Shown piece by piece: positions 1 to 64,000 of a DNA stretch of 64,000 bases (within the stretch, counting starts at the first letter, position 1; the number at the start of each line of letters is the position of its first letter). The position numbers and the translations under genes are program-made. Below the pieces are notes generated by a model, which was given only the letters and a program-made list of their open reading frames with translations, searched no databases and was not told where the DNA came from. Origin of the DNA: Rhizobium sullae. Its GTDB lineage: Bacteria; Pseudomonadota; Alphaproteobacteria; Rhizobiales; Rhizobiaceae. The DNA is taken from positions 868,001 to 932,000 of the forward strand of contig NZ_CP104143.1 in the NCBI RefSeq assembly GCF_025200715.1, in the 5' to 3' direction.

Positions 1-656
1 AGCCGATTCTCGTCGTCGTTTCCGGCGAAACGCAGGTGAGGGGCAGCAATCTTCCGGATCGTCGCGCCGTGCTGGTGCGTTGGGGCTTCACGCCATCCTG
101 GGTGAAGGATCCCAAGGAATTTCCGCTGCTCATCAATGCGCGGGCCGAAACCGCGACCGGCAAGGCATCCTTCCGTGCCGCGATGCGCCATCGCCGCGTG
201 CTCGTCCCGGCCTCCGGCTTTTACGAGTGGCACCGTCCCTCGAAGGAAAGCGGAGAGAAACCGCAGGCCTATTGGATCAGGCCTCGCCGCGGCGGCGTGG
301 TCGCTCTCGCCGGCCTGATGGAAACCTGGTCGTCCGCGGACGGCTCGGAAGTCGATACGGGCGCGATCCTGACCACAGCCGCCAACGCGTCCATTGCATC
401 GATCCACGACCGCATGCCGGTCGTCATCAAGCCGGAGGATTTCGCTCGCTGGCTCGACTGCAAAACGCAGGAGCCGCGGGATGTCGCTGGCTTGATGCGG
501 CCCGCAGAAGAGGACTTCTTCGAAGCGATCCCCGTCTCTGACAAAGTCAATAAGGTCATCAATATGGGGGCCGATCTGCAAACGCCCGTCGTTGTCGAGA
601 AGCCGCCGAAACCGCCCGGCAAGAAACCTGGCGGCGATCAACTCAGCTTCTTCTGA
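1..656 (+). CDS. SOS response-associated peptidase (SRAP/HMCES/YedK family), 5'-truncated by the window edge
   Basis: The reading frame is already open at base 3 and runs to the TGA at 654-656. The true start, which in this family begins Met-Cys-Gly-Arg with the catalytic Cys2, lies outside the window. Visible family hallmarks are WGFTPSW, the INARAET segment, SGFYEW with its conserved Glu, and HDRMPVV with its conserved His. Family knowledge: SRAP proteins form a thiazolidine DNA-protein crosslink through Cys2 at abasic sites in single-stranded DNA and so protect replication forks. The C-terminus is a Pro/Lys-rich tail (KPPKPPGKKPGG), which is common in rhizobial members. An internal GTG at 36 is not a believable start because conserved sequence precedes it. 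Family call is firm; the missing N-terminus prevents checking Cys2. Confidence 0.9.
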   Translation, partial: PILVVVSGETQVRGSNLPDRRAVLVRWGFTPSWVKDPKEFPLLINARAETATGKASFRAAMRHRRVLVPASGFYEWHRPSKESGEKPQAYWIRPRRGGVVALAGLMETWSSADGSEVDTGAILTTAANASIASIHDRMPVVIKPEDFARWLDCKTQEPRDVAGLMRPAEEDFFEAIPVSDKVNKVINMGADLQTPVVVEKPPKPPGKKPGGDQLSFF

Positions 657-690
657 AACCTCACATCATTCAGCATTTTCCGGATAACAA

Positions 691-1313
691 ATGTTCTCGA
701 TCTCGGCTGCCCTTTCGGTTTCTTCCTCGGCGCATCCCTCATCATTGCGATCGGTGCACAGAATGCTTTCGTGCTACGCCAGGGGCTGCTGCGCTCGCAT
801 GTCTTCGTCATCTGCCTGATCTGCGCTCTGTCGGATGCGCTGCTGATCGCAGCCGGCGTCGCCGGCCTCGGAACCCTGATCTCGCATTCGCCGGGGCTGA
901 TTTCCGTCGTGACGCTCGGCGGCGCGATCTTTCTCGGTGTCTATGCCGTCATGGCCTTCCGCCGCTCGCTGCATCCCGGCGTCATGAAGGCGGGAGCACC
1001 AGACGGACTGAGCCTGAAGGCCGCCGTTGCCACCTGCCTGGCCTTCACATTCCTCAATCCGCATGTCTATCTGGATACGGTCGTCCTGCTCGGCAGCCTT
1101 TCGGCCGCCTACCAGGGTTCGGATCGAATCGCCTACGGGGCAGGGGCTGCCGTCGGGTCATTCCTCTGGTTTTTCGGGCTGGGATATGGCGCGCGTCTGC
1201 TGCAGCCGGTCTTCGCAAAACCCGCCGCGTGGCGGGTCCTCGATGTCATCATCGGTATCGTCATGAGCCTGCTGGCAATCAGCCTACTCGTTCGGTTCTT
1301 CCGTCCGGCTTAG
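691..1313 (+). pseudogene. LysE/ArgO-family amino-acid exporter with an apparent 5' frameshift
   Basis: The frame ending at 1313 encodes a LysE/ArgO-type exporter with about six membrane segments. The conserved first-helix motif IIAIGAQNAFVLRQGLLR is visible, but it begins upstream of the only usable in-frame start (GTG at 771), which would cut helix 1. The frame is open upstream of 771 but holds no ATG, GTG or TTG back to about 684. An ATG at 691, preceded by a weak GGA, opens a different frame (MFSISAALS). Adding one G in the run at about 716-718 would join the two frames to give MFSISAALSGFFLGAS, the expected N-terminus. So either the gene is disrupted or the sequence has a one-base error. 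Members export basic amino acids such as Lys and Arg across the inner membrane. The 3' end overlaps the convergent small gene by 4 bases. Confidence 0.7.
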
Positions 1314-1453
1314 GAGACTTTCTTGACGATGGGCGGCTTGCTCTTCAGCATCAGCGCGGCGGCCAGTACGGCCTTGAGGCCGACCGGGCGGTAATGTGTA
1401 CTCAGATCCGGTTTTGCCGCTTGTTCCGCCTGATCCGTCTTATTCGAACTCAC
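1310..1453 (-). CDS. Small 47-residue hypothetical protein
   Basis: GTG start at 1453, preceded on the minus strand by a strong AAGGAG about 7 bases upstream, which is why this start is chosen over longer in-frame extensions. The product has a polar N-terminus (SSNKTDQAEQAAKPDLS), then HYRPVGLKAVLAAALM, a short hydrophobic or amphipathic stretch, and a basic tail (KSKPPIVKK). I do not recognise a named family. It resembles the tiny lineage-restricted proteins found in Rhizobiaceae, but that is an impression only. It converges on the exporter gene with a 4-base overlap. The good ribosome binding site and clean protein-like composition make it more likely real than not. Confidence 0.5.
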   Translation of the reverse strand: MSSNKTDQAEQAAKPDLSTHYRPVGLKAVLAAALMLKSKPPIVKKVS

Positions 1454-1610
1454 GATACTCTCCTTACGTTTCCCTAGACTTTTATTATTTTGCTCTTTTG
1501 TCGCCAAAGACGACAAAATAGAGGCATGGCTTGTCAGGAATTGTGTACGCCAATCACATCGCGCGAGGCGAAGCCCCGCGCTCGGTGCGGCGTATCGGAG
1601 GAGCATGAAA

Positions 1611-2456
1611 TCAGATGTGGCGGCCGATATCGTCGTCGCCGTCGCCCGGCTCTTCGATCGTGAGCGTGCCGTACTTCAGCCGCCACTTGCGTGCCCCAAA
1701 GGGCAGCGACAGCAGGTAGACGATGACGGTGAACACCATAACTTCCCACGTGAAGCTCATCAGCAGGGCGACATAAAGCACGACACCGAGCATCAGCGGC
1801 AGCACGAGATCGCGCCGCAGGCGGCTGCCTTCCGACTTGCCGGACCAGACGGGCAGGCGGCTGATGAGCAGGAAAGCGATCAGGACCGTATAGGCCGAAG
1901 AGATATAGGCGAAGGTGCGGTCCTCGGTGAGGCCGAGGAATCCGAGATAGACGGGCAGGAGCACCAGCATGGCCCCGGCAGGCGCGGGCACGCCGACGAA
2001 ATATTCGGATTGCCAGGGCGCGCGGCTTTCCCGTTCCGCCATGACGTTGAAACGGGCAAGGCGGAGGCCGGCGGCGATCGCATAGATCAGCGCGGCGATC
2101 CAGCCGATGGAGCGCGCGCTGTCGAGCGCAAAGACATAGACGACAAGCGCCGGCGCAACCCCGAAATTGACGATGTCGGCGAGAGAATCCATCTGTGCGC
2201 CGAACTTGGAGGTTGCTTTCATCAGGCGGGCGATGCGCCCGTCGATGCCGTCGAGAAAGGCGGCCAGCAGCACCATCATCACCGCCAGCTCGTAGCGGCC
2301 TTCGAAAGCGAGGCGGATGCCGGTCAGCCCCGCGCAGATCGCCAGGATCGTGATGAGATTGGGAACGACGAGCCGCAGCGGAATTTCGCGGAGCCGCGGA
2401 CCGCGCGCCGAATCGTTGGGGCCGTTCGGTTCAAAGGGCGGAAAAGGCGTCTCCAT
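1611..2456 (-). CDS. pssA: CDP-diacylglycerol-serine O-phosphatidyltransferase
   Basis: Joins CDP-diacylglycerol and L-serine into phosphatidylserine at the inner membrane, the first committed step to phosphatidylethanolamine. The CDP-alcohol phosphotransferase signature is complete: DGIDGRIAR followed by KFGAQMDSLAD with the spaced aspartates. Multiple membrane helices follow, as expected of the membrane-integral type II enzyme. The start at 2456 (METPFPPF) is preferred over 2468 because GGAG sits 6 bases upstream of it. It lies 17 bases downstream of psd on the same strand, so the two consecutive enzymes of PE synthesis almost certainly share a transcript. Product about 281 residues. Confidence 0.95.
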   Translation of the reverse strand: METPFPPFEPNGPNDSARGPRLREIPLRLVVPNLITILAICAGLTGIRLAFEGRYELAVMMVLLAAFLDGIDGRIARLMKATSKFGAQMDSLADIVNFGVAPALVVYVFALDSARSIGWIAALIYAIAAGLRLARFNVMAERESRAPWQSEYFVGVPAPAGAMLVLLPVYLGFLGLTEDRTFAYISSAYTVLIAFLLISRLPVWSGKSEGSRLRRDLVLPLMLGVVLYVALLMSFTWEVMVFTVIVYLLSLPFGARKWRLKYGTLTIEEPGDGDDDIGRHI

Positions 2457-2473
2457 AGCGCGCTCCATTCGTT

Positions 2474-3172
2474 CTAGCTGCGGCGGCTGATGACCGGCCC
2501 TTTGGGGGAGCCGAATTCAGCAAGCACCGTTTCGCCGGCAATTGCCGTCTGGCCGAGCGATACACGCGCCGCCGCGCCGGCAGGAAGGAATACGTCGAGT
2601 CTGGAGCCGAAGCGGATAAGGCCGAAACGCTCGCCGGCATCCAGCGGCTCGTTGTTATTGGCCCAGCACAGAATACGGCGGGCGACGAGGCCAGCGATCT
2701 GCACGACGCCGACCTGGCCGTGGACGGTCTCGATCACCAGGCCATTGCGCTCGTTGTCCTCGCTCGCCTTGTCGAGCTCGGCATTCACGAAGCTGCCCGA
2801 CCGGTAGTTGATGCTGACGACGCGGCCGCGCACCGGCGAGCGGTTCACATGGCAGTTGAAGACGTTCATGAAGACGGAGATGCGCAGCATCGGCTCGCTG
2901 CCGAGATCGAGCTCGGCGGGTGGGGTGACCATCTGGATCGAGGAAACCTTGCCGTCGGCCGGCGAGATCACCAGATCGTCATCCTGCGGCGTCATGCGCT
3001 CGGGATCGCGGAAGAAGTAAGCGCACCAGAGCGTCAGGACGAGACCGACCCAGAAGAGTGGCTCGAATATCCAGCCAAGGATCAGCGAGGCTACGAAGAA
3101 CGCGGCGACGAATACATAGCCTTCCTTGTGCACCGGAACGATGGTGTTTCGAACGGTATTGAGCAAGCTCAT
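2474..3172 (-). CDS. psd: Phosphatidylserine decarboxylase proenzyme
   Basis: Decarboxylates phosphatidylserine to phosphatidylethanolamine, using a pyruvoyl cofactor made by self-cleavage. The product of about 232 residues is the short form seen in alphaproteobacteria. It has an N-terminal hydrophobic hairpin ([17 protein letters not shown] and a following helix) and the conserved stretches FFRDPER, SPADGKV and [12 protein letters not shown]. The processing site is the Gly-Ser in RFGSRLD, with Ser at about residue 190 becoming the pyruvoyl group. The start at MSLLNTVRN (3172) has GAGGAG upstream; a longer reading to 3256 adds an unlikely Arg-rich leader. First gene of the psd-pssA pair. Confidence 0.95.
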
Positions 3173-3312
3173 CGACGCTGGTCTCCTCGCGCTTTTTCGT
3201 TCCCGCTGGTTATAGAAAAAGTCCTGCGGGAGCAATGCCGTGCCGCTTCCGCTCAACCTTATGGCATGGTTCTAAACAGCAAAACGGCAAAGCGGTCGTT
3301 TGGTTCGAACGC

Positions 3313-5190
3313 TCAGCTTGCCGGCGCGAGACGGGCAACGATGCCCAGGTCGTCGCTTTCGCGTACCTGTTTCAGATGTTCCTCCGCCTGCGTCGCTTCG
3401 CGCTGGCGGTTCCACATCGAGGCGTAGAGGCCGTCCTTCTCGAGCAGCGCCGCATGCGTACCGCGCTCGGTGATCTCGCCGCTCTTTAGCACGATGATCT
3501 CGTCGGCGCCGATGACGGTCGACAGGCGGTGAGCGATGACGAGTGTCGTGCGGTTTTTCGAAACGACGTCGAGGGCCGTCTGGATCTCCCGCTCCGTCGT
3601 CGTGTCGAGCGCCGAAGTCGCCTCGTCGAGGATCAGGATCGGCGGCGCCTTCAGAATCGTTCGGGCGATGGCGACGCGCTGTTTCTCGCCGCCCGAAAGT
3701 TTCAATCCGCGTTCGCCGACCTTGGTTTCGAAGCCTTCCGGCAGCAGTTCGATGAAATGCGCGATCTGGGCAATTTCCGCAGCCGCCTTCACCTCAGCAT
3801 CGCTGGCCGACGGGCGGCCGTAGCGGATATTGTAGGCGACGGTATCGTTGAAGAGCACGGTATCCTGCGGCACCATGCCGATCGCCGAGCGAAGGCTTTT
3901 CTGCGTGACATGGCGGATATCCTGGCCGTCGACGGTGACCGCCCCACTCTGGATGTCATAGAAACGGTAGAGCAGGCGCGAAAGCGTCGATTTGCCGGCG
4001 CCCGAGGGGCCGACAACCGCGACCGTCTTGCCGGCCGGAACCTCGAAGGATATCCCCTTGAGGATCGGCCGCGCCGGATCGTAGGCGAAATGCACGTCCT
4101 TGAAGCTGATCGCGCCCTGGCCGATCTTGAGCGGTGCAGCGTTGGGCGCATCGGTTACTTCGGGCGTCACGTCGAGCAGGTCGAACATCTGTTCGATATC
4201 GGTAAGGCCCTGGCGGATTTCACGGTAGACGAAGCCGATGAAGTTGAGCGGCACGGAAAGCTGCAACAGCATGGAATTAACGAAAACGAAGTCGCCGATG
4301 GTCTGCTCGCCGCGCTGGACGGCAAAGGCTGAAAACAAGAGCATGACCGTCGTTCCGATGCCGAAGATGACGCCTTGGCCGAAGTTCAGCCAGCCGAGCG
4401 AGGTCCAGACATCGGTCGCCGCCTTCTCGTAGCTTTCCATCGACCTGTCGAAGCGTCTGGCCTCCATCTCCTCGTTGCCGAAATATTTGACGGTCTCGAA
4501 GTTGAGGAGGGAATCGATCGCCTTGGTGTTGGCGTCGGTATCGCTGTCGTTCATCGCCCGGCGGATGGCGATGCGCCAGTCGGACGCGCGGATCGTGAAC
4601 CAGATATAGGCCCAGACGGTGAAGGCCGTCACCGCGAGATAGGAGAAGCCGTAGCCCCACCAGAAGATCACGGCCGTCAGCAGGAATTCGATGACGGTCG
4701 GAACCGAGTTCAGGATCGTGAAGCGAACGATCGTCTCGATGCCCTTGGTGCCGCGCTCGATGATGCGCGACAGCCCGCCGGTCTTGCGCTCCAGATGAAA
4801 GCGCAGCGAGAGTTCGTGGATATGCACGAACGTCCGGTAGGCGAGTTGGCGCACCGCATATTGCCCGACGCTGGCAAAGAGCGCGTCGCGCAGCTGATTG
4901 AGGCCAAGCTGGATCAGACGGGTGAGGTTATAGGCGATCACCAGTACCGTCGCGCCGACGAGGAGCGGCGGCAGCGTACCGGCGAGATCCACGCGGCCAT
5001 TCAGGGCGTCGGTCGACCATTTGAAGAAATAGGGAACAAGCAGGAGCACGAACTTGGAGACGACCAAGTAGACCGTCGCCCAGACGACGCGCATCTTCAG
5101 GTCCGTCCGGCCGGAAGGCCACATGTAGGGCCAAAGATTGAAGAGCGTCCGCAGCAGGTTGGATTCCGAAACCGTCTTGCCGTTTGCCAT
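3313..5190 (-). CDS. Atm1/HMT1-type ABC exporter (fused permease and ATPase)
   Basis: Half-transporter of about 625 residues that should work as a homodimer in the inner membrane. The N-terminal region carries the LWPYMWPSGRTDLKMRV opening and KWSTDALNGR typical of the Atm1/ABCB7 class, followed by six membrane helices. The C-terminal ATPase has Walker [10 protein letters not shown], signature LSGGEKQR, Walker B ILILDEATSALD and the switch His in IAHRLST. Family knowledge: bacterial Atm1 proteins export glutathione-linked metals or sulfur-containing thiol compounds. The substrate here cannot be read from sequence. Start at 5190 (MANGKTV) chosen because GGAG lies 6 bases upstream. It is followed downstream by psd after 140 bases and is probably transcribed alone. 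Confidence 0.88.
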   Translation of the reverse strand: MANGKTVSESNLLRTLFNLWPYMWPSGRTDLKMRVVWATVYLVVSKFVLLLVPYFFKWSTDALNGRVDLAGTLPPLLVGATVLVIAYNLTRLIQLGLNQLRDALFASVGQYAVRQLAYRTFVHIHELSLRFHLERKTGGLSRIIERGTKGIETIVRFTILNSVPTVIEFLLTAVIFWWGYGFSYLAVTAFTVWAYIWFTIRASDWRIAIRRAMNDSDTDANTKAIDSLLNFETVKYFGNEEMEARRFDRSMESYEKAATDVWTSLGWLNFGQGVIFGIGTTVMLLFSAFAVQRGEQTIGDFVFVNSMLLQLSVPLNFIGFVYREIRQGLTDIEQMFDLLDVTPEVTDAPNAAPLKIGQGAISFKDVHFAYDPARPILKGISFEVPAGKTVAVVGPSGAGKSTLSRLLYRFYDIQSGAVTVDGQDIRHVTQKSLRSAIGMVPQDTVLFNDTVAYNIRYGRPSASDAEVKAAAEIAQIAHFIELLPEGFETKVGERGLKLSGGEKQRVAIARTILKAPPILILDEATSALDTTTEREIQTALDVVSKNRTTLVIAHRLSTVIGADEIIVLKSGEITERGTHAALLEKDGLYASMWNRQREATQAEEHLKQVRESDDLGIVARLAPAS

Positions 5191-5402
5191 GCCCATCTCC
5201 AGCCCGGTCGGGCCCGGCCGCGAATGCGGCGTTTCGATACGGCAAAAGTGCAAAAGGCGGAGATGCCCGATTGAGCCTCCGCAGACAGGATCGCCGTCTC
5301 CGCCAGATAGGGTGCGCGGCGTGCGAATGCAACATGTGAAAAGCCGGGGCGGACAGAGGCCGGGCGCGATATCGGCCCGGCCTTTCCATCATTTGCTTCG
5401 GC

Positions 5403-7394
5403 TTAGAGATGCTCGCCGGAAAGGCGCTTGCGATGAAGCTCTTCGGCGTTCGGCAGCGCTTCCTTCGGCAGGCCGAAGATCTGGCCGGGCAGAATGCGGT
5501 CCGGATTGTTGATCTGGGTTTCATTCGCGATGTAGATCGTCGTGTAACGCACGCCGAGGCCATAGACGCGGCGCGAAATCTGCCACAGCGTATCGCCGCG
5601 GCGGATGATGACGGCGGTGTTGTCCGCCGTCAGCGGCGCCTGCTCGATCGTCTTTGGCTGGCTTGGGTCGGCGGCTGCTTCGTTTGAAGCCGGTGCGCCG
5701 GCTGCCTTTGGCGTTGGCATGGCCGTAAGACTGTCGATCGTCGTCCCTAGCTTGCCGAGAGCATCGCCTACGGACTTTGCATCCTTCGGCAGCGCCTGGA
5801 GCATGGCGAGCGCGCTGGATGCCGACTGGGAGGCCGTGCCCGCCGTCTGTTTGAGGGCAGGCGTTGCTTCTGCTGCCGGACGGAAGTCGGCGATCGAGCG
5901 GAGCGCGAATTCAGTTGCCGAACGCGCTGCTGCAAGCTGCTCGGCGCCGGGGAGCTTGCCGTCGGCAAAAAGGCCCTTCAGCAGTCCAAACGCCTTGCCC
6001 GCATCGGCCCTCAGCTTGCCGAGTTCGCCTTCATCGAGCGGAACCATCGCGGCACCGGCGCCGTTTGCGGGCGGTTTTCCGGGCTGTGCCGCAACGGTGA
6101 CCTGGTCGCCTGCCGGGCGGGTGAAGTTGACGGAAGCGCGAATGACCACCTTGCCGCTGCCGTCGACGACATCCACGCGAATCTTGTGGTCGCCGACCGA
6201 AAGCTCCATGACGCCGTCGATGACGAAATGGCCGTCGCCACCTGCTGTTGCCTTGCCGATCAGGGCGTCGTCCGCATAGGCGATCACGTTGGCGTTCGGC
6301 TTGGCGGTGCCGGCGACGAAGATCTTCTTGCCTTCGATTTCAACCGCATTGACCATCACCTCGGCGGGCGCCGAAGGTGCGCCTGCCTGTGGCGCGGACG
6401 GAACTGCGGGTGCGGTATTGGCGATCTCAGGCGAGCCGGCCGGCAGGCCGGGCTGAGCGGAAGCCTGGTCGCCGCCTGCTGCGGGCTGGGCAGCCGGCGT
6501 GCCGGCCGTCGGCGCCGTGATGATGCGGCTCGCCGCGCCCGGCTTGGAAACCATGGCAAGAAGTTCGGCTCCGCTGCCATCCTTCGGAACGGAGACGGTT
6601 GCGACTTCTTCCGAGGTCTGGCTCTTGCCGTCCTGGCCGGTCGCCTTGAGCACGAGCTGATGGTCGCCGGGCGGCAGCGGGTTGTCGAGGACGGCTGCAA
6701 AATCGCCGGTCGGGCCGACATTCGTCGTGGTGACAACCTTGTCGCCATCCATCACTTCGAGCTTGCTGTTCGGCGTGGCCGAACCGGCGATGACGGTGGA
6801 TCCGTCCGGCTCTACGCGCAGGACGTCGAAAGCGGGAAGCTTCGATCCGGCATTCGCATCAGTTGCCGGTGCCGCGGGCTGGCTTGCACCGGACAGTTCG
6901 GCTTCAGCCTTGGAGATGGCGGCAAGCGCGTCGGCGATGTTTTCTGGCAGGGCCTGGACGATTGCCAGCGCCTTTGCCGCGCCGTCCTTGGCTTTTGAGG
7001 CGGTGGCCGCAGTTGCCGGATCGGTCCCTTCGGGGATCGCGAAGTCAGCGAGCGCCCTCAGCGAGCCTGCCGCCTTTGTCTTGGCGGCATCGAATGCTTC
7101 GGCCGTCGGACCCTTGCCGTCCGCAAAGAGCGCCTTAAGTTGCGTGAGAGACTGACCTGCGTCGGCGGAAAGACGGCCGAGCTTCTCAGTCGTAGCCGCC
7201 GCGTCGGCAGCCGTGTTACGCGCGGTCTTGCCGGCTTCTTCAACCGTGTTCTTGACCTCGGAGCCTGCTTGATTGATGGCATCGCCAACTTTTGCCGCGT
7301 CTTCGCCGATCCGGGGCATGACCACGAAGACCATCAGAAGGATTGCAACTGCAAGCACTGCGAAAGCCAGCAAGCCGGCACGATTTCTCATCAT
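5403..7394 (-). CDS. LysM-domain envelope protein with duplicated helical and Ig-like modules
   Basis: 663 residues. An N-terminal uncleaved signal anchor (about residues 7-27) is followed by a charged helical stretch. Next come helical module A (about 72-164, containing LKALFADGKGP), two beta-rich Ig-like modules (about 188-270 with GSATPNSKLEV, and 346-428 with GTAKPNANVIAY), separated by an Ala/Pro/Gly linker. A second copy of module A follows (about 458-550, LLKGLFADGKLP), and a C-terminal LysM domain begins at about 596 (RRGDTLWQISRRVYG). LysM binds peptidoglycan, so the protein probably spans the periplasm from inner membrane to wall. No enzymatic motif is seen. It is divergent from the LOG gene. 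Similar LysM proteins are annotated in rhizobia without a defined role. Confidence 0.82.
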   Translation of the reverse strand: MMRNRAGLLAFAVLAVAILLMVFVVMPRIGEDAAKVGDAINQAGSEVKNTVEEAGKTARNTAADAAATTEKLGRLSADAGQSLTQLKALFADGKGPTAEAFDAAKTKAAGSLRALADFAIPEGTDPATAATASKAKDGAAKALAIVQALPENIADALAAISKAEAELSGASQPAAPATDANAGSKLPAFDVLRVEPDGSTVIAGSATPNSKLEVMDGDKVVTTTNVGPTGDFAAVLDNPLPPGDHQLVLKATGQDGKSQTSEEVATVSVPKDGSGAELLAMVSKPGAASRIITAPTAGTPAAQPAAGGDQASAQPGLPAGSPEIANTAPAVPSAPQAGAPSAPAEVMVNAVEIEGKKIFVAGTAKPNANVIAYADDALIGKATAGGDGHFVIDGVMELSVGDHKIRVDVVDGSGKVVIRASVNFTRPAGDQVTVAAQPGKPPANGAGAAMVPLDEGELGKLRADAGKAFGLLKGLFADGKLPGAEQLAAARSATEFALRSIADFRPAAEATPALKQTAGTASQSASSALAMLQALPKDAKSVGDALGKLGTTIDSLTAMPTPKAAGAPASNEAAADPSQPKTIEQAPLTADNTAVIIRRGDTLWQISRRVYGLGVRYTTIYIANETQINNPDRILPGQIFGLPKEALPNAEELHRKRLSGEHL

Positions 7395-7549
7395 TTACTC
7401 TCCCCAGCCGGCAAATGTGCCGTAGTACTAAAAATTGCTAGCGATTCCCATTGCTTTTCACAAGCATTCAAAGCAATGACGCAGGCTCGACGCGCAGCTT
7501 TTCTGTCATTTTTCTTGACTGCGCAGGCATGGAATAGTTGTTTTCCCAT
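7395..7549. promoter_or_regulatory. Divergent promoter region with an inverted repeat
   Basis: This 155-base gap separates the LysM gene (minus) from the LOG gene (plus) and must hold both promoters. It contains CATTGCTTT at 7449-7457 and its exact reverse complement AAAGCAATG at 7470-7478, separated by 12 bases. This could be a regulator site or an RNA hairpin. A TTGACT at about 7515 could serve as a -35 element for the plus-strand gene, but no clear -10 follows. Confidence 0.3.
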
Positions 7550-8173
7550 ATGAGCGATCAATCTCATTCAATTCAGTCCATCTGTGTCTACTGCGGGTCG
7601 AGGCCCGGGCGGGATACAGCATACATGGCCGCCGGGCGCGCGCTCGGCAAAGAAATCGCCGAATACGGCCTGCGGCTCGTCTATGGCGGCGGCACCAAAG
7701 GCATCATGGGTGCTGTTGCGAGCGGCGTGCTTTCCAATGGGGGGCAGGTGACCGGCATCATCCCCGAATTCCTGATCGACATGGAGGCGACGCGCCATTC
7801 CCTCGGCCAGCTCAACGAGCTCATTGTAACGCCGGACATGCATGCGCGCAAACACCTGATGTTCGAGCGCTCCGACGCCTTCGTGGCGCTGCCGGGCGGG
7901 ATCGGCACGCTGGAGGAAATAGTCGAGATCATGACCTGGGCGCAGCTTGCCCGTCACGAGAAGCCGATGGTCTTCGCCAACATCAAGGGCTTCTGGGACC
8001 CGATGATGGAACTGATGAAGCACATGACTGACGAGGGCTTCGTGCACACGGCCCACCGCGTGCAGCCGCTCGTGATCGACGACATCTCCGGCATCATTCC
8101 CGCCATTATGGCGCAGGCAGCCGAACTCGCTGCCGACCGTGAGGGCGAGGATGCTGTGATTTCGAAGATGTGA
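7550..8173 (+). CDS. LOG-family protein (TIGR00730, nucleotide 5'-monophosphate phosphoribohydrolase type)
   Basis: Rossmann-fold protein of about 207 residues with the two family hallmarks: the N-terminal ICVYCGSRPG and the active-site motif PGGIGTLEE, preceded by the conserved ARKHLMFERSDAFVALPGG region with its catalytic Arg and the Glu pair. LOG proteins cleave N6-modified AMP to release free cytokinin bases or, in bacteria, act more broadly as nucleotide phosphoribohydrolases. Start at 7550 (MSDQ) is preferred; an upstream TTG at 7538 would add four residues. No strong ribosome binding site is visible. It converges on rarD with an 10-base gap. The cytokinin role in this organism is inference only. 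Confidence 0.88.
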   Translation: MSDQSHSIQSICVYCGSRPGRDTAYMAAGRALGKEIAEYGLRLVYGGGTKGIMGAVASGVLSNGGQVTGIIPEFLIDMEATRHSLGQLNELIVTPDMHARKHLMFERSDAFVALPGGIGTLEEIVEIMTWAQLARHEKPMVFANIKGFWDPMMELMKHMTDEGFVHTAHRVQPLVIDDISGIIPAIMAQAAELAADREGEDAVISKM

Positions 8174-8183
8174 AGCGAGGCGC

Positions 8184-9098
8184 TCAGCGCCCGCGCGTCG
8201 CGTTCAGCATCGACCAAGTGTAAAGCACGAGGCCTGCCCAGATGAGCGGGAAGGCGATCATGCGCGCTGTATCAAGTGGCTCGTGGAAGACGAAGATCGC
8301 GATCAGGAAGATCATCGTCGGCGCGATGTACTGCATGATGCCGATCGTCGAGAGCTTCAGAAGCTTTGCGCCGTTGGCGTAGATCATCAGCGGCGCGGCG
8401 GTGACGATACCGCAGCCGAAAAGCAGGGCCGTGTCACTAAAGCTTGTTTGAACGAAGTGGCCCTGTCCGCTGAAGAACTCCAGGTACACGATGTAGAGGA
8501 TGGCTGGAACGCTGAGGATCAGCACTTCGAGCAGGAAGCCCTGGTTGGGGCCAAGCGGCAGTGTCTTGCGAAAGAAGGCATAGAAAGCCCAGCTGAAGGC
8601 GAGCGTCAGCGCCACCCACGGAAGCCCGCCGCCGTCGACGGCGAGAACGACAACAGCAACTGCCGCCAGCCCGATGGCGACGATCTGGACTGGGCGCAGT
8701 TTCTCCTTGAGCAGCACCGCGCCCATGAAGATGCTGATCAGCGGATTGATGAAATAGCCCATCGCGGCATCGAGCGAATGCCCGGCGCCGATCGCCCAGA
8801 CATAGGTGCCCCAGTTGACGGTGATGAGCGCCGCCGTCAGCGCCGCCATGGCAAGCATGCGCGGCGAGCGCAGCGCGTCACGGATGTCCTGCGTGCGGCC
8901 GAGCGCGAGCAGCACGAGCCCGGCAATCGGAACGGACCAGAGAACGCGATGCGCGATCACCTCCGCCGGCGAAATATGCGCCAGCGCCTTCATGTAGATC
9001 GGCAGGAATCCCCACAGAAGATAGGCCGCCAGCGCAAACGCGAAACCGCGCGTGCTATCTTCGTTCTTGACGGCAGCAGGGCTCGCTTCGGCAGACAT
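8184..9098 (-). CDS. rarD: EamA-family transporter RarD
   Basis: 304-residue inner-membrane protein with about ten predicted helices formed by two EamA repeats. The N-terminal segment GFAFALAAYLLWGFLPIYMK and the YVWAIGAGHSLDAAMGYFINPL region are characteristic of the RarD subgroup. First described as a chloramphenicol-sensitivity determinant; the substrate of rhizobial members is unknown and drug/metabolite export is the usual assumption. Starts at MSAEASPAAV with GGAAAC upstream. It is divergent from the PCMT-like methyltransferase gene, sharing about 110 bases of promoter region. Confidence 0.85.
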   Translation of the reverse strand: MSAEASPAAVKNEDSTRGFAFALAAYLLWGFLPIYMKALAHISPAEVIAHRVLWSVPIAGLVLLALGRTQDIRDALRSPRMLAMAALTAALITVNWGTYVWAIGAGHSLDAAMGYFINPLISIFMGAVLLKEKLRPVQIVAIGLAAVAVVVLAVDGGGLPWVALTLAFSWAFYAFFRKTLPLGPNQGFLLEVLILSVPAILYIVYLEFFSGQGHFVQTSFSDTALLFGCGIVTAAPLMIYANGAKLLKLSTIGIMQYIAPTMIFLIAIFVFHEPLDTARMIAFPLIWAGLVLYTWSMLNATRGR

Positions 9099-9210
9099 CG
9101 GGTGTTTCCATCTTTGTTCTTCTTCTGATCTCGATTAGCGTAAGTGCCGTGAATAGACCAATTCATTTCGGTGAATGGATCGTCAGCGGATTTGAAGCGG
9201 AGGAGTTTGC

Positions 9211-10083
9211 ATGGCTTTCGAGGATGAGCCGCCATACCGGCAGATTTATGCCCGCCAGATACTGGCGAAGGCAGGTGTTGCGAAGAACGACAGGCTGCTT
9301 GCGGCCTTTACCGAAGTACCGCGTGAGAAATTCGTCGGCCCGCCGCCCTGGGTCTATAACGACTTCCGTAATTATCGGGAAATGGCTTCCACCGATCCGC
9401 TCGTGCTTTATCAGGACTTGTTGATAGGCCTCGACACCCGGCGCGGGGTCAACAACGGCATGCCCTCCCTTCACGCGTCTGCTCTGAATACGCTTGGAAT
9501 CCGGGAGGGCGAGACGGTTGCCCATCTGGGTGTCGGGACCGGTTATTACACCGCGATCATTGCCGGACTCGTCGGCTCCTCTGGCAAGATCGTCGCGATC
9601 GAATACGACAAGGCGCTGGCCGAAAAGGCGCGAGAAAACCTTTCCGGTTATCCCAATGTTGAAGTGGTGCAGGGCGATGCGGCCGAATGGCCGAAGGAGG
9701 ACGCCGACGTCATCTACGTCAATTTCGCGCTCGATCACCCGCCGGCCGCCTGGATCGAAAACCTGGGCATCAGTGGGCGGCTGTTGTTTCCGCTCGGAAT
9801 CCCGGCAGTCAAGAATGGCAGGTCGACCGGCTTCACCCGTTCGGCAGGCTTCCTGCTTATAGACCGGCGCGCCAGGGGTTTTGGCGCCCGCTTCATTCAG
9901 CCTGTCTCCTTCGTTTGGGCCGAGGGTCAGGAACCGCCACCGGCCGGCCGCCACGAGGGACTGGGGGAAGCCTTCCACAGCCGCCGGCTGTTTCAGGTTC
10001 GCAGTTTCCGCTGGCGGACCGCGCCCCATGGGGAGGAGTGCTATGGCGAGCAGGACTGGGGGCTTTCCTTCGAGGAGCCGTGA
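9211..10083 (+). CDS. PCMT-family (protein-L-isoaspartate O-methyltransferase-like) methyltransferase
   Basis: 290 residues with a class I S-adenosylmethionine-binding fold: motif I VAHLGVGTGYYTA, acidic strand end IVAIEYD and VVQGDAAEW. The N-terminal FTEVPREKFVGP is characteristic of protein L-isoaspartyl methyltransferases, but the usual GTGSGY is GVGTGY, and the C-terminal part (after about residue 200) differs from Escherichia coli Pcm. It may repair isoaspartyl residues or methylate another target. Start chosen because GGAGGAG lies 6 bases upstream of ATG 9211. It converges on cimA, the two stops being only 3 bases apart. Confidence 0.78.
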   Translation: MAFEDEPPYRQIYARQILAKAGVAKNDRLLAAFTEVPREKFVGPPPWVYNDFRNYREMASTDPLVLYQDLLIGLDTRRGVNNGMPSLHASALNTLGIREGETVAHLGVGTGYYTAIIAGLVGSSGKIVAIEYDKALAEKARENLSGYPNVEVVQGDAAEWPKEDADVIYVNFALDHPPAAWIENLGISGRLLFPLGIPAVKNGRSTGFTRSAGFLLIDRRARGFGARFIQPVSFVWAEGQEPPPAGRHEGLGEAFHSRRLFQVRSFRWRTAPHGEECYGEQDWGLSFEEP

Positions 10084-10086
10084 TCC

Positions 10087-11700
10087 TCACTCCGCCGCGA
10101 TCTTGCCCGCCAGCTGCCGGTTCTTCATCAGCTTGTAGATCACCGAATCCATGAGCGCCTGGAACGAGGCGTCGATGATGTTTTCCGAGACGCCGACCGT
10201 CCACCAGCGCACGCCGTCGCTATCGGTGGATTCGATGAGAACGCGGGTGACAGCTTCCGTGCCGCCGTTGAGGATACGCACCTTGAAGTCGGCGAGGACC
10301 AGATCGTCGATTTCGTGCTGGTATTTGCCGAAATCCTTCCGCAGTGCCAGGTCGAGCGCGTTGACCGGGCCGTCGCCTTCTGCCACCGACATGATCGTGT
10401 GGCCGTCGATGACCATCTTCACCACGGCTTCGGAAACGATCTTCACCCGCCCGTGCGAGTCGAAGCGGCGCTCGACCATCACGCGGAAGCCTTCGACCGA
10501 GAAGAATTCCGGGATCGTGCCGAGCGTGCGGCGCGCCAGCAGCTCGAAGCTCGCATCTGCGCCCTCATAGGCATAACCGGTGGCCTCGCGTTCCTTGACG
10601 ATGGAGATCAGCCGGTCGAGCTTCGGATCGTCCTTGGTGACCTCGATCCCGCGGCGCTTCAGCGCATTGATGAAATTCGCCTTGCCGCCTTGGTCGGAGA
10701 CCATGACCTTGCGGAAATTGCCGACGCTTTCCGGCGGCACATGTTCGTAGGTGCGCGGATCCTTGAGCAGCGCGGAGGCATGGATGCCCGCCTTCGTGGC
10801 GAACGCCGAAGCGCCGACATAGGGCATCTGGTGGTCCGGCGAGCGGTTGAGAAGTTCATCGAAAGCATGCGAAAGCAGCGTAAGGTTGACCAGCCGTTCC
10901 GTATCGATGGCGCTTTCGAAGCGCGTGCTGTAGCTGTCCTTCAGGGCCAGCGTCGGGATCAGTGTCACCAGGTTGGCATTGCCGCAACGCTCGCCGATGC
11001 CGTTAAGCGTTCCCTGGATCTGGCGCACGCCGGCCTCGATGGCGGCAAGCGAATTGGCCACCGCCTGGCCGGTATCGTTATGCGCATGGATGCCGAGACA
11101 GTGCCCGGGGACGCCCGCAGCGATCACCGCCTCGGCGATGGCGCGGATCTCGGGTGGCTGCGCGCCGCCATTGGTGTCGCAGAGCACGACCCAACGCGCG
11201 CCCGCTTCATAGGCCGTTTTTGCGCAGGCGAGCGCATAGGCGGGATTGGCCTTGTAACCGTCGAAGAAATGTTCGCAATCGACCATCGCTTCCTTGCCGG
11301 CGGCAACGGCTGCCTTCACGCTCTCAGCGATGCATTCGAGGTTTTCCTCATTGGTGCACCCGAGCGCGACTTTGACGTGGTAGTCCCAGCTCTTGGCAAC
11401 GAAACAGATCGCATCGCTCTGTGCCTGCAAGAGAACGGCAAGCCCCGGATCGTTAGAGGCGGAAACGCCGGGCCGCTTTGTCATGCCGAAGGCGACGAAC
11501 GCTGCTTGGCTGGTGCGCTTCTCTGCGAAGAAGGCGGTATCCGTCGGGTTCGCACCTGGATATCCGCCCTCGACATAATCGAGGCCGAACTCGTCCAGCA
11601 TGGTCGCAATCGCAATCTTGTCCTCGACCGAAAAGTCGATCCCGGGCGTCTGCTGCCCGTCGCGGAGCGTCGTGTCGAAGAGGTAGATGCGTTCTTTCAT
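10087..11700 (-). CDS. cimA: (R)-citramalate synthase
   Basis: 537 residues, the length of the long citramalate synthase branch of the isopropylmalate synthase family. The opening DTTLRDGQQTPG (from residue 9) is the active-site signature, and GIHAHNDTGQAV supplies the metal-binding His pair. The C-terminal third holds the LeuA allosteric domain (DGVRWWTVGVSENIIDASF). Condenses pyruvate and acetyl-CoA to citramalate, a threonine-independent route to 2-oxobutanoate for isoleucine; a cluster of related enzymes share the fold, so activity is assigned by subfamily resemblance. Regulation by isoleucine through the C-terminal domain is expected from the family. Transcribed alone. Confidence 0.9.
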   Translation of the reverse strand: MKERIYLFDTTLRDGQQTPGIDFSVEDKIAIATMLDEFGLDYVEGGYPGANPTDTAFFAEKRTSQAAFVAFGMTKRPGVSASNDPGLAVLLQAQSDAICFVAKSWDYHVKVALGCTNEENLECIAESVKAAVAAGKEAMVDCEHFFDGYKANPAYALACAKTAYEAGARWVVLCDTNGGAQPPEIRAIAEAVIAAGVPGHCLGIHAHNDTGQAVANSLAAIEAGVRQIQGTLNGIGERCGNANLVTLIPTLALKDSYSTRFESAIDTERLVNLTLLSHAFDELLNRSPDHQMPYVGASAFATKAGIHASALLKDPRTYEHVPPESVGNFRKVMVSDQGGKANFINALKRRGIEVTKDDPKLDRLISIVKEREATGYAYEGADASFELLARRTLGTIPEFFSVEGFRVMVERRFDSHGRVKIVSEAVVKMVIDGHTIMSVAEGDGPVNALDLALRKDFGKYQHEIDDLVLADFKVRILNGGTEAVTRVLIESTDSDGVRWWTVGVSENIIDASFQALMDSVIYKLMKNRQLAGKIAAE

Positions 11701-11860
11701 AGCGTCCTCCCGGCAAGCGGGTCCTTTAGTCTCTGTTGGTGTGCGTGGCGCCTCATTCGCCCTTCGGGCCTTCTCCCCGAGGGGAAAAGGGGGCTGCGCC
11801 GGTCTCGTTTGGGTTGTCCCCTCTCTCTCGGGTAGAGGCTAGGGGCCTCGCGGCAATGCG
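11701..11860. other. Intergenic gap with small GC-rich palindromes
   Basis: 160 bases between pip and cimA, both on the minus strand. It contains CGCCCTTCGGGC at about 11759-11770 and TCCCCGAGGGGA at about 11773-11784, short palindromes of the kind that recur between rhizobial genes. The cimA promoter and the pip-operon end should lie here, but I cannot define boxes. No coding potential seen. Confidence 0.3.
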
Positions 11861-13289
<1,429 letters not shown>

Positions 13290-13293
<4 letters not shown>

Positions 13294-13778
13294 GTCTGTC
13301 CTCCGGACGGCCAGTGGCTCGTATCGTGATCGGGATGCTGATGGTTGCTCGCCGCGATCGCGCCTTCGCGCTCCGAACTTTCGTCGTCGGGCTCCACCGG
13401 CAGCGTGTCCAGCGCGTGGAACCAACTCATCTTGCGGCCGGTATTCGATTGCATCACCGGTTTGACCGCATCGGGCTCGTCCAGCGATCCCAGCGTAATA
13501 TTGACGGAATCGGCTTCGGGAATGTCGTAGAAGAGCGGCGTGCCGCAATCCCCGCAGAAGCCGCGGCGCACGAGATCGGAGGAGCGGAACCACTTCGGTT
13601 CGCCGCGCGTGATGGCGAAATCGACGCGCATGAAACTGCCAAGCGGCAGAAAATAGTTGCCGGCCGCCTTCTGGCACATGCGGCAATGGCAGACATGCGG
13701 ATAGCCGGGCTCGCCGGAAGCGCGATAGCGCACCGCGCCGCATTGGCATCCGCCGCTATGGCTTGCTCCCGCCGTCAC
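13290..13778 (-). CDS. GFA-family zinc protein, copy 2 of 3
   Basis: About 162 residues with the GFA fold ligands GCQCGAVRY, CHCRMCQKAAGN and FCGDCGTP. A GTG at 13778 is chosen as start: GGAGGAG lies 5 bases upstream and the GTGA overlap matches the spacing of the other genes in the operon; the ATG at 13796 would overlap copy 1 by 22 bases. Ends in QHPDHDTSHWP like its neighbours. The region between the zinc sites (RGEPKWFRSSDLVRRGF) is close to copies 1 and 3, but the C-terminal quarter differs, suggesting specialised substrates. Function unproven. Confidence 0.83.
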
Positions 13779-14248
13779 TTGCGCTCCTCCGGCCATTCCG
13801 CCGTGTCGTGATCCGGATGCTGATAGGAGACGATCTCGTTGATGAATTCGGCCGCCTCGGTGTCGTCCTCAGTCCGGGTGCCGGGAAGCTCGTGCAGTTT
13901 GTCCGTGAACGGCAGCTTTCCTTCGATGCCGTATTGGGTTGTCGGGGGCAGCGCCGACGGATCGTCGAACGCGCCCGCGGCGATCGCCATCCCGTCCGGT
14001 GCCTCATAGGTCAGCGGCGTGCCGCAATCGCCGCAGAAGCCGCGCTCGGCGAAATTGGACGACCGGAATGTCTTCCGCTCGCCGCGCGTCCACTCAAAAT
14101 CGGCTCCACGTACGGAAACCAGCGGCGCATAATAGCCGCCGAATGCCTTCTGGCACATGCGGCAATGGCAAATCGACGAATGCGTAAGCCCGCCTTCGAG
14201 CCGAAAGCGGATCGCCCCGCATTGGCAGCCGCCGGTGTAGACGGTCAT
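13775..14248 (-). CDS. GFA-family zinc protein, copy 1 of 3 (first gene of the operon)
   Basis: 157 residues. Cys8 and Cys10 (GCQCGAIRF) with Cys72 and Cys75 (FCGDCGTP) should form the structural zinc site, and Cys27, Cys29 and Cys32 (CHCRMCQ) the second, labile site, as in characterised GFA proteins. Start at 14248 has GGAGGAGG about 6 bases upstream. It leads the operon GFA-GFA-GFA-pip in which each junction is a 4-base ATGA or GTGA overlap, so translation is probably coupled. Its promoter must lie in or next to the mosaic repeat immediately upstream. Confidence 0.85.
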   Translation of the reverse strand: MTVYTGGCQCGAIRFRLEGGLTHSSICHCRMCQKAFGGYYAPLVSVRGADFEWTRGERKTFRSSNFAERGFCGDCGTPLTYEAPDGMAIAAGAFDDPSALPPTTQYGIEGKLPFTDKLHELPGTRTEDDTEAAEFINEIVSYQHPDHDTAEWPEERK

Positions 14249-14283
14249 TGCGGCCTCCTCCAGTTTGGCGTGGGCGAAAAGAC

Positions 14284-14441
14284 ACCTCCCAACCCTCCCC
14301 ACAAGGGGGAGGGCCAACTAGTGGCGCCGACGTTATCCCCTGCGTCAACGTCGGTAGATATGGCAAGATTCGCGGTGAGGCTATTCCGCAGCGTCGCGGC
14401 ATAGTAGCCCCTCCCCCTTGTAGGGAGGGGCTGGGGAGGGG
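14284..14441. repeat. Mosaic palindromic intergenic element (RIME-like)
   Basis: Between the GFA operon and cysS. The left part (14284-14315, containing CCCTCCCCACAAGGGGGAGG) reappears in inverted orientation on the right (14408-14441, containing CCCTCCCCCTTGTAGGGAGG), so the ends can pair. Between them CCGACGTT (14327-14334) pairs with AACGTCGG (14347-14354). Terminal inverted repeats around an inner palindrome with no open reading frame resemble the rhizobial intergenic mosaic elements. It might also supply transcription termination for cysS, which is read out of this side. Confidence 0.6.
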
Positions 14442-14459
14442 TCTTGGATGTCAGCAAAC

Positions 14460-15851
14460 TCACCGTTTCACCTCCCACGTCGTCACCCGCTTGCCGGTTG
14501 CCGCATCCTTGCCATCCTTGAGCTGGATGCCCTCGGCAAGCAGTGTCTCGCGGATCTTGTCGGCCTCGGCGAAGTTCTTTGCCTTCAAGAGTTCAAGGCG
14601 GGCGCGCACGCGCCTGTCGATTTCGGCGGCGACCGCTTCGTCGACCTCCGTTTCCCTCATCTCCACACCGAGAAGGGCAGCACTCGCCGCGAAAGCGGCG
14701 GCATTGCCGGATTGCGCCAGGGCGTGGAGCGCCTGGACGGCGGCGACCGTGTTCAGGTCATCGGCAAGCGCGTTCAACACGCTCTCATCCGGAACTGCGT
14801 CGCCGGCATCCGCCACTGGCCACTTCGCCAGCAGGCGTTCCGCCTCTTCCAGCCGCTTGATCGAAAAATCGATCGGCTCGCGGTAGTGCGTCATCAGCAT
14901 CGCAAGGCGCAGCACTTCGCCCGGCCATTTGCGGCCGCCGAATCTCTCGGTGTGCAGCAACTCGTAGATGGTAACGAAATTGCCCTCCGACTTCGACATC
15001 TTGCGGCCTTCGACCTGCAGGAAGCCGTTGTGCATCCAGACATTCGCCATCACCTCCGTGCCGTGGGCGCAACGCGACTGGGCGATTTCGTTTTCATGGT
15101 GCGGGAAGATCAGGTCCAGCCCGCCGCCGTGAATGTCGAAGACCTCGCCGAGATAGCGTTCGCTCATTGCCGAGCATTCGATATGCCAGCCCGGACGGCC
15201 GCGGCCCCAGGGGCTTTCCCAGCCGGGTTCGTTGTGGCTTGAAAGCTTCCAGAGAACAAAGTCGCCGGGGTTCTTCTTGTGCGCATCGACGGCGACGCGG
15301 GCGCCGGCCTGCTGCTCGTCGAGATTGCGCTTCGACAGCGCGCCGTAATCCGCCATGGATTTCGTGTCGAACAACACTTCGCCCTCCGCCTGATAGGCGT
15401 GGCCTTTGGCAATCAGCTTCCCGATGATCTCGACCATCTGCGGAATATTTTCCGTTGCCCGCGGCTGGATAGTCGGATCGAGGCAGCCGAGCGCCTTGGC
15501 ATCTTCGAGATACTGCGTCTCGGTCTTTTCGGTGACCAGGCGGATCGCCTCGTTCAGCGGCAGGCCGGGGTGGTCGCGCAGCGCCCGCATGTTGATCTTG
15601 TCGTCGACGTCGGTGATGTTGCGCGCATAGGTGACGTGCTCGGCGCCATAGACGTGCCTGAGCAGCCGGAAGAGCACGTCGAAGATGATGGCGGGACGCG
15701 CATTGCCGATATGGGCATAGTCATAAACAGTCGGGCCGCAGACATACATGCGGACATTCTGCGGATCGATCGGCTTGAAGACCGTCTCCTCGCGCGTCAG
15801 CGTATTGTACAGCTTGATTTTCGGCTTCTTCTGTTCCGGCTGACCGGCCAT
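14460..15851 (-). CDS. cysS: Cysteinyl-tRNA synthetase
   Basis: 463 residues from the ATG at 15851 (MAGQPEQKK). Class I synthetase: [17 protein letters not shown] holds the HIGH-like signature (HIGN, residues 47-50) and zinc-binding Cys38, and [10 protein letters not shown] holds KMSKS. Zinc ligands WHIECSAM and the PHHENE motif are present. Charges tRNA-Cys with cysteine and is essential. A longer in-frame reading to 15893 lacks a good ribosome binding site. Transcribed alone, away from the GH25 gene. Confidence 0.96.
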
Positions 15852-16159
15852 GTCTATTCTCCCAAAATGCAATGATCCGAAAAATACCGGCACCCGCGGG
15901 CCGGGGCGTTTCTCATCTTTGGGTATTTGGGAGACGAAAACGGCCAGGCCAGCGAGCGCGCTAGCGGATAATCTTCCGGCAGATAATGCAGATAACCGTT
16001 TTCATGGCGCGTTTTATGGCGCGGGAACGGTGTTTGGTCAAGTGCCGCGTAAGCGGCTGTATTCGATCCAGTGAATCGATTGCAGGGCCGGGACGTCGCC
16101 ATTCGTCGTTGCGCATAAAATTCTGCTAGAAAAAACAGAAATACCGGGAAGGAAGCCGC
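15852..16159. other. Divergent intergenic region between cysS and the GH25 gene
   Basis: About 308 bases without a credible gene; short readings on the minus strand have no family features. It must hold the cysS promoter (minus) and the lysozyme promoter (plus). A short imperfect direct repeat ending in ATGGCGCG occurs twice near 16003-16023. No riboswitch or attenuator recognised. Confidence 0.35.
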
Positions 16160-16909
16160 GTGAGGAAGATCCTGCACCGCGCCGTAATTGGCATTGCCAT
16201 TCTGGCTGTCGCATCGGCATCGTATCTGGCATACGATCGAGCCATGGCGCCGTTTGTTCCTCCTTCACTCGAAGACTATCCCATCCAGGGAATCGACATC
16301 AGTCATCATCAGGGCGTTATCGATTGGAAGACGCTCGCCGCGCGGCCGAATGTGCGTTTTGCGATTATGAAGGCGACTGAGGGCGGCGACCACAAGGATA
16401 CACGTTTCGCGGAAAACTGGCAGGCGGCGAAAGAGGCCGGCATCGTGCGCGGGGCGTACCACTTCTTCACCTTCTGCCGCCCTGGCCGCGAGCAGGCGCA
16501 GAACGTATTGGCGACAGTTCCCAAAGAGCAGGGCACGCTGCCGATCGCGATCGATCTCGAATTTGTCGGCAACTGCGACAAGGTCCCGACGCTCGAGGAA
16601 ATGACTGCTGAAGTAAACGCGTTCGTCGCGGAGCTTAAGGGCACCTTTCCCGAAAAGCCAATCTTTTACGTCACCCAAGAGTTCTTTGATCAATATCTGA
16701 AAGGCAACGAATCCCGCTTCCCGGATCACTACCTCTGGTTGCGTAGCGTATTCAAAGAACCAGAGCAGGAGAGATGCGGCCGCTGGTCGATATGGCAGTT
16801 TGCCGACAACGGCAAAGTCGACGGCATTGAGGGGCCGGTGGACCTCAATGCGCTATGCCCCGCGCAAAAGGGCTTTGCGGCGCGGTTCGCCGAAAACGCG
16901 ACCCAGTAG
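16160..16909 (+). CDS. Membrane-anchored glycoside hydrolase family 25 lysozyme
   Basis: 249 residues. GTG start at 16160 with AAGGAAG about 8 bases upstream. An N-terminal signal anchor (about residues 8-24) leads to a GH25 catalytic domain: GIDISHHQGVIDW with Asp46, then IAIDLEF with Asp132 and Glu134 as the likely catalytic acids, and a C-terminal WSIWQFADNG typical of the family. GH25 enzymes cleave the beta-1,4 bond of peptidoglycan. Being anchored in the periplasm of its own host, it may serve cell-wall remodelling rather than attack; that is inference. Four cysteines (Cys106, Cys139 and two later) might form disulfides. Confidence 0.88.
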   Translation: MRKILHRAVIGIAILAVASASYLAYDRAMAPFVPPSLEDYPIQGIDISHHQGVIDWKTLAARPNVRFAIMKATEGGDHKDTRFAENWQAAKEAGIVRGAYHFFTFCRPGREQAQNVLATVPKEQGTLPIAIDLEFVGNCDKVPTLEEMTAEVNAFVAELKGTFPEKPIFYVTQEFFDQYLKGNESRFPDHYLWLRSVFKEPEQERCGRWSIWQFADNGKVDGIEGPVDLNALCPAQKGFAARFAENATQ

Positions 16910-16912
16910 CCC

Positions 16913-17653
16913 TTATTCCGGCAGACGGTAGTCCACGAGCCTGTTCTCGCGGACGATGAAGAGCTTGCCTGTCTCGGTCACATCCGGGCCGACGAGCGGC
17001 AGGATCGCCTTGGCGACTTCGGAAGGGTGCGGCAGCGTCGAAGGATCTTCGCCGGGCACCGCCTGGGCACGCATGGCAGTGCGCGTGGCGCCCGGATCGA
17101 CACTGGTGATGCGAAGGGCCGTCGACCGGCTTTCGCCGGCCCAGGTGCGGGCGAGCGCTTCGACGGCGGCTTTCGACGCGGAGTAGGGACCCCAGAACGG
17201 GCGGCACTTGTGAGCGGCAGCCGACGAGATGATCACGGCGCGACCGGCGTCCGAGCGCGTCAGCAGCGGATCGACAGAGCGGATCAGCCGCCAGGTGGCG
17301 GTGACGTTGATGTTCATCACCTTCTCGAAGGTTTTCGCCTCGATATGGCCGATCGGCGAGATGACGCCGAGCACGCCGGCGTTGGCAACGAGGACGTCGA
17401 GCTTGCCCCAGCGCTCGAAAATCGAGGCACCGAGCGCATCGATGGCGTTCATGTCGGCAAGATCGAAGGGCACCAGCGTAGCGCTGCCGCCTGCCGCCTT
17501 GATGGCATCATCGAGTTCCTCGAGGCCGCCGACCGTGCGAGCGCAGGCGATGACGTGCGCTCCGGCCTTTGCCAGTTCCAGTGCCGTGAAATAGCCGATG
17601 CCGCGCGATGCGCCGGTCACGAGTGCGATGCGGTTCTTGAGGTCGATGGTCAT
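16913..17653 (-). CDS. Short-chain dehydrogenase/reductase
   Basis: 246 residues from MTIDLKNR (17653). Classical SDR: nucleotide-binding TGASRGIG near the N-terminus, NAGVLG, and the active-site Ser, Tyr and Lys in VIISSAAAHKCRP and YSASKAAV. NAD(P)H-dependent oxidoreductase of unknown substrate. In related genomes an SDR commonly follows purF, as here, 93 bases downstream on the same strand. A longer reading to 17728 adds an unlikely leader. The catalytic Tyr follows the Ser by the usual 11-14 residues. Confidence 0.85.
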   Translation of the reverse strand: MTIDLKNRIALVTGASRGIGYFTALELAKAGAHVIACARTVGGLEELDDAIKAAGGSATLVPFDLADMNAIDALGASIFERWGKLDVLVANAGVLGVISPIGHIEAKTFEKVMNINVTATWRLIRSVDPLLTRSDAGRAVIISSAAAHKCRPFWGPYSASKAAVEALARTWAGESRSTALRITSVDPGATRTAMRAQAVPGEDPSTLPHPSEVAKAILPLVGPDVTETGKLFIVRENRLVDYRLPE

Positions 17654-17746
17654 GATCGTGTCGTCCGTGTCGCTTGCGCGAAAACGCATCTCACCCTCAC
17701 GAGGGGAAGAGGAGGCGCCGGCGCTCATTCAGATTTATGAAGTCCC

Positions 17747-19237
17747 TTAGCCGTTGCTGGCCATCACGGCGAGCTTGCGCACGTTGCTCGTGCTTTCCTT
17801 GTCGAGCAGGCGCGTCGGGTAGTCGCCAGTGAAATAGTGGTCGGTGAACTGCGGATTCTCGTTATCGCGATCTTCCCCGCCGACTGCGCGATAAAGCCCG
17901 TCGATCGACAGGAATTCGAGCGAATCTGCGCCGATGTAATCGCACATCGCTTTCAGGCTGTTGTACTGGTTGGCAAGCAGCTTGTCGGCGTCCGGCGTAT
18001 CGATGCCGTAGAAGTCCGGGAAATAGATCATCGGGCTTGCGACGCGGATGTGGACTTCCTTGGCGCCTGCGTCACGGATCATCTGGACGATCTTCAGCGA
18101 TGTGGTGCCGCGCACGATCGAATCGTCGACGAGGACGACGCGTTTGCCTGTGATCATTGCCCGGTTGGCCGAATGCTTGAGCTTGACGCCGAAGGCGCGG
18201 ATCTGCTGCGTCGGCTCGATGAAGGTGCGGCCGACATAGTGGTTGCGGATGATGCCATATTCGAAGGGAATGCCGCTTTTCTGGGCGTATCCGAGCGCTG
18301 CCGGCGTTCCGCCGTCCGGAACCGGAACGACGACATCGGCATCGACCGGCGCTTCCTTGGCAAGATTGATGCCCATGTTCTTGCGGGCGACATAGATGCT
18401 ACGGCCGCCGACGACGGAGTCTGGGCGAGCGAAGTAGACAAATTCGAAAAGGCAGAGCCGTTCCGGTTTCGGCGCCTCGGGCTTGCGGGCATCGATGCTG
18501 ATCGAGCCGTCCGGCTGGATTTCGCAGATGACGACTTCGCCGTTTTCGACGTCGCGGATGTACTTCGCACCGATGATGTCGAGCGCGCAGGTTTCCGAAC
18601 AGAAGATCGGCTTGCCGTCGAGCTCGCCCATGACGAGCGGGCGGATGCCGATCGGATCGCGCGCGGCGATCAGCTTCGTGCGGGTCATGGCCAGCATCGA
18701 ATAGCCGCCTTCCATCTGGCGGATAGCATCGATGAAACGGTCGGAGGAGGAGGCCTGCTTGGATCGGGCGATCAGGTGGAGAACGACTTCGGTATCCGAG
18801 GTCGACTGACAGATGGCGCCATCGGCAATCAGTTGACGGCGAAGCGTCAGGCCGTTGGTGAAGTTGCCGTTATGGGCGACGGCGATGCCGCCGACCTCCA
18901 GTTCGGCAAAGAGAGGTTGGACATTGCGGAGCGCAACTTCGCCCGTCGTCGAGTAGCGCGTGTGGCCGATGGAGATGAAGCCCGGCAGCTTCGCGAGCGT
19001 TGCTGGATCGGTATAGTGGTCGCCGACGAGCCCCATGCGCTTTTCGGTGTGGAACTGGCGGCCGTCGAAAGTGACGATACCGGCCGCTTCCTGTCCGCGA
19101 TGCTGGAGAGCGTGAAGCCCGAGCGCTGTCAGCGTGGCGCCGTCTGGATGGCCGAGAACGCCGAAGACGCCGCACTCCTCGTGGAGCGTATCTCCATCGA
19201 GTTCATCGTTGAGCGTCAAGGAATGGGACTGGTTCAT
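17747..19237 (-). CDS. purF: Amidophosphoribosyltransferase
   Basis: 496 residues. First committed step of purine synthesis: glutamine-dependent conversion of PRPP to phosphoribosylamine. Class II glutamine amidotransferase domain with nucleophile Cys22 in EECGVFGVLG, so a propeptide of about 21 residues is removed; the C-terminal phosphoribosyltransferase domain has the PRPP motif VVLVDDSIVRGT. The family member lacks or keeps an Fe-S cluster depending on lineage; I did not resolve this. Downstream of cvpA with a 173-base gap and followed by an SDR. Confidence 0.96.
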   Translation of the reverse strand: MNQSHSLTLNDELDGDTLHEECGVFGVLGHPDGATLTALGLHALQHRGQEAAGIVTFDGRQFHTEKRMGLVGDHYTDPATLAKLPGFISIGHTRYSTTGEVALRNVQPLFAELEVGGIAVAHNGNFTNGLTLRRQLIADGAICQSTSDTEVVLHLIARSKQASSSDRFIDAIRQMEGGYSMLAMTRTKLIAARDPIGIRPLVMGELDGKPIFCSETCALDIIGAKYIRDVENGEVVICEIQPDGSISIDARKPEAPKPERLCLFEFVYFARPDSVVGGRSIYVARKNMGINLAKEAPVDADVVVPVPDGGTPAALGYAQKSGIPFEYGIIRNHYVGRTFIEPTQQIRAFGVKLKHSANRAMITGKRVVLVDDSIVRGTTSLKIVQMIRDAGAKEVHIRVASPMIYFPDFYGIDTPDADKLLANQYNSLKAMCDYIGADSLEFLSIDGLYRAVGGEDRDNENPQFTDHYFTGDYPTRLLDKESTSNVRKLAVMASNG

Positions 19238-19410
19238 TGATGCGGGCCTTTGCTCTCACAAGAATGGATCGGCTTTTCCATGGTATGATGCCGGATTCAG
19301 GCATTTTAAACGTCGGAGGCCCGGCAGAGCAAATGCCCGGCCGGACCCTTATTTCGCGTCCCGCTCAAATGGCAATTGCCACGCGGCAGGTCAAGCTGTT
19401 GAACACTGCG

Positions 19411-20031
19411 TCAATTCGACTGCGGCTGCGCGCCGCCAGACGGGGCTGCATCATCCGCCGGGGCCTGTTCGCCGGCCGGTGCGTTGCTGCCTCCAGCGCC
19501 CTGGCCCTGCGGCTGAACCTTCTCGAGCACGCTGGCTCTCACCATCTGTGCGAATTCCTCAGGCAAGACCGATTGCAGCTTTACGACCATCGAGTCAAGG
19601 AACGGCTTTGACTTGGCGTTGTTTACCCAAGCCGGCCGGTGATCGGCATCGACGAGCCAGTTCCAGAAGGCCACCGCCACGACGAGAAGCAGTATGCCGC
19701 GTGCCGCCCCGAAGAGGAAGCCCAAAGTGCGGTCCAGCGCGCCGATCCGGCTGTCGATGATGAAATCGGCAATCTTCATGGTGATGAAGGAGATGACGAT
19801 TAGCGCAATCAGGAACACGACGGCGGCTGAGCCGACGATGGCGATGCGGTCGTCGTCGGTGTACCGCTTCGCGTAAGGCACGAGATACGGATAGAGGTAG
19901 TAGGCAGCGGCGGCCGAGCCACCCCAGCTTGCGATCGACAATACCTCGCGCGAAAAACCGCGGACCATCGCCAGAACGGCGGAGAAGAGGACGACGCCGA
20001 TGACAATACCGTCGAAAATCGTGATGGGCAT
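19411..20031 (-). CDS. cvpA: CvpA-family inner-membrane protein
   Basis: 206 residues with four predicted membrane helices (opening FDGIVIGVVLFSAVLAMVRG, the conserved CvpA start) and a Pro/Gly/Ala-rich cytoplasmic or periplasmic tail (GAGGSNAPAGEQAPADD). Named for colicin V production in E. coli, where it is also upstream of purF, as here. Its biochemical role is unsettled; it has been linked to envelope stress tolerance. The order radA-cvpA-purF is a conserved alphaproteobacterial arrangement. Confidence 0.9.
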   Translation of the reverse strand: MPITIFDGIVIGVVLFSAVLAMVRGFSREVLSIASWGGSAAAAYYLYPYLVPYAKRYTDDDRIAIVGSAAVVFLIALIVISFITMKIADFIIDSRIGALDRTLGFLFGAARGILLLVVAVAFWNWLVDADHRPAWVNNAKSKPFLDSMVVKLQSVLPEEFAQMVRASVLEKVQPQGQGAGGSNAPAGEQAPADDAAPSGGAQPQSN

Positions 20032-20127
20032 ATAAATTCAACTCCAGGACCGCCGCTTGGTCATGCGGTTCGGTCGGGCTTCATTCGTGTGCATCCTATA
20101 TCACCACCGTTTATGGCAATGAAAGGA

Positions 20128-21531
20128 TCAAACCTCGTCTTCCACACGTCGTAGCGCACCTTTGGATCCGGCGATGCGCACGACCAGATCCGGCAGGCTC
20201 TCGATTTCGCTCCAGCGTCCGCCCGAACCCTTCGGCAAATCGGCGGAGGCTGACGGAAGCAGCGCTGCAGAAAATCCCAGCTTCTCGGCTTCTTTGAGGC
20301 GCTGAGGGGTATGCGCAACCGGACGGACGGCTCCCGACAGGCTGACTTCGCCGAAATAGACGCAATCGGCGGGAAGGGCAATACCGGCAAGCGAGGAAAC
20401 CAGGGCGGATGCGACGGCAAGATCGGCCGCCGGTTCGCCGATGCGATAGCCGCCGGCGACATTCAGATAGACGTCGTGCTGGCCGAGCCGGATGCCGCAA
20501 TGCGCCTCGAGCACCGCAAGGATCATAGAAAGCCTGGCCGAATCCCATCCGACCACCGCGCGGCGTGGCGTGCCGAGCGATGTCGGCGCCACCAGCGCCT
20601 GCACTTCGACGAGGATCGGGCGCGTGCCTTCCATGCCCGCGAAGACCGCCGCTCCTGGCGACTTTTCATTGCGCTCGCCGAGGAAAAGTTCGGACGGGTT
20701 GCCGACTTCGCGCAGGCCCCCGTCGGACATTTCGAAGACTCCGATCTCGTCCGTCGGGCCGAAGCGGTTCTTCACCGTGCGCACGATGCGGTAGTGATGG
20801 CCGCGGTCGCCCTCGAAGTAGAGCACCGCGTCGACCATATGCTCCACGACCCGTGGACCTGCGATCTGGCCGTCCTTGGTGACGTGGCCGACGAGAACCA
20901 TGGCGGCTCCTGTCTGTTTGGCAAAGCGGATCATCGACTGCACGCCGGTGCGCACCTGCGTGACCGTTCCGGGCGCGGATTCCGCCAGTTCGCTCCAGAG
21001 CGTTTGGATCGAATCGATGATGACGAGGTCTGGCCGCTTGCCTTCTGCGAGTGTCGCCAGGATATCCTCGACATTGGTTTCAGCGGCAAGCATCACGTCG
21101 GTATCGGCAGCGCGCAGGCGCTGGGCGCGCAGGCGCACCTGCGCCACGGCCTCTTCGCCCGAGACATAGATGATCTTGTGGCCGCGCCGCGAAAGGGCCG
21201 CCGCCGCCTGCATCAGCAGCGTCGACTTTCCGATGCCGGGATCGCCGCCGACGAGCACCGCCGAGCCGCGCACGAAGCCGCCGCCGAGAGCCCGGTCGAG
21301 CTCCGAAATGCCGGTATGGATGCGCGGCGCTTCTTCGATCTCGCCGGAAAGCGCCGTCAACGTCACCGGCCGGCCCTTCTTGGGCGTTCTTGCCGGTCCG
21401 CCGCCAATCCCGCCCATTGGGTCTTCCTCGACGATGGTGTTCCATTCGCCGCAGCTTTCGCATTTGCCGGCCCAGCGGTTATGGATCGTGCCGCAGCTCT
21501 GGCAGATGAATTGTGTCCTGGCCTTCGCCAT
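20128..21531 (-). CDS. radA: DNA repair protein RadA
   Basis: About 467 residues. N-terminal zinc finger with Cys10, Cys13, Cys24 and Cys27 (CQSCGTIHNRW...CESCGEW), a RecA-like ATPase with Walker A GGDPGIGKSTL, the RadA-specific VKNRFGPTDE motif, and a C-terminal Lon-protease-like domain without the catalytic pair. RadA is a branch-migration helicase working with RecA in recombinational repair. Start at MAKARTQF (21531); the preceding ATG is one codon upstream. Divergent from the LysE-type exporter. Confidence 0.95.
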   Translation of the reverse strand: MAKARTQFICQSCGTIHNRWAGKCESCGEWNTIVEEDPMGGIGGGPARTPKKGRPVTLTALSGEIEEAPRIHTGISELDRALGGGFVRGSAVLVGGDPGIGKSTLLMQAAAALSRRGHKIIYVSGEEAVAQVRLRAQRLRAADTDVMLAAETNVEDILATLAEGKRPDLVIIDSIQTLWSELAESAPGTVTQVRTGVQSMIRFAKQTGAAMVLVGHVTKDGQIAGPRVVEHMVDAVLYFEGDRGHHYRIVRTVKNRFGPTDEIGVFEMSDGGLREVGNPSELFLGERNEKSPGAAVFAGMEGTRPILVEVQALVAPTSLGTPRRAVVGWDSARLSMILAVLEAHCGIRLGQHDVYLNVAGGYRIGEPAADLAVASALVSSLAGIALPADCVYFGEVSLSGAVRPVAHTPQRLKEAEKLGFSAALLPSASADLPKGSGGRWSEIESLPDLVVRIAGSKGALRRVEDEV

Positions 21532-21671
21532 CAATGATGCTTTCGTCCATGAGCGCCGGTGCGCCCGAATCAGATTGCCGTAGATAATGGCTTGCGGGAT
21601 CGATCAAAACTAATGATTTTCCCATCAAGTGCTCACGTGGCAGCATGGGAGGATCATCTGATGGATTGCCA

Positions 21672-22307
21672 ATGCTCGATTATTCGTTCGCCCACTGGAT
21701 CGCCTTCTTCACCGCCGCCGTGCTTTTGAACCTGTCGCCGGGTCCGGATATGGCTTTTATCCTCGGCCATACGATCAAGAGCGGCACGCGCGCCGGCTTT
21801 TCGGCCGTCTTCGGAATCTGGACCGGTGCCTGTCTGCACGTGCTTCTTGCCGCCTTCGGCCTTTCGGCGGTACTTGCCGCCTCCGCCGTTGCCTTCTCGG
21901 CAGTGAAATGGATCGGTGCGATCTATCTCGTCTGGCTCGGCATCCAGGCCCTGCGGTCGAGCGGCGAGGGCGCCTTCCTCAAGGCGGCGGGCGAAAGGCT
22001 GGGCTGGGGACGGATCTACCGGCAGGGCGTGCTCGTTTCGCTGCTTAACCCGAAGGTCGCGATCTTCTTTCTCGCCTTCCTGCCGCAGTTCGTCGTCGAG
22101 GGAGCAGGACCGGCCTGGCTGCAGCTATCCGTGCACGGCGCCTTGATCATTGTGGTTGCGGCCTTCATCGAGCCGCCGCTGATCCTGGCCGGAGGGCGGC
22201 TTGCCGATCTCGTCAAGCACAACAGCAAGATCGGCCTGTGGCTCGACCGCGGTCTTGGCGCACTGTTCGTCGCCCTCGGCGTGCGGCTGGCGTTGACGAG
22301 CCGTTGA
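21672..22307 (+). CDS. LysE/RhtB-family amino-acid exporter
   Basis: About 211 residues, six membrane helices. The RhtB-type signature NLSPGPDMAFILGHTIKSG and the inner repeat GWGRIYRQGVLVSLLNPKVAIFF are clear. These proteins export homoserine, threonine, or neutral amino acids; substrate unknown. Start at MLDYSFAH (21672) is favoured by family alignment, although the GGAGG at about 21649 is rather far; an in-frame ATG at 21645 is possible. It sits in the opposite orientation between alr and radA, interrupting an otherwise minus-strand block, and its stop lies 2 bases from that of alr. Confidence 0.85.
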   Translation: MLDYSFAHWIAFFTAAVLLNLSPGPDMAFILGHTIKSGTRAGFSAVFGIWTGACLHVLLAAFGLSAVLAASAVAFSAVKWIGAIYLVWLGIQALRSSGEGAFLKAAGERLGWGRIYRQGVLVSLLNPKVAIFFLAFLPQFVVEGAGPAWLQLSVHGALIIVVAAFIEPPLILAGGRLADLVKHNSKIGLWLDRGLGALFVALGVRLALTSR

Positions 22308-22309
22308 GT

Positions 22310-23470
22310 TCATTCTTCGCTGATGTATTTGCGCTCGTAGCGCAGCCCAGCGCCCGCGAGCATCTCGTAGCCGATCGTGCCGGCCGCCCGCGCAGCATCG
22401 TCGACGGGGATGTTCTTGCCGAAGAGCTCGATGTAATCGCCGGAACGGATGAGGTTTTCCGGCAGATCGGTCACGTCGAAGATGGTGAGGTCCATGGTGA
22501 TGCGCCCGGCAACCGGAACCATGTAGCCCTCGAAGAAGCCTTGGCCGCCCCGCGGCACAACCTGGCGAAGCGGCACGCCGCCGCTCGACTGGCAGCGCAT
22601 GTAGCCGTCCGCATAACCGGCGGACACGATGGCGAGGCGGCTATCGCGGTCAAGCTTCAGAGCCCGTCCATAACTGACCGATTCGCCGGCGCGCACGGTG
22701 CGGACCTGGATCACGCGGGCCTCCGCCGTCGCAACCGGCCGCATGGGGTTCGCCATGCCGCTCACCGCTTCGCCGCCGTAGATGGCAATGCCGGGGCGAG
22801 TCAGGTCGAAATGATAATCCTCGCCGAGAAAGATGCCGCCGGAAGCCGCGAGACTTGATTCGATACCTTCATAAGCGGCGCTAACCTTGCGGAATGATTC
22901 AAGCTGCTGCTTGTTCATCTGCGATGACGGATCGTCGCCGCAGGCGAGATGGCTTAGGACCAGAACCGGGGCGAAGCTGGCCGGGCGAGAGACGTCATCA
23001 GCCAATGCAAGTGCTTCGTCTATGTGAAGGCCGAGCCGGTTGAACCCGGTGTCGACATGAAGCGCGCAAGGATAGTCGCCATATTCCGAAAGCACGGCCA
23101 TCCAGAAGGCAAGCTGTTCCTCGGAGGAGATGACCGGCACAAGATCGTTCTCGAAGAAGCGCCGTTCCGTGCCCGGCCAGATGCCCGCGAGCACAAAGAT
23201 GCGGGCTTCAGGCGCGTAGAGGCGCAATGTCACGCCTTCATCGACTGTTGCGACGAAGAAATCCCGGGCACCCGCCATGTAGAGCGCTTCACCTGCATCC
23301 TCGATGCCCATGCCATAGGCGTCCGCCTTCACAACTGCGGATGCGCGCGCCTTGCTGGAGCGCCGTGCCAGGTCCTGCCAGTTTTCCGTCAGTGCAGTCA
23401 GATCGACCGTCAGCCGCACGCCGGCGGAAGCAAACCTGTCTTCTTCGAAATCGTCGGAAAATTCAGTCAT
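22310..23470 (-). CDS. alr: Alanine racemase
   Basis: 386 residues. PLP-dependent fold-type III enzyme producing D-alanine for peptidoglycan. Lys48 in AVVKADAYGMG is the Schiff-base lysine, and the C-terminal domain contains the SYGRAL segment and AGYADGYMR holding the catalytic Tyr of the partner subunit; GRITMDLTIFDVT is also characteristic. In related genomes alr directly follows dnaB. Here the two are separated by a toxin-antitoxin-like pair and a 170-base gap. Confidence 0.95.
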   Translation of the reverse strand: MTEFSDDFEEDRFASAGVRLTVDLTALTENWQDLARRSSKARASAVVKADAYGMGIEDAGEALYMAGARDFFVATVDEGVTLRLYAPEARIFVLAGIWPGTERRFFENDLVPVISSEEQLAFWMAVLSEYGDYPCALHVDTGFNRLGLHIDEALALADDVSRPASFAPVLVLSHLACGDDPSSQMNKQQLESFRKVSAAYEGIESSLAASGGIFLGEDYHFDLTRPGIAIYGGEAVSGMANPMRPVATAEARVIQVRTVRAGESVSYGRALKLDRDSRLAIVSAGYADGYMRCQSSGGVPLRQVVPRGGQGFFEGYMVPVAGRITMDLTIFDVTDLPENLIRSGDYIELFGKNIPVDDAARAAGTIGYEMLAGAGLRYERKYISEE

Positions 23471-23639
23471 GAATCCACATCAAAAAATGGCCGGAAGATG
23501 AGTCTCCAGCCAGTTTAGTGGCCAACTTGGTCAATAGGAAGTCCGGCGCCGCACTGCAGCTTGGTTCTTCGGAGTGAATGAAGTTTCGTCGGTCGTCGCA
23601 AAACTTTGCGCTGCACAATCCTTCAGAAGAAAGCCAGCA

Positions 23640-23979
23640 TCAGGCAACGCTGCGAAGGTCGAAATCCGCGTGGATGACGTCGTAGGGCACATGAATACGT
23701 CCCTCATTCGATGAGCGCCGCCGTGTCCTCATGCACCCGCTTGACGTCGCGGGAAAGGGCGGAGGCTAGACTACGATACGTCGAGGGGCCGAGTCTCTGC
23801 AGTGTCTCGATCAAGGTCCAGCGCTTGGGCGTCAGGATCATAAAGAGCTGCTCGGGGGAGGAAAAGCTGAAGACATGGTCCTGTGCTTCACCCGTCTTCC
23901 AGGCTGCAGCGAATCCCTCAAGGGCTTGCCGGAGCGCAGTTTCGTCGTTTCGCTGAATTCGGATCGTGGCGGTTGTCAT
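23640..23979 (-). pseudogene. COG4190/HVO_A0114-type HTH protein (putative antitoxin), C-terminus broken by a frameshift or small deletion
   Basis: The intact frame encodes 91 residues from 23979 with FSFSSPEQLFMILTPKRW and a winged-helix segment SLASALSRDVKRVHEDTAALIE, then a TGA at 23704. In a different frame directly downstream the sequence reads GRIHVPYDVIHADFDLRSVA and stops at 23640; this is the tail expected for the family. So a short out-of-frame deletion seems to have removed the wing between the recognition helix and the tail. Its ATG overlaps the stop of the upstream DUF6516-like gene (ATGA). Family members pair with that gene as presumed antitoxins. It could still make a truncated DNA-binding protein. 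Confidence 0.65.
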
Positions 23980-24248
23980 CGGCGGGGTTGCCTCCTCATC
24001 ACTACGTCTGTGAGGAAATCATCGATAAGCTTGTCGATCGTCGAGAATTCATACGTCTCCTCATGGCCTCGGATATGCTTGTGGTCGCCGTATCCAACGA
24101 CGCGCTTTCCAGGATAACCGCAGAACAGGCTATATTTGTAATTATGCTGGCTGCCCAGCAATGGCCGCGGAACGTTCCAGATCACCACTTCCACGATGGC
24201 CCCGTCCGACAGCACGCTTTTCGAACGGTAAAGCAGTTGCGCCCTCAT
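23976..24248 (-). CDS. DUF6516/TumE-like protein, putative toxin of a toxin-antitoxin pair
   Basis: 90 residues from ATG 24248. Conserved family stretches visible are LSDGAIVEVVIWNVP, NYKYSLFCG, GKRVVGYGD and HKHIRGHEETYEF. Such proteins are regularly encoded just upstream of a COG4190-type HTH gene and are annotated as toxin components; mechanism unknown to me. There is no Shine-Dalgarno sequence before the ATG. Instead the start codon lies inside a perfect 14-bp inverted repeat. The pair sits between dnaB and alr, genes usually adjacent, which suggests insertion by horizontal transfer. The broken partner suggests the toxin is weak, silent or controlled otherwise. Confidence 0.7.
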   Translation of the reverse strand: MRAQLLYRSKSVLSDGAIVEVVIWNVPRPLLGSQHNYKYSLFCGYPGKRVVGYGDHKHIRGHEETYEFSTIDKLIDDFLTDVVMRRQPRR

Positions 24249-24274
24249 GTTGGCGATGATGCCAACATGAGGGC
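24241..24274. repeat. Perfect inverted repeat over the start codon of the TumE-like gene
   Basis: GCCCTCATGTTGGC at 24241-24254 and its exact complement GCCAACATGAGGGC at 24261-24274, with the 6-base spacer GATGAT. It begins about 24 bases past the dnaB stop (minus strand) and covers the ATG of the putative toxin. It may be an operator for the HTH partner, an RNA hairpin hiding the start codon, or the dnaB terminator. No T-run follows it on the minus strand, which weakens the last option. Confidence 0.7.
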
Positions 24275-24297
24275 AGCTTGTGAAATCGCACTGGAAC

Positions 24298-25794
24298 TCA
24301 GTGTTCCTCGTACTGAACGAAGGACGAGTCGGCGAGATCGGCAAAGCGCGTGAATTCCGCCTGGAAGGCGAGCTTCACGGTGCCGGTCGGTCCGTGACGC
24401 TGCTTGGCGATTATGACATCCGCCGTGCCCTTCACCTTGTCGAACAGCGCTTCCCATTCCGCATACTTCGGATCGGCCGGATCGCGTGGTTCCATGTTCT
24501 TGACGTAATATTCCTCACGGAACACGAAGAGCACGACGTCGGCGTCCTGCTCGATCGAGCCAGACTCGCGAAGGTCGGAAAGCTGCGGGCGCTTGTCGTC
24601 GCGGCTTTCGACCTGACGCGAGAGCTGAGACAGCGCGATGATCGGAACGTTAAGCTCCTTGCCGAGAGCCTTGAGGCCGGTGGTGATCTGGGTGATTTCC
24701 TGGACGCGGTTCTCGTTCGCCTTGCCCGAGCCGGTCATCAGTTGCACGTAGTCGACGACCAGCACGTCGAGACCGCGCTGGCGCTTCAAGCGGCGGGCGC
24801 GGGCGGCAAGCTGGGCAATCGAGATGCCGCCGGTCTGGTCGATATAGAGCGGCACCTTCTGCATCATCATCGAGCAGGCGACGAGCTTTTCGAAATCCGC
24901 GTCGTTGATGTCGCCGCGGCGGATCTTCGAGGAGGAGACTTCCGTCTGCTCGGAGATGATGCGGGTGGCGAGCTGTTCGGAAGACATTTCAAGCGAGTAG
25001 AAGCCGACGACGCCACCGTTCTTCGCCTTCATGCTGCCGTCGGATTGGACTTCGCCCTCATAGGCGGCGGCAATGTTGTAGGCGATGTTGGTCGCAAGCG
25101 AGGTTTTGCCCATACCCGGGCGGCCGGCAAGGATGATCAAGTCCGATCGCTGCAGTCCGCCCATCTTCGAATCGAGCGAATGAATGCCCGTCGAAATGCC
25201 CGAGAGACCGCCGTCGCGCTCCTTGGCGACCGCAGCCATATCGATCGCCAGCGCCACAGCGTCGTTGAAGGCCTGGAAGCCGCCGTCGTAGCGACCGTTT
25301 TCGGCAAGCTCGAAGAGGCGGCGCTCGGTATCTTCGATCTGCGTCTGGGGCGGCATGTCGAGCGGCGCGTCATAGGCGATATTGACCATGTCCTCGCCGA
25401 TGGTGATCAGCGCCCGGCGTAGCGCCAGATCGTAGATCGCCCGGCCGTAATCCTCGGCGTTGATGATCGTCACGGCTTCGCGGGCAAGGCGCGCGAGATA
25501 CTCGGAGACAGTCATGTCGCCGACCTTCTCGTCTGCCTTCAGGAAGGTTTTGATCGTCACCGGATTGGCGATCTTGCCCATGCGGATGATATCGCCCGCA
25601 ACTTCGTAGATCTTGCGGTGGAGCGGCTCATAGAGGTGGATCGGCTTCAAGAAGTCAGACACCCGGTAATAGGCGTCGTTGTTCATCAGGATGGCACCCA
25701 GAAGCGCCTGCTCGGCTTCGATGTTGTTGGGTGCTTCGCGGTAATGCTGCTCCGCTGGAGCAACGGCGGCAATCTTTCGCGCTGCGTCGTTCAT
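24298..25794 (-). CDS. dnaB: Replicative DNA helicase
   Basis: 498 residues from MNDAARKIA (25794). Hexameric 5'-3' helicase of the replisome. N-terminal DnaG-interacting domain begins at PNNIEAEQALLGAILMN; C-terminal RecA-like domain has Walker A AGRPGMGKTSLA, the DVLVVDYVQLM Walker B region and SQLSRQVESRDDKRPQLSDL, the hallmark DnaB motif. No intein is present: conserved blocks are continuous. Longer in-frame readings upstream (to 26004) lack family sequence. In relatives it follows rplI; here a marR gene intervenes. Confidence 0.96.
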   Translation of the reverse strand: MNDAARKIAAVAPAEQHYREAPNNIEAEQALLGAILMNNDAYYRVSDFLKPIHLYEPLHRKIYEVAGDIIRMGKIANPVTIKTFLKADEKVGDMTVSEYLARLAREAVTIINAEDYGRAIYDLALRRALITIGEDMVNIAYDAPLDMPPQTQIEDTERRLFELAENGRYDGGFQAFNDAVALAIDMAAVAKERDGGLSGISTGIHSLDSKMGGLQRSDLIILAGRPGMGKTSLATNIAYNIAAAYEGEVQSDGSMKAKNGGVVGFYSLEMSSEQLATRIISEQTEVSSSKIRRGDINDADFEKLVACSMMMQKVPLYIDQTGGISIAQLAARARRLKRQRGLDVLVVDYVQLMTGSGKANENRVQEITQITTGLKALGKELNVPIIALSQLSRQVESRDDKRPQLSDLRESGSIEQDADVVLFVFREEYYVKNMEPRDPADPKYAEWEALFDKVKGTADVIIAKQRHGPTGTVKLAFQAEFTRFADLADSSFVQYEEH

Positions 25795-26109
25795 CTTGAT
25801 CCGTTCTGTCTTTTCCGTCCCCGGATTTGCAGGCTCGCCAAGGCAAATGCAAGTGCAGCTCAGCAACAGCCTTGGGCTTGCCGTGAAATCCGTAACGCTT
25901 TGCACATTGTTCGACTTCTCCACAGCGCTTGAAGCCGCCAGGGAGAAAATATCGACGGTGTCACCTTGAGGACACGGCGTGGAACCGCGACTCATCCAAC
26001 CCATATAATTTAGCCCGAATGCGTTGAGCGTGGCACTTGTAAAAGCGCTGGGACTGAATTAGACAGAGGAAATATAATTAGCATACTAACTAAATAATAG
26101 GGGAAATGC
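25795..26109. promoter_or_regulatory. Divergent region between dnaB and the MarR-type gene
   Basis: 315 bases that hold the dnaB promoter (minus) and the marR promoter (plus). The half near marR is markedly AT-rich. It includes TTAG at 26078-26081 facing CTAA at 26086-26089 (12-bp near-palindrome TTAGCATACTAA, 10 of 12 positions symmetrical), a plausible site for autoregulation by the MarR protein because it sits about 20 bases before the start codon. No other gene seen. Confidence 0.45.
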
Positions 26110-26553
26110 ATGCCGGATATGCAGCTCAGGCGCGAGCTTATCGAGAACATCGCGGCGTTTAGCCGAAAATTGAGAGCGACATTCGATTCGCTCGTGCGCC
26201 AGAGGAACATGACGTTGCCGCGCGCGCGAGTCTTTTTTACCCTGAACAAGAAGGATGGCATCAATCAGCGGGAACTCGCCGAACGGCTGGAGCTCGAAAC
26301 GCCGACGCTCGTCCGGATTCTGGATGCCATGGAAGCACAAGGCTTCCTGGAACGCCGCGTCGCCGGTTCCGACCGCCGCGCCAAGGAGATCTACATGACG
26401 GATGCGGGCAGGGTCGTCGCCGGAGAGGTTGAGGATCTAGCCGCAGACGTGCGCGCCCGGGTCGTCGCGGGCATTCTCGAAAACGACCTCAGGACGACAT
26501 TGAACGTCATCCGCGCAATGCAGGCTAACCTTGCTGTAGTCCGGGGACAATGA
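26110..26553 (+). CDS. MarR-family transcriptional regulator
   Basis: 147 residues. Winged-helix domain: recognition-helix region INQRELAERLELETPTLVRILDAME and wing FLERRVAGSDRRAKEIYMT, with N- and C-terminal helices for dimerisation. Such regulators usually respond to phenolic or other small molecules and often repress their own gene. The only nearby candidate target is itself, through the AT-rich palindrome upstream; no drug pump adjoins it. Start at 26110 with GGGGAA upstream. Convergent with rplI, sharing a strong bidirectional terminator. It interrupts the usual rplI-dnaB adjacency. Confidence 0.87.
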   Translation: MPDMQLRRELIENIAAFSRKLRATFDSLVRQRNMTLPRARVFFTLNKKDGINQRELAERLELETPTLVRILDAMEAQGFLERRVAGSDRRAKEIYMTDAGRVVAGEVEDLAADVRARVVAGILENDLRTTLNVIRAMQANLAVVRGQ

Positions 26554-26581
26554 GACCGGGCCAGACCAATCTGCAAAACGG

Positions 26582-26615
26582 CAGAAGCCCGGCTGGAGCC
26601 GGGCTTCTGTTTCTG
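26582..26615. terminator. Bidirectional terminator between marR and rplI
   Basis: CAGAAGCCCGGC (26582-26593), loop TGGA, GCCGGGCTTCTG (26598-26609), followed by TTTCTGT on the plus strand. On the minus strand the stem is followed by CCGTTTTGC. Twelve perfect base pairs placed between converging genes. Confidence 0.85.
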
Positions 26616-26632
26616 TAAGATGCTTCCGAAGC

Positions 26633-27211
26633 TTATGCTTCGTCTTCGGCGTTACCGTCGGCATCCGGATCGAAGAAGTCTTCCGCGCGAAGGGCGTCTT
26701 CATCAACGCCGTAGATGGCGTCGACGGAGGTGAGCGTTTCGCCCTTTGCCTGGCGCTCGGCTTCGTCGGCGGAGCGGGCCACGTTGAGATTGACGTGGAT
26801 TTCGACTTCGGCGTGAAGCTGCAGCTCGATCTTGTGGACGCCGATTGCCTTGATCGGCGTGTTCAGGTGAACCTGGTTGCGACCGATGTTGAAGCCTTCG
26901 GCGGCGAGGATTTCAACGACGTCGCGGGCAGCAACCGAGCCGTAGAGCTGGCCGGTTTCGCCTGCGGAGCGAACGACGATGAAGGATTTGCCGCCGAGGA
27001 CGTCGGCAACCTTCTGGGCTTCCGACTTGCGTTCGAGGTTGCGGGCCTCGAGCGTGGCGCGCTCGGATTCGAAACGGGCCTTGTTGGCGGCGTTTGCGCG
27101 CAGAGCCTTGCCGAGCGGCAGGAGGTAGTTGCGTGCAAAGCCGTCGCGAACCTTCACGGTTTCGCCCATCTGGCCGAGCTTGGAGATGCGTTCGAGAAGA
27201 ATGACTTCCAT
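26633..27211 (-). CDS. rplI: 50S ribosomal protein L9
   Basis: 192 residues. Begins [19 protein letters not shown], the L9 signature, with [16 protein letters not shown] [16 protein letters not shown] immediately after. N-domain binds 23S rRNA and a long helix links it to the C-domain; the acidic tail ([23 protein letters not shown]) extends beyond E. coli L9 as is usual for rhizobia. Last gene of the rpsF-rpsR-DUF2232-rplI operon, 21 bases after the membrane gene. Confidence 0.97.
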
Positions 27212-27232
27212 CTTCGTTTTCCTTTCGTGTCT

Positions 27233-28234
27233 CTAGGTTTTCTTGTCTGTGGATTGAGGGGCATCGGCATTCTTGTTCGGGGTCAGGGCGATCGCTTTGC
27301 GCGTATCGGACAGACCGACGACGAGAATGAAAAAGGCTGGCAGCATCAGGATGAGCGACATCAGGTAGCAGAGGACGAGCGCCGGCAGGCGCCAATCCTT
27401 GCCGCGCGTGCGGAAATGCAGCGCGGCGAAGCCGGAAAGCAGGAAGCCGGCGCCGAAGGTGCCGACGACGGTTGCTCCGATCATCGCTGGAACGCCGCCG
27501 AAGAAGGTGGCGGCAAGACCGGCGAGGAAGACGAAGATCGCATTGCGGTTCATGCGCAGGGCCGACGGAATGTCTTCGCGCGGGCGAAGCGCGCGGCCGG
27601 ATGCATTCACGATGCGTGTCGCGATGTAGTAGGCCGCAAACAGCATCAGCACCCACATCGCGCCCTGGATCGCTGGCAGCATCAGGAGCAGCAACGATTT
27701 CGTCTGCGCGGTGGCCGTGTCATTGAAGGTGAAATCAGGCTGCTGCTGCGCAAAGGAGCCGAAAAGCGTATCGACCATCTGGCCGATAAGCTCCGGGCCG
27801 TAGCCGATCATATAGCCGGTCACAATGACGGCGAGCGTCACCAGCCCGCAGAGATGCAGCAGGATATCGGAAAGCGGATACCAGGCCGTCAGGTGGTCGG
27901 GACCGCCGAGTTCGGCGGCAGGGCGGGCAAGATTTGCCAGGTGGCTGATCCAGCCGGCCGGGATCAGCGTCACCAGCGTCATCATCAGCGCGAAGGTCGG
28001 CGAGATGGCGGTAGCGCCGACGGAGGCGGCCGTCACGACGGCCGAGATTGCCGCGGCATTGCCCCAGCCGAGGCCGACGAGAAGGATGGGTAGCGCGGAA
28101 GCGGCGTAAAGCAGGGCGCTGAACGACAACTGCGCGCTCGCGCCGAGCACGAGGAGTGCGGCGGTCAATCCGGCGAGCGCGCCGGTCAGCAGCGTCTTGA
28201 AGTTCAGTTTGGTCACGTCGCTGTCCTGCTTCAT
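27233..28234 (-). CDS. DUF2232 multi-pass membrane protein
   Basis: 333 residues from MKQDSDVTKLNFK (28234), with about eight hydrophobic segments, such as TLLTGALAGLTAALLVLGAS and LYAASALPILLVGLGWGNAA. It matches the DUF2232 membrane family that lies between rpsR and rplI in alphaproteobacteria. The position inside a ribosomal protein operon is conserved, but the role is unknown; energy-coupling-type small-molecule transport has been suggested for related membrane families without proof. It follows rpsR after 141 bases. Confidence 0.8.
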   Translation of the reverse strand: MKQDSDVTKLNFKTLLTGALAGLTAALLVLGASAQLSFSALLYAASALPILLVGLGWGNAAAISAVVTAASVGATAISPTFALMMTLVTLIPAGWISHLANLARPAAELGGPDHLTAWYPLSDILLHLCGLVTLAVIVTGYMIGYGPELIGQMVDTLFGSFAQQQPDFTFNDTATAQTKSLLLLMLPAIQGAMWVLMLFAAYYIATRIVNASGRALRPREDIPSALRMNRNAIFVFLAGLAATFFGGVPAMIGATVVGTFGAGFLLSGFAALHFRTRGKDWRLPALVLCYLMSLILMLPAFFILVVGLSDTRKAIALTPNKNADAPQSTDKKT

Positions 28235-28375
28235 CAAGCAGTTAGAGGATGTTTCCTGAATCAAATTCAGAGAAACCCGCCTCAACATGGGTTTTCAGGG
28301 TTCCGATCCGCGCCCATCGCGGAAGGGAGGAGGGAAGGCATCGCTGCCTTCCCTCAATTCAACTGCGTCAGCCGA

Positions 28376-28624
28376 TTAGGCGAGGACGTAAGGCAGCAGG
28401 CCGAGGAAGCGGGCGCGCTTGATCGCCTGGGCGAGCTCGCGCTGCTTCTTCTGCGAAACAGCCGTGATGCGGGACGGAACGATCTTGCCGCGCTCGGAAA
28501 TGTAGCGCTGCAGGAGACGCACGTCCTTGTAGTCGATTCGCGGAGCGTTTGCGCCGGAGAACGGGCAGGTCTTGCGGCGGCGATGGAACGGGCGGCGGAC
28601 CGGAGCGGAGGAAGCTTCAGACAT
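28376..28624 (-). CDS. rpsR: 30S ribosomal protein S18
   Basis: 82 residues. Conserved core [42 protein letters not shown] is unmistakable and includes the Cys at the start of the CPF motif, as in zinc-free forms. S18 binds S6 as a heterodimer on the 30S platform, which fits its placement 13 bases downstream of rpsF. Start [13 protein letters not shown]. Confidence 0.97.
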
Positions 28625-28637
28625 ATCTCAAATCTCC

Positions 28638-29108
28638 TTATACGCGGTCTTCGCGCGGACGGCGCGGACGGTCTTCACGGTCGCCGAAGCCACCTTCACG
28701 CGGCGGGCGAGGACCACGGTCGCGATCACCGAAGCCGCCTTCGCGCGGGCCACGGGCGCCGTCACGCGGGCCGCGGTCGTCACGGTCGCGCTTCTGCATC
28801 ATGGCCGACGGGCCTTCTTCGTGCTTTTCGACAGCGATCGTCATGTAGCGCAGGACGTCTTCGCTGATGCGCATCTGGCGTTCCATTTCCTGGACGGCAG
28901 CCGGCGGAGCATCGATGTCCATCAGGGCGTAGTGAGCCTTGCGGTTCTTCTTGATGCGGTAGGTGAGGGACTTGAGGCCCCAGTTTTCGATGCGCCCGAC
29001 TTTACCGCCGTTAGCTTCGATCACGCCCTTGTACTGTTCTACGAGGGCATCGACCTGCTGAGCGGAAATATCCTGCCGGGCAAGGAATACATGTTCATAA
29101 AGAGCCAT
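28638..29108 (-). CDS. rpsF: 30S ribosomal protein S6
   Basis: About 156 residues from [13 protein letters not shown] (29108). The S6 core ([19 protein letters not shown], the [13 protein letters not shown] strand and the [17 protein letters not shown] helix) is followed by a long, disordered Arg/Gly/Pro-rich extension with repeats of GDRDRGPR type, about 45 residues longer than in E. coli. First gene of the operon. An in-frame ATG ten codons upstream (29138) is less likely. Confidence 0.96.
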
Positions 29109-29649
29109 GACAGCTTTGCCTTTCTTGCGTTGGTTCAACCCGAACTTCGGCGGCTAAGCCTCAACGACTGCTCCTGACGGGCTGAGCCCAGGCAAGAAAA
29201 GCGTTTCCGAGACGGTCGAGAGCGGAGACACGGGAGGCTGGAACGCTTCCGTTCCGAACGATTTCCACAGAAACCGGCCCTCCGTTCAGCCACCAGCCAG
29301 AAGACCGGGTTTGCGAACAGGGGCGCTTATACGGGTTTTTCGGCAGAAGGCAAGAGCACCGCGACAAAGAGGCAAATTCCCTTCGCGCACAGTTGAGGGC
29401 AGTCGCGTATCGCAACGTGTGTTGGTTTTCGACGTGTGTCCGATCTTCGGCCAGCGACGAAAGGAGAAGTTCGACCCTTCTCTGCCAGTCCTTCGGAGCA
29501 TTGAAGCCGTGACCCAATGCGGTCTTTCAGCTGCGAGCGTCGCCTGCTGGAGCTGCGTTAGTCAGTCGAAGGCCAATGGTATTTTTAACGGAGCGCTAAT
29601 ATACTTGGACGCTTGAACGAGCCGCGCCGCCAAATGATTGAGGAATGCC
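29109..29649. other. Long intergenic stretch upstream of rpsF, no gene
   Basis: About 540 bases. It must hold the promoter and 5' leader of the ribosomal operon on the minus strand and the promoter of the small secreted gene on the plus strand. Just upstream of rpsF the minus strand contains CCGAA-G-TTCGG (about 29138-29150), a short stem that could belong to a leader bound by S6:S18, but I cannot match it to the known leader consensus. Short readings on both strands show no family features. Confidence 0.4.
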
Positions 29650-29988
29650 ATGCGAAGGTTCATCTTCACGGCAATCTGTATCGCCGCCGCAACGGCCGCG
29701 AACGCCCATGATTGGTACGAAGGCACGATTGACCCACAGACGAAATTCAAGTGTTGCGGCGGTTCTGATTGCCGCGCCATACCTCCGTCTTCAGTGCGGT
29801 CCAGGGTAGATGGTGGTTACACTTATTTGCCGCATAATTTCACCATCCCACGGGACCGTGTACAGGAATCCCCGGACGGCCAATACCATATCTGCGAGAG
29901 TACCTACGTCGTAACTAACCAGCTGTATTGGCGTTGCTTTTTCGCACCTCGTGTCAATGTCTCAATGACGGCTGACCACCCTCCTTGA
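29650..29988 (+). CDS. Small secreted hypothetical protein with conserved-looking cysteines
   Basis: 112 residues from ATG 29650 (GAGG about 8 bases upstream). A signal peptide is clear: basic start RRF, hydrophobic core IFTAICIAAATAANA, likely cleavage after ANA before HDWYEG. The mature part of about 94 residues has five Cys, in KCCGGSDCR, HICES and WRCFF, which fits disulfide bonding in the periplasm, and an odd one might bind a ligand. I do not recognise the family; similar short proteins occur scattered in rhizobia and phage-related regions. Its codon use is less GC-biased than neighbours, and it stands alone in a gene-poor stretch, so it may be acquired. Confidence 0.7.
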   Translation: MRRFIFTAICIAAATAANAHDWYEGTIDPQTKFKCCGGSDCRAIPPSSVRSRVDGGYTYLPHNFTIPRDRVQESPDGQYHICESTYVVTNQLYWRCFFAPRVNVSMTADHPP

Positions 29989-30143
29989 CAATGCGGCTGT
30001 ACGCACCGAATCCGCATGCGCTAACGGGAAAGTGGAATCCACCGCCGGTCACGAAAGCCGCCGCGGCATCCGCGTTGACGGCTCAGTGACCTGACCCGTC
30101 GGGTGGAACTTCGGTGATGTACGCTGCTGGCAGGCTCACGCCC
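29989..30143. other. Intergenic stretch between convergent genes
   Basis: 155 bases between the secreted protein and the aldo/keto reductase, which converge. No obvious stem followed by a T-run and no coding signal was found. Confidence 0.3.
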
Positions 30144-31187
30144 TCACATCGGCATCGGATACTGTCGGCGAACCTTCTCGATCTCGGAGAGGACATCGCT
30201 CGAAAGGTTCACCTGGACGGCGCTCAGGTCGATCTTCAGCTGCTCCATCGTCGTCGCGCCGATGATGACGGAGGTCATGAAGGGGCGGGTGAGGCAGAAG
30301 GCAAGCGCCATGGTGGAGGGATCGAGACCGTATTTCGCGGCGATCTCGACATAGGCTTTGGTTGGTGCTTCCTGGAGCGGTTGAAGGCGGCCGCCGAGAT
30401 TTCCGTTGATCGAGGCGCGTGAGCCGGCGGGTCTGGCGCCGTTCAGGTACTTGCCGCTGAGAAGGCCAGCCGCAAGCGGCGAATAGGCGAGCAGGCCGAC
30501 GTCCTCGTGATGCGACAGCTCCGCCATGTCCAGATCGAAGTGGCGGTAAAGCAGGCTGTACTCGTTCTGGACGCTTGCGACGCGCGGCAGGTTCTTCTCT
30601 TCGGAGAGCGTCAGGTATTTCTGCGTGCCCCAGGCCGTTTCGTTGGAGAGCCCGAAGGCGCGGATATTGCCGGCCTTCTGCAGGTCGTCCATCGTCTCCA
30701 GGATTTCCGCCATGTTGGCAAGCGCCTTTTCACGATCCTGCCCGAAGGGATCGTAGGTCCAGTTCTGGCGGAAATGGAAATGGCCGCGGTTCGGCCAGTG
30801 TATTTGGTAGAGATCGACGTAGTCTGTCTTCAGCCGCTTCAGGCTGGCTTCCAGCGCGAGGCGAATGTTCTTGGCGTCTGCGCCTTCGCCGTTGCGGAGG
30901 TAGTCGCGGCCCTCGCCGGAGACCTTGGTTGCCAGCACGATGTCCTTGCGCTTGCCCGTCCTTGAAAACCAACTGCCGATATAGTCCTCGGTGCGTCCTT
31001 GCGTTTCCGGCGAGACCGGGGTCGTCGGATAGAGTTCGGCGGTATCGAAGAAGTTGACACCCTTCTCGACCGCGTAATCCATCTGCGCGTGCGCTTCGGC
31101 TTCGGTGTTCTGTGTGCCCCAGGTCATGGTGCCGAGGCAGATTTGCGAAACGGAAATATCGGTACGGCCTAATCGATTCAACTTCAT
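30144..31187 (-). CDS. Aldo/keto reductase
   Basis: 347 residues from MKLNRLGRTD (31187). TIM-barrel NADPH-dependent reductase. The catalytic tetrad is visible: Asp and Tyr in NFFDTAELYP, Lys in VLATKVSG and His in YQIHWPNRG. The long inserted QGRTEDYIGSWFSRTGKR segment and its length are typical of the Tas-type subgroup. Substrate unknown. Transcribed alone on the minus strand and divergent from fabD with about 200 bases between. Confidence 0.9.
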   Translation of the reverse strand: MKLNRLGRTDISVSQICLGTMTWGTQNTEAEAHAQMDYAVEKGVNFFDTAELYPTTPVSPETQGRTEDYIGSWFSRTGKRKDIVLATKVSGEGRDYLRNGEGADAKNIRLALEASLKRLKTDYVDLYQIHWPNRGHFHFRQNWTYDPFGQDREKALANMAEILETMDDLQKAGNIRAFGLSNETAWGTQKYLTLSEEKNLPRVASVQNEYSLLYRHFDLDMAELSHHEDVGLLAYSPLAAGLLSGKYLNGARPAGSRASINGNLGGRLQPLQEAPTKAYVEIAAKYGLDPSTMALAFCLTRPFMTSVIIGATTMEQLKIDLSAVQVNLSSDVLSEIEKVRRQYPMPM

Positions 31188-31388
31188 TGGATACCTTGAA
31201 AATGGATGAGCGGACATGTCCGGGGAGGGCGGCGCAAATCTAGGCGCGAATTGCGCAAGCGCAAGGAAAAAATTGGGGCTTTTCGCGCCGGCAAAGGCTC
31301 TGGAGACCCTGGCGCGGCTATTGACTCTCCCGGCAAGAACGTCAATTGGAGGCGAAATAGTCCAAATGACATAATAAGGGACATATAG

Positions 31389-32333
31389 ATGACCGTCGCT
31401 TTCACATTTCCCGGCCAGGGCAGCCAGGCCGTTGGCATGGGCAAGGAACTCGCGGAAAACTATGCCGAAGCCCGTGCCGTCTTCGAAGAGGTTGACGATG
31501 CGCTCGGCGAACAGCTCTCGACGGTCATGTTCGAAGGCCCGGAAGATACGCTGACGCTCACGGCCAATGCTCAGCCGGCGTTGATGGCGGTATCGCTCGC
31601 GGTTATTCGTGTCCTTCAGGCGAAGGGTCTCGATCTCAAGTCAAAGGTGTCCTTCGTCGCCGGCCATTCGCTTGGCGAATACTCCGCGCTCTGTGCCGCC
31701 GGCACCTTCTCGCTTGCCGACACCGCGCGTCTGCTGCGTATTCGCGGCAACGCCATGCAGGCGGCAGTCCCTGTCGGCGTCGGCGCCATGGCGGCAATCA
31801 TCGGTCTGGAACATGCCGACGTGGTTGCAGTGTGCGAAGCCGCGTCGGTCGAAGGTGCCTGCCAGATCGCCAACGACAATGGCGGCGGCCAGATCGTCAT
31901 TTCCGGTGAAAAGGCAGCCGTCGAAAAAGGCGCGGCACTTGCGACCGAAAAGGGCGCCAAGCGCGCGATCCTGCTGCCGGTTTCCGCTCCCTTCCACTCT
32001 TCGCTGATGGCGCCGGCCGCAGATGCGATGCGCGAAGCGCTCGCAGGCGTTTCGAAGTCCAACCCGGTCGTGCCGCTGATTGCCAACGTCCGCGCCGCGC
32101 CGGTGACGGATGCCGGCGAGATCGCCAGGCTGCTTGTTGAGCAGGTCACCGGCCAGGTCCGCTGGCGCGAAACGGTGGAATGGTTTGCCGCAAACAATGT
32201 CACGACGCTTTATGAGCTCGGCTCCGGCAAGGTTCTGACAGGCCTTGCGCGCCGTATCGACAAGACGGTGAACGGCATCACCGTCAATACGCCCGCCGAT
32301 ATCGACGCGGCCGTTGCCGCCCTCATGGCCTGA
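31389..32333 (+). CDS. fabD: Malonyl-CoA:ACP transacylase
   Basis: 314 residues. Loads malonate onto ACP for fatty-acid elongation. FPGQGSQ near the N-terminus and the nucleophile motif GHSLGE with Ser94 are present; the catalytic His is in SAPFHSSLM. First gene of fabD-fabG-acpP-fabF. The upstream 200 bases shared with the reductase gene are its promoter; GGGACA lies close before the ATG. Confidence 0.97.
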   Translation: MTVAFTFPGQGSQAVGMGKELAENYAEARAVFEEVDDALGEQLSTVMFEGPEDTLTLTANAQPALMAVSLAVIRVLQAKGLDLKSKVSFVAGHSLGEYSALCAAGTFSLADTARLLRIRGNAMQAAVPVGVGAMAAIIGLEHADVVAVCEAASVEGACQIANDNGGGQIVISGEKAAVEKGAALATEKGAKRAILLPVSAPFHSSLMAPAADAMREALAGVSKSNPVVPLIANVRAAPVTDAGEIARLLVEQVTGQVRWRETVEWFAANNVTTLYELGSGKVLTGLARRIDKTVNGITVNTPADIDAAVAALMA

Positions 32334-32363
32334 TTGGTTTCACCAAATATAAGGAACGCATCC

Positions 32364-33101
32364 ATGCTCGATCTTTCCGGCCGCAAGGCGCTCGTCACCG
32401 GTGCATCCGGCGGCATCGGCGAGGAAATCGCCCGCATTCTCCACAAACAGGGCGCCGTCGTAGGCCTTCACGGCACGCGCGTCGAAAAGCTCCAAGCGCT
32501 GGCGGGCGAACTTGGCGATCGCGTCAAGATATTCCCGGCGAACCTTTCCGATCGTGACGAGGTCAAGGCGCTCGGCGTCAAGGCCGAAGCCGAGCTCGAA
32601 GGCGTCGATATCCTGGTGAACAACGCAGGCATCACCAAGGACGGCCTCTTCGTTCGCATGAGCGACGAGGACTGGGACAGCGTCATCGAGGTCAATCTGA
32701 CGGCAATGTTCCGCCTGACGCGTGAACTGACACATCCGATGATGCGCCGCCGCTACGGCCGCATCATCAACATTACGTCCGTGGTCGGCGTTACCGGCAA
32801 CCCGGGACAGGCAAACTACTGCGCCTCCAAGGCGGGTATGATCGGCTTTACCAAGTCTCTTGCCCAGGAGATCGCGACCCGCAACGTGACCGTCAACTGC
32901 GTCGCGCCTGGCTTCATCGAATCCACCATGACCGGTAAGCTGAACGACAAGCAGAAGGAAGCGATCATGGGCGCGATCCCGATGAAGCGCATGGGAACAG
33001 GCGCCGAAGTCGCGTCGGCAGTCGCCTACCTTGCCTCCTCGGAAGCTGGCTACATGACGGGTCAGACACTGCACGTAAACGGCGGCATGGCCATGATCTG
33101 A
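32364..33101 (+). CDS. fabG: 3-oxoacyl-ACP reductase
   Basis: 245 residues from MLDLSGRKAL (32364; AAGGAA upstream). Reduces 3-ketoacyl-ACP with NADPH. TGASGGIG nucleotide motif, NNAG, INITSVVG with the active-site Ser and YCASKAG with Tyr and Lys, and the FabG C-terminal GQTLHVNGGMAM are all present. Lies 30 bases after fabD and 287 bases before acpP. Confidence 0.97.
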   Translation: MLDLSGRKALVTGASGGIGEEIARILHKQGAVVGLHGTRVEKLQALAGELGDRVKIFPANLSDRDEVKALGVKAEAELEGVDILVNNAGITKDGLFVRMSDEDWDSVIEVNLTAMFRLTRELTHPMMRRRYGRIINITSVVGVTGNPGQANYCASKAGMIGFTKSLAQEIATRNVTVNCVAPGFIESTMTGKLNDKQKEAIMGAIPMKRMGTGAEVASAVAYLASSEAGYMTGQTLHVNGGMAMI

Positions 33102-33388
33102 AACGGAAAACCGGCCCTGTTCGCGTTTTTCGCCGGAATAGCGTGTTGAGCAATCGAACGGGGTTGATTTTCAGGCTTTGCGGCAGACATAAACCGTGTT
33201 AAGCGGGCCATGACTGTCACAGTCGTTCCGGGAAACAAGGCGGACCGGCGGGCTTTTTGCCAGCATGGGACATCTTCGAGAGCCGGGCTAACGAGTTTGC
33301 TGAAAGTGCCGAGAGGGCGCCGAAGGCTGAAGCAGGGTAGGGATGCCGGAAGGCATTCTCATCAGGATATAAGGTCGAGGAAACCGAC
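33102..33388. promoter_or_regulatory. fabG-acpP intergenic region, likely acpP promoter
   Basis: 287 bases between fabG and acpP on the same strand. acpP is usually expressed far above its neighbours, so a separate promoter here is expected. A GAGG occurs near 33375 just before the acpP ATG. I could not define -35/-10 boxes or a terminator. Confidence 0.35.
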
Positions 33389-33625
33389 ATGAGCGATATC
33401 GCAGAACGCGTAAAGAAAATTGTTATTGATCATCTTGGCGTCGACGCCGAGAAGGTTGTCGAGGGCGCCAGCTTTATCGACGATCTGGGCGCTGACTCGC
33501 TCGACACGGTCGAACTGGTCATGGCCTTCGAAGAAGAATTCGGCGTGGAAATTCCGGACGATGCAGCAGACTCGATCCTCACGGTCGGCGACGCAGTAAA
33601 GTTCATTGAAAAGGCCCAGGCTTAA
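33389..33625 (+). CDS. acpP: Acyl carrier protein
   Basis: 78 residues, acidic. The phosphopantetheine attachment motif [13 protein letters not shown] contains Ser37. Carries acyl intermediates in fatty-acid synthesis and donates acyl chains for lipid A and phospholipids. Followed by a strong factor-independent terminator, so acpP probably gives a short abundant transcript. Confidence 0.98.
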
Positions 33626-33640
33626 TCCTGTGTGATTTTC

Positions 33641-33671
33641 AAAGGGCGGGCCATGAGTCCGCCCTTTTTGT
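33641..33671 (+). terminator. Factor-independent terminator after acpP
   Basis: AAAGGGCGG (33641-33649), loop GCCATGAGT, CCGCCCTTT (33659-33667), then TTG TTTG. Nine perfect pairs with a short T-run, between acpP and fabF. Confidence 0.85.
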
Positions 33672-33713
33672 TTGTGCATTGCGTTAACGAAAGAACAGGC
33701 GGGGAAGCTGTCG

Positions 33714-34976
33714 ATGAGACGGGTCGTCATCACTGGTACCGGCATGGTATCACCCTTGGGATGCGGAACTGACGTGACGTGGTCGCGGCTGCTCGCCGGA
33801 CGCAGCGGCGCTCGTCTTGTCACCGAATTCGAGGTGGGCGACCTTCCTGCCAAGATCGCCTGCCGCATTCCGGTTGGCGACGGCACCGACGGCACGTTCA
33901 ACCAGGATGACTGGATGGAGCCGAAGGAGCAGCGCAAGGTCGATCCCTTCATCATCTTCGGCATGGCCGCCGCCGACATGGCACTGAACGACGCCAACTG
34001 GCATCCTGACAATGATGAGGATCAAATCGCGACCGGCGTGCTGATCGGCTCAGGCATCGGCGGCATCGAGGGCATCGTAGAAGCGGGCTATACGCTGCGT
34101 GATAAGGGTCCGCGCCGCATCTCGCCCTTCTTCATCCCCGGCCGTCTGATCAACCTCGTATCCGGTCAGGTCTCTATCCGCCACAAGCTCAGAGGGCCGA
34201 ACCACTCGGTCGTCACCGCCTGTTCGACCGGCGCCCACGCCATCGGCGATGCCGCCCGTATGATCGCGCTCGGGGACGCAGATGTCATGGTCGCGGGTGG
34301 AACGGAATCGCCGGTCAGCCGCATCTCGCTCGCGGGCTTCGCGGCTTGCAAGGCGCTTTCTACGCAGCACAATGACGATCCTGAGAAGGCGTCGCGTCCC
34401 TACGACCGTGACCGCGACGGCTTCGTCATGGGCGAGGGAGCTGGCATCGTCATTCTCGAAGAGTTGGAACATGCCAAGGCGCGCGGCGCAAAGATTTATG
34501 CGGAAGTCGTCGGCTACGGCCTCTCGGGCGACGCCTATCATATCACCGCACCGGCGGAAGACGGCGACGGCGCGCAGCGCTGCATGGCCATGGCACTGAA
34601 GCGCGCCGGATTGACCTCTGCGGATGTCGATTACATCAACGCGCACGGCACGTCGACCATGGCCGATACGATCGAGCTTGGCGCTGTCGAGCGTCTGGTC
34701 GGCAACGCGGCGTCAAAGATTTCGATGTCTTCGACAAAGTCGGCGACCGGTCATCTGCTGGGGGCTGCAGGCGCCATCGAGGCGATCTTTGCGACGCTTG
34801 CGATCCGCGACAACGTCGCCCCGCCGACGCTCAATCTCGATAATCCCGAGCGAGAAACCGCCATCGATCTCGTTCCACACAAGGCTCGTCAGCGAGAAAT
34901 CAATGTCGCACTCTCGAATTCCTTCGGATTCGGGGGTACGAATGCATCGCTGGTGCTGCGCCGCTACACCGCCTGA
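33714..34976 (+). CDS. fabF: 3-oxoacyl-ACP synthase II
   Basis: 420 residues from MRRVVITGTG (33714). Elongating ketoacyl synthase with Cys170 in VTACSTGAHA, His in NAHGTSTMADT and KSATGHLLGAAG. A longer reading from 33672 begins in the terminator tail and is rejected. Continues the fab cluster 88 bases after acpP. GGCGGGG-type ribosome binding sequence lies upstream of the ATG. Confidence 0.97.
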   Translation: MRRVVITGTGMVSPLGCGTDVTWSRLLAGRSGARLVTEFEVGDLPAKIACRIPVGDGTDGTFNQDDWMEPKEQRKVDPFIIFGMAAADMALNDANWHPDNDEDQIATGVLIGSGIGGIEGIVEAGYTLRDKGPRRISPFFIPGRLINLVSGQVSIRHKLRGPNHSVVTACSTGAHAIGDAARMIALGDADVMVAGGTESPVSRISLAGFAACKALSTQHNDDPEKASRPYDRDRDGFVMGEGAGIVILEELEHAKARGAKIYAEVVGYGLSGDAYHITAPAEDGDGAQRCMAMALKRAGLTSADVDYINAHGTSTMADTIELGAVERLVGNAASKISMSSTKSATGHLLGAAGAIEAIFATLAIRDNVAPPTLNLDNPERETAIDLVPHKARQREINVALSNSFGFGGTNASLVLRRYTA

Positions 34977-35093
34977 CGGCGGTTTTTGAAGCGACAGGAG
35001 GACGGGCCAGTACCTTCGGGAGGATGGCCCTACCTGCTTTTTGCCGTATTGCTTCTTAAAACAGCGGACAGGGCCAAGTTTAGAGGATTGCCG

Positions 35094-36314
35094 GTGAGCG
35101 ATACGAATCAGAGCAACGACGCGGCGGGCCACAACAGCCAGCCTGCGCAGAATGGGCCGATCATTCCGAAGTCGCCCAATGAAGCGCTGCGCCCGGAACG
35201 CGTTCCGGAGCCGCCGAAGCGCTCGAAGAAGGCGCGCAGCCAGGTCGTCATCTTCCTGAATTTCCTGATGACGATGGTCGTGCTTGCCTGCGCCGCCGGC
35301 ATCTTCGCGTTCTATTACGCGATCTCCAGCTACCAGGAACCCGGTCCGCTGGAGACGAACACCAATTTCATCGTGCGCAGCGGCGCCGGTCTTTCGGAGA
35401 TCGCCACCAATCTCGAGCGCAACAACATCGTCTCCGATGCCCGCATCTTCCGCTACCTCACGGCGACGTACCTGAAAGAGGGCGAGAGCCTGAAGGCCGG
35501 TGAATACGAGATCAAGGCGAAGGCTTCCATGAACGACATCATGGAACTGCTGAAGTCCGGCAAATCGATCCTCTATTCGATCTCCTTCCCGGAGGGCCTG
35601 ACGGTGCGCCAGATGTTCAACCGCATGAACGGGGATACCGTCCTCGAAGGCGAGCTGCCGACGGCGCTGCCACCCGAAGGCAGCCTGCGTCCCGACACCT
35701 ACAAGTTCTCCCGCGGCACGAAACGCCCCGAGATCATCGACCAGATGGCCGCGGCACAGACGAAGCTCGTCGATCAGATCTGGGAGAAGCGCGATCCTTC
35801 GGTCTCGCTGAAATCCAGGGAAGAGTTCGTGATACTCGCTTCGATCGTCGAGAAGGAGACAGGTATTCCGGATGAGCGCGCGCACGTCGCGTCCGTTTTC
35901 CTCAACCGGCTCGCCAAAGGCATGCGGCTTCAGTCCGATCCGACGATCATCTACGGCCTCTTCGGTGGCGACGGAAAGCCCGCCGACCGGCCGATCTTCC
36001 TGTCGGACCTGAAGAAGGAAACGCCTTACAACACTTACCTGATCAAGGGCCTGCCGCCGACGCCGATCGCAAATCCCGGCCGCGATGCCCTGGAAGCAGT
36101 TGCTAATCCGTGGAAGACGGCGGATCTCTATTTCGTTGCCGATGGCACCGGCGGCCACGTTTTTGCGGCGACGCTTGAAGAACACAATGCCAATGTCAAG
36201 CGCTGGCGCAAGCTTGCAGCTGACAAGGGCGCCGATCCGAATATCGTGGTCGACGGCCAGCCGGAAGCTCAGGCCGAGCCGCCGGCTCAGCAGAAGAAAA
36301 AGAAGACGAATTGA
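35094..36314 (+). CDS. mltG: Endolytic murein transglycosylase MltG
   Basis: About 406 residues from GTG 35094 (AGAGGA 6 bases upstream); a reading from 34986 adds a poorly conserved leader. One N-terminal membrane anchor (FLNFLMTMVVLACAAGIFAF) after a charged cytoplasmic tail, then the YceG domain with LysM-like subdomain and the active-site region SIVEKET (catalytic Glu), plus GMRLQSDPT. Cleaves nascent glycan and so terminates peptidoglycan chains. C-terminal tail is Lys-rich. In the conserved fabF-mltG-yicC-gmk order. Confidence 0.93.
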   Translation: MSDTNQSNDAAGHNSQPAQNGPIIPKSPNEALRPERVPEPPKRSKKARSQVVIFLNFLMTMVVLACAAGIFAFYYAISSYQEPGPLETNTNFIVRSGAGLSEIATNLERNNIVSDARIFRYLTATYLKEGESLKAGEYEIKAKASMNDIMELLKSGKSILYSISFPEGLTVRQMFNRMNGDTVLEGELPTALPPEGSLRPDTYKFSRGTKRPEIIDQMAAAQTKLVDQIWEKRDPSVSLKSREEFVILASIVEKETGIPDERAHVASVFLNRLAKGMRLQSDPTIIYGLFGGDGKPADRPIFLSDLKKETPYNTYLIKGLPPTPIANPGRDALEAVANPWKTADLYFVADGTGGHVFAATLEEHNANVKRWRKLAADKGADPNIVVDGQPEAQAEPPAQQKKKKTN

Positions 36315-36328
36315 TTTCGGAGGCTCGG

Positions 36329-37216
36329 ATGGCTTTGCAGTCCATGACTGGTTTTGCGCGGCGCGAGGGAACGAGCGGCCGCTGGCGCTGGGCATGGGAA
36401 CTGCGGTCGGTCAACGGCAAGGGGCTTGACCTGCGGCTTCGCCTGCCGCCCGGCCTCGAGCGCATGGAAACCGATGTCCGCCGTGTCACGGGCGAACAGT
36501 TCAGCCGCGGCAACATGCAGGTCAACCTCTCGGTCTCGGCCGGCGAGAACCGCTTCGAAACTGTTCTCAACCAGGAAGCGCTGGCCAACGTGCTCGCCAT
36601 GCGCGACCAGCTTGCAGGCGTCATCGATCCGGCGCCGCTGACCCTCGATACACTGCTTTCCATCCGCGGGCTCGTTGAGTTTCGCGAGACTGAGGACAGC
36701 GAGGCAGAGATCGCCGCGCGCGATTCAGACATCACCAACGGCCTGTTCGCCGCGCTCGCCGACCTCAAGCATATGCGGGAGCAGGAGGGCGCCGCGCTGT
36801 CCCGCGTGCTGCTCAATCACGTCTCGACGATCGAAGACCTGACGCATGCGATCGAGCGCGACCCGTCGCGCACGCCGCAGGAGATTTCCTCGCGCATCAA
36901 GGCGCAGGTTGCCTTGCTGATGGACGGGATAGGCGCGCTTGACCGCGACAGGCTGCATGCGGAAGCGGCGTTGCTCGCGACCAAGGCCGATCTTCGCGAA
37001 GAGATCGACCGGCTGAAGGCGCATGTCGCGGCTGCGCGCGATCTGTTGGGCCGCGGTGGTCCGGTCGGCCGCAAGCTCGATTTCCTTGCACAGGAATTTA
37101 ACCGCGAATCGAATACTATCTGTTCCAAGTCGAATGCCTCGGCGGTTACGGCTGCCGGCATCGAACTGAAAGTCGTCATCGACCAGTTCCGCGAACAGGT
37201 CCAGAATCTGGAGTAG
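36329..37216 (+). CDS. YicC-family endoribonuclease-like protein
   Basis: 295 residues from MALQSMTGFAR (36329; GGAGG upstream). Hallmarks are SMTGFAR at the start, the RSVNGKGLDLRLRLP segment and the C-terminal DFLAQEFNRESNTICSKS and DQFREQVQNLE. YicC proteins are RNA-cleaving or RNA-decay adaptor proteins in E. coli studies; the rhizobial role is untested. Stands between mltG and gmk with short gaps, an arrangement shared by many alphaproteobacteria. Confidence 0.9.
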   Translation: MALQSMTGFARREGTSGRWRWAWELRSVNGKGLDLRLRLPPGLERMETDVRRVTGEQFSRGNMQVNLSVSAGENRFETVLNQEALANVLAMRDQLAGVIDPAPLTLDTLLSIRGLVEFRETEDSEAEIAARDSDITNGLFAALADLKHMREQEGAALSRVLLNHVSTIEDLTHAIERDPSRTPQEISSRIKAQVALLMDGIGALDRDRLHAEAALLATKADLREEIDRLKAHVAAARDLLGRGGPVGRKLDFLAQEFNRESNTICSKSNASAVTAAGIELKVVIDQFREQVQNLE

Positions 37217-37219
37217 GAC

Positions 37220-37882
37220 ATGAAACCGGCGAAAGCTTCGCCCGTTCCGATCGCCCGCCGCGGTCTGATGCTCGTCATCTCGTCGCCGTCGGGCGCGGGC
37301 AAGTCGACGATCGCAAGGACGCTGCTGGCACAGGACAAGCAGATCGGCCTCTCCGTCAGCGTGACGACCCGCCAGCGGCGCCCGAGCGAGGTCGAGGGCA
37401 TTCATTACCATTTCAAGAGCATTCGCGAATTCGAGCGGCTGCGCGATTCCGATGCGCTGCTGGAATGGGCCGAAGTGCACGGCAATTTCTACGGCACGCC
37501 GCGCGAGCCGGTGGAAGCTGCGATGGCCGAAGGCCGCGACATGCTTTTCGATATCGACTGGCAGGGCGCCCAGCAGTTGCAGGAGAAGATGTCGGCAGAC
37601 GTCGTGTCGATCTTCGTCCTGCCGCCGACGATGACTGAATTGCAGTCGCGCCTTCACCGGCGTGCCGAAGATTCGGAAGAGGTCATCGCCCAGCGCCTTT
37701 CCAATTCACGCGCCGAGATCTCCCATTGGCGGGAATATGACTATGTCATCGTCAACGACGACCTCGACACCGCCTTCGACGCCGTCCAGTCGATCGTGAA
37801 GGCCGAACGCCTGCGCCGCGACCGGCGGCACGGCATCTACGATTTCGTCACCAAATTGCTGGAAGAAACGCCCGCTCTCTAA
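37220..37882 (+). CDS. gmk: Guanylate kinase
   Basis: 220 residues. Phosphorylates GMP to GDP. P-loop [10 protein letters not shown] (about 21-30), GMP-binding [14 protein letters not shown] with the conserved Arg, and DIDWQGAQQ are present. Four bases after yicC; its stop overlaps the convergent rsmA by 4 bases. Confidence 0.96.
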
Positions 37883-38706
37883 AGCGAATTCGCAAGCAGG
37901 CAGAATTCCTCGACGGAAAGCGTTTCTGCGCGGCGCTGCGGATCGATGCCTACCTTATTGAGCAGGCTCTCGCCGCCCAGCGGCTTGAGGCTCTGGCGTA
38001 GCATCTTGCGCCGCTGACCGAAGGCAGCATGCGTTACTCTTTCAAGGTTGGCGACGGCGCAGGGGATGGGGTTTTCCTTCGGCGTCAGATGCACCACCGT
38101 CGACGTCACCTTCGGCGGCGGCGTGAAGGCCTGCGGCGAGACGTCGAAGGCCATGTACGCATCGGTCCTCCAGCCGCAAAGCACGCCGAGCCGACCATAG
38201 TGGTCGTCGTCCTGTGCGGCGACGATACGCTCACCAACTTCCTTCTGGAACATTAGCGTCAGGGAATCCCAGAACGGCGGCCATTCCTTTGGCAGCAGCC
38301 AGTTCACCAGCAGTTGCGTGCCGACATTGTAGGGAAGATTGGCGATGATCTTGACAGGTCCCTCGGGCGCCAGCGCCTCGAAATCGGTCTTCAGCGCATC
38401 GCCGCCCATAACCTCGAGCCGGTCAGGGTAGTGGTCCGATATTTCCGCTAGCGCGGGCAGGCATCGCGGATCACGCTCGACGGCAATCACCTTCTTCGCC
38501 CCTAGCGCCAGGATGGCACGCGTCAGCCCACCGGGTCCAGGGCCTACCTCGAAGACGGTACAGCCTTCCAGCGATCCTGCCGTGCGTGCCACTTTCTGCG
38601 TCAGGTTGAGGTCGAGAAGGAAGTTTTGCCCGAGCGCCTTGCGTGCATCGAGGCCGTGACGCTGGATCACGTCCCGAAGCGGCGGCAGACCATCGAGTGC
38701 GGCCAT
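37879..38706 (-). CDS. rsmA: 16S rRNA (adenine1518-N6/adenine1519-N6)-dimethyltransferase
   Basis: 275 residues (KsgA). SAM motif [16 protein letters not shown] and the dimethylating motif [10 protein letters not shown] are complete, with LGQNFLLD early on. Dimethylates two adjacent adenines in helix 45 and its loss confers kasugamycin resistance. Its ATG overlaps the pdxA stop by one base (TGATG), so the two are translationally coupled. Confidence 0.96.
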
Positions 38707-39728
38707 CAGCGATGTTCCGCCGAACGACTGAGATGGGCTGCAAGCTTGAGGGCGGCAATCAGGCTCTGTTCGCGCGCAAGGCCCTTACCGGCAATACCGA
38801 ATGCCGTTCCGTGATCCGGCGATGTCCGCACGAAGGGCAGGCCGAGCGTCACATTGACGGAATCGTCGAAGCCAAGGGCCTTGACCGGGATCAGGGCCTG
38901 ATCGTGATACATGCAGACCGCGACATCATACCGGGCGCGGGCCTCGTCGTGGAACATGGTATCGGCGGGAAGGGGGCCGATCGCGTCGATGCCCTCGGAG
39001 CGAAGAAGCTGTATGGCGGGATGAATGATGTCTTCGTCCTCGCGTCCCATCGTTCCGCTTTCGCCAGCATGCGGATTGAGACCGGCGACGGCAAGGCGCG
39101 GTCTCTCGATGCCGAAGCGCTTTCGGAGGTCGGCGTGTGCGATGCGGCACGTTTCCACAATCAGTTCGCCGCTCAGAGCCTGGGGAACGTCCTTGATCGG
39201 GATATGAATGGTAACCGGGATCGCCCGCAGCTTGGGGCCCGCCAGCATCATAACGGGCCTGACCGGTTTGCCGGTCGCGCGGGTAGCGAGATCGGCAAGA
39301 AATTCAGTATGTCCGGGAAATTTGAAGCCAGCCTCGTAAAGGACGGCTTTGGCGATGGGATTGGTGACGACGCCTGCCGCCTCGCCTTTGACGACCAGCG
39401 ATACGGCGGTTTCGATCGCGGCAATCGTAGCAGGCGCCGTCGCGACATGCGGCTCGCCGGCGGCCACTTCGACGCCGGCAGGAATTGGCAGGACGGGCAG
39501 GGCATCGGCAAAGACATCCGGAGCCGTTGCAGCGCTCGCCTCAGCTATCGCGACGGAAAGATCGAGCTGCCGCGCTCTTACCGCCAGCACGTCTGGGTCG
39601 CCGATCAGAAAGAAAGGTGGCAGGCCAAGCTCACGCCGCCTCAGCCAGGCCATCAGGGTTATGTCCGGGCCGATGCCGGCCGGATCGCCTTGCGTCAGCG
39701 CAAGCGGGCGCGAAAATGGGGTAGCCAC
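38706..39728 (-). CDS. pdxA: 4-hydroxythreonine-4-phosphate dehydrogenase
   Basis: 340 residues. NAD-dependent step of DXP-dependent pyridoxal phosphate synthesis. Metal ligands in the PGHTEFLAD and [11 protein letters not shown] stretches and the opening [14 protein letters not shown] are characteristic. Middle gene of surA-pdxA-rsmA on the minus strand; 5 bases follow the surA-like gene. The neighbouring surA, pdxA, rsmA order is also seen in enterobacteria. Confidence 0.95.
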
Positions 39729-39733
39729 GGCGG

Positions 39734-40684
39734 TCAGCGATAGATGATCTGCGCCTTCTTGCGCAGCTCTTCCATATATTTGGCGGCGTTTTCGTTTTCC
39801 GGCGCGCTCTTGCCGGCCTTGGCCTTGTCGAGGTCTTCCTGCCGGAAAACGATCTCAGCGGCCGTATCGTCGGACACCTCGCGCTGGCTGCAGATCGCAA
39901 GATACTCCACGCCCTTGTCCGTCACGCGGGTCGCCGTGGTATTGCCCTTGGCCTGCTCGACCAATGGCTTCCACTCGGCCGGAAGTTCGGGCGCCAGGAT
40001 GCGGCCAAGTTCGCGGACCGAGACGTCGCGCATTGTTGCTGCAAAGACCTTTGCCTGTTCGCAGCCCGGATATTTCGAACGTGAGGCTTCGGCCTCGCTC
40101 TTGCGCTTGCCCGTAATGCCCTTCTTCGCTTGCGGCACCACGAAGATGATTTGCTGAAGCATGTATTCGGTCGTGACCGGTTTTTGCTTGTTGTTTTCCA
40201 TCATGCGACTGACGAGATCGCTGCTCGACATGCGGGCACTCGACCCATAGCGCGCATTGACGACACGCGGCCAGCTCATTTGCACTGCAATATACTGCTT
40301 GAAATGATCGGCGCCGACCCCGGCCTGAGTGAGAACTTGGGTAAGCTGCTCGGTCGAGAGCTTGTTTCCGGATGCAAAGCGCGCAAAGGACGCATTGACG
40401 TCATCCTGGGAGACGGACATGCGCACCCGCGAGATTTCCTGACGCTTCAGGGTTTCCTCAACAAGCGATTCTTCTGCCGTCTTCGCATCGGCCTTCTGGC
40501 GCTGGAGACGAAGGAACGCCTGGCGCGTTGCGACGTCGCCTGTGGTCAGCGCCACCCCGTTGACGACGGCCTTGACTTCGCTGGCGGCAAAAGCGGAACC
40601 GCCCTGGGGCTGAACAAGCGCCCCGAGCACGCACAAGGCAGCTCCGGCAAACAGAGTTGTGACAATTTTTCTCGCGCCAATCAT
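39734..40684 (-). CDS. surA: SurA-like periplasmic chaperone/peptidyl-prolyl isomerase
   Basis: 316 residues. Signal peptide ([19 protein letters not shown], likely cut near AFA). SurA N-domain with [22 protein letters not shown], then one degenerate parvulin segment ([12 protein letters not shown] and [14 protein letters not shown]) and a C-terminal helix. It assists outer-membrane protein folding, including LptD, which is encoded upstream. The parvulin active-site residues are not clear, so isomerase activity is doubtful. Ribosome binding site and start MIGARKIV agree with a single frame. Confidence 0.88.
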
Positions 40685-40813
40685 GTGTCAATCCTTCCCA
40701 TAGACGCTGCGGCAGCAAGTGCGCGTGTACACAGCTTTGCCGAGGCCGGATACCGCCAAGCGACATCCCTATGCCTCATAACCCGATTGACGGCAATGTC
40801 CTGCATAGTGTTG

Positions 40814-40845
40814 CGGCGAAAGAAAGGCCCCACTTTCTTTCGCCG
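40814..40845 (-). terminator. Strong hairpin between lptD and surA
   Basis: CGGCGAAAGAAAG (40814-40826), loop GCCCCA, CTTTCTTTCGCCG (40833-40845): 13 perfect pairs about 14 bases after the lptD stop. No long T-run follows on the minus strand, so it may be a terminator, an attenuator or an RNA-stabilising hairpin; surA begins 130 bases further on. Confidence 0.6.
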
Positions 40846-40858
40846 TCCAATGTCGCGA

Positions 40859-43216
40859 TCAATTATTGTAGATATTCTTTTCGATATCGTCAGAATATCC
40901 AACGTTGATATCGCCAAGCGTGCGGAACGTGAGTCTGGCACCGATGCTCCAATCGCTTGCCGACTGGTCGCTCGTATCGCGTTTCGAACTATAGGCGATT
41001 GTGAAGATCGTGCATTCGTCTTCATAGGAAAGGCCGAGTGTCTTCCTGCTGACGACATCGTTGTTGAGATCCCATGCGATGCCACCGAAGACGGACCAGT
41101 AGTCCTTGAACTTGACCGTTGCCTTGGCCTGGATTTCATCGCTGTCTTCAGCAAACCCGTAGTCCGGCTGTGCGGAAATATGGGTGTAGAGAAGCTGGCT
41201 CTGGAACGTATCGGTCTGGAAACCGGTCGTCAGATCGCCGCGACGGAAGGAAAGATCCTCCTCGTCCAGGCGGTACGAGGCGGCGAAGGAAAGCCCCTGC
41301 GGCGTCTCCACACCGGCCAGTCCGACATAGTCGGAACGGGTGGTCTCGAGACCCGAATCCGCCCCCACATTCACGAGATCGTCCTCGGCAAACGAGTTCT
41401 GACCGGCAAGCTGATAGGACTGGCCGAAAATGCCGTGAAGCTTGTAGCCGTTGTCGAACGTGCCGGTGTACTGGAAGCCAATATTGGCGCGCGTGCCGCC
41501 CTCGATGCGATCGTAACCCGAGAACTTGTCACGCTCGAAAAGCGACGTCGCGTCGAAAACGAAGCTTTGCGCGTCCTCGTTGGGTAGGGCGCCTGCCAGC
41601 GGCTCGTCGGGACGGGCGTAGACTTGTGCGATCGGTTCGAAGACGTGCGTGCTGTTTGCCGTGGTCATCAGGATAGGATAGCGCGCTTCCAGGCCGGCGG
41701 TGATCATTCCGCGCGTTGCGCTTTTGCCGTCGTCGTAATTGCCGTCGTAAGTTCCAAGCACGCTTGGATCGTCCATGTTGAGCGCGAGTGCATCGCCTCG
41801 TGCGGCGATGAGAGGCGTAATAAGTACGCCCTGGGGCGTCACGAAAGTACGCTTCCATTCCAACTCGCCCGTCAGGCGGGACGTCTGTCCCTCGAGGCCT
41901 GGGAAGCGGTTTTCGCCCGCAGGGTTGAGGAAGAAGCTGTCGTGGGTGCGCGAAATATTCGTAAAGTTGACATCGAGCGACAGCTCGCCGCCGGCAAGCG
42001 GCTGCGGTGCCACGGCATGATAGTCTATCACCGGATAGACGATCGCCTGCTCTTTTTCTGCCTCGCTATCGGGATCGGCATCCTGGACGTCAAAATAGAA
42101 CGATCTGATGTCGAAGTAATTCCGCTTGCCGAGACCCGTCAGATAAACCTGGTTGTTGTGGGTCGTTTCGTTGAAGCCTTTGAGTTCGTAGGTACGCGAG
42201 AAGTTATTGTCGCTCTGGACCATGACATCCCAGCCGAATGTCCAGCGGGGATTGATCTTGAACTCTGCCTGGGATCCAATCATTCCGCGGTTATCGGCTT
42301 CACGGTCGCTCGTGTCCTCGGTGAAGCTCTGCGGATGTATCTGGTTGATGCCCGCAACGCGGAGCGTATGCGTGCCGTTTTCGAAACGCTGCCGGAACTC
42401 AGCATCGAGCAGGAAGCCCTGATTCGTGTAGCCGGTGCCGCTGACTGTCAGGTCCATGCTCGGCGAGAAAACGTAGTAGTAGGGAACCGTCAGGCCGAAG
42501 CCGAGGTTCTGCGATGTGCTGAAGCTGGGGAACAGGAAGCCGGACTTTCGCTTGACCGTCTGGTCCGGAACCTCGATCCAGGGGAGGAAGGCGATCGGAT
42601 GACCGAGCAGTTCGAAGCGTGCCTTCTCCAGCCGGATGGTATGTTTTTCGCCGTTCTGGATGACGCGCTCGGCCTTGACCTGCCAGAAAGGCGGGCGTTC
42701 GGGGCGTTCGGCGCAGGGAAGGCATGCCGTGTAAACGCCCTTGTTGAGGATCATCAGATTGTCGTTGACCCGCTCGCCGCTTTCAGCGGCGATGCGCGTG
42801 TTGTCCGTAGTCTCGATGCGCAGCGCATTGACGAAGCCTTCGGCGAAGTCGTCTGTCACGTCGAGCTTGTCGGAATACATGCGATTGCCGTCGGGGCTGA
42901 TCAGCTCGATATTGCCGATCGCCATCATCCGGCCCGTCTTCTGGTTGTATTCCACACGCTGGGCCACCATTTTGTAGCCCGCATAGTTGATCTGTACGCC
43001 TCCGATTGCGGAGACGATCTGCTGATCGCGGTTGTAGACGAGCTCGTTGGCCGAAAGCATCATCTTCGCTTCGGGATCGACCCTCGGCTGCAGCCTCTGC
43101 AGCGTCGAATCTTGCGCGAATACGGCGGGAATGTTTCCGGAATAGCTGAGCAGAGTCGTCCCTGCGAGCAGGGCAACCAACTGTTTACTAAAAGTCTTGC
43201 GGTCGCCTGCCGCCAC
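40859..43216 (-). CDS. lptD: LPS-assembly outer-membrane protein LptD
   Basis: About 785 residues from a GTG at 43216 (AGGAGG 7 bases upstream), overlapping the lptG stop as TAGTG. Signal peptide (KQLVALLAGTTLLSYS, cut near VFA), OstA/LptA-like N-domain (KMMLSANELVYNRDQQIVSA), then the large C-terminal beta-barrel ending in a terminal aromatic-rich strand. Inserts LPS into the outer leaflet of the outer membrane with LptE. Two cysteines occur in the ACLPCAERP segment. Forms an lptF-lptG-lptD-surA order. Confidence 0.93.
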   Translation of the reverse strand: MAAGDRKTFSKQLVALLAGTTLLSYSGNIPAVFAQDSTLQRLQPRVDPEAKMMLSANELVYNRDQQIVSAIGGVQINYAGYKMVAQRVEYNQKTGRMMAIGNIELISPDGNRMYSDKLDVTDDFAEGFVNALRIETTDNTRIAAESGERVNDNLMILNKGVYTACLPCAERPERPPFWQVKAERVIQNGEKHTIRLEKARFELLGHPIAFLPWIEVPDQTVKRKSGFLFPSFSTSQNLGFGLTVPYYYVFSPSMDLTVSGTGYTNQGFLLDAEFRQRFENGTHTLRVAGINQIHPQSFTEDTSDREADNRGMIGSQAEFKINPRWTFGWDVMVQSDNNFSRTYELKGFNETTHNNQVYLTGLGKRNYFDIRSFYFDVQDADPDSEAEKEQAIVYPVIDYHAVAPQPLAGGELSLDVNFTNISRTHDSFFLNPAGENRFPGLEGQTSRLTGELEWKRTFVTPQGVLITPLIAARGDALALNMDDPSVLGTYDGNYDDGKSATRGMITAGLEARYPILMTTANSTHVFEPIAQVYARPDEPLAGALPNEDAQSFVFDATSLFERDKFSGYDRIEGGTRANIGFQYTGTFDNGYKLHGIFGQSYQLAGQNSFAEDDLVNVGADSGLETTRSDYVGLAGVETPQGLSFAASYRLDEEDLSFRRGDLTTGFQTDTFQSQLLYTHISAQPDYGFAEDSDEIQAKATVKFKDYWSVFGGIAWDLNNDVVSRKTLGLSYEDECTIFTIAYSSKRDTSDQSASDWSIGARLTFRTLGDINVGYSDDIEKNIYNN

Positions 43217-44304
43217 TAGCCGTCCTCCTGATGAAGCAGAATCGTTGCGCCGAGAGCCAATGCGACGACGACCGGAATCCAAGCCGCCACGAAAGGCGGT
43301 ACGACTCCGCTGCTTCCAAATGCCTTTACAAGCACGTTGACGACATAAAGCACGAAGCCCGAAAGGATTCCACCCAGAATCACCGACCTCGACTGGTTGA
43401 ACCGGCTAAATTTTAGCGACACTGTTGCAGCAATGAGAGTCATCGCGACAAGCAGCAGCGGTTGGGACAGCAATGAGTGGAATTGCGTCTCCAGTGCCTT
43501 CGTCGGAACGCCGAAGGATTTGGCAATTGCTATTCGATTGGAAAGATCAAAAAAGGCAACGGTTTCAGGCGCTGTCAACCGTTCCTGGACGAAATCCTGT
43601 TTCAGATTGGTGCGAAGTTGAAGAGTATCCTTTCGAACCGCGATTTCGCCTGGCCGGCGTTCGGTAATGTTCTTAAGAAGCCAGTAACCATCTTCCAATT
43701 TTGCCGAAGCTGCGTCCTGTCGCAGAATGACGCGGCCGGCCGAATCGAAGTGGATCAAAACGGCATCGATCAGCAGCGTCCCGTTCTCCTGAATCGTGCG
43801 CGCGCCGATGATGACGTCGTCCTGGCCGCTGATCTGGCGCAGCCAGGGAACCTGCGGCTTGTTGCTTGTTGCTTTTTCCTGGCCGCGCCAATCGGTTTCC
43901 ACGAGTGCTGCCTGCCGCTGACCCCAAGCCGCGAGTGGATTGATGACGGTCATCGTCAGGATGCCGAGCAGGAAGGCGCCGGCGATGAAAGGCGACATGA
44001 ACTGCCACACCGAGATGCCGGCTGCGCGCGCCACCACCAGTTCATACCTGCGGTTCAATCCGATCAGCACGGTCATCCCGACGAAGAGCGCTATGAAAGG
44101 CACGGTCTGCTGAATGATGAGCGGCAGCCTGACGGCCGTCATCAGCAGGCCTCCGGCAACTGTATAGCCCGGCAGGCCCGACATCCGGCCTGCCGTCTCA
44201 CTGAAATCGATAAGGTAGACGATCGAGATGATTCCGAGGAAGAACCAGATCGTGATCGCAAGATACCGGCGGAAGAAGTAGCGTCCCAGGGTGCCGAAGA
44301 TCAT
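43216..44304 (-). CDS. lptG: LPS export ABC transporter permease LptG
   Basis: 362 residues; YjgP/YjgQ fold with six membrane helices and a periplasmic jellyroll (RVILRQDAASAKLEDGYWLL region). Starts GRYFFRRYLAITIWFFLGII. With LptF and the ATPase LptB it extracts LPS from the inner membrane and passes it to LptC. Its ATG overlaps the lptF stop (ATGA) and its stop overlaps lptD, so the three are coupled. Confidence 0.95.
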   Translation of the reverse strand: MIFGTLGRYFFRRYLAITIWFFLGIISIVYLIDFSETAGRMSGLPGYTVAGGLLMTAVRLPLIIQQTVPFIALFVGMTVLIGLNRRYELVVARAAGISVWQFMSPFIAGAFLLGILTMTVINPLAAWGQRQAALVETDWRGQEKATSNKPQVPWLRQISGQDDVIIGARTIQENGTLLIDAVLIHFDSAGRVILRQDAASAKLEDGYWLLKNITERRPGEIAVRKDTLQLRTNLKQDFVQERLTAPETVAFFDLSNRIAIAKSFGVPTKALETQFHSLLSQPLLLVAMTLIAATVSLKFSRFNQSRSVILGGILSGFVLYVVNVLVKAFGSSGVVPPFVAAWIPVVVALALGATILLHQEDG

Positions 44305-45479
44305 GCGCGGCCTCCGGGCGTTTTTCCGATTGCGGAAGGCAGCAGTCGCTCGATTCTATGCCAGATGCCGGCGGCGCGTTCTCCCACGGCGGCTGGAATC
44401 AAAAGACGCTTGTGCATGCTGAGGAAGACGATAGCGGCGATGCCGGCCACGACGGGTATCGCATACAGCACGCTGATGTAGAACGGATCCGTGTCGATCT
44501 GGTTTGCCGCGTAGAACGACGCCCAGCGCAGGGCAAAGGCAAGGGTCAGAGCCGCGACCATCGGATGGAGACGCGCCTCGCGATGCGACCGCGCGTCACC
44601 GGCGACCGCCAGCGCAATCAGCGCAAAAACGAAAGGCAGAACCCAATCGCTGAGCCGACGGTGAAGTTCAGCGCGGTACGACCCCGGCTTGGCGATGTAA
44701 TCCTTGTCGGCAGGATCCGGATTGAACAGGAAGGCCAGATCGCGGTCGCTGGCCCGAAGCGTCGCCTGCCCGCGGTTCTGCGTCAGATCGGAGAGATCGA
44801 AGGAATAGGAGTCGAATTTGATGATGGAGACGTTGCCGTCACGGGCTTTGCGCTGAACCTCGCCGTCGCGCATGATGAGTGATGTTCCCGCATCGTCGAC
44901 CGCGCCCTCGCGTGCGTAATAGATCATGTCGAAGGCGGGATCGCGCTCGTCGACGACGAACAGGCCCCTCAGCACGCGGCCTGCCAACCGTTCCGAAATC
45001 TGCACGTAGAGACCTTCATCGATCCTGCGGAAGTTCTTCTCTTCGATGACGGTGGACAGCAGATCGGCATAGGCTGCCGCGATCATCTGGCGCGCGCCGG
45101 TCTTAGCCTTCGGCTCGACGACGTTGTCGACGAAGAACGAGAATATGCTTATCACGGCCGCAAGCAGCAGGATCGGGCGGATGATGATGTTCCGTTTTGC
45201 GCCGGCCGCATCGATAACGGTCAGCTCCGAATCGTTGTTCATCGTCGTCAGCGTCTGAGTGACGCCGATCACAATGGCGAAGGGCAGGACGACAGGAATG
45301 ATCGATGGCAGGATCAGCGTCGCAAGCTTGGCGAACGAGCCAATCGACTGACCGCTATCGGTGACCAGGTTGATACGCTGCAGGACCTGGGTCGTCCATA
45401 TGATCGCGAGCACCGGCAGCAGCGCTACGAGAAACATCTGGCCGACGCGCCGCAATATGTAGATCTCTAGTAGTTTCAT
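44301..45479 (-). CDS. lptF: LPS export ABC transporter permease LptF
   Basis: 392 residues from MKLLEIYILRRVG (45479). YjgP/YjgQ family with an opening helix (MFLVALLPVLAIIWTTQ) and the LVTDSGQSIGSFAKLATLILPSI segment. Partner of LptG in the inner-membrane LPS extractor. First gene of the lptF-lptG-lptD block; a longer upstream reading adds only Cys-rich low-complexity sequence. The basic C-terminal tail is cytoplasmic. Confidence 0.94.
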   Translation of the reverse strand: MKLLEIYILRRVGQMFLVALLPVLAIIWTTQVLQRINLVTDSGQSIGSFAKLATLILPSIIPVVLPFAIVIGVTQTLTTMNNDSELTVIDAAGAKRNIIIRPILLLAAVISIFSFFVDNVVEPKAKTGARQMIAAAYADLLSTVIEEKNFRRIDEGLYVQISERLAGRVLRGLFVVDERDPAFDMIYYAREGAVDDAGTSLIMRDGEVQRKARDGNVSIIKFDSYSFDLSDLTQNRGQATLRASDRDLAFLFNPDPADKDYIAKPGSYRAELHRRLSDWVLPFVFALIALAVAGDARSHREARLHPMVAALTLAFALRWASFYAANQIDTDPFYISVLYAIPVVAGIAAIVFLSMHKRLLIPAAVGERAAGIWHRIERLLPSAIGKTPGGRA

Positions 45480-45578
45480 GCCTGCCCTTGAAAGCACCTG
45501 CGAAGCGGAGGCATCGCAGCAGGAACCCATCTAAGCTGTTTGCTGCGCATTTGCGACAAGCAGGTGTCAAAATTTCGC

Positions 45579-46346
45579 TCAAATTTCAGAATTTTTTGGC
45601 CGGTGTGACGAATCGGTAAACGCATAGACACCGGCAAAAACCACAATCGCCAAAAGCCAGCCGAGCACGAGATCGGACAGGTAGTGCGCGCCGAAGGAAA
45701 GCCGCATCAGCGGCGTGAGGATAGAGATCGCCAGAATCGGCAAAAACAGTCCGGTTCGCGCCGGTTGCGGTATCAGCATGACGAGGCAGAGCAGCCAGCC
45801 GGCGCTTGCCGCCTCTCCGGAGACAAACGAACAGTTCGACATGCACTTTCCGGCAAGCGATCCCGCCTGCACGAAATCGAAGCTGCCGCCGAAGTTGAGG
45901 GTCTCGATCGGCCGCGGCCGGCCCCAATGTGCCTTAAGGATGAGGTTCGCGATCAGGCCGGGTCCAAGCAGCAGTGATGCCAGGGCGATCTTGAGGTTTC
46001 GGGCCCGGAGCGCGTTGAAGGTTCCGCCGTGATGCCGGTAGCACGCAATCAGCAGGGCGAGTTGAAAGGCCCCCACAACATACGGCAGCCGAAAGAAAAT
46101 CGTTCTGAGCGTTTCCAGAAAGGGCTGACGTGAGGGGAAATGTCCGCAAATCTGCGCCGCTGCGTTGGAGGGTTTGCAGGTCTCGACGAGAAAGAAATGC
46201 CACGAGGCAACGATATCGACCTGCGGGAAAGAATGGAATATCAGAAGCAGCACCCACCACAGACAGAAGAGCGCTATAAAAATATATCCCGCGCTGGATG
46301 GAAAGCGAGCTTGGGCGGATGACTTGTCTGCAAGACTAGCGGTCAC
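45579..46346 (-). CDS. PAP2-superfamily membrane phosphatase (LpxF-like candidate)
   Basis: 255 residues, about six membrane helices. PAP2 motifs are KAHWGRPRP (Lys138, Arg143), SGE at 176-178 where the usual form is SGH, and RLSFGAHYLSDLVLGW (Arg215, His221, Asp225). Rhizobia use such enzymes (LpxE, LpxF) to remove lipid A phosphates, and the neighbourhood with lptF-lptG suggests an envelope role. The Glu in place of His is a variation to note. It follows no operon: about 100 bases upstream of lptF in the same orientation. Other members dephosphorylate undecaprenyl-PP or phosphatidate, so the substrate is open. Confidence 0.75.
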   Translation of the reverse strand: MTASLADKSSAQARFPSSAGYIFIALFCLWWVLLLIFHSFPQVDIVASWHFFLVETCKPSNAAAQICGHFPSRQPFLETLRTIFFRLPYVVGAFQLALLIACYRHHGGTFNALRARNLKIALASLLLGPGLIANLILKAHWGRPRPIETLNFGGSFDFVQAGSLAGKCMSNCSFVSGEAASAGWLLCLVMLIPQPARTGLFLPILAISILTPLMRLSFGAHYLSDLVLGWLLAIVVFAGVYAFTDSSHRPKNSEI

Positions 46347-46512
46347 GTCAGGGCATTCTTCTCATGGTTTCCGGCGCGCCATAGCAAGCACAGTTGCTTT
46401 TTGACTCGGTCCTGCAGATTTGTCCATGGTTTCCAGATCACGCTTGTTTTCAGCGCTGAAACCCGAAATTATCGCCGCCGGTTGGATTCCACAGAATCCG
46501 AATGGAGAAGAC

Positions 46513-48006
46513 ATGGCAGCCAAATTCGATATCTCATTTTCAAAGTCGGCCAAGATCAGCGGCGGACTGAGCATTCTGCTGAAGGCAAGCGACGCCGATT
46601 TGGCTGCGGGAGCCGGGATCGCCGACCCGGCCAGCGTCATCGCTAGGGCCATGAAAATTGCGAAATTCTCGGCAAAACCGGTGAGCACGCTCGATATTGT
46701 CGCCCCCGAAGGCTCGCCGGCCGAACGCCTTATCGTGATCGGTCTCGGCAAGGCCGAAGAACTGACGGCGCATGACTGGCTGAAGGCAGGCGGTACGGCT
46801 GCCTCGAAGATCAAGAGCGTCGAGAAGGCGACCATCTTCATTGATGCCCCAGGCGTTGATATCGATGCAAAGATTGCCGCGGATTTCGCGCTCGGCATTC
46901 TGCTGCGGGGTTACAGCTTCGATACCTACAAGACGAAGAAGACCGACGACGAGGACAAGGCGAACGGCAAGGCAACCAAGGTCACCATCATTACCGCCGC
47001 TGCGGCCGGCGCAACGAAGGCCTTTGCCGATTCTGAAGTTGTCGCCGATGGCGTCAACCTTGCGCGTGATCTCGTGAACGAACCGCCGAACGTGCTCGGC
47101 CCCGTCGAGTTCGCGGCAAAGGCAAAGCAGCTGGAAAAACTCGGCGTCGAGGTCGAAATCCTGACGGAGCGCGAGATGAAGCGTCTCGGCATGGGGGCGT
47201 TGCTCGGCGTCGCCCAAGGTTCCGCTCGTCCGCCGCGCCTTGCCATCATGCAGTGGAAGGGCGGAAAGGCCAAGGAGCGTCCCGTCGCCTTCGTTGGCAA
47301 GGGCGTCGTCTTCGACACCGGCGGCATCTCGATCAAGCCGGCGGCAGGCATGGAGGACATGAAGGGAGACATGGGCGGTGCGGCCGCTGTCACCGGCCTG
47401 ATGCATGTGCTTGCCGCCCGCAAGGCAGCGGTCAATGCCGTCGGTATCATCGGCCTCGTCGAAAACATGCCGGACGGCAATGCCCAGCGCCCGGGCGATA
47501 TCGTCACCTCAATGTCCGGCCAGACGGTCGAGGTCATCAACACTGACGCCGAAGGCCGTCTCGTGCTCTGCGACGCGCTGTGGTATTGCAACGACCGCTT
47601 CAAGCCACAGTTCATGATCAACCTTGCGACGCTGACGGGCGCCGTCGTCGTGGCGCTCGGCAGCGTCCATGCCGGCTTGTTTTCGAACGATGACGCGCTT
47701 GCCAGCCGATTGACGGAGGCCGGCCTCTCCACGAGTGAGAAGGTCTGGCGCATGCCGCTCGGCAAGGAATACGACAAGATGATCGACAGCAAGTTCGCCG
47801 ACATGAAGAACACCGGCGGCCGCTACGCGGGTTCGATCACGGCGGCGCATTTCCTGAAGCGCTTCGTGCAGGACACCCCCTGGGCGCATCTCGATATCGC
47901 CGGCACCGCAATGGGTTCGCCGCTGGATGAGATCAACCAGTCCTGGGGTTCCGGCTTTGGCGTCCGGCTGCTGGATCGCCTCGTGCGCGACCACTACGAA
48001 GCCTGA
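46513..48006 (+). CDS. pepA: Leucyl aminopeptidase
   Basis: 497 residues from MAAKFDISF (46513; GGAGAA upstream); a reading from 46420 adds an unrelated leader. M17 family, binuclear metal enzyme: the [10 protein letters not shown] signature and [22 protein letters not shown] are present, with [17 protein letters not shown] for oligomer contacts. Removes N-terminal residues from peptides and in E. coli also binds DNA at recombination sites. Followed by holC after 8 bases, and divergent from the PAP2 gene. Confidence 0.95.
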
Positions 48007-48014
48007 TCGCGCGC

Positions 48015-48464
48015 ATGACGGAAGTCCTGTTCTATCATCTGACCGAATCCAAGCTGGAAGACGCCCTGCCGCCGCTCGTCGACAAGAGCGTCGGGCGCGG
48101 CTGGCGTGTCGCGATCCAGGTGAAGGAGCCGGCCCGAAGGGACGCGCTCGATGCGCATCTCTGGACGTTCCGTGAAGACAGTTTTCTGCCGCATGGCACG
48201 GATGAGGCTGAACTTGCCGAAGACCAGCCCGTCTTGCTGACGGCATCCGCTGGAAACGCCAACGCCGCGACCGTGCGTTTCGTCGTCGACGCCGCCGAAC
48301 CGCCGCCGGTCGACACCTATGAACGGATCGTCTTCATGTTCGACGGATACGACCAGGAACAACTCGAAGCCGCGCGCGCCCAATGGAAGAAGCTGAAAGG
48401 CGAGGGGCACAGCCTCACCTATTGGCAGCAGACGCCGGAGGGACGCTGGGAGAAGAAGGCCTGA
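48015..48464 (+). CDS. holC: DNA polymerase III subunit chi
   Basis: 149 residues. Opens with TEVLFYHLTESKLEDALPPLVDKS and the WRVAIQV strand typical of HolC; ends in a Lys-rich tail. Chi links the clamp loader (through psi, where present) to single-strand binding protein. The pepA-holC adjacency is conserved in proteobacteria. Confidence 0.9.
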   Translation: MTEVLFYHLTESKLEDALPPLVDKSVGRGWRVAIQVKEPARRDALDAHLWTFREDSFLPHGTDEAELAEDQPVLLTASAGNANAATVRFVVDAAEPPPVDTYERIVFMFDGYDQEQLEAARAQWKKLKGEGHSLTYWQQTPEGRWEKKA

Positions 48465-48474
48465 CCGCCGAAGG

Positions 48475-49026
48475 TCAGGCGAGATCACCGTCCGTTACGA
48501 CTTTGTCGATGAAGGCCTTCTTCGACGCGGTGTAAGCGGCGCGATTTTCGGCATACTTCCGCGCAAGATCGATCTTCAGCTCTTCGTAGGCTTTGACGAG
48601 AGCTGGATTGCTCCGAAGCCTGTCGCGGAAAAGAATATTCCGCTTCCAGTTATAACCGTTATGTTCGACGATATGGGCGAGATGCGTACGCGTTTCGCCC
48701 TTGATGCCGCGGCCGAAGATGTGATCGTTGGGCACGACGTCTGCTCCAGCATAGTCGTAGCCGATCCGCTCCATCGGTCCGATACAGGTCGCCCCGTCTT
48801 CGAAACGTCTGATGCCGATCAGAATGTCGATGATTGGTTTTGCTTTGATCGCCGGGATGGCGGTGCTGCCGAAATGCTGGATGTCGAGCGCCAGAGATCC
48901 GAGCGCACCTCGGATTCTAACCTCTTCCAGCGCATAGGCTTTCTGCCATCTCGCGTCGGGAGCGGCGAGCGTGACGGTCAGATGCCGCACGCCCAATCCA
49001 AAAGACTCGTCTTGCTCCTGCGGCAT
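48475..49026 (-). CDS. GrpB-family (UPF0157) protein
   Basis: 183 residues. GrpB signature regions VTLAAPDARW, IQHFGSTAIPAIKAKPIIDILIG and FRDRLRSNPALVKAYEELK are all visible. The fold resembles nucleotidyltransferases, and members include coenzyme A or dephospho-CoA-linked and unknown functions. I cannot assign an activity. It converges on holC with an 10-base gap. Confidence 0.85.
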   Translation of the reverse strand: MPQEQDESFGLGVRHLTVTLAAPDARWQKAYALEEVRIRGALGSLALDIQHFGSTAIPAIKAKPIIDILIGIRRFEDGATCIGPMERIGYDYAGADVVPNDHIFGRGIKGETRTHLAHIVEHNGYNWKRNILFRDRLRSNPALVKAYEELKIDLARKYAENRAAYTASKKAFIDKVVTDGDLA

Positions 49027-49109
49027 GGTATTGGACGTCCTTGGCGAGGGTCGATCTCGTCACTCTAACATTCAACGGCCGGTTTGGCATCTGGCCGGCG
49101 ATCTGCCGG

Positions 49110-50036
49110 TCAGTCGTGAAACGCCTCGACGAACTTCCGCTTGCCGAGCATGAAAGCATCGGCGACGTGGCGCAGCGGCGCGAGATCGACGTCGGATTTG
49201 CCCGCCTTGACGATTTCCGCAAAGCGCCGGTAGAGCTGAGGATATTCCTCCTCCGGCGCGGAGAATCTCAGCTCGCCGTTGACGGAGAGTTTCGATCCGC
49301 CTTCCGTAAGCTCCATCGTCCCGGCTGCCGTCTCGGCGATGATGTCCCAGCTCTGCTTTCCGGTCTGGCGCCAGTCGAATTCACCGTGAACCGGAACGTT
49401 GTCCGCATTCTTGAAATGCAGGTCGGCGGCAATCGGCGCGTCGCGGTTTTCCGGGAACTCCAGCGTGGCGCTCGTCAGGAAGATCGCCTTCGGCAGGATA
49501 TGGGTGACGATCGACAGGGCATTGATGCCGGGATCGAAAACGCCAAGCCCACCGGCCTGCCAGATCCAGTCCTGGTTCGGATGCCAGTGGCGCACGTCCT
49601 CCTTCCAGACGACGTGAACGCTTTCGATCTTGGTCGAGGCGAGGAATGCTCTCGCGGCCTCGACCGCAGCCGCGTAACGTGAATGCCAGCTTGCAAACAG
49701 CGAGACGCCCTTTTCGGCCGCCAGCGCTTCGAGGTCGGCGACCTCGCTCAATGTCGCGCCCGGCGGCTTTTCGAGGAAGACATGCTTGCCGGCGGAAAGC
49801 GCTTTATGGGCTGCCTCGTAGCGATATTGCGGCGGCATGCAAAGCGACACCGCATCGATCGCCGGCACCGCGTCGAGCATGGCTTCTATGGACGTGAAGC
49901 TCTGGACGCCATCGACGGTGCCGTGGCGGCTCGCCGTCGCGACAAGCTTGAAATCCGGGTTCTTGGCGATCGAGGGAAGGTGCTGGTCGCGGACGATCTT
50001 GCCGACGCCGACGATGGCGAGGTTGATGGGTGACAT
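49110..50036 (-). CDS. Gfo/Idh/MocA-family oxidoreductase, D-galactose 1-dehydrogenase-like
   Basis: 308 residues from MSPINLAIVGVGKIVRDQH (50036). Rossmann NAD(P)-binding GVGKIV, then EKPPGATLSEV with the catalytic Lys of the family. The N-terminus and length closely resemble rhizobial galactose 1-dehydrogenase (galactose oxidation feeding the De Ley-Doudoroff path), but sugar specificity is inferred by resemblance only. It stands alone on the minus strand. Confidence 0.8.
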   Translation of the reverse strand: MSPINLAIVGVGKIVRDQHLPSIAKNPDFKLVATASRHGTVDGVQSFTSIEAMLDAVPAIDAVSLCMPPQYRYEAAHKALSAGKHVFLEKPPGATLSEVADLEALAAEKGVSLFASWHSRYAAAVEAARAFLASTKIESVHVVWKEDVRHWHPNQDWIWQAGGLGVFDPGINALSIVTHILPKAIFLTSATLEFPENRDAPIAADLHFKNADNVPVHGEFDWRQTGKQSWDIIAETAAGTMELTEGGSKLSVNGELRFSAPEEEYPQLYRRFAEIVKAGKSDVDLAPLRHVADAFMLGKRKFVEAFHD

Positions 50037-50154
50037 GGGATAAAGCTCGCGTTCGGTGTTTCGCTCAAAAGTATGATTTATTGCGCGGTGTTTTATCAGA
50101 ATGTTACCGCCGGGCAAGCGGCGTTGTCACCTGCAGATCGACAAGGCGCTGCGG

Positions 50155-52038
50155 TTAGCCCGCCATGGCGTCCTCATATTCGGCGGAAAGCTCGAGCCAC
50201 TGCTCTTCGGAGGCTGCGAGTTTTGCTGCTGCCTCGCCACGCTGCTTGACTTTCTCGCTGGCCTTTGCCGGTGTCTTTTCGTAGAGCGCCGGATCGGCAA
50301 GCTCGGCATCGAGAGCCTGAATCTGTTTCTCCAGCTTCGCCGTCAAGGATTCGATTTCGTTGATCTTTTTCCTAAGCGGTGCAAGCGAGGCACGTTTGCC
50401 GGCATTCGCCTTGCGCTGATCCGCCTTGGAGGACGCTTCGTCATTCAGCTCAGGCTTTTCGTCTTTTTTTTTGCCCGAAGAGACAACGAGGTTGCGGTAT
50501 TCCTCCATATCGCCGTCGAAATCCGAAACCGTGCCGTTGTTGACCAGCCAGAGACGGTCGACCGTCGCCTCGATGAGATGGCGGTCGTGCGAGATGAGAA
50601 TGACGGCGCCATCGTAGTCGTTAAGCGCTTCTATCAATGCGCGGCGGCTGTCGATGTCCAGGTGGTTGGTCGGCTCGTCAAGGATGAGCAGGTTCGGCGC
50701 GTGGAATGCGGCAAGCCCCATCAGCAGGCGAGCCTTCTCGCCGCCGGAGAGATCCTTGGCGGCGGTCGACATCTTTTCCGTCGAAAGCCCCATCTGCGCA
50801 ACACGGGCGCGCACCTTGGCCTCGGGCGCCGCGGGCATCAGGCGGCGCACATGCGCGACCGGCGAGTCGTCGGGAACGAGATCGTCGAGCTGGTGCTGGG
50901 CGAAAAAGCCGATCTTCAGGCTGGGTGCGAGTTTAATGTCGCCGCTTTCGGCCGAAAGCCGACCGGCGATGAATTTCGCGAAGGTCGACTTGCCGTTGCC
51001 GTTGGAGCCGAGCAGCGCGATGCGGTCGTCGTTGTCGATGCGGAGGCTGATGCTCTTGAGGATTGGCTTGCCCGGTTCATAACCGACGGCGCCGCCCTGG
51101 ATCGCGACGATCGGCGACGCGGGCTGCTTTTCCGGCTCCGGGAAAGTAATCGGCTGGACGTGACTTTCGATCACTGCGGCGACGGTGCCCATGCGCTCGA
51201 GCGCCTTGACGCGGCTCTGTGCCTGGCGCGCCTTGGAAGCCTTTGCCTTGAAGCGGTCGATAAAGCTCTGCAGATGCTTGCGCGCGGCTTCGTTCTTGGC
51301 CTTCGCTTTTGTCTGCAGTTCGTCAGCTTCCGCCTTTTGCCGCTCGAATTGATCATAGCCGCCGCGGTAGAAGGTCAGCTTCTTCTGGTCGAGATGGATG
51401 ATCGAATTGACGGCGTTGTTCAGAAGGTCCCGGTCATGGCTGATGATGATGACCGTATGCGGATAGCGCCGCACATAGTCTTCCAGCCAGAGCGTGCCTT
51501 CGAGGTCGAGATAGTTCGTCGGCTCGTCGAGAAGCAGCAGATCCGGTTCGGCAAAGAGCACCGAGGCAAGGGCAACGCGCATGCGCCAGCCGCCGGAGAA
51601 CGCCGAGGCCGGGCGCTGCTGGGCCTCCTGGTCGAAGCCGAGACCCGCGAGAATGCTCGCCGCGCGCGCCTCCGCCGAATGCGCGTCGATGTCGACAAGG
51701 CGCATCTGGATTTCCGCAATGCGATGCGGATCGGTCGCGGTCTCGGATTCGACAAGAAGCGCTGCGCGCTCCTTGTCGGCGGAAAGGACGATGTCGATCA
51801 GCGAATCTTCCGTGCCCGGCGCCTCCTGCGCCACCTGGCCGATACGGGCGTTCTTCGGTATGGAAACCAAGCCCGTCTCCGCGCCGAGATCGCCGGTGAT
51901 GATCCTGAAGAGCGTGGATTTGCCCGCGCCGTTGCGCCCCACAAGGCCAGCCTTCGTGCCCGCGGGAAGCGTGACGCTGGCATTGTCGAGGAGAAGGCGC
52001 CCGGCGATGCGGGCGGAGATGTCGGTAATCGTGATCAT
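50155..52038 (-). CDS. ABC-F family ATPase
   Basis: 627 residues with two fused ATPase domains and no membrane segments. Walker A GRNGAGKSTLF and GSNGNGKSTFAK; signature FSGGWRMRV and LSGGEKARL; an inter-domain linker rich in charged residues and a C-terminal coiled coil (EIESLTAKLEKQIQALDAEL). The two C-terminal helices resemble Uup/YheS-type ribosome-associated members. ABC-F proteins modulate translation or give ribosome protection; I see no resistance-specific features. Confidence 0.87.
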   Translation of the reverse strand: MITITDISARIAGRLLLDNASVTLPAGTKAGLVGRNGAGKSTLFRIITGDLGAETGLVSIPKNARIGQVAQEAPGTEDSLIDIVLSADKERAALLVESETATDPHRIAEIQMRLVDIDAHSAEARAASILAGLGFDQEAQQRPASAFSGGWRMRVALASVLFAEPDLLLLDEPTNYLDLEGTLWLEDYVRRYPHTVIIISHDRDLLNNAVNSIIHLDQKKLTFYRGGYDQFERQKAEADELQTKAKAKNEAARKHLQSFIDRFKAKASKARQAQSRVKALERMGTVAAVIESHVQPITFPEPEKQPASPIVAIQGGAVGYEPGKPILKSISLRIDNDDRIALLGSNGNGKSTFAKFIAGRLSAESGDIKLAPSLKIGFFAQHQLDDLVPDDSPVAHVRRLMPAAPEAKVRARVAQMGLSTEKMSTAAKDLSGGEKARLLMGLAAFHAPNLLILDEPTNHLDIDSRRALIEALNDYDGAVILISHDRHLIEATVDRLWLVNNGTVSDFDGDMEEYRNLVVSSGKKKDEKPELNDEASSKADQRKANAGKRASLAPLRKKINEIESLTAKLEKQIQALDAELADPALYEKTPAKASEKVKQRGEAAAKLAASEEQWLELSAEYEDAMAG

Positions 52039-52087
52039 GCGCGGCGTTTTGGCCGAAAGCCGCGATCAAGGCAAGACCGTGCGCGTA

Positions 52088-53134
52088 TTAGCGGCCGAAA
52101 GCTTGTACAGGCTGGCGGCGATTGGACTGGGCGGCAAGAAGCGCGACACGGGCATTGGCCTCCAGTTGCGCGGGCGTTGCCGCGTCGGAACTCAGCGCGA
52201 TACCGAGAGAAATGGTGAGCCTGCCGGGATCGCCTTTGTCGGAGGTCGCGAAAACCATGTTGTCCTCCACCGAGTGGCGCAGCCGCTCGGCGATCGCCAG
52301 CGCTTCGCGCATACCCACATTGGCAAACAGGAAGCCGAACTCGTCACCTTCGGTGCGCGAGACATGGTCGTTCTTCTTGATGGACTTGCGGAAAAGGTCG
52401 GCGAGCTTCTTCATCAGCTTGTTGCCCGCCTGCACGCCATATTTGGCATTCAACTGCTTGAAGTCGTCGATATCGACCATGATTAGCGCACTGCCGGCGA
52501 CGCCTTCCTTGAGCTCGTAAAGTTCGCCGATCGCCTTCGTCAGCGCGATGCGGTTTGGCAGGCCCGTCAGCGCATCCGTCACCGATGCTGATTGCACGGC
52601 GGACATCCCGCGCTCCAGCATCTCGATGCGTTCGGCATCGGCAAGCAGCTTGACCTCGAGTCCCGCTTCGGACGAAAGCACGCTCGTGAGCGATGCCGCG
52701 AGGAATTCCATCTCGCTCATGAATGCTGCAAGACTCTGGTCGCCATTGCCGGAGATCGATTCCAGCAGGGCCTCCGCGGCGCGCAAAAAGGCGTGCTTCT
52801 GCCTGACGCCATCCGCCAGCCGTTCGGCGGCTTCCCGAAGGAGTTTGCCAGCTTCGCTGCCGGCGGCTTCCGCGGCAAGCCCGCAATGGCTGACGAGGCG
52901 ATACTGCAGGCCGAGTGCATCGAGCTTCGCCTGCTGCGGATGGGAGCCGAGTGCTGCGATGTCGCTGGCAAGCGCCGCATTGTGACCGGCAACCGCCTCG
53001 TACAGCAGTTCGTAGTTCCGCGGCAGGCCGGCAATGCTCAGCCGCGCCATGTGCTGCGCGATCTTCTGGGTATCGGTTAAGGGAGCAGGGCGGGCGCCCT
53101 CGTGCTGCATTGCATTTCTAGTTGCATTCTGCAT
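52088..53134 (-). CDS. GGDEF-domain protein with variant EGDEF motif
   Basis: 348 residues, no membrane segments. The N-terminal 170 residues are helical and lack a named sensor domain. The GGDEF domain begins at SVTDALTGLPNR (Asp187), with DIDDFKQLN and the active site at 262-266 reading EGDEF rather than GGDEF. The missing first Gly may reduce or abolish cyclic di-GMP synthesis, so a receptor role is possible; no RxxD inhibitory site was identified. Stands between the ABC-F gene and a GST. Confidence 0.88.
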   Translation of the reverse strand: MQNATRNAMQHEGARPAPLTDTQKIAQHMARLSIAGLPRNYELLYEAVAGHNAALASDIAALGSHPQQAKLDALGLQYRLVSHCGLAAEAAGSEAGKLLREAAERLADGVRQKHAFLRAAEALLESISGNGDQSLAAFMSEMEFLAASLTSVLSSEAGLEVKLLADAERIEMLERGMSAVQSASVTDALTGLPNRIALTKAIGELYELKEGVAGSALIMVDIDDFKQLNAKYGVQAGNKLMKKLADLFRKSIKKNDHVSRTEGDEFGFLFANVGMREALAIAERLRHSVEDNMVFATSDKGDPGRLTISLGIALSSDAATPAQLEANARVALLAAQSNRRQPVQAFGR

Positions 53135-53376
53135 GACGGTCCCTCGCTGTGCCAGCGCTATCCGGCTGCGGCCTTGAGCTCCACTATCCCGTCAATATTT
53201 TAAAATATCTTGAATTTTCAGTGGTTTTGTCTCGCTTATTACGGATCGCTGAAATGAAGTTAATGCAACCTTGAAGCGCTGCAACTCGAAACAATGGCGC
53301 CCATGAAATTTCCTGATTTGATCGCGGCCAGCATCTGTCGTGAAATGCAAAACCGAAACCCCTTTTGAAAAGGCAG
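53135..53376. promoter_or_regulatory. Divergent promoter region between GGDEF protein and GST
   Basis: 242 bases between the divergent GGDEF and GST genes. It includes an AT-rich stretch near 53195-53225 (TATTTTAAAATATCTTGAA), containing the short palindrome TATTTTAAAATA, that could be a promoter or binding site. No gene seen. Confidence 0.35.
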
Positions 53377-53379
53377 ATG

Positions 53380-54069
53380 ATGACCAGAGCGCTCTATTCC
53401 CTGTGCGGTGCCGACCCGCAGAATTTCTTTTCCCCGCATTGCTGGAAAGCTGTCATGGCGCTGGCCCACAAGGGGCTGAGTTTCGAGGAGATTCCGACGA
53501 CCTATGCCCGAATCCGCCAGATCGGCGGCGGTTTTTCGCCGACGGTTCCTGTGCTGGAGGACAACGGCCGTCTGGTCTCCGACAGCTTTGCAATTGCCCT
53601 TTATCTGGAGGAGGCCTATCCGGATCGTCCCTCGCTTTTCAGGGGCGAGGGCGGCAAGGCGCTGTCGCGCATGGTTGAAGGCTACTCCCAGATGGTGGTC
53701 CACACCGCGATCATGCGCATCGCGCTGCTCGACATTCATGCGGTTCTCGATGAAGGCGATAAGGCCTATTTCCGCGAAAGCCGCGAGCAGCGGCTCGGTA
53801 AGACACTGGAGGAGATCGCCGCCGATCGCGAGGCGGAAAAGGCCGCATTCCCGGCTAAGCTCGAGCCCATACGGCATATGCTGAAGTTCCAGCCTTTCAT
53901 CGGTGGCGAGAGCCCGCTCTTTGCCGATTACATCGTCTTTGGTGCGGTGCAGTGGCTGCGTGTCGTCGCCGGTCTTTCCATGCTTGCCGCGGACGATCCG
54001 GTGATGACGTGGTTCGAGCGCTGCCTTGATCTGCATGAGGGCAGGGGCCGCACTATGACAGCGGCGTGA
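53380..54069 (+). CDS. Glutathione S-transferase family protein
   Basis: About 229 residues. N-terminal thioredoxin fold begins TRALYSLCGADPQNFFSPHC, with the cis-Pro segment SPTVPVLEDNG and the ALYLEEAYP helix, then an all-helical C-domain. Start at 53380 sits 6 bases after AAGG; an adjacent ATG at 53377 is equally in frame. The Cys or Ser at residue 8-19 may be the thiol-activating residue. Substrate not predicted. Followed by a weak terminator and ndk. Confidence 0.85.
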   Translation: MTRALYSLCGADPQNFFSPHCWKAVMALAHKGLSFEEIPTTYARIRQIGGGFSPTVPVLEDNGRLVSDSFAIALYLEEAYPDRPSLFRGEGGKALSRMVEGYSQMVVHTAIMRIALLDIHAVLDEGDKAYFRESREQRLGKTLEEIAADREAEKAAFPAKLEPIRHMLKFQPFIGGESPLFADYIVFGAVQWLRVVAGLSMLAADDPVMTWFERCLDLHEGRGRTMTAA

Positions 54070-54101
54070 AATTGCCGCGTCCCCCTTGTTTTCGGGGCTG
54101 C

Positions 54102-54125
54102 GGGCGGGTAAAGACCGCCCACTTT
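54102..54125 (+). terminator. Likely terminator between GST and ndk
   Basis: GGGCGG (54102-54107), loop GTAAAGA-like, CCGCCC (54115-54120), followed by ACTTTTC. Short stem, modest T-run. Confidence 0.5.
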
Positions 54126-54152
54126 TCCCGCTAAACCAGAGGATTTGACCCA

Positions 54153-54575
54153 ATGGCGATTGAACGCACCTTTTCGATGATCAAGCCGGACGCAACGAAG
54201 CGCAACCTGACGGGCGCTATCACCAAGATGCTGGAAGATGCCGGCCTGCGCGTCGTTGCTTCCAAGCGTGTCTGGATGAGCAAGCGCGAAGCTGAGGGCT
54301 TCTATGCCGTTCACAAAGAGCGTCCGTTCTTCGGCGAACTCGTCGAAACCATGACCTCTGGCCCGACCGTCGTTCAGGTTCTCGAAGGGGAAGATGCTAT
54401 CCTCAAGAACCGCGAAATCATGGGTGCGACGAACCCGGCAAACGCTGACGAAGGCACGATCCGTAAGGTCCATGCTCTTTCGATCGGCGAAAACTCCGTG
54501 CACGGATCCGACGCTCCGGAAACGGCTGCCCAGGAAATCAAGTACTGGTTCTCCGACACTGAAATCGTCGGCTGA
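54153..54575 (+). CDS. ndk: Nucleoside diphosphate kinase
   Basis: 140 residues. Transfers phosphate from ATP to NDPs through phosphohistidine. [13 protein letters not shown] near the N-terminus and the active-site His117 in [12 protein letters not shown] are present. GAGGA lies before the ATG. Ends with a strong terminator shared with the convergent lipoprotein gene. Confidence 0.97.
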
Positions 54576-54620
54576 ATCGGAAGCTCAGCCGTAAGGCTGA
54601 AGCCTTTGAAATGACTCTCG

Positions 54621-54646
54621 AAAGCCGGGGCCTCGCTCCGGCTTTT
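54621..54646. terminator. Terminator after ndk
   Basis: AAAGCCGG (54621-54628), loop, CCGGCTTT (54638-54645), with TT following on the plus strand. Sits between ndk and the convergent lipoprotein stop at 54650. Confidence 0.8.
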
Positions 54647-54649
54647 TCA

Positions 54650-55156
54650 TTATACCGCGGGACACTTGTCGGCATTGCTGAAGTCGGTCGTTCCGTCCGG
54701 CTTGAAGACCTCCGGGTTCTGCGTATAGAGCGGCCCGACGACGAGCGGCTTGCTCGGCAGCACCGACTGATCTACGTCCGAGACCAACTGCGTCTTCAAC
54801 TCCTGCAGCGTCGTACCCTCGGCATCGACAAGGCGGATATTAACGGAATAGGGCCTGTCCTTGCGGACGCAGTGCAGGCTCGGGCTCTGCAGCGTGATCT
54901 TGTCCCAGGCCGGGAAGACTTTCTCCTTGAGGATGATCGGATCGCCGCCGGCCGGATTCTCGAATTCCGCGATCGCCACGGTGCCGTCTGGAATAGGCGA
55001 TGTCTTCTTGAGCGTGACGAGATAGGTGGCGGTCGCGACGCGGTAGTTGAACACGAACATGTGGCCGCTGACTTCGACCATCTTTTCCATTTTGCGCTGA
55101 CACCCGGCAATCAGCACCGCACCCAGCGCCAGCGCCGTAACGGCCTTGATCTTCAT
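54650..55156 (-). CDS. Lipoprotein-like envelope protein of unknown function
   Basis: 168 residues from ATG 55156, which overlaps the CGNR stop (ATGA), a strong argument for the start and for co-translation. Type II signal peptide: LGAVLIAGC lipobox with Cys19, after a short Lys-containing n-region. The mature chain has no recognised domain (SLHCVRKDRPYSVNIRLVDAEG and FKPDGTTDFSNADKC, containing two further Cys). I do not know its function. The CGNR partner suggests it may be regulated together. Confidence 0.72.
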   Translation of the reverse strand: MKIKAVTALALGAVLIAGCQRKMEKMVEVSGHMFVFNYRVATATYLVTLKKTSPIPDGTVAIAEFENPAGGDPIILKEKVFPAWDKITLQSPSLHCVRKDRPYSVNIRLVDAEGTTLQELKTQLVSDVDQSVLPSKPLVVGPLYTQNPEVFKPDGTTDFSNADKCPAV

Positions 55157-55701
55157 GTCGCCTCCTCCTCCTTCTTCCTGCGGTAGTGCCGGCTCGCCTT
55201 GGCGCGGTTGCCGCAGACGGCCATGTCGCACCAGGCACGGCTTTTGTTCTTGCTGCGATCGATGAACAGCCAGCCGCAATTGCGGCATATCTTCATGCGC
55301 TCTGGATCGGGCATAGCAATGAGCCGAAGCACCGAATGCGCGGTCGCGGCGTCGAGCCCGTTGGGCTTTGCATCGCGCAGCGTCACGGCAAGTGTTTCGA
55401 GCAGTTCCGCGAGAAGACGATCGTCGTTGCCGGTCAGCACCTTCTGCCGGAAATAGCGGTCTGTCGCCTCACGCAGCGCAATGAAGTTCGGCCTGTTTTC
55501 CGGAGCCACCGGCAGCACGTCGCCGAAAAGCGCGCGCTCGGCGCAGAATTTTGCCGCCGCTAGCGGAAAACTCTCCAGCTGTTCACCTGCTGCAAAACGG
55601 TCGATGCGGCGTGATGTACTATGGCGCAGAACGACGCTGTTGGCGACATCCAGCGCCAGCGCGCCGCTGGAAAAACGATGTGCGGTCCAGGCAAAGGTCA
55701 T
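55153..55701 (-). CDS. CGNR zinc-finger (ABATE-type) transcriptional regulator
   Basis: 182 residues. N-terminal ABATE-like domain (LDVANSVVLR, LRDAKPNGLDAATAHSVL) and a C-terminal CGNR zinc finger with Cys139, Cys142, Cys158 and Cys163 (CRNCGWLFIDRS...WCDMAVCGNRAKASRHYRR). The family is believed to bind DNA as ligand-responsive regulators. Six bases upstream of its ATG is a perfect 17-bp-arm palindrome that is likely its operator, placed so as to control both itself and the divergent permease. Coupled to the lipoprotein downstream. Confidence 0.86.
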   Translation of the reverse strand: MTFAWTAHRFSSGALALDVANSVVLRHSTSRRIDRFAAGEQLESFPLAAAKFCAERALFGDVLPVAPENRPNFIALREATDRYFRQKVLTGNDDRLLAELLETLAVTLRDAKPNGLDAATAHSVLRLIAMPDPERMKICRNCGWLFIDRSKNKSRAWCDMAVCGNRAKASRHYRRKKEEEAT

Positions 55702-55706
55702 GGTGA

Positions 55707-55744
55707 AAATATAACTGGCAAAATGGTTTTTGCCAGTTATATTT
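55707..55744. promoter_or_regulatory. Perfect palindrome, likely CGNR operator
   Basis: AAATATAACTGGCAAAA at 55707-55723, spacer TGGT, and its exact complement TTTTGCCAGTTATATTT at 55728-55744. It occupies the divergent promoter region between the CGNR gene (ATG ends at 55699) and the LivH-like gene (ATG at 55766). Perfect 17-bp arms with a small spacer are typical of a repressor operator, though an RNA hairpin or terminator-like role for either side is possible. Confidence 0.7.
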
Positions 55745-55765
55745 GCAAAGGGTCCGGAGTTCTCG

Positions 55766-56662
55766 ATGGGTTATCTTTTGCAGCAGCTGGCAAACGCGGT
55801 GCCGTTGGCAGCGCTCTATGCGGCACTTGCCTTCGGCTATGCACTGGCCTTCGGCGTCACCAAACGCGCCGACATCACCTATGGTGCGATGTTTGCTTTC
55901 GCCGGGCAGATCCTGCTGCTGTTCACCGATTTTGCCTATAACCGGCTTTGGCTCGTCCTGCCCGCGTCGATCGCGATCGGCGTCCTCATGTCCTTCGTCT
56001 ATTCTCTCGGCACCGGCTTCTGGATCGGCCGCTCCGTTATGCAGCCGCTCGTTCGCCGTTCGCCAAATACGGTCATCGTCGCAGCCCTCGGCGTGACCAT
56101 CCTGCTCATGGAGACGGCGCGGCTGGCGTCCGATACGCGGGAACTCTGGCTGTCGCCCTTTTTCAACCGCACCGTCGTGTTCTGGAGCGACGCGTCGTTC
56201 AAGGTGACGCTAACCTATATTCAACTCATCAATACGGCGCTCATGTGCGCGCTGATCGCGATTGGCGGCCTGGTGCTCCGGCGCAGCGCCTGGGGTCGTA
56301 TCTGGCGCGCGGTGACGGATGATCCGTTCGCCGCCGAGCTCTGCGGCGTCAGCGCAAGCCGCGTCTTCCTGGGTGCCTACGTGGCCGCCGTCTTCGTCGC
56401 CACATGTTGCGGCATCCTGACGACCTTTTACTACGGCTCGATGAATTTCGGCGCGGGCCTGCTCTTCGGCCTTAAGGTGCTGATGATCGCTGCGGCGGGC
56501 GGCTATTCCGATCCGCTGAGATCCGCGGGCGGCGCGGCCGGCATCGGCTTTGCCGAAACCCTGTGGACCGCTTACGGACCGTTTCTCTGGCGGGATTTCG
56601 TTATCTTCTCGCTGCTCGTCTTCCTGCTGGTGCTGAGCAGGCGCGAGCGGGCCATTCCCTGA
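55766..56662 (+). CDS. Orphan LivH-type branched-chain amino-acid ABC permease
   Basis: 298 residues from ATG 55766 (GGAG 7 bases upstream). About eight to nine membrane helices; opening LLQQLANAVPLAALYAALAFGYALAF matches the LivH permease start, and the GLKVLMIAAAGGYSDPL helix is typical. No LivM, ATPases (LivG, LivF) or binding protein are adjacent, so it is an orphan here and must use proteins elsewhere or have another job. Transcription is away from the CGNR gene and probably governed by the palindrome. It ends head to head with moaE, no gap. Confidence 0.78.
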   Translation: MGYLLQQLANAVPLAALYAALAFGYALAFGVTKRADITYGAMFAFAGQILLLFTDFAYNRLWLVLPASIAIGVLMSFVYSLGTGFWIGRSVMQPLVRRSPNTVIVAALGVTILLMETARLASDTRELWLSPFFNRTVVFWSDASFKVTLTYIQLINTALMCALIAIGGLVLRRSAWGRIWRAVTDDPFAAELCGVSASRVFLGAYVAAVFVATCCGILTTFYYGSMNFGAGLLFGLKVLMIAAAGGYSDPLRSAGGAAGIGFAETLWTAYGPFLWRDFVIFSLLVFLLVLSRRERAIP

Positions 56663-57124
56663 TCATTTCCACTTGTCGCGTGCCGCGTCGTCTGCATCCT
56701 TGGCGGAGACCCAATCGCCTGCCGAGCCGTCCGTGCCATGCTCCTTCTTCCAGAAGGGCGCGGCGGTCTTCAGATAGTCCATGACGAGGTTTGCGCCGTC
56801 GAATGCCGCCTGCCTGTGCGGGGCGGCGGCGATCACCAGCACGATATTTTCCCCCGCGGCGATTTTTCCGAAGCGGTGGATGGCGGTGAGCCCAAGCAGG
56901 CCGAAACGCTCGATCGCGAGATTTGCGATGCGGGTCATCTCCGCCTCGGCCATGCCCGGATAATGCTCGAGTTCGAGCGCGGCGAGCATGCCGCCTTCGT
57001 CACGGCAGAGGCCGGAGAAGGTCACGATCGCGCCAATACCGGGCTCAGCCCTCGTCAGCCGATCGACTTCGGTCTGCAGGTCGAAATCTTCGCGCTGGAC
57101 GCGGATGGTGGGGGAGATGGTCAC
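56663..57124 (-). CDS. moaE: Molybdopterin synthase catalytic subunit
   Basis: 153 residues from GTG 57124 (GGAGAG about 8 bases upstream); a longer ATG reading to 57166 enters the repeat. MoaE features: IGAIVTFSGLCRDE, HRFGKIAAGE, IAAAPHRQAAFDGANLVMDYLKTAAPFWKKEHG with the catalytic Lys. It transfers sulfur to precursor Z with MoaD. The gap to moaD is filled by a palindromic repeat, so the usual moaD-moaE coupling is interrupted by it. Confidence 0.92.
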   Translation of the reverse strand: MTISPTIRVQREDFDLQTEVDRLTRAEPGIGAIVTFSGLCRDEGGMLAALELEHYPGMAEAEMTRIANLAIERFGLLGLTAIHRFGKIAAGENIVLVIAAAPHRQAAFDGANLVMDYLKTAAPFWKKEHGTDGSAGDWVSAKDADDAARDKWK

Positions 57125-57167
57125 AGCACACTCTCCGCTCGATGACGGACGGCGAGGTTCCCGCATG

Positions 57168-57310
57168 CTCCCTCATTTCTGTGCTCGTCACAGGAATCCG
57201 GTGACGGCGTCTCCGCGCCTTGAATGACTCTTTCACTTTTGCAAGAACTTCTCGTGCGCCCAAGGACTTGGGCGCACTCGATTCCTGTGACGAGCACAGG
57301 AATGAGGGAG
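57168..57310. repeat. Palindromic intergenic repeat between moaE and moaD
   Basis: The 31 bases at 57168-57198 (CTCCCTCATTTCTGTGCTCG...) and 57280-57310 (...CGAGCACAGGAATGAGGGAG) are inverted copies with one mismatch. Inside, GTGCGCCCAA (57254-57263) pairs with TTGGGCGCAC (57268-57277) across GGAC. So it is a 143-base element with long terminal inverted repeats and an inner hairpin; the CATTCCTGTGCTCGTCACAGG module is one I recall as repeated in rhizobial genomes. No coding sequence. Confidence 0.7.
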
Positions 57311-57387
57311 GAGTGCGGGGCAGTCGTCTTTATGCGCAGTGTTTCCATTCGTCTTCTCGGAAACTCGGCCGTTCTGCCCGACATATC

Positions 57388-57642
57388 TCACCCGCCCGTC
57401 ATCGGGGGAAAAATCCCGATCTCGCGGGCATTGCCGATCGGCTCGTCGTGTTCGGCATGTTCCTGGTCGAGCGCCACGCGGATCACGTTTTCGTATTGAA
57501 GCGCCGTCTCGTATTCTTCGCCGAGCGTCTTCAGGTGGCCGAGAAGATCGGCAACGGTGACGACGGAGGAAGGAAGCGCGATGTCTTCCTCGCTCTTGCC
57601 GATCCGTTCGCGCACCCAGGCGAAATAGACAAGCCGTGTCAT
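57388..57642 (-). CDS. moaD: Molybdopterin synthase sulfur-carrier subunit
   Basis: 84 residues from ATG 57642 (the long ORF above is a fusion of frames), overlapping the pgsA stop as ATGA. Ubiquitin-like fold with LVYFAWVRERIG and ending FPPMTGG, whose C-terminal Gly-Gly is the thiocarboxylation site. Works with MoaE to make molybdopterin, consistent with the nearby molybdopterin oxidoreductase at the window end. Confidence 0.93.
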   Translation of the reverse strand: MTRLVYFAWVRERIGKSEEDIALPSSVVTVADLLGHLKTLGEEYETALQYENVIRVALDQEHAEHDEPIGNAREIGIFPPMTGG

Positions 57643-58229
57643 TCTTCGTTGTCCACGATGTGCTTCAGGCCCGCGCGGAAATAGTCGTAGCCGGTATATA
57701 TGGTCAAAATGGCGGCGATCCATAGAAGGCCGATGCCGATCTGCGTCGTGTAGGGGAAAATCTCGTCGCCCGCTGGACCTGCGAGCAGAAACGCGATCGC
57801 CACCAACTGCAATGTCGTCTTCCATTTGGCGATCCGCGTGACGGGAACGCTAACCTTGAGCGCGGCAAGATACTCCCGCAGCCCGGAAACGAGGATTTCG
57901 CGGCAGAGGATGGTGATCGCCGCCCAGATCGACCAGCCGGCGATTGTCTGATCCGCGGCCACCAGCAGCAGGATCGAGGCGACGAGCAGCTTGTCGGCGA
58001 TCGGGTCGAGCATGCGGCCGATATTCGAGGTCTGGTTCCAGATGCGCGCCAGATAGCCGTCCAGGAAATCGGTGAGCGAGGCGATGACGAAGATCCAGAG
58101 GGCAACCCATCGCGCCGTATTGCTGATGGCGAGCCGTCCTTCGATAAAGAAACAGAGGACGATCAGCGGTACCGCGAGAATACGGCCGTAGGTCAGTAAG
58201 TTGGGAAGACTATATGCGCGCGATGCCAT
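57639..58229 (-). CDS. pgsA: CDP-diacylglycerol-glycerol-3-phosphate 3-phosphatidyltransferase
   Basis: 196 residues from MASRAYSLPNL (58229). CDP-alcohol phosphotransferase signature DFLDGYLARIWNQTSNIGRMLDPIADK is complete, with several membrane helices. Makes phosphatidylglycerophosphate, first step to phosphatidylglycerol and cardiolipin. Precedes moaD with an ATGA overlap, an arrangement common in this clade. Confidence 0.95.
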   Translation of the reverse strand: MASRAYSLPNLLTYGRILAVPLIVLCFFIEGRLAISNTARWVALWIFVIASLTDFLDGYLARIWNQTSNIGRMLDPIADKLLVASILLLVAADQTIAGWSIWAAITILCREILVSGLREYLAALKVSVPVTRIAKWKTTLQLVAIAFLLAGPAGDEIFPYTTQIGIGLLWIAAILTIYTGYDYFRAGLKHIVDNEE

Positions 58230-58340
58230 GAAACCGTTTCTCTGAATGCTTGTGCCCGTAGATGACGGGTTTGATCGCAAGCCGTCAACATTCTTTCTGG
58301 TTTTCTGCCGCCTTTGCGTGGAATTTGCGACCGCAGCCGC

Positions 58341-60380
58341 CTATTTAGCGGCATCGTCGTGAAAATGGTTGTAGACCTGCTTTGCGACCGTTTCGGAAAT
58401 GCCGTCGACCGCCATGAGATCGGAAAGCGCTGCGCGCGAAACCGCCTTTGCAGTGCCGAAATGCTGCAGCAGCGCCCGCTTGCGCGACGGGCCGATGCCG
58501 CCGATCTCGTCGAGCGGGTTCTTGATCATCTCTTTCTTGCGCCGTGCGCGATGCGAGCCGATGGCAAAGCGGTGGGCTTCATCCCGCATGCGCTGGATGA
58601 AATAGAGCACGGGATCGCGCGGCGGCAGCGTGAAGCTTTCGCGCCCCGGCGGGAAGAAACGCTCACGCCCGGCATCGCGGTCGACGCCTTTGGCAACACC
58701 GATGGCAATGACGCTGTCCGCGATACCGAGTTCTTCGAGGATTGCGCGCACCGCGGTCATCTGACCTTGGCCGCCGTCGATCAGGATTGTGTCCGGCCAG
58801 GCGGGGAACGGCATATCGGCGGCCTCAGCGCTGGATACCGGCTGCGACCTGTCCGGAATGCCTTCCTCCTTGATCAGCCGCGAGAACCGCCGCGTCATTA
58901 CCTCGCGCATCATGCCGAAGTCGTCCCCGGGCGTGATGTCGGTCGATTTGATGTTGAACTTGCGGTACTGGCTCTTCACGAAGCCTTCCGGCCCCGCGAC
59001 GACCATACCGCCGACCGCATTGGTGCCCATGATGTGCGAATTGTCGTAGATTTCAATCCGCTGCGGGGCGTAGGCGAGACCGAACGTTTCCTTGAAGCCT
59101 TCGAGCAGGCGTGATTGCGACGCAGTTTCGGCAAGTTTTCGGCCATGTGCCTCGCGCGCGTTGGCAACGACGTGATCGACAAGATCGCGCTTCTCGCCGC
59201 GCTGAGGCACCACGATGGAAACCTTGTGTCCGGCCTTTTCGCCAAGTGCCGCCGCCAGGAGTTCTATTTCCTCGACAGTTTCCGACAGCATGATCTGCTT
59301 CGGCACGGGCTTATCGTCGTAAAACTGCGCCAGGAAGGCGTTCAGAACCTCGGCGCCCGAAAGCTGCGGGTCGGCCTTCGGGAAATAGGCGCGATTACCC
59401 CAGTTCTGCCCGGTGCGGAAAAAGAAGACCTGGATGCAGGAAATCCCACCCTCGTGGTGGATCGCGAAGACGTCCGCCTCCTCGACGCCTGCCGGATTGA
59501 TGCCCTGATGGCTCTGGACGTGTGAGAGTGCAGCCAGGCGATCGCGATAGACCGCGGCGCGCTCGAAATCGAGCTCTTCGGCAGCCGCGTTCATTTCCTC
59601 CGCCATATGCGCCTTCACTTTCTGGCTCTTGCCGGAAAGGAAGTCCTTCGCCTCCTGCACCAGCTGCGCATAGCCTTCGTCGCTGATTTCGCGGGTGCAG
59701 GGCCCTGAACAGCGCTTGATCTGATAGAGAAGGCAGGGTCGCGTGCGCGTCTCGAAAACGCTGTCTGTGCAGGTGCGGATCAGGAAGGCGCGCTGCAGCG
59801 AATTGATCGTGCGGCCCACTGCGCCAGCGGAGGCGAAGGGGCCGAAATAGTCGCCTTTGCGGGCGCGGGCGCCGCGATGCTTGAATATCGCCGGGGCGCG
59901 ATGGTCGCCCGTGATGAGGATATAGGGAAAGGACTTGTCGTCGCGCAAAAGCACGTTAAAGCGCGGCCGTAAGCGCTTGATCAGATTCGCTTCCAGAAGC
60001 AGCGCCTCGGTCTCCGTGCGCGTCGTCACGAATTCCATATGCGAGGTCAGGCGGACCATCTGCGCGATGCGGTTGGAGTGGACCCGGCCCATCGCATAGT
60101 TGCCGACCCGCTTCTTGAGGCTGCGCGCCTTGCCGACGTAGAGCACGTCGCCGTCGGCATTGAACATGCGGTAGACGCCGGGGCTGTTCGGCAGCCGCTT
60201 GACGAATTCGCCGATGAGTTCCGCGCCGGCAAGCCCGCTCTCGTTGCCGCCGCCTTCATTCCAGTCGATTGCAGCCGGCACCGGCGCGGCGGAAAGGTCG
60301 CTTTCCACCTCGATATCGTCTTCGTTTTCGTCGGTTTCATCGTAAAGAACGCCGCCATCGGGCAGCTTCTTGGCATTCAT
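58341..60380 (-). CDS. uvrC: Excinuclease ABC subunit C
   Basis: 679 residues from [10 protein letters not shown] (60380), whose ATG overlaps the SDR stop (ATGA); longer readings upstream lie in the SDR. GIY-YIG nuclease domain ([26 protein letters not shown]), UVR domain, an RNase H-like endonuclease domain with [10 protein letters not shown] and a C-terminal HhH pair ([20 protein letters not shown]). Makes both incisions in nucleotide excision repair. The acidic N-terminal 60 residues are an extension. Confidence 0.95.
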
Positions 60381-61144
60381 TCCTTGATCTCCAGCACATC
60401 CGGCGTCTGCCACGCGAGATGCTGGCCGCCGTCGAGTGCAATCATCTGACCCGTGATCGAGGGCGTCTCGAACAGAAAGCGAATCGTCCGGCCGAATTCC
60501 TCCAACGCAGGTCCTCGCCTCAAGATAAGGGCTGCCACCTGCGCTTGGAAGTCTTCCTGCAACTGCCGTTCGCTTGGGATCGAGGGACCGGGCCCGATGG
60601 CGTTGACGCGAATCTTCGGAGCAAGTGCCTGCGCCATCGTCTGCGTTGCGGTCCAAAGCGCCGACTTCGACAGAGTATAAGAATAGAAGCTCGGCCGCAG
60701 CGCCCAGACGCGCTGGTCGATGACATTGACAACGAGGCCGGTGGACGTTTCCGGCAGCTGGGCCGCGAATTGCGCGGCGAGGATCGAAGGCGCCCGGACA
60801 TGCACGGCGAAATGTTCGTCCCAGACACCGGCATCCATCTTTCTCAGCGAATCTTCGCGGAAGACCGAGGCATTGTTGACGAGCAGATCGATGGGGCCAA
60901 GCTGGTCTACGGCTCTTTTTATAAGGGCTTCCGTCTCGTTTATTTTCGTGAGGTCGCCTTGCATTGCGACGGCGCTTTTGCCTTGGCGCCGCAATTCCGC
61001 CGCAACGGCCTCGGCCTCGTCGATCGAGCTATTGGCATGAATGGCAACAGAAAAGCCGTTTTCCGCCAAATCCTCGACTATCGCCCGGCCTATTCTCTTG
61101 GCAGCTCCGGTTACGAGCGCCGCCTTAAGTCTTTTCTCGTTCAA
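60377..61144 (-). CDS. SDR oxidoreductase resembling FolM/pteridine reductase
   Basis: 255 residues. [12 protein letters not shown] has the Arg-containing TGxxxRxG of the PTR1/FolM branch rather than the usual SDR glycine motif. The active-site region [11 protein letters not shown] keeps Tyr and Lys; DLLVNNAS is present. FolM-type enzymes reduce dihydromonapterin or biopterin. Translationally coupled to uvrC by ATGA, although no functional link is known. Substrate is inference. Confidence 0.8.
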
Positions 61145-61510
61145 AAGCGTGCCTTCTGGTCCTGCGATTCTCGGTGCGTTTCTATATAGGGGCAGGCACA
61201 GACTATATAAATAGGCCGTGACGGTTGCCTCTGTTGCCGATTTATTCTATGTAGTATTTGAGAAATGAAGTTCATAAATTAAGTATTGTCAGATTAACCA
61301 ATCGTTATGGTTAACAAGTATTCTGTTGCTCTGTAGCAACATCGAATTTCAGCCGCTTCTCCGCCACAATCATTTCACAATTTGGCTCTCTCAAATCCGC
61401 AATTGCTCTCCACTTTCGACCTCGATCCGAGAGGGACATCTAGTAATTTCTCGCGAATGCTTCGGCGTAGGATAGTTTACGAAGGGCGCGGGATCGAAAG
61501 GAGAATAAGT
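61145..61510. promoter_or_regulatory. Long AT-rich leader/promoter region of the RopB-like gene
   Basis: 366 bases between the SDR (minus) and the porin-like gene (plus), divergent. Contains TTAACC (61294-61299) facing GGTTAA (61309-61314), and GTTGCT (61325-61330) facing AGCAAC (61335-61340) across CTGT; both could be protein sites or leader hairpins. AGAATAAG lies close before the ATG and GGGAGGA-like sequence at 61499. The length suggests a regulated 5' leader. Confidence 0.45.
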
Positions 61511-62146
61511 ATGCGTACATTTATTGCCAGCCTGATGGCATCCGCCTTCTTGATCGCCGGTTTTTCCGCCGCCAACGCTGCCGACGCGGTCGACCAGGTT
61601 CCGGAAGCTCCGGTAGCGCAGGCCGAGCCGGCCGCTCCGGCAGGCAACTGGGAAGGCTTCTATCTCGGCGGCGCGGGCACCTATAATAAGGGCAACTTCG
61701 GTGCAGACCGCGACGGTTACGCATTGGGCGGCCAGCTCTACACGGGTTACAACTGGCAGAGCGGCCAGATCGTCTATGGTGTCGAAGCCGATCTCGGTTA
61801 TTCCGGCCTCGACAGCACGTCGGACGGCATCACCAACAAGAACCGCTTCAATGGCTCCGTGCGTGGCCGCGTCGGTTACGACCTGAACCCGTTCCTGCTC
61901 TACGCGACGGCTGGTGCCGCTGCGGCGAACAACAAGGTCAGCGGCTTCGGCGAATCCGACACCAACACGGCCTTCGGCTACACGGTCGGCGCGGGTGCGG
62001 AAGCCCTCGTGACGAACAATATTACGGCACGTGTCGAATACCGCTTCAGCGACTATCAGAACAAGGACTTCGATCTCGGCGCTACGAACGTATCGCGCGG
62101 CTATGACGAACACAGCGTCAAAGTCGGTATCGGCGTCAAGTTCTAA
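61511..62146 (+). CDS. ropB: RopB/Omp25-family outer-membrane beta-barrel protein
   Basis: 211 residues from MRTFIASLMA (61511; GGAG about 9 bases upstream). Signal peptide cut after ANA (23/24); Pro/Ala linker then barrel strands, beginning WEGFYLGGAGTYNKG and ending VGIGVKF with terminal Phe. Strong surface-exposed-type loops contain DFDLGATNVSR. A RopB/Omp25-like major outer-membrane protein of rhizobia and Brucella; abundance would fit its terminator and long leader. The symbol is by family resemblance. Confidence 0.88.
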   Translation: MRTFIASLMASAFLIAGFSAANAADAVDQVPEAPVAQAEPAAPAGNWEGFYLGGAGTYNKGNFGADRDGYALGGQLYTGYNWQSGQIVYGVEADLGYSGLDSTSDGITNKNRFNGSVRGRVGYDLNPFLLYATAGAAAANNKVSGFGESDTNTAFGYTVGAGAEALVTNNITARVEYRFSDYQNKDFDLGATNVSRGYDEHSVKVGIGVKF

Positions 62147-62168
62147 GTTGCCGAAAATACATGATGAA

Positions 62169-62194
62169 AGCCGGGCCTCGCGCCCGGCTTTTTC
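62169..62194 (+). terminator. Factor-independent terminator after ropB
   Basis: AGCCGGGC (62169-62176), loop CTCGC, GCCCGGCT (62182-62189), then TTTT. The stem sits 22 bases after the stop; it also faces the convergent GST gene. Confidence 0.87.
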
Positions 62195-62197
62195 GCC

Positions 62198-62794
62198 TCA
62201 GCCGTGCGGCTTGAGTTCCCCGTAGGCAGGGAATTTCTTCTCGAATTTGCGTGCCCAGTCGATCAGTTCCGGATGGTCGGCTTCCCACTGGTCTTTGAAG
62301 CGCAGTTCCAGATAGCCGATCGTCGCCGCAAGCGCGAAATGGCTGCCGTTCAGTCTCTTGCCGATCTTCGGCGGATGCGCACTGATATGGTTCAGGCCGC
62401 TGACGGCCTTCTTCCACTGCCGGTCGATCCAGGGCTGGTGCACTTTCACCTCCTCGCGGAAGCGGCGCTCATAAATGATCGCCAGCAGGCAATCGCAAAT
62501 GCCGTCGCAGAGCGCTTCCAGAATCTCCGCCTCGGTTCGCTTACCGTTCTTTGAAGGGTAGAGCTTGCTGTTCTTGAGCCGCCCGAAATAATGCATGATC
62601 GTCACGCTGTCGAAGACCGAAAGCCCTTCATCGGTCAAAAGCGTCGGGATTTTGCCGAGCGGGTTGTTGTCAACGAGGACCGCCGGGCCGGCATTGGTAT
62701 CGACGCGGATTTCGGTGACGCCGAGCTCCAGATAGTGCGCGGCCATGAGCACCTTGCTGGAGTAGGGCGATGTCGGAGAGCAAAGCAGCTTCAT
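62198..62794 (-). CDS. Glutathione S-transferase family protein
   Basis: 198 residues. Opens MKLLCSPTSPYSSKVLMAAHYLELG, with cis-Pro segment GKIPTLLTDEG and SVFDSVTIMHYF, then helical C-domain including RKFEKKFP-like WARKFEKKFPAYG. Thiol-acting Ser in SPYS. Distinct from the other GST at 53.4 kb. Substrate not predictable. Confidence 0.86.
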   Translation of the reverse strand: MKLLCSPTSPYSSKVLMAAHYLELGVTEIRVDTNAGPAVLVDNNPLGKIPTLLTDEGLSVFDSVTIMHYFGRLKNSKLYPSKNGKRTEAEILEALCDGICDCLLAIIYERRFREEVKVHQPWIDRQWKKAVSGLNHISAHPPKIGKRLNGSHFALAATIGYLELRFKDQWEADHPELIDWARKFEKKFPAYGELKPHG

Positions 62795-62850
62795 GTTTCA
62801 CCTCGGAAAGCGGTTTCGGCGCGGGACTATTTCGCAAGTGCAGCAGGCGG

Positions 62851-63723
62851 TCAATCTGCCTTTCCGGCCTTCGCCTCGCCGCGCAGCCAGAAGGTGCGTT
62901 GTGAGGCGAACCGGTCTTGGGCAAGCTCATCCTTGAGCGCCGGCAGCAGCGCGTGCAGTTCGTCCTTCAGCGTGAAAGGCGGATTGACGATGACGAGGCC
63001 GGAGCCCGTCAACCCGGTGACGCCGCCGCGGTCGCTGCGCACGCTGAGTTCGGCGCACAGTATCTTCGGAATTTGGGTTTCCTGCAGCGTCTCGTGGAAC
63101 TCCTTGATGGGTGCCCCCTTCTTCAGCGGATACCAGAGGCAATAGGTGCCGCCCGGAAAACGCCGGTAGGCTTTCACCAGGCCATCGACCAGGCGCTCAT
63201 ATTCGCCGTCTTCCTCGAAAGGCGGATCGACGAGCACGATGCCACGCTTTTCCTTCGGCGGCAGATGCGCGCCGAGCGCCAGCCAGCCGTCGAGTTCTGT
63301 GATACGGGCATGGTGATCGCCTTCGAACAGCCGGTGAAGGCGGGCATAATCTTCCGGATGCAGCTCCATCGCCGAAAGCCGGTCCTGCGGGCGGAAGAGC
63401 ATGCGCGAAAGCTTCGGCGAACCGGGATAGAAGCGCATGCCGCCCTCCGGGTTGAGTTCCCGGATCGCAGAAAGATAGGGCGCGAGCAGGTCAGCCACCT
63501 GCGGCGCAAACTCAGCTTCCATGATCTTTCCGATGCCGTCCTGCCACTCGCCGGTCTTTTGCGCCTCTTCCGAAGAAAGGTCGTAGAGTCCGACGCCTGC
63601 ATGCGTGTCGAGCACGCGGAAACCCGCATCCTTCTTCTGCATGTAACGGATCAGCCGCGCCAGAACGGCGTGTTTCAGCACATCGGCAAAATTGCCCGCG
63701 TGATAGATATGGCGGTAGTTCAT
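62851..63723 (-). CDS. rlmJ: 23S rRNA (adenine2030-N6)-methyltransferase RlmJ
   Basis: 290 residues. Opens MNYRHIYHAGNFADVLKHAVL, the RlmJ signature, with IVLVDPPFEEDGEY as the catalytic NPPF-like DPPF motif and FRVLDTHAGVGLYDL as the SAM-binding start. Methylates A2030 in 23S rRNA. Divergent from the molybdopterin oxidoreductase gene with about 80 bases between. Confidence 0.93.
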   Translation of the reverse strand: MNYRHIYHAGNFADVLKHAVLARLIRYMQKKDAGFRVLDTHAGVGLYDLSSEEAQKTGEWQDGIGKIMEAEFAPQVADLLAPYLSAIRELNPEGGMRFYPGSPKLSRMLFRPQDRLSAMELHPEDYARLHRLFEGDHHARITELDGWLALGAHLPPKEKRGIVLVDPPFEEDGEYERLVDGLVKAYRRFPGGTYCLWYPLKKGAPIKEFHETLQETQIPKILCAELSVRSDRGGVTGLTGSGLVIVNPPFTLKDELHALLPALKDELAQDRFASQRTFWLRGEAKAGKAD

Positions 63724-63806
63724 TTTCGCTGATGCCTGCTATGAATTTGTGTCATCGCCGTCATTTCCGGCTTTTGGGGGATGACGGCTTGGAATATAGA
63801 AAAGCC

Positions 63807-64000
63807 ATGAACATTGCGACCCCCATTCACGCCAAATCCGCCGATCCCGGCAAGAAGGTCGGGCACACCGCCTGTCCGCACGACTGTCCCTCCACCTGCG
63901 CGCTGGAGGTGGAGATCGCGGAGGACGGCCGCATCGGCCGCGTGCGCGGCGCCAACGATCACAGCTATACGTCCGGCGTCATCTGCGCCAAGGTCGCGCG
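63807..64000 (+). CDS. Molybdopterin-dependent oxidoreductase, 5' part (truncated by window edge)
   Basis: Starts ATG 63807. The 64 residues visible contain the N-terminal [4Fe-4S] segment CPHDCPSTC (Cys23, Cys27, Cys31) and a further Cys60 in SGVICAKV, the pattern of the DMSO reductase/formate dehydrogenase superfamily. Specific enzyme type cannot be read; it could be an assimilatory nitrate reductase-like or biotin-sulfoxide-type enzyme. Its cofactor would be made with MoaD/MoaE encoded nearby. C-terminal part lies outside. Confidence 0.85.
   Translation, partial: MNIATPIHAKSADPGKKVGHTACPHDCPSTCALEVEIAEDGRIGRVRGANDHSYTSGVICAKVA

What the first reader, a model, noticed from the sequence alone, without database searches (positions are those of the whole stretch)
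23640..24248. TumE/DUF6516-like gene with a frameshifted HTH partner set between dnaB and alr
The second gene matches a winged-helix antitoxin type but stops early, while its expected tail (GRIHVPYDVIHADFDLRSVA) continues in another frame to 23640, implying a small out-of-frame deletion. dnaB and alr are normally adjacent, so the pair looks inserted. A toxin-like gene with an apparently disabled partner is unusual: is the toxin dead, controlled by the truncated protein, or by RNA?
Basis: partly seen in the sequence, partly recalled or inferred. Interest (0 to 1): 0.7.

Follow-up and report, generated by a model that had tools for sequence, protein, structure and literature searches.

The report
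A toxin pair decaying, toxin first
Two genomes of the root-nodule bacterium Rhizobium sullae carry a broken toxin-antidote gene pair: in both, the toxin lacks six residues of its family's most conserved stretch and is predicted to be harmless, and the antidote gene is damaged differently in each, so the poison was likely lost before the antidote.

Summary
Between dnaB and alr lie tumE (PF20126) and a winged-helix partner (PF25212) that stops at residue 91 because 23 bp are missing; its tail continues in another frame. Both R. sullae genomes lack the same six residues (18 bp, in frame) of a motif that 76 of 80 named relatives keep. The second genome has a different lesion in the partner. Likely order: toxin disarmed first, then antitoxin broken twice. 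The pair is not a recent insertion: it fills the same slot in 11 of 148 genus genomes and in three further named relatives. Five sister species have an empty slot, most simply by loss. A wider pattern emerged: in 44 of 61 non-redundant TumE loci a sigma70-like promoter has its -10 ending 5-9 (mode 7) bases before the toxin's start codon, between inverted-repeat half-sites that differ between loci yet stay complementary. This predicts a leaderless toxin mRNA and an antitoxin that clamps -10 and start codon; I found no description of it in my searches. Toxicity, transcription start and DNA binding are untested.

The parts
23976..24248 (-). tumE-like toxin gene, 90 aa; six residues shorter than relatives inside the conserved motif; predicted inactive
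   Evidence: Pfam PF20126 37.7 bits vs cut-off 23.4; deletion by alignment; intact relative scores 56.0 bits
24089..24090 (-). junction of the 18-bp in-frame deletion in tumE, shared with the second R. sullae genome (G138)
   Evidence: alignments
23704..23979 (-). winged-HTH partner (TumA-like antitoxin candidate), truncated to 91 aa
   Evidence: PF25212 71.9 bits, profile positions 1-61 of 84; intact relatives 120 or 130 aa
23703..23711 (-). junction zone of the 23-bp deletion in the partner gene (window genome only)
23640..23702 (-). out-of-frame remainder of the partner's C-terminal tail (20 codons and stop)
23976..23979 (-). 4-base overlap of tumE stop and partner start (ATGA), as in relatives
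   Evidence: 12 of 13 loci; the exception is the frame-broken N. tomejilense toxin; for R. terrae
24241..24274 (.). perfect inverted repeat, 14-bp arms (24241-24254, 24261-24274), 6-bp loop, covering the tumE start codon; candidate antitoxin operator
   Evidence: single occurrence of the core pattern in the own genome; conserved in relatives
24256..24284 (-). sigma70-like promoter: -35 at 24284-24279 (one substitution from the TTGACA of 12 of 13 loci), 17-bp spacer, -10 at 24261-24256 inside the palindrome, ending 7 bases before the ATG
23488..23512 (-). terminator-like hairpin between the pair and alr (a consensus match; 2 found, 1.2 expected)

Best explanation
This is a TumE-type toxin-antitoxin operon that is likely dying in R. 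sullae, and the order of damage is likely toxin first: both genomes share an in-frame deletion that removes six residues of the toxin's conserved motif, while the antitoxin gene carries a different lesion in each genome. In relatives the pair is intact, with the toxin gene in front, a 4-base overlap, and a promoter whose -10 and start codon lie inside an inverted repeat; the inferred working cycle is that the TumE-TumA complex binds this repeat and shuts off a leaderless toxin mRNA, while TumA binds and neutralises TumE. In R. sullae the inferred sequence is: motif deletion disarms TumE; TumA is no longer needed for survival; TumA breaks separately (23-bp deletion in the window genome, 1-bp deletion in G138) and the window genome's -35 also changes; the expected end point is the empty slot now seen in sister species. 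Shown: the deletions, their sharing, conservation of the motif, synteny, promoter and repeat positions. Inferred: loss of toxicity, order of events, operator function, leaderless start.
For: Six residues missing in both R. sullae toxins; the motif is kept in 76 of 80 named loci, the other four being R. sullae itself, two frame-broken genes and one single-residue variant; D54, E56, G58 and K59, all inside the missing block, are invariant in a 61-sequence alignment from which I left out R. sullae, the two frame-broken genes and the variant; the block lies at the end of strand 4 and the turn into strand 5 in a confident model of the intact G093 protein (pLDDT 94.7). Different partner lesions: 91 aa in the window genome, 46 aa in G138, versus 120-130 aa in the 12 other dnaB-alr copies. 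In 19.9 kb aligned between the two R. sullae genomes all 3 indel events fall in the 827-bp pair interval, and tumE differs by 2 amino-acid changes and no silent change, while 13 other ORFs show 49 silent and 28 amino-acid changes. The window genome alone of 13 loci has a changed -35 hexamer. Synonymous divergence from G093 is of the same order for tumE (0.46), partner (0.88), dnaB (0.43) and alr (0.82), as for vertical inheritance. rpoB places five empty-slot species beside R. sullae, with occupied G093 just outside.
Against: No activity was measured, so a shortened TumE could still be toxic or have another role; it still scores above Pfam's cut-off. tumE dN/dS between R. sullae and G093 (0.21) is only mildly above other pairs (0.03-0.17), so long relaxation is not shown. 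G138 is a draft of about 320 contigs and its 1-bp lesion could be an assembly error. Only two R. sullae genomes were available, so the shared deletion's frequency in the species is unknown. The order toxin-then-antitoxin rests on shared versus private lesions; an earlier shared silent defect of the antitoxin is not excluded. Indels are also tolerated in noncoding DNA, and the clustering was seen after the fact. The TumE/partner tree supports R. sullae with G093 only at 0.88 and leaves G116 unresolved (0.49).
Confidence: 0.8

Rival explanations
1. The shortened TumE is still a toxin and is held in check by the truncated partner, by RNA, or by the second, intact TumE-TumA pair of the same genome.
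For: The protein scores above the TumE cut-off; the GDHxH end of the motif is kept; the genome holds a second pair with full-length toxin and 116-aa partner; a very stable hairpin would form over the start codon in any read-through RNA (-31.3 kcal/mol, z -7.6).
Against: Invariant charged residues are gone. G138 keeps only 46 in-frame residues of the partner, so the truncated form is not a shared solution. The second toxin is only 42% identical and its partner is distant (26% to the G093 partner). The predicted transcript starts at the ATG and would not contain the hairpin.
Confidence: 0.08
2. The disarmed toxin is kept for a new job, for example as a decoy that binds TumA of incoming elements or as a co-repressor at the palindrome.
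For: The toxin frame is open in both genomes although the partner is broken, and the palindrome is perfect in both.
Against: Two amino-acid changes and no silent one separate the two toxin copies, both apparently on the window genome's side, and the window's -35 is substituted: this looks like drift. 18-bp in-frame loss leaves an open frame without any selection.
Confidence: 0.07
3. Sequencing or assembly errors mimic the lesions.
For: G138 is a fragmented draft; its lesion is one base. A similar one-base toxin lesion in N. tomejilense comes from a contig titled with about 6.5x coverage.
Against: The 18-bp deletion is present in two independent assemblies and the 23-bp deletion lies in a 4-contig genome rated 99.98% complete.
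Confidence: 0.05
4. The pair was acquired anew by the R. sullae lineage at this slot rather than inherited and lost by its sisters.
For: Five closest species have a clean 107-108-bp gap; the slot also takes other genes elsewhere in the genus.
Against: All copies at this slot are each other's nearest relatives, the gene tree puts R. sullae with G093 as rpoB does, and synonymous divergence matches the flanks. Transfer by homologous flanks from a G093-like donor is not excluded.
Confidence: 0.2

Closest known systems
TumE-TumA toxin-antitoxin superfamily (PF20126; PMC10584680, passages seen)
   Same: Toxin family membership by profile; two-gene operon with a likely DNA-binding partner; the tested gammaproteobacterial members blocked E. 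coli growth and protein synthesis and were neutralised by their partners (that paper's passages).
   Different: Toxin gene first, whereas the paper describes DUF6516 as mostly downstream of the partner; partner is of the HVO_A0114 family, a name not found in that paper; in R. sullae both genes are damaged.
HVO_A0114 winged-HTH family (PF25212)
   Same: Intact partner of G093 matches the whole profile, 95.2 bits.
   Different: The window copy ends at profile position 61 of 84, losing what follows the last helix.
Toxin-first operons with the reverse gene order, such as mqsRA (abstract of PMC6918082 seen in the listing)
   Same: Toxin gene precedes the antitoxin gene.
   Different: The abstract reports promoters of its own for mqsA; here I looked only at the promoter before the toxin.
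Degenerating chromosomal TA systems of E. coli (PMC7167474, passages)
   Same: Decay by deletion and nonsense mutation at a conserved location.
   Different: Here a shared toxin lesion and private antitoxin lesions suggest the order of decay.
Leaderless mRNAs in Sinorhizobium meliloti (PMC3616915, passages)
   Same: 171 mapped start sites fall on the first base of an AUG in a related genus, so such starts are ordinary for these bacteria.
   Different: No start site has been mapped here; leaderless start of tumE is a prediction from promoter position.

Membership tests
TumE toxin (PF20126) | profile score over the curated cut-off | tested here: met
   37.7 bits vs 23.4
TumE toxin (PF20126) | conserved DxExGKGDHxH-type motif | tested here: not met
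   six residues missing in both R. sullae genomes; 76 of 80 named loci keep the motif. Hence filed as a degenerate, predicted inactive relative, not as a working TumE
TumE toxin (PF20126) | growth inhibition through translation | not testable with these tools
   needs expression in a laboratory strain
TumE-TumA operon | adjacent partner gene on the same strand | tested here: met
   4-base overlap; 80 of 80 named TumE loci have a profile match to this partner downstream on the same strand
TumE-TumA operon | intact antitoxin | tested here: not met
   91 aa in the window genome and 46 aa in G138 versus 120-130 aa in 12 other dnaB-alr copies
HVO_A0114 winged HTH (PF25212) | profile over cut-off and full length | tested here: inconclusive
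   71.9 bits, over the cut-off, but positions 1-61 of 84 only
Autoregulated type II TA operon | operator over the promoter bound by the antitoxin | tested here: inconclusive
   inverted repeat spans -10 and start codon and is conserved; binding not testable here
Known solved fold | match of the intact TumE model to a solved structure | tested here: inconclusive

The most novel reading that the evidence does not exclude
TumE/HVO_A0114 systems across many phyla share one hitherto undescribed control design: the toxin is made from a leaderless mRNA, and its -10 element and start codon are clamped between two antitoxin half-sites that co-evolve with each antitoxin; R. sullae shows the natural order of disarmament of such a module, toxin motif first, antitoxin afterwards and repeatedly, on the way to the empty slot of its sister species.
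Probability: 0.6. Interest if true: 0.62.

Novelty: new variant of a known kind. Interest (0 to 1): 0.5.

Why it matters
An addiction pair should not be able to lose its antitoxin while the toxin works. R. sullae likely shows the permitted route caught halfway: between species with the working pair (G093) and species with an empty slot (G041, G052, G021, G102, G024). It makes the decay order testable with natural alleles. The promoter pattern, seen across TumE loci from alpha-, beta- and gammaproteobacteria, Nitrospira and others, would make the start codon itself part of the antitoxin's switch, and gives a concrete site for testing how TumA-like proteins regulate a translation-blocking toxin.

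Tried and rejected
Recent insertion: rejected by synteny in relatives. Truncated partner as a shared short antitoxin: rejected, G138 has another lesion. Hairpin RNA as the controller of a live toxin: the hairpin is stable, but the predicted transcript would begin at its far end. A programmed frameshift joining the two partner frames: not pursued, because the relatives show a deletion of 23 bp rather than a conserved shift site. PADLOC and NCBIfam gave no family for the dnaB-alr pair. Solved structures by sequence: nothing for TumE (best E 0.7); weak ArsR-type matches for the partner (E 0.00038).

Results against the reading: tumE dN/dS is only mildly raised; some left-arm bases of the palindrome are not matched by the right arm in the G129-G106 group, and G133 has a one-sided right-arm change; 16 of 61 loci lack a promoter-like site at 9 of 12, and 1 of the 45 that have one lies outside 5-9 bases; a dozen or so of the 61 show little complementarity between half-sites. 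The permutation does not keep relatedness of the loci, so its significance is inflated to an unknown degree. The 'spacer' column printed is 2 too large through a bookkeeping slip in my script; the spacers are 17 bases (16 in G138), as one search gives for the loci shared with it and as the printed sequences show.

Full report
WHAT IS THERE. On the minus strand, in the order dnaB - tumE - partner - alr, lie a 90-codon tumE-like gene (23976-24248) and a 91-codon winged-HTH gene (23704-23979) that overlap by four bases. Pfam gives TumE at 37.7 bits (cut-off 23.4) and HVO_A0114 (PF25212) at 71.9 bits (cut-off 27.6), the latter only to profile position 61 of 84. The window lies in a 7.6-Mb, 4-contig genome.

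THE REAL LESIONS. Aligned with relatives, both R. sullae toxins lack 18 bp in frame, six residues of the motif ending in GDHxH. Of 80 named TumE loci 76 keep the motif; the four others are R. sullae, two frame-broken genes (L104, L146) and one single-residue variant (L124). In a 61-sequence alignment, from which I left out R. sullae and those three, D54, E56, G58 and K59 inside the missing block are invariant. In the model of the intact G093 protein (pLDDT 94.7, pTM 0.86) the block is the end of strand 4 and the turn into strand 5. The partner is broken differently in the two genomes: 23 bp missing near codon 91 in the window genome, one base missing near codon 26 in G138, which leaves 46 residues. 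Twelve other copies at this slot have 120 (11) or 130 (1) residues. The model of the intact partner (pLDDT 80.1, pTM 0.69) has its last helix at 79-92, so the window copy loses what follows, the presumed wing.

SIGNS OF RELEASE FROM SELECTION. In 19.9 kb shared by the two R. sullae genomes there are 101 mismatches and 3 indel events; all 3 indels lie in the 827 bp between dnaB and alr. tumE differs by two amino-acid changes and no silent one; 13 other mechanically called ORFs of at least 200 codons show 49 silent and 28 amino-acid changes. By comparison with relatives both tumE changes are on the window genome's side. The window genome's -35 hexamer has one substitution where 12 of 13 loci read TTGACA. 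These are few events, seen after the fact; dN/dS on the longer branch to G093 is only mildly raised.

HISTORY OF THE SLOT. TumE matches occur in 33 of 148 genus genomes; in 11 of them a copy lies between dnaB and alr. Three named relatives, R. terrae, Neorhizobium vignae and N. tomejilense, have it there too; 12 of the 80 named loci sit at this slot, 9 of them matching genomes already counted. The five species closest to R. sullae by rpoB have 107-108 bp between the genes and no pair. The pair's own tree joins R. sullae with G093 (0.88), and synonymous divergence to G093 is similar for tumE 0.46, partner 0.88, dnaB 0.43 and alr 0.82 (rpoB 0.28). Inheritance with one loss in the sister clade is the simplest reading; homologous transfer from a G093-like donor is not excluded. 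Elsewhere the slot holds other genes: AraC regulator plus AzlC in a genome inspected (L079), an amidohydrolase after the pair in G093.

CONTROL REGION. A perfect inverted repeat (14-bp arms, 6-bp loop) covers the tumE start codon and its core occurs once in the genome. A promoter-like site has its -10 inside the repeat, ending seven bases before the ATG. In N. vignae, N. tomejilense and R. terrae one position of the repeat is changed on both arms in a matching way; other left-arm changes are unmatched. I then looked at 99 TumE loci (80 named, 19 others); 94 were usable and 61 remained at 80% TumE identity. Of these 45 have a promoter-like site at 9 of 12 or better, 44 with the -10 ending 5-9 bases before the start codon and 34 at exactly 7; shuffles gave 0.82 on average and at most 4 in 100 runs. 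Half-sites on the two sides of the -10 are complementary for 5.57 bases on average against 4.09 (sd 0.13) when right halves are exchanged between loci, never reached in 500 exchanges; the 31 loci without CAAC before the start codon behave the same (4.97 against 3.53). Relatedness is not removed by that control. Prediction: the toxin mRNA is leaderless and TumA sits on the -10 and start codon. Leaderless starts are common in a related genus (171 mapped in S. meliloti; PMC3616915, passages).

MECHANISM. Inferred cycle in relatives: TumE blocks translation (shown for other family members, PMC10584680 passages); TumA neutralises it and, with it, represses the operon at the palindrome. Inferred in R. 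sullae: the toxin's motif deletion made TumA dispensable; TumA then broke twice. Nothing needs to hold the toxin in check. The genome keeps a second, apparently intact TumE-partner pair (96 and 116 residues) elsewhere, 42% identical in the toxin.

NOVELTY. TumE-TumA is known. Full-text searches for TumE or DUF6516 with toxin words gave one paper on the family, of which I saw passages; another listed paper (PMC12225799) names TumE once and I did not open it. The family paper's text has no 'operator' or 'leaderless'. Searches joining toxin-antitoxin with leaderless and operator or inverted-repeat terms listed no TumE work. So the toxin-first decay and the shared promoter design appear undescribed within that library, which lacks most subscription papers.

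VERDICT. Real, correctly located, partly misread: a degenerate TA operon with likely toxin-first decay, ordinary as a single pseudogene case but informative as a stage between working and empty slots, and it pointed to a family-wide promoter-operator design.

Noticed in passing
61 non-redundant TumE loci, 60 bases upstream of the start codon: Shared arrangement TTGACA - 16-18 - TATNAT - 7 - start codon with inverted half-sites (often TGTTGG / CCAAC) around the -10: predicted leaderless toxin mRNA and operator over the start codon.
   Followed up: partly
L104 (Neorhizobium tomejilense), 3001-3240: tumE at dnaB-alr is frame-broken while the 120-aa partner is intact: the reverse half of a toxin-first decay, or an error in a contig titled with about 6.5x coverage.
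   Followed up: partly
dnaB-alr interval of 147 genus genomes: Variable slot: <=250 bp in 65, 0.6-1.6 kb in 15, >1.6 kb in 67. AraC regulator plus AzlC seen in L079; not checked in the rest.
   Followed up: partly
L067 (G093), between the pair and alr: An amidohydrolase-family gene on the opposite strand lies between the TumE pair and alr.
   Followed up: no
L162:2814-3451 (G000:C1:516.8 kb): A second TumE-HVO_A0114 pair with full motif and 116-aa partner in the same genome; G138 has a 42%-identical counterpart match too.
   Followed up: partly
L076 (G123), 1063-bp dnaB-alr interval: No TumE; a 148-aa ORF resembling a membrane protein by eye lies there.
   Followed up: no
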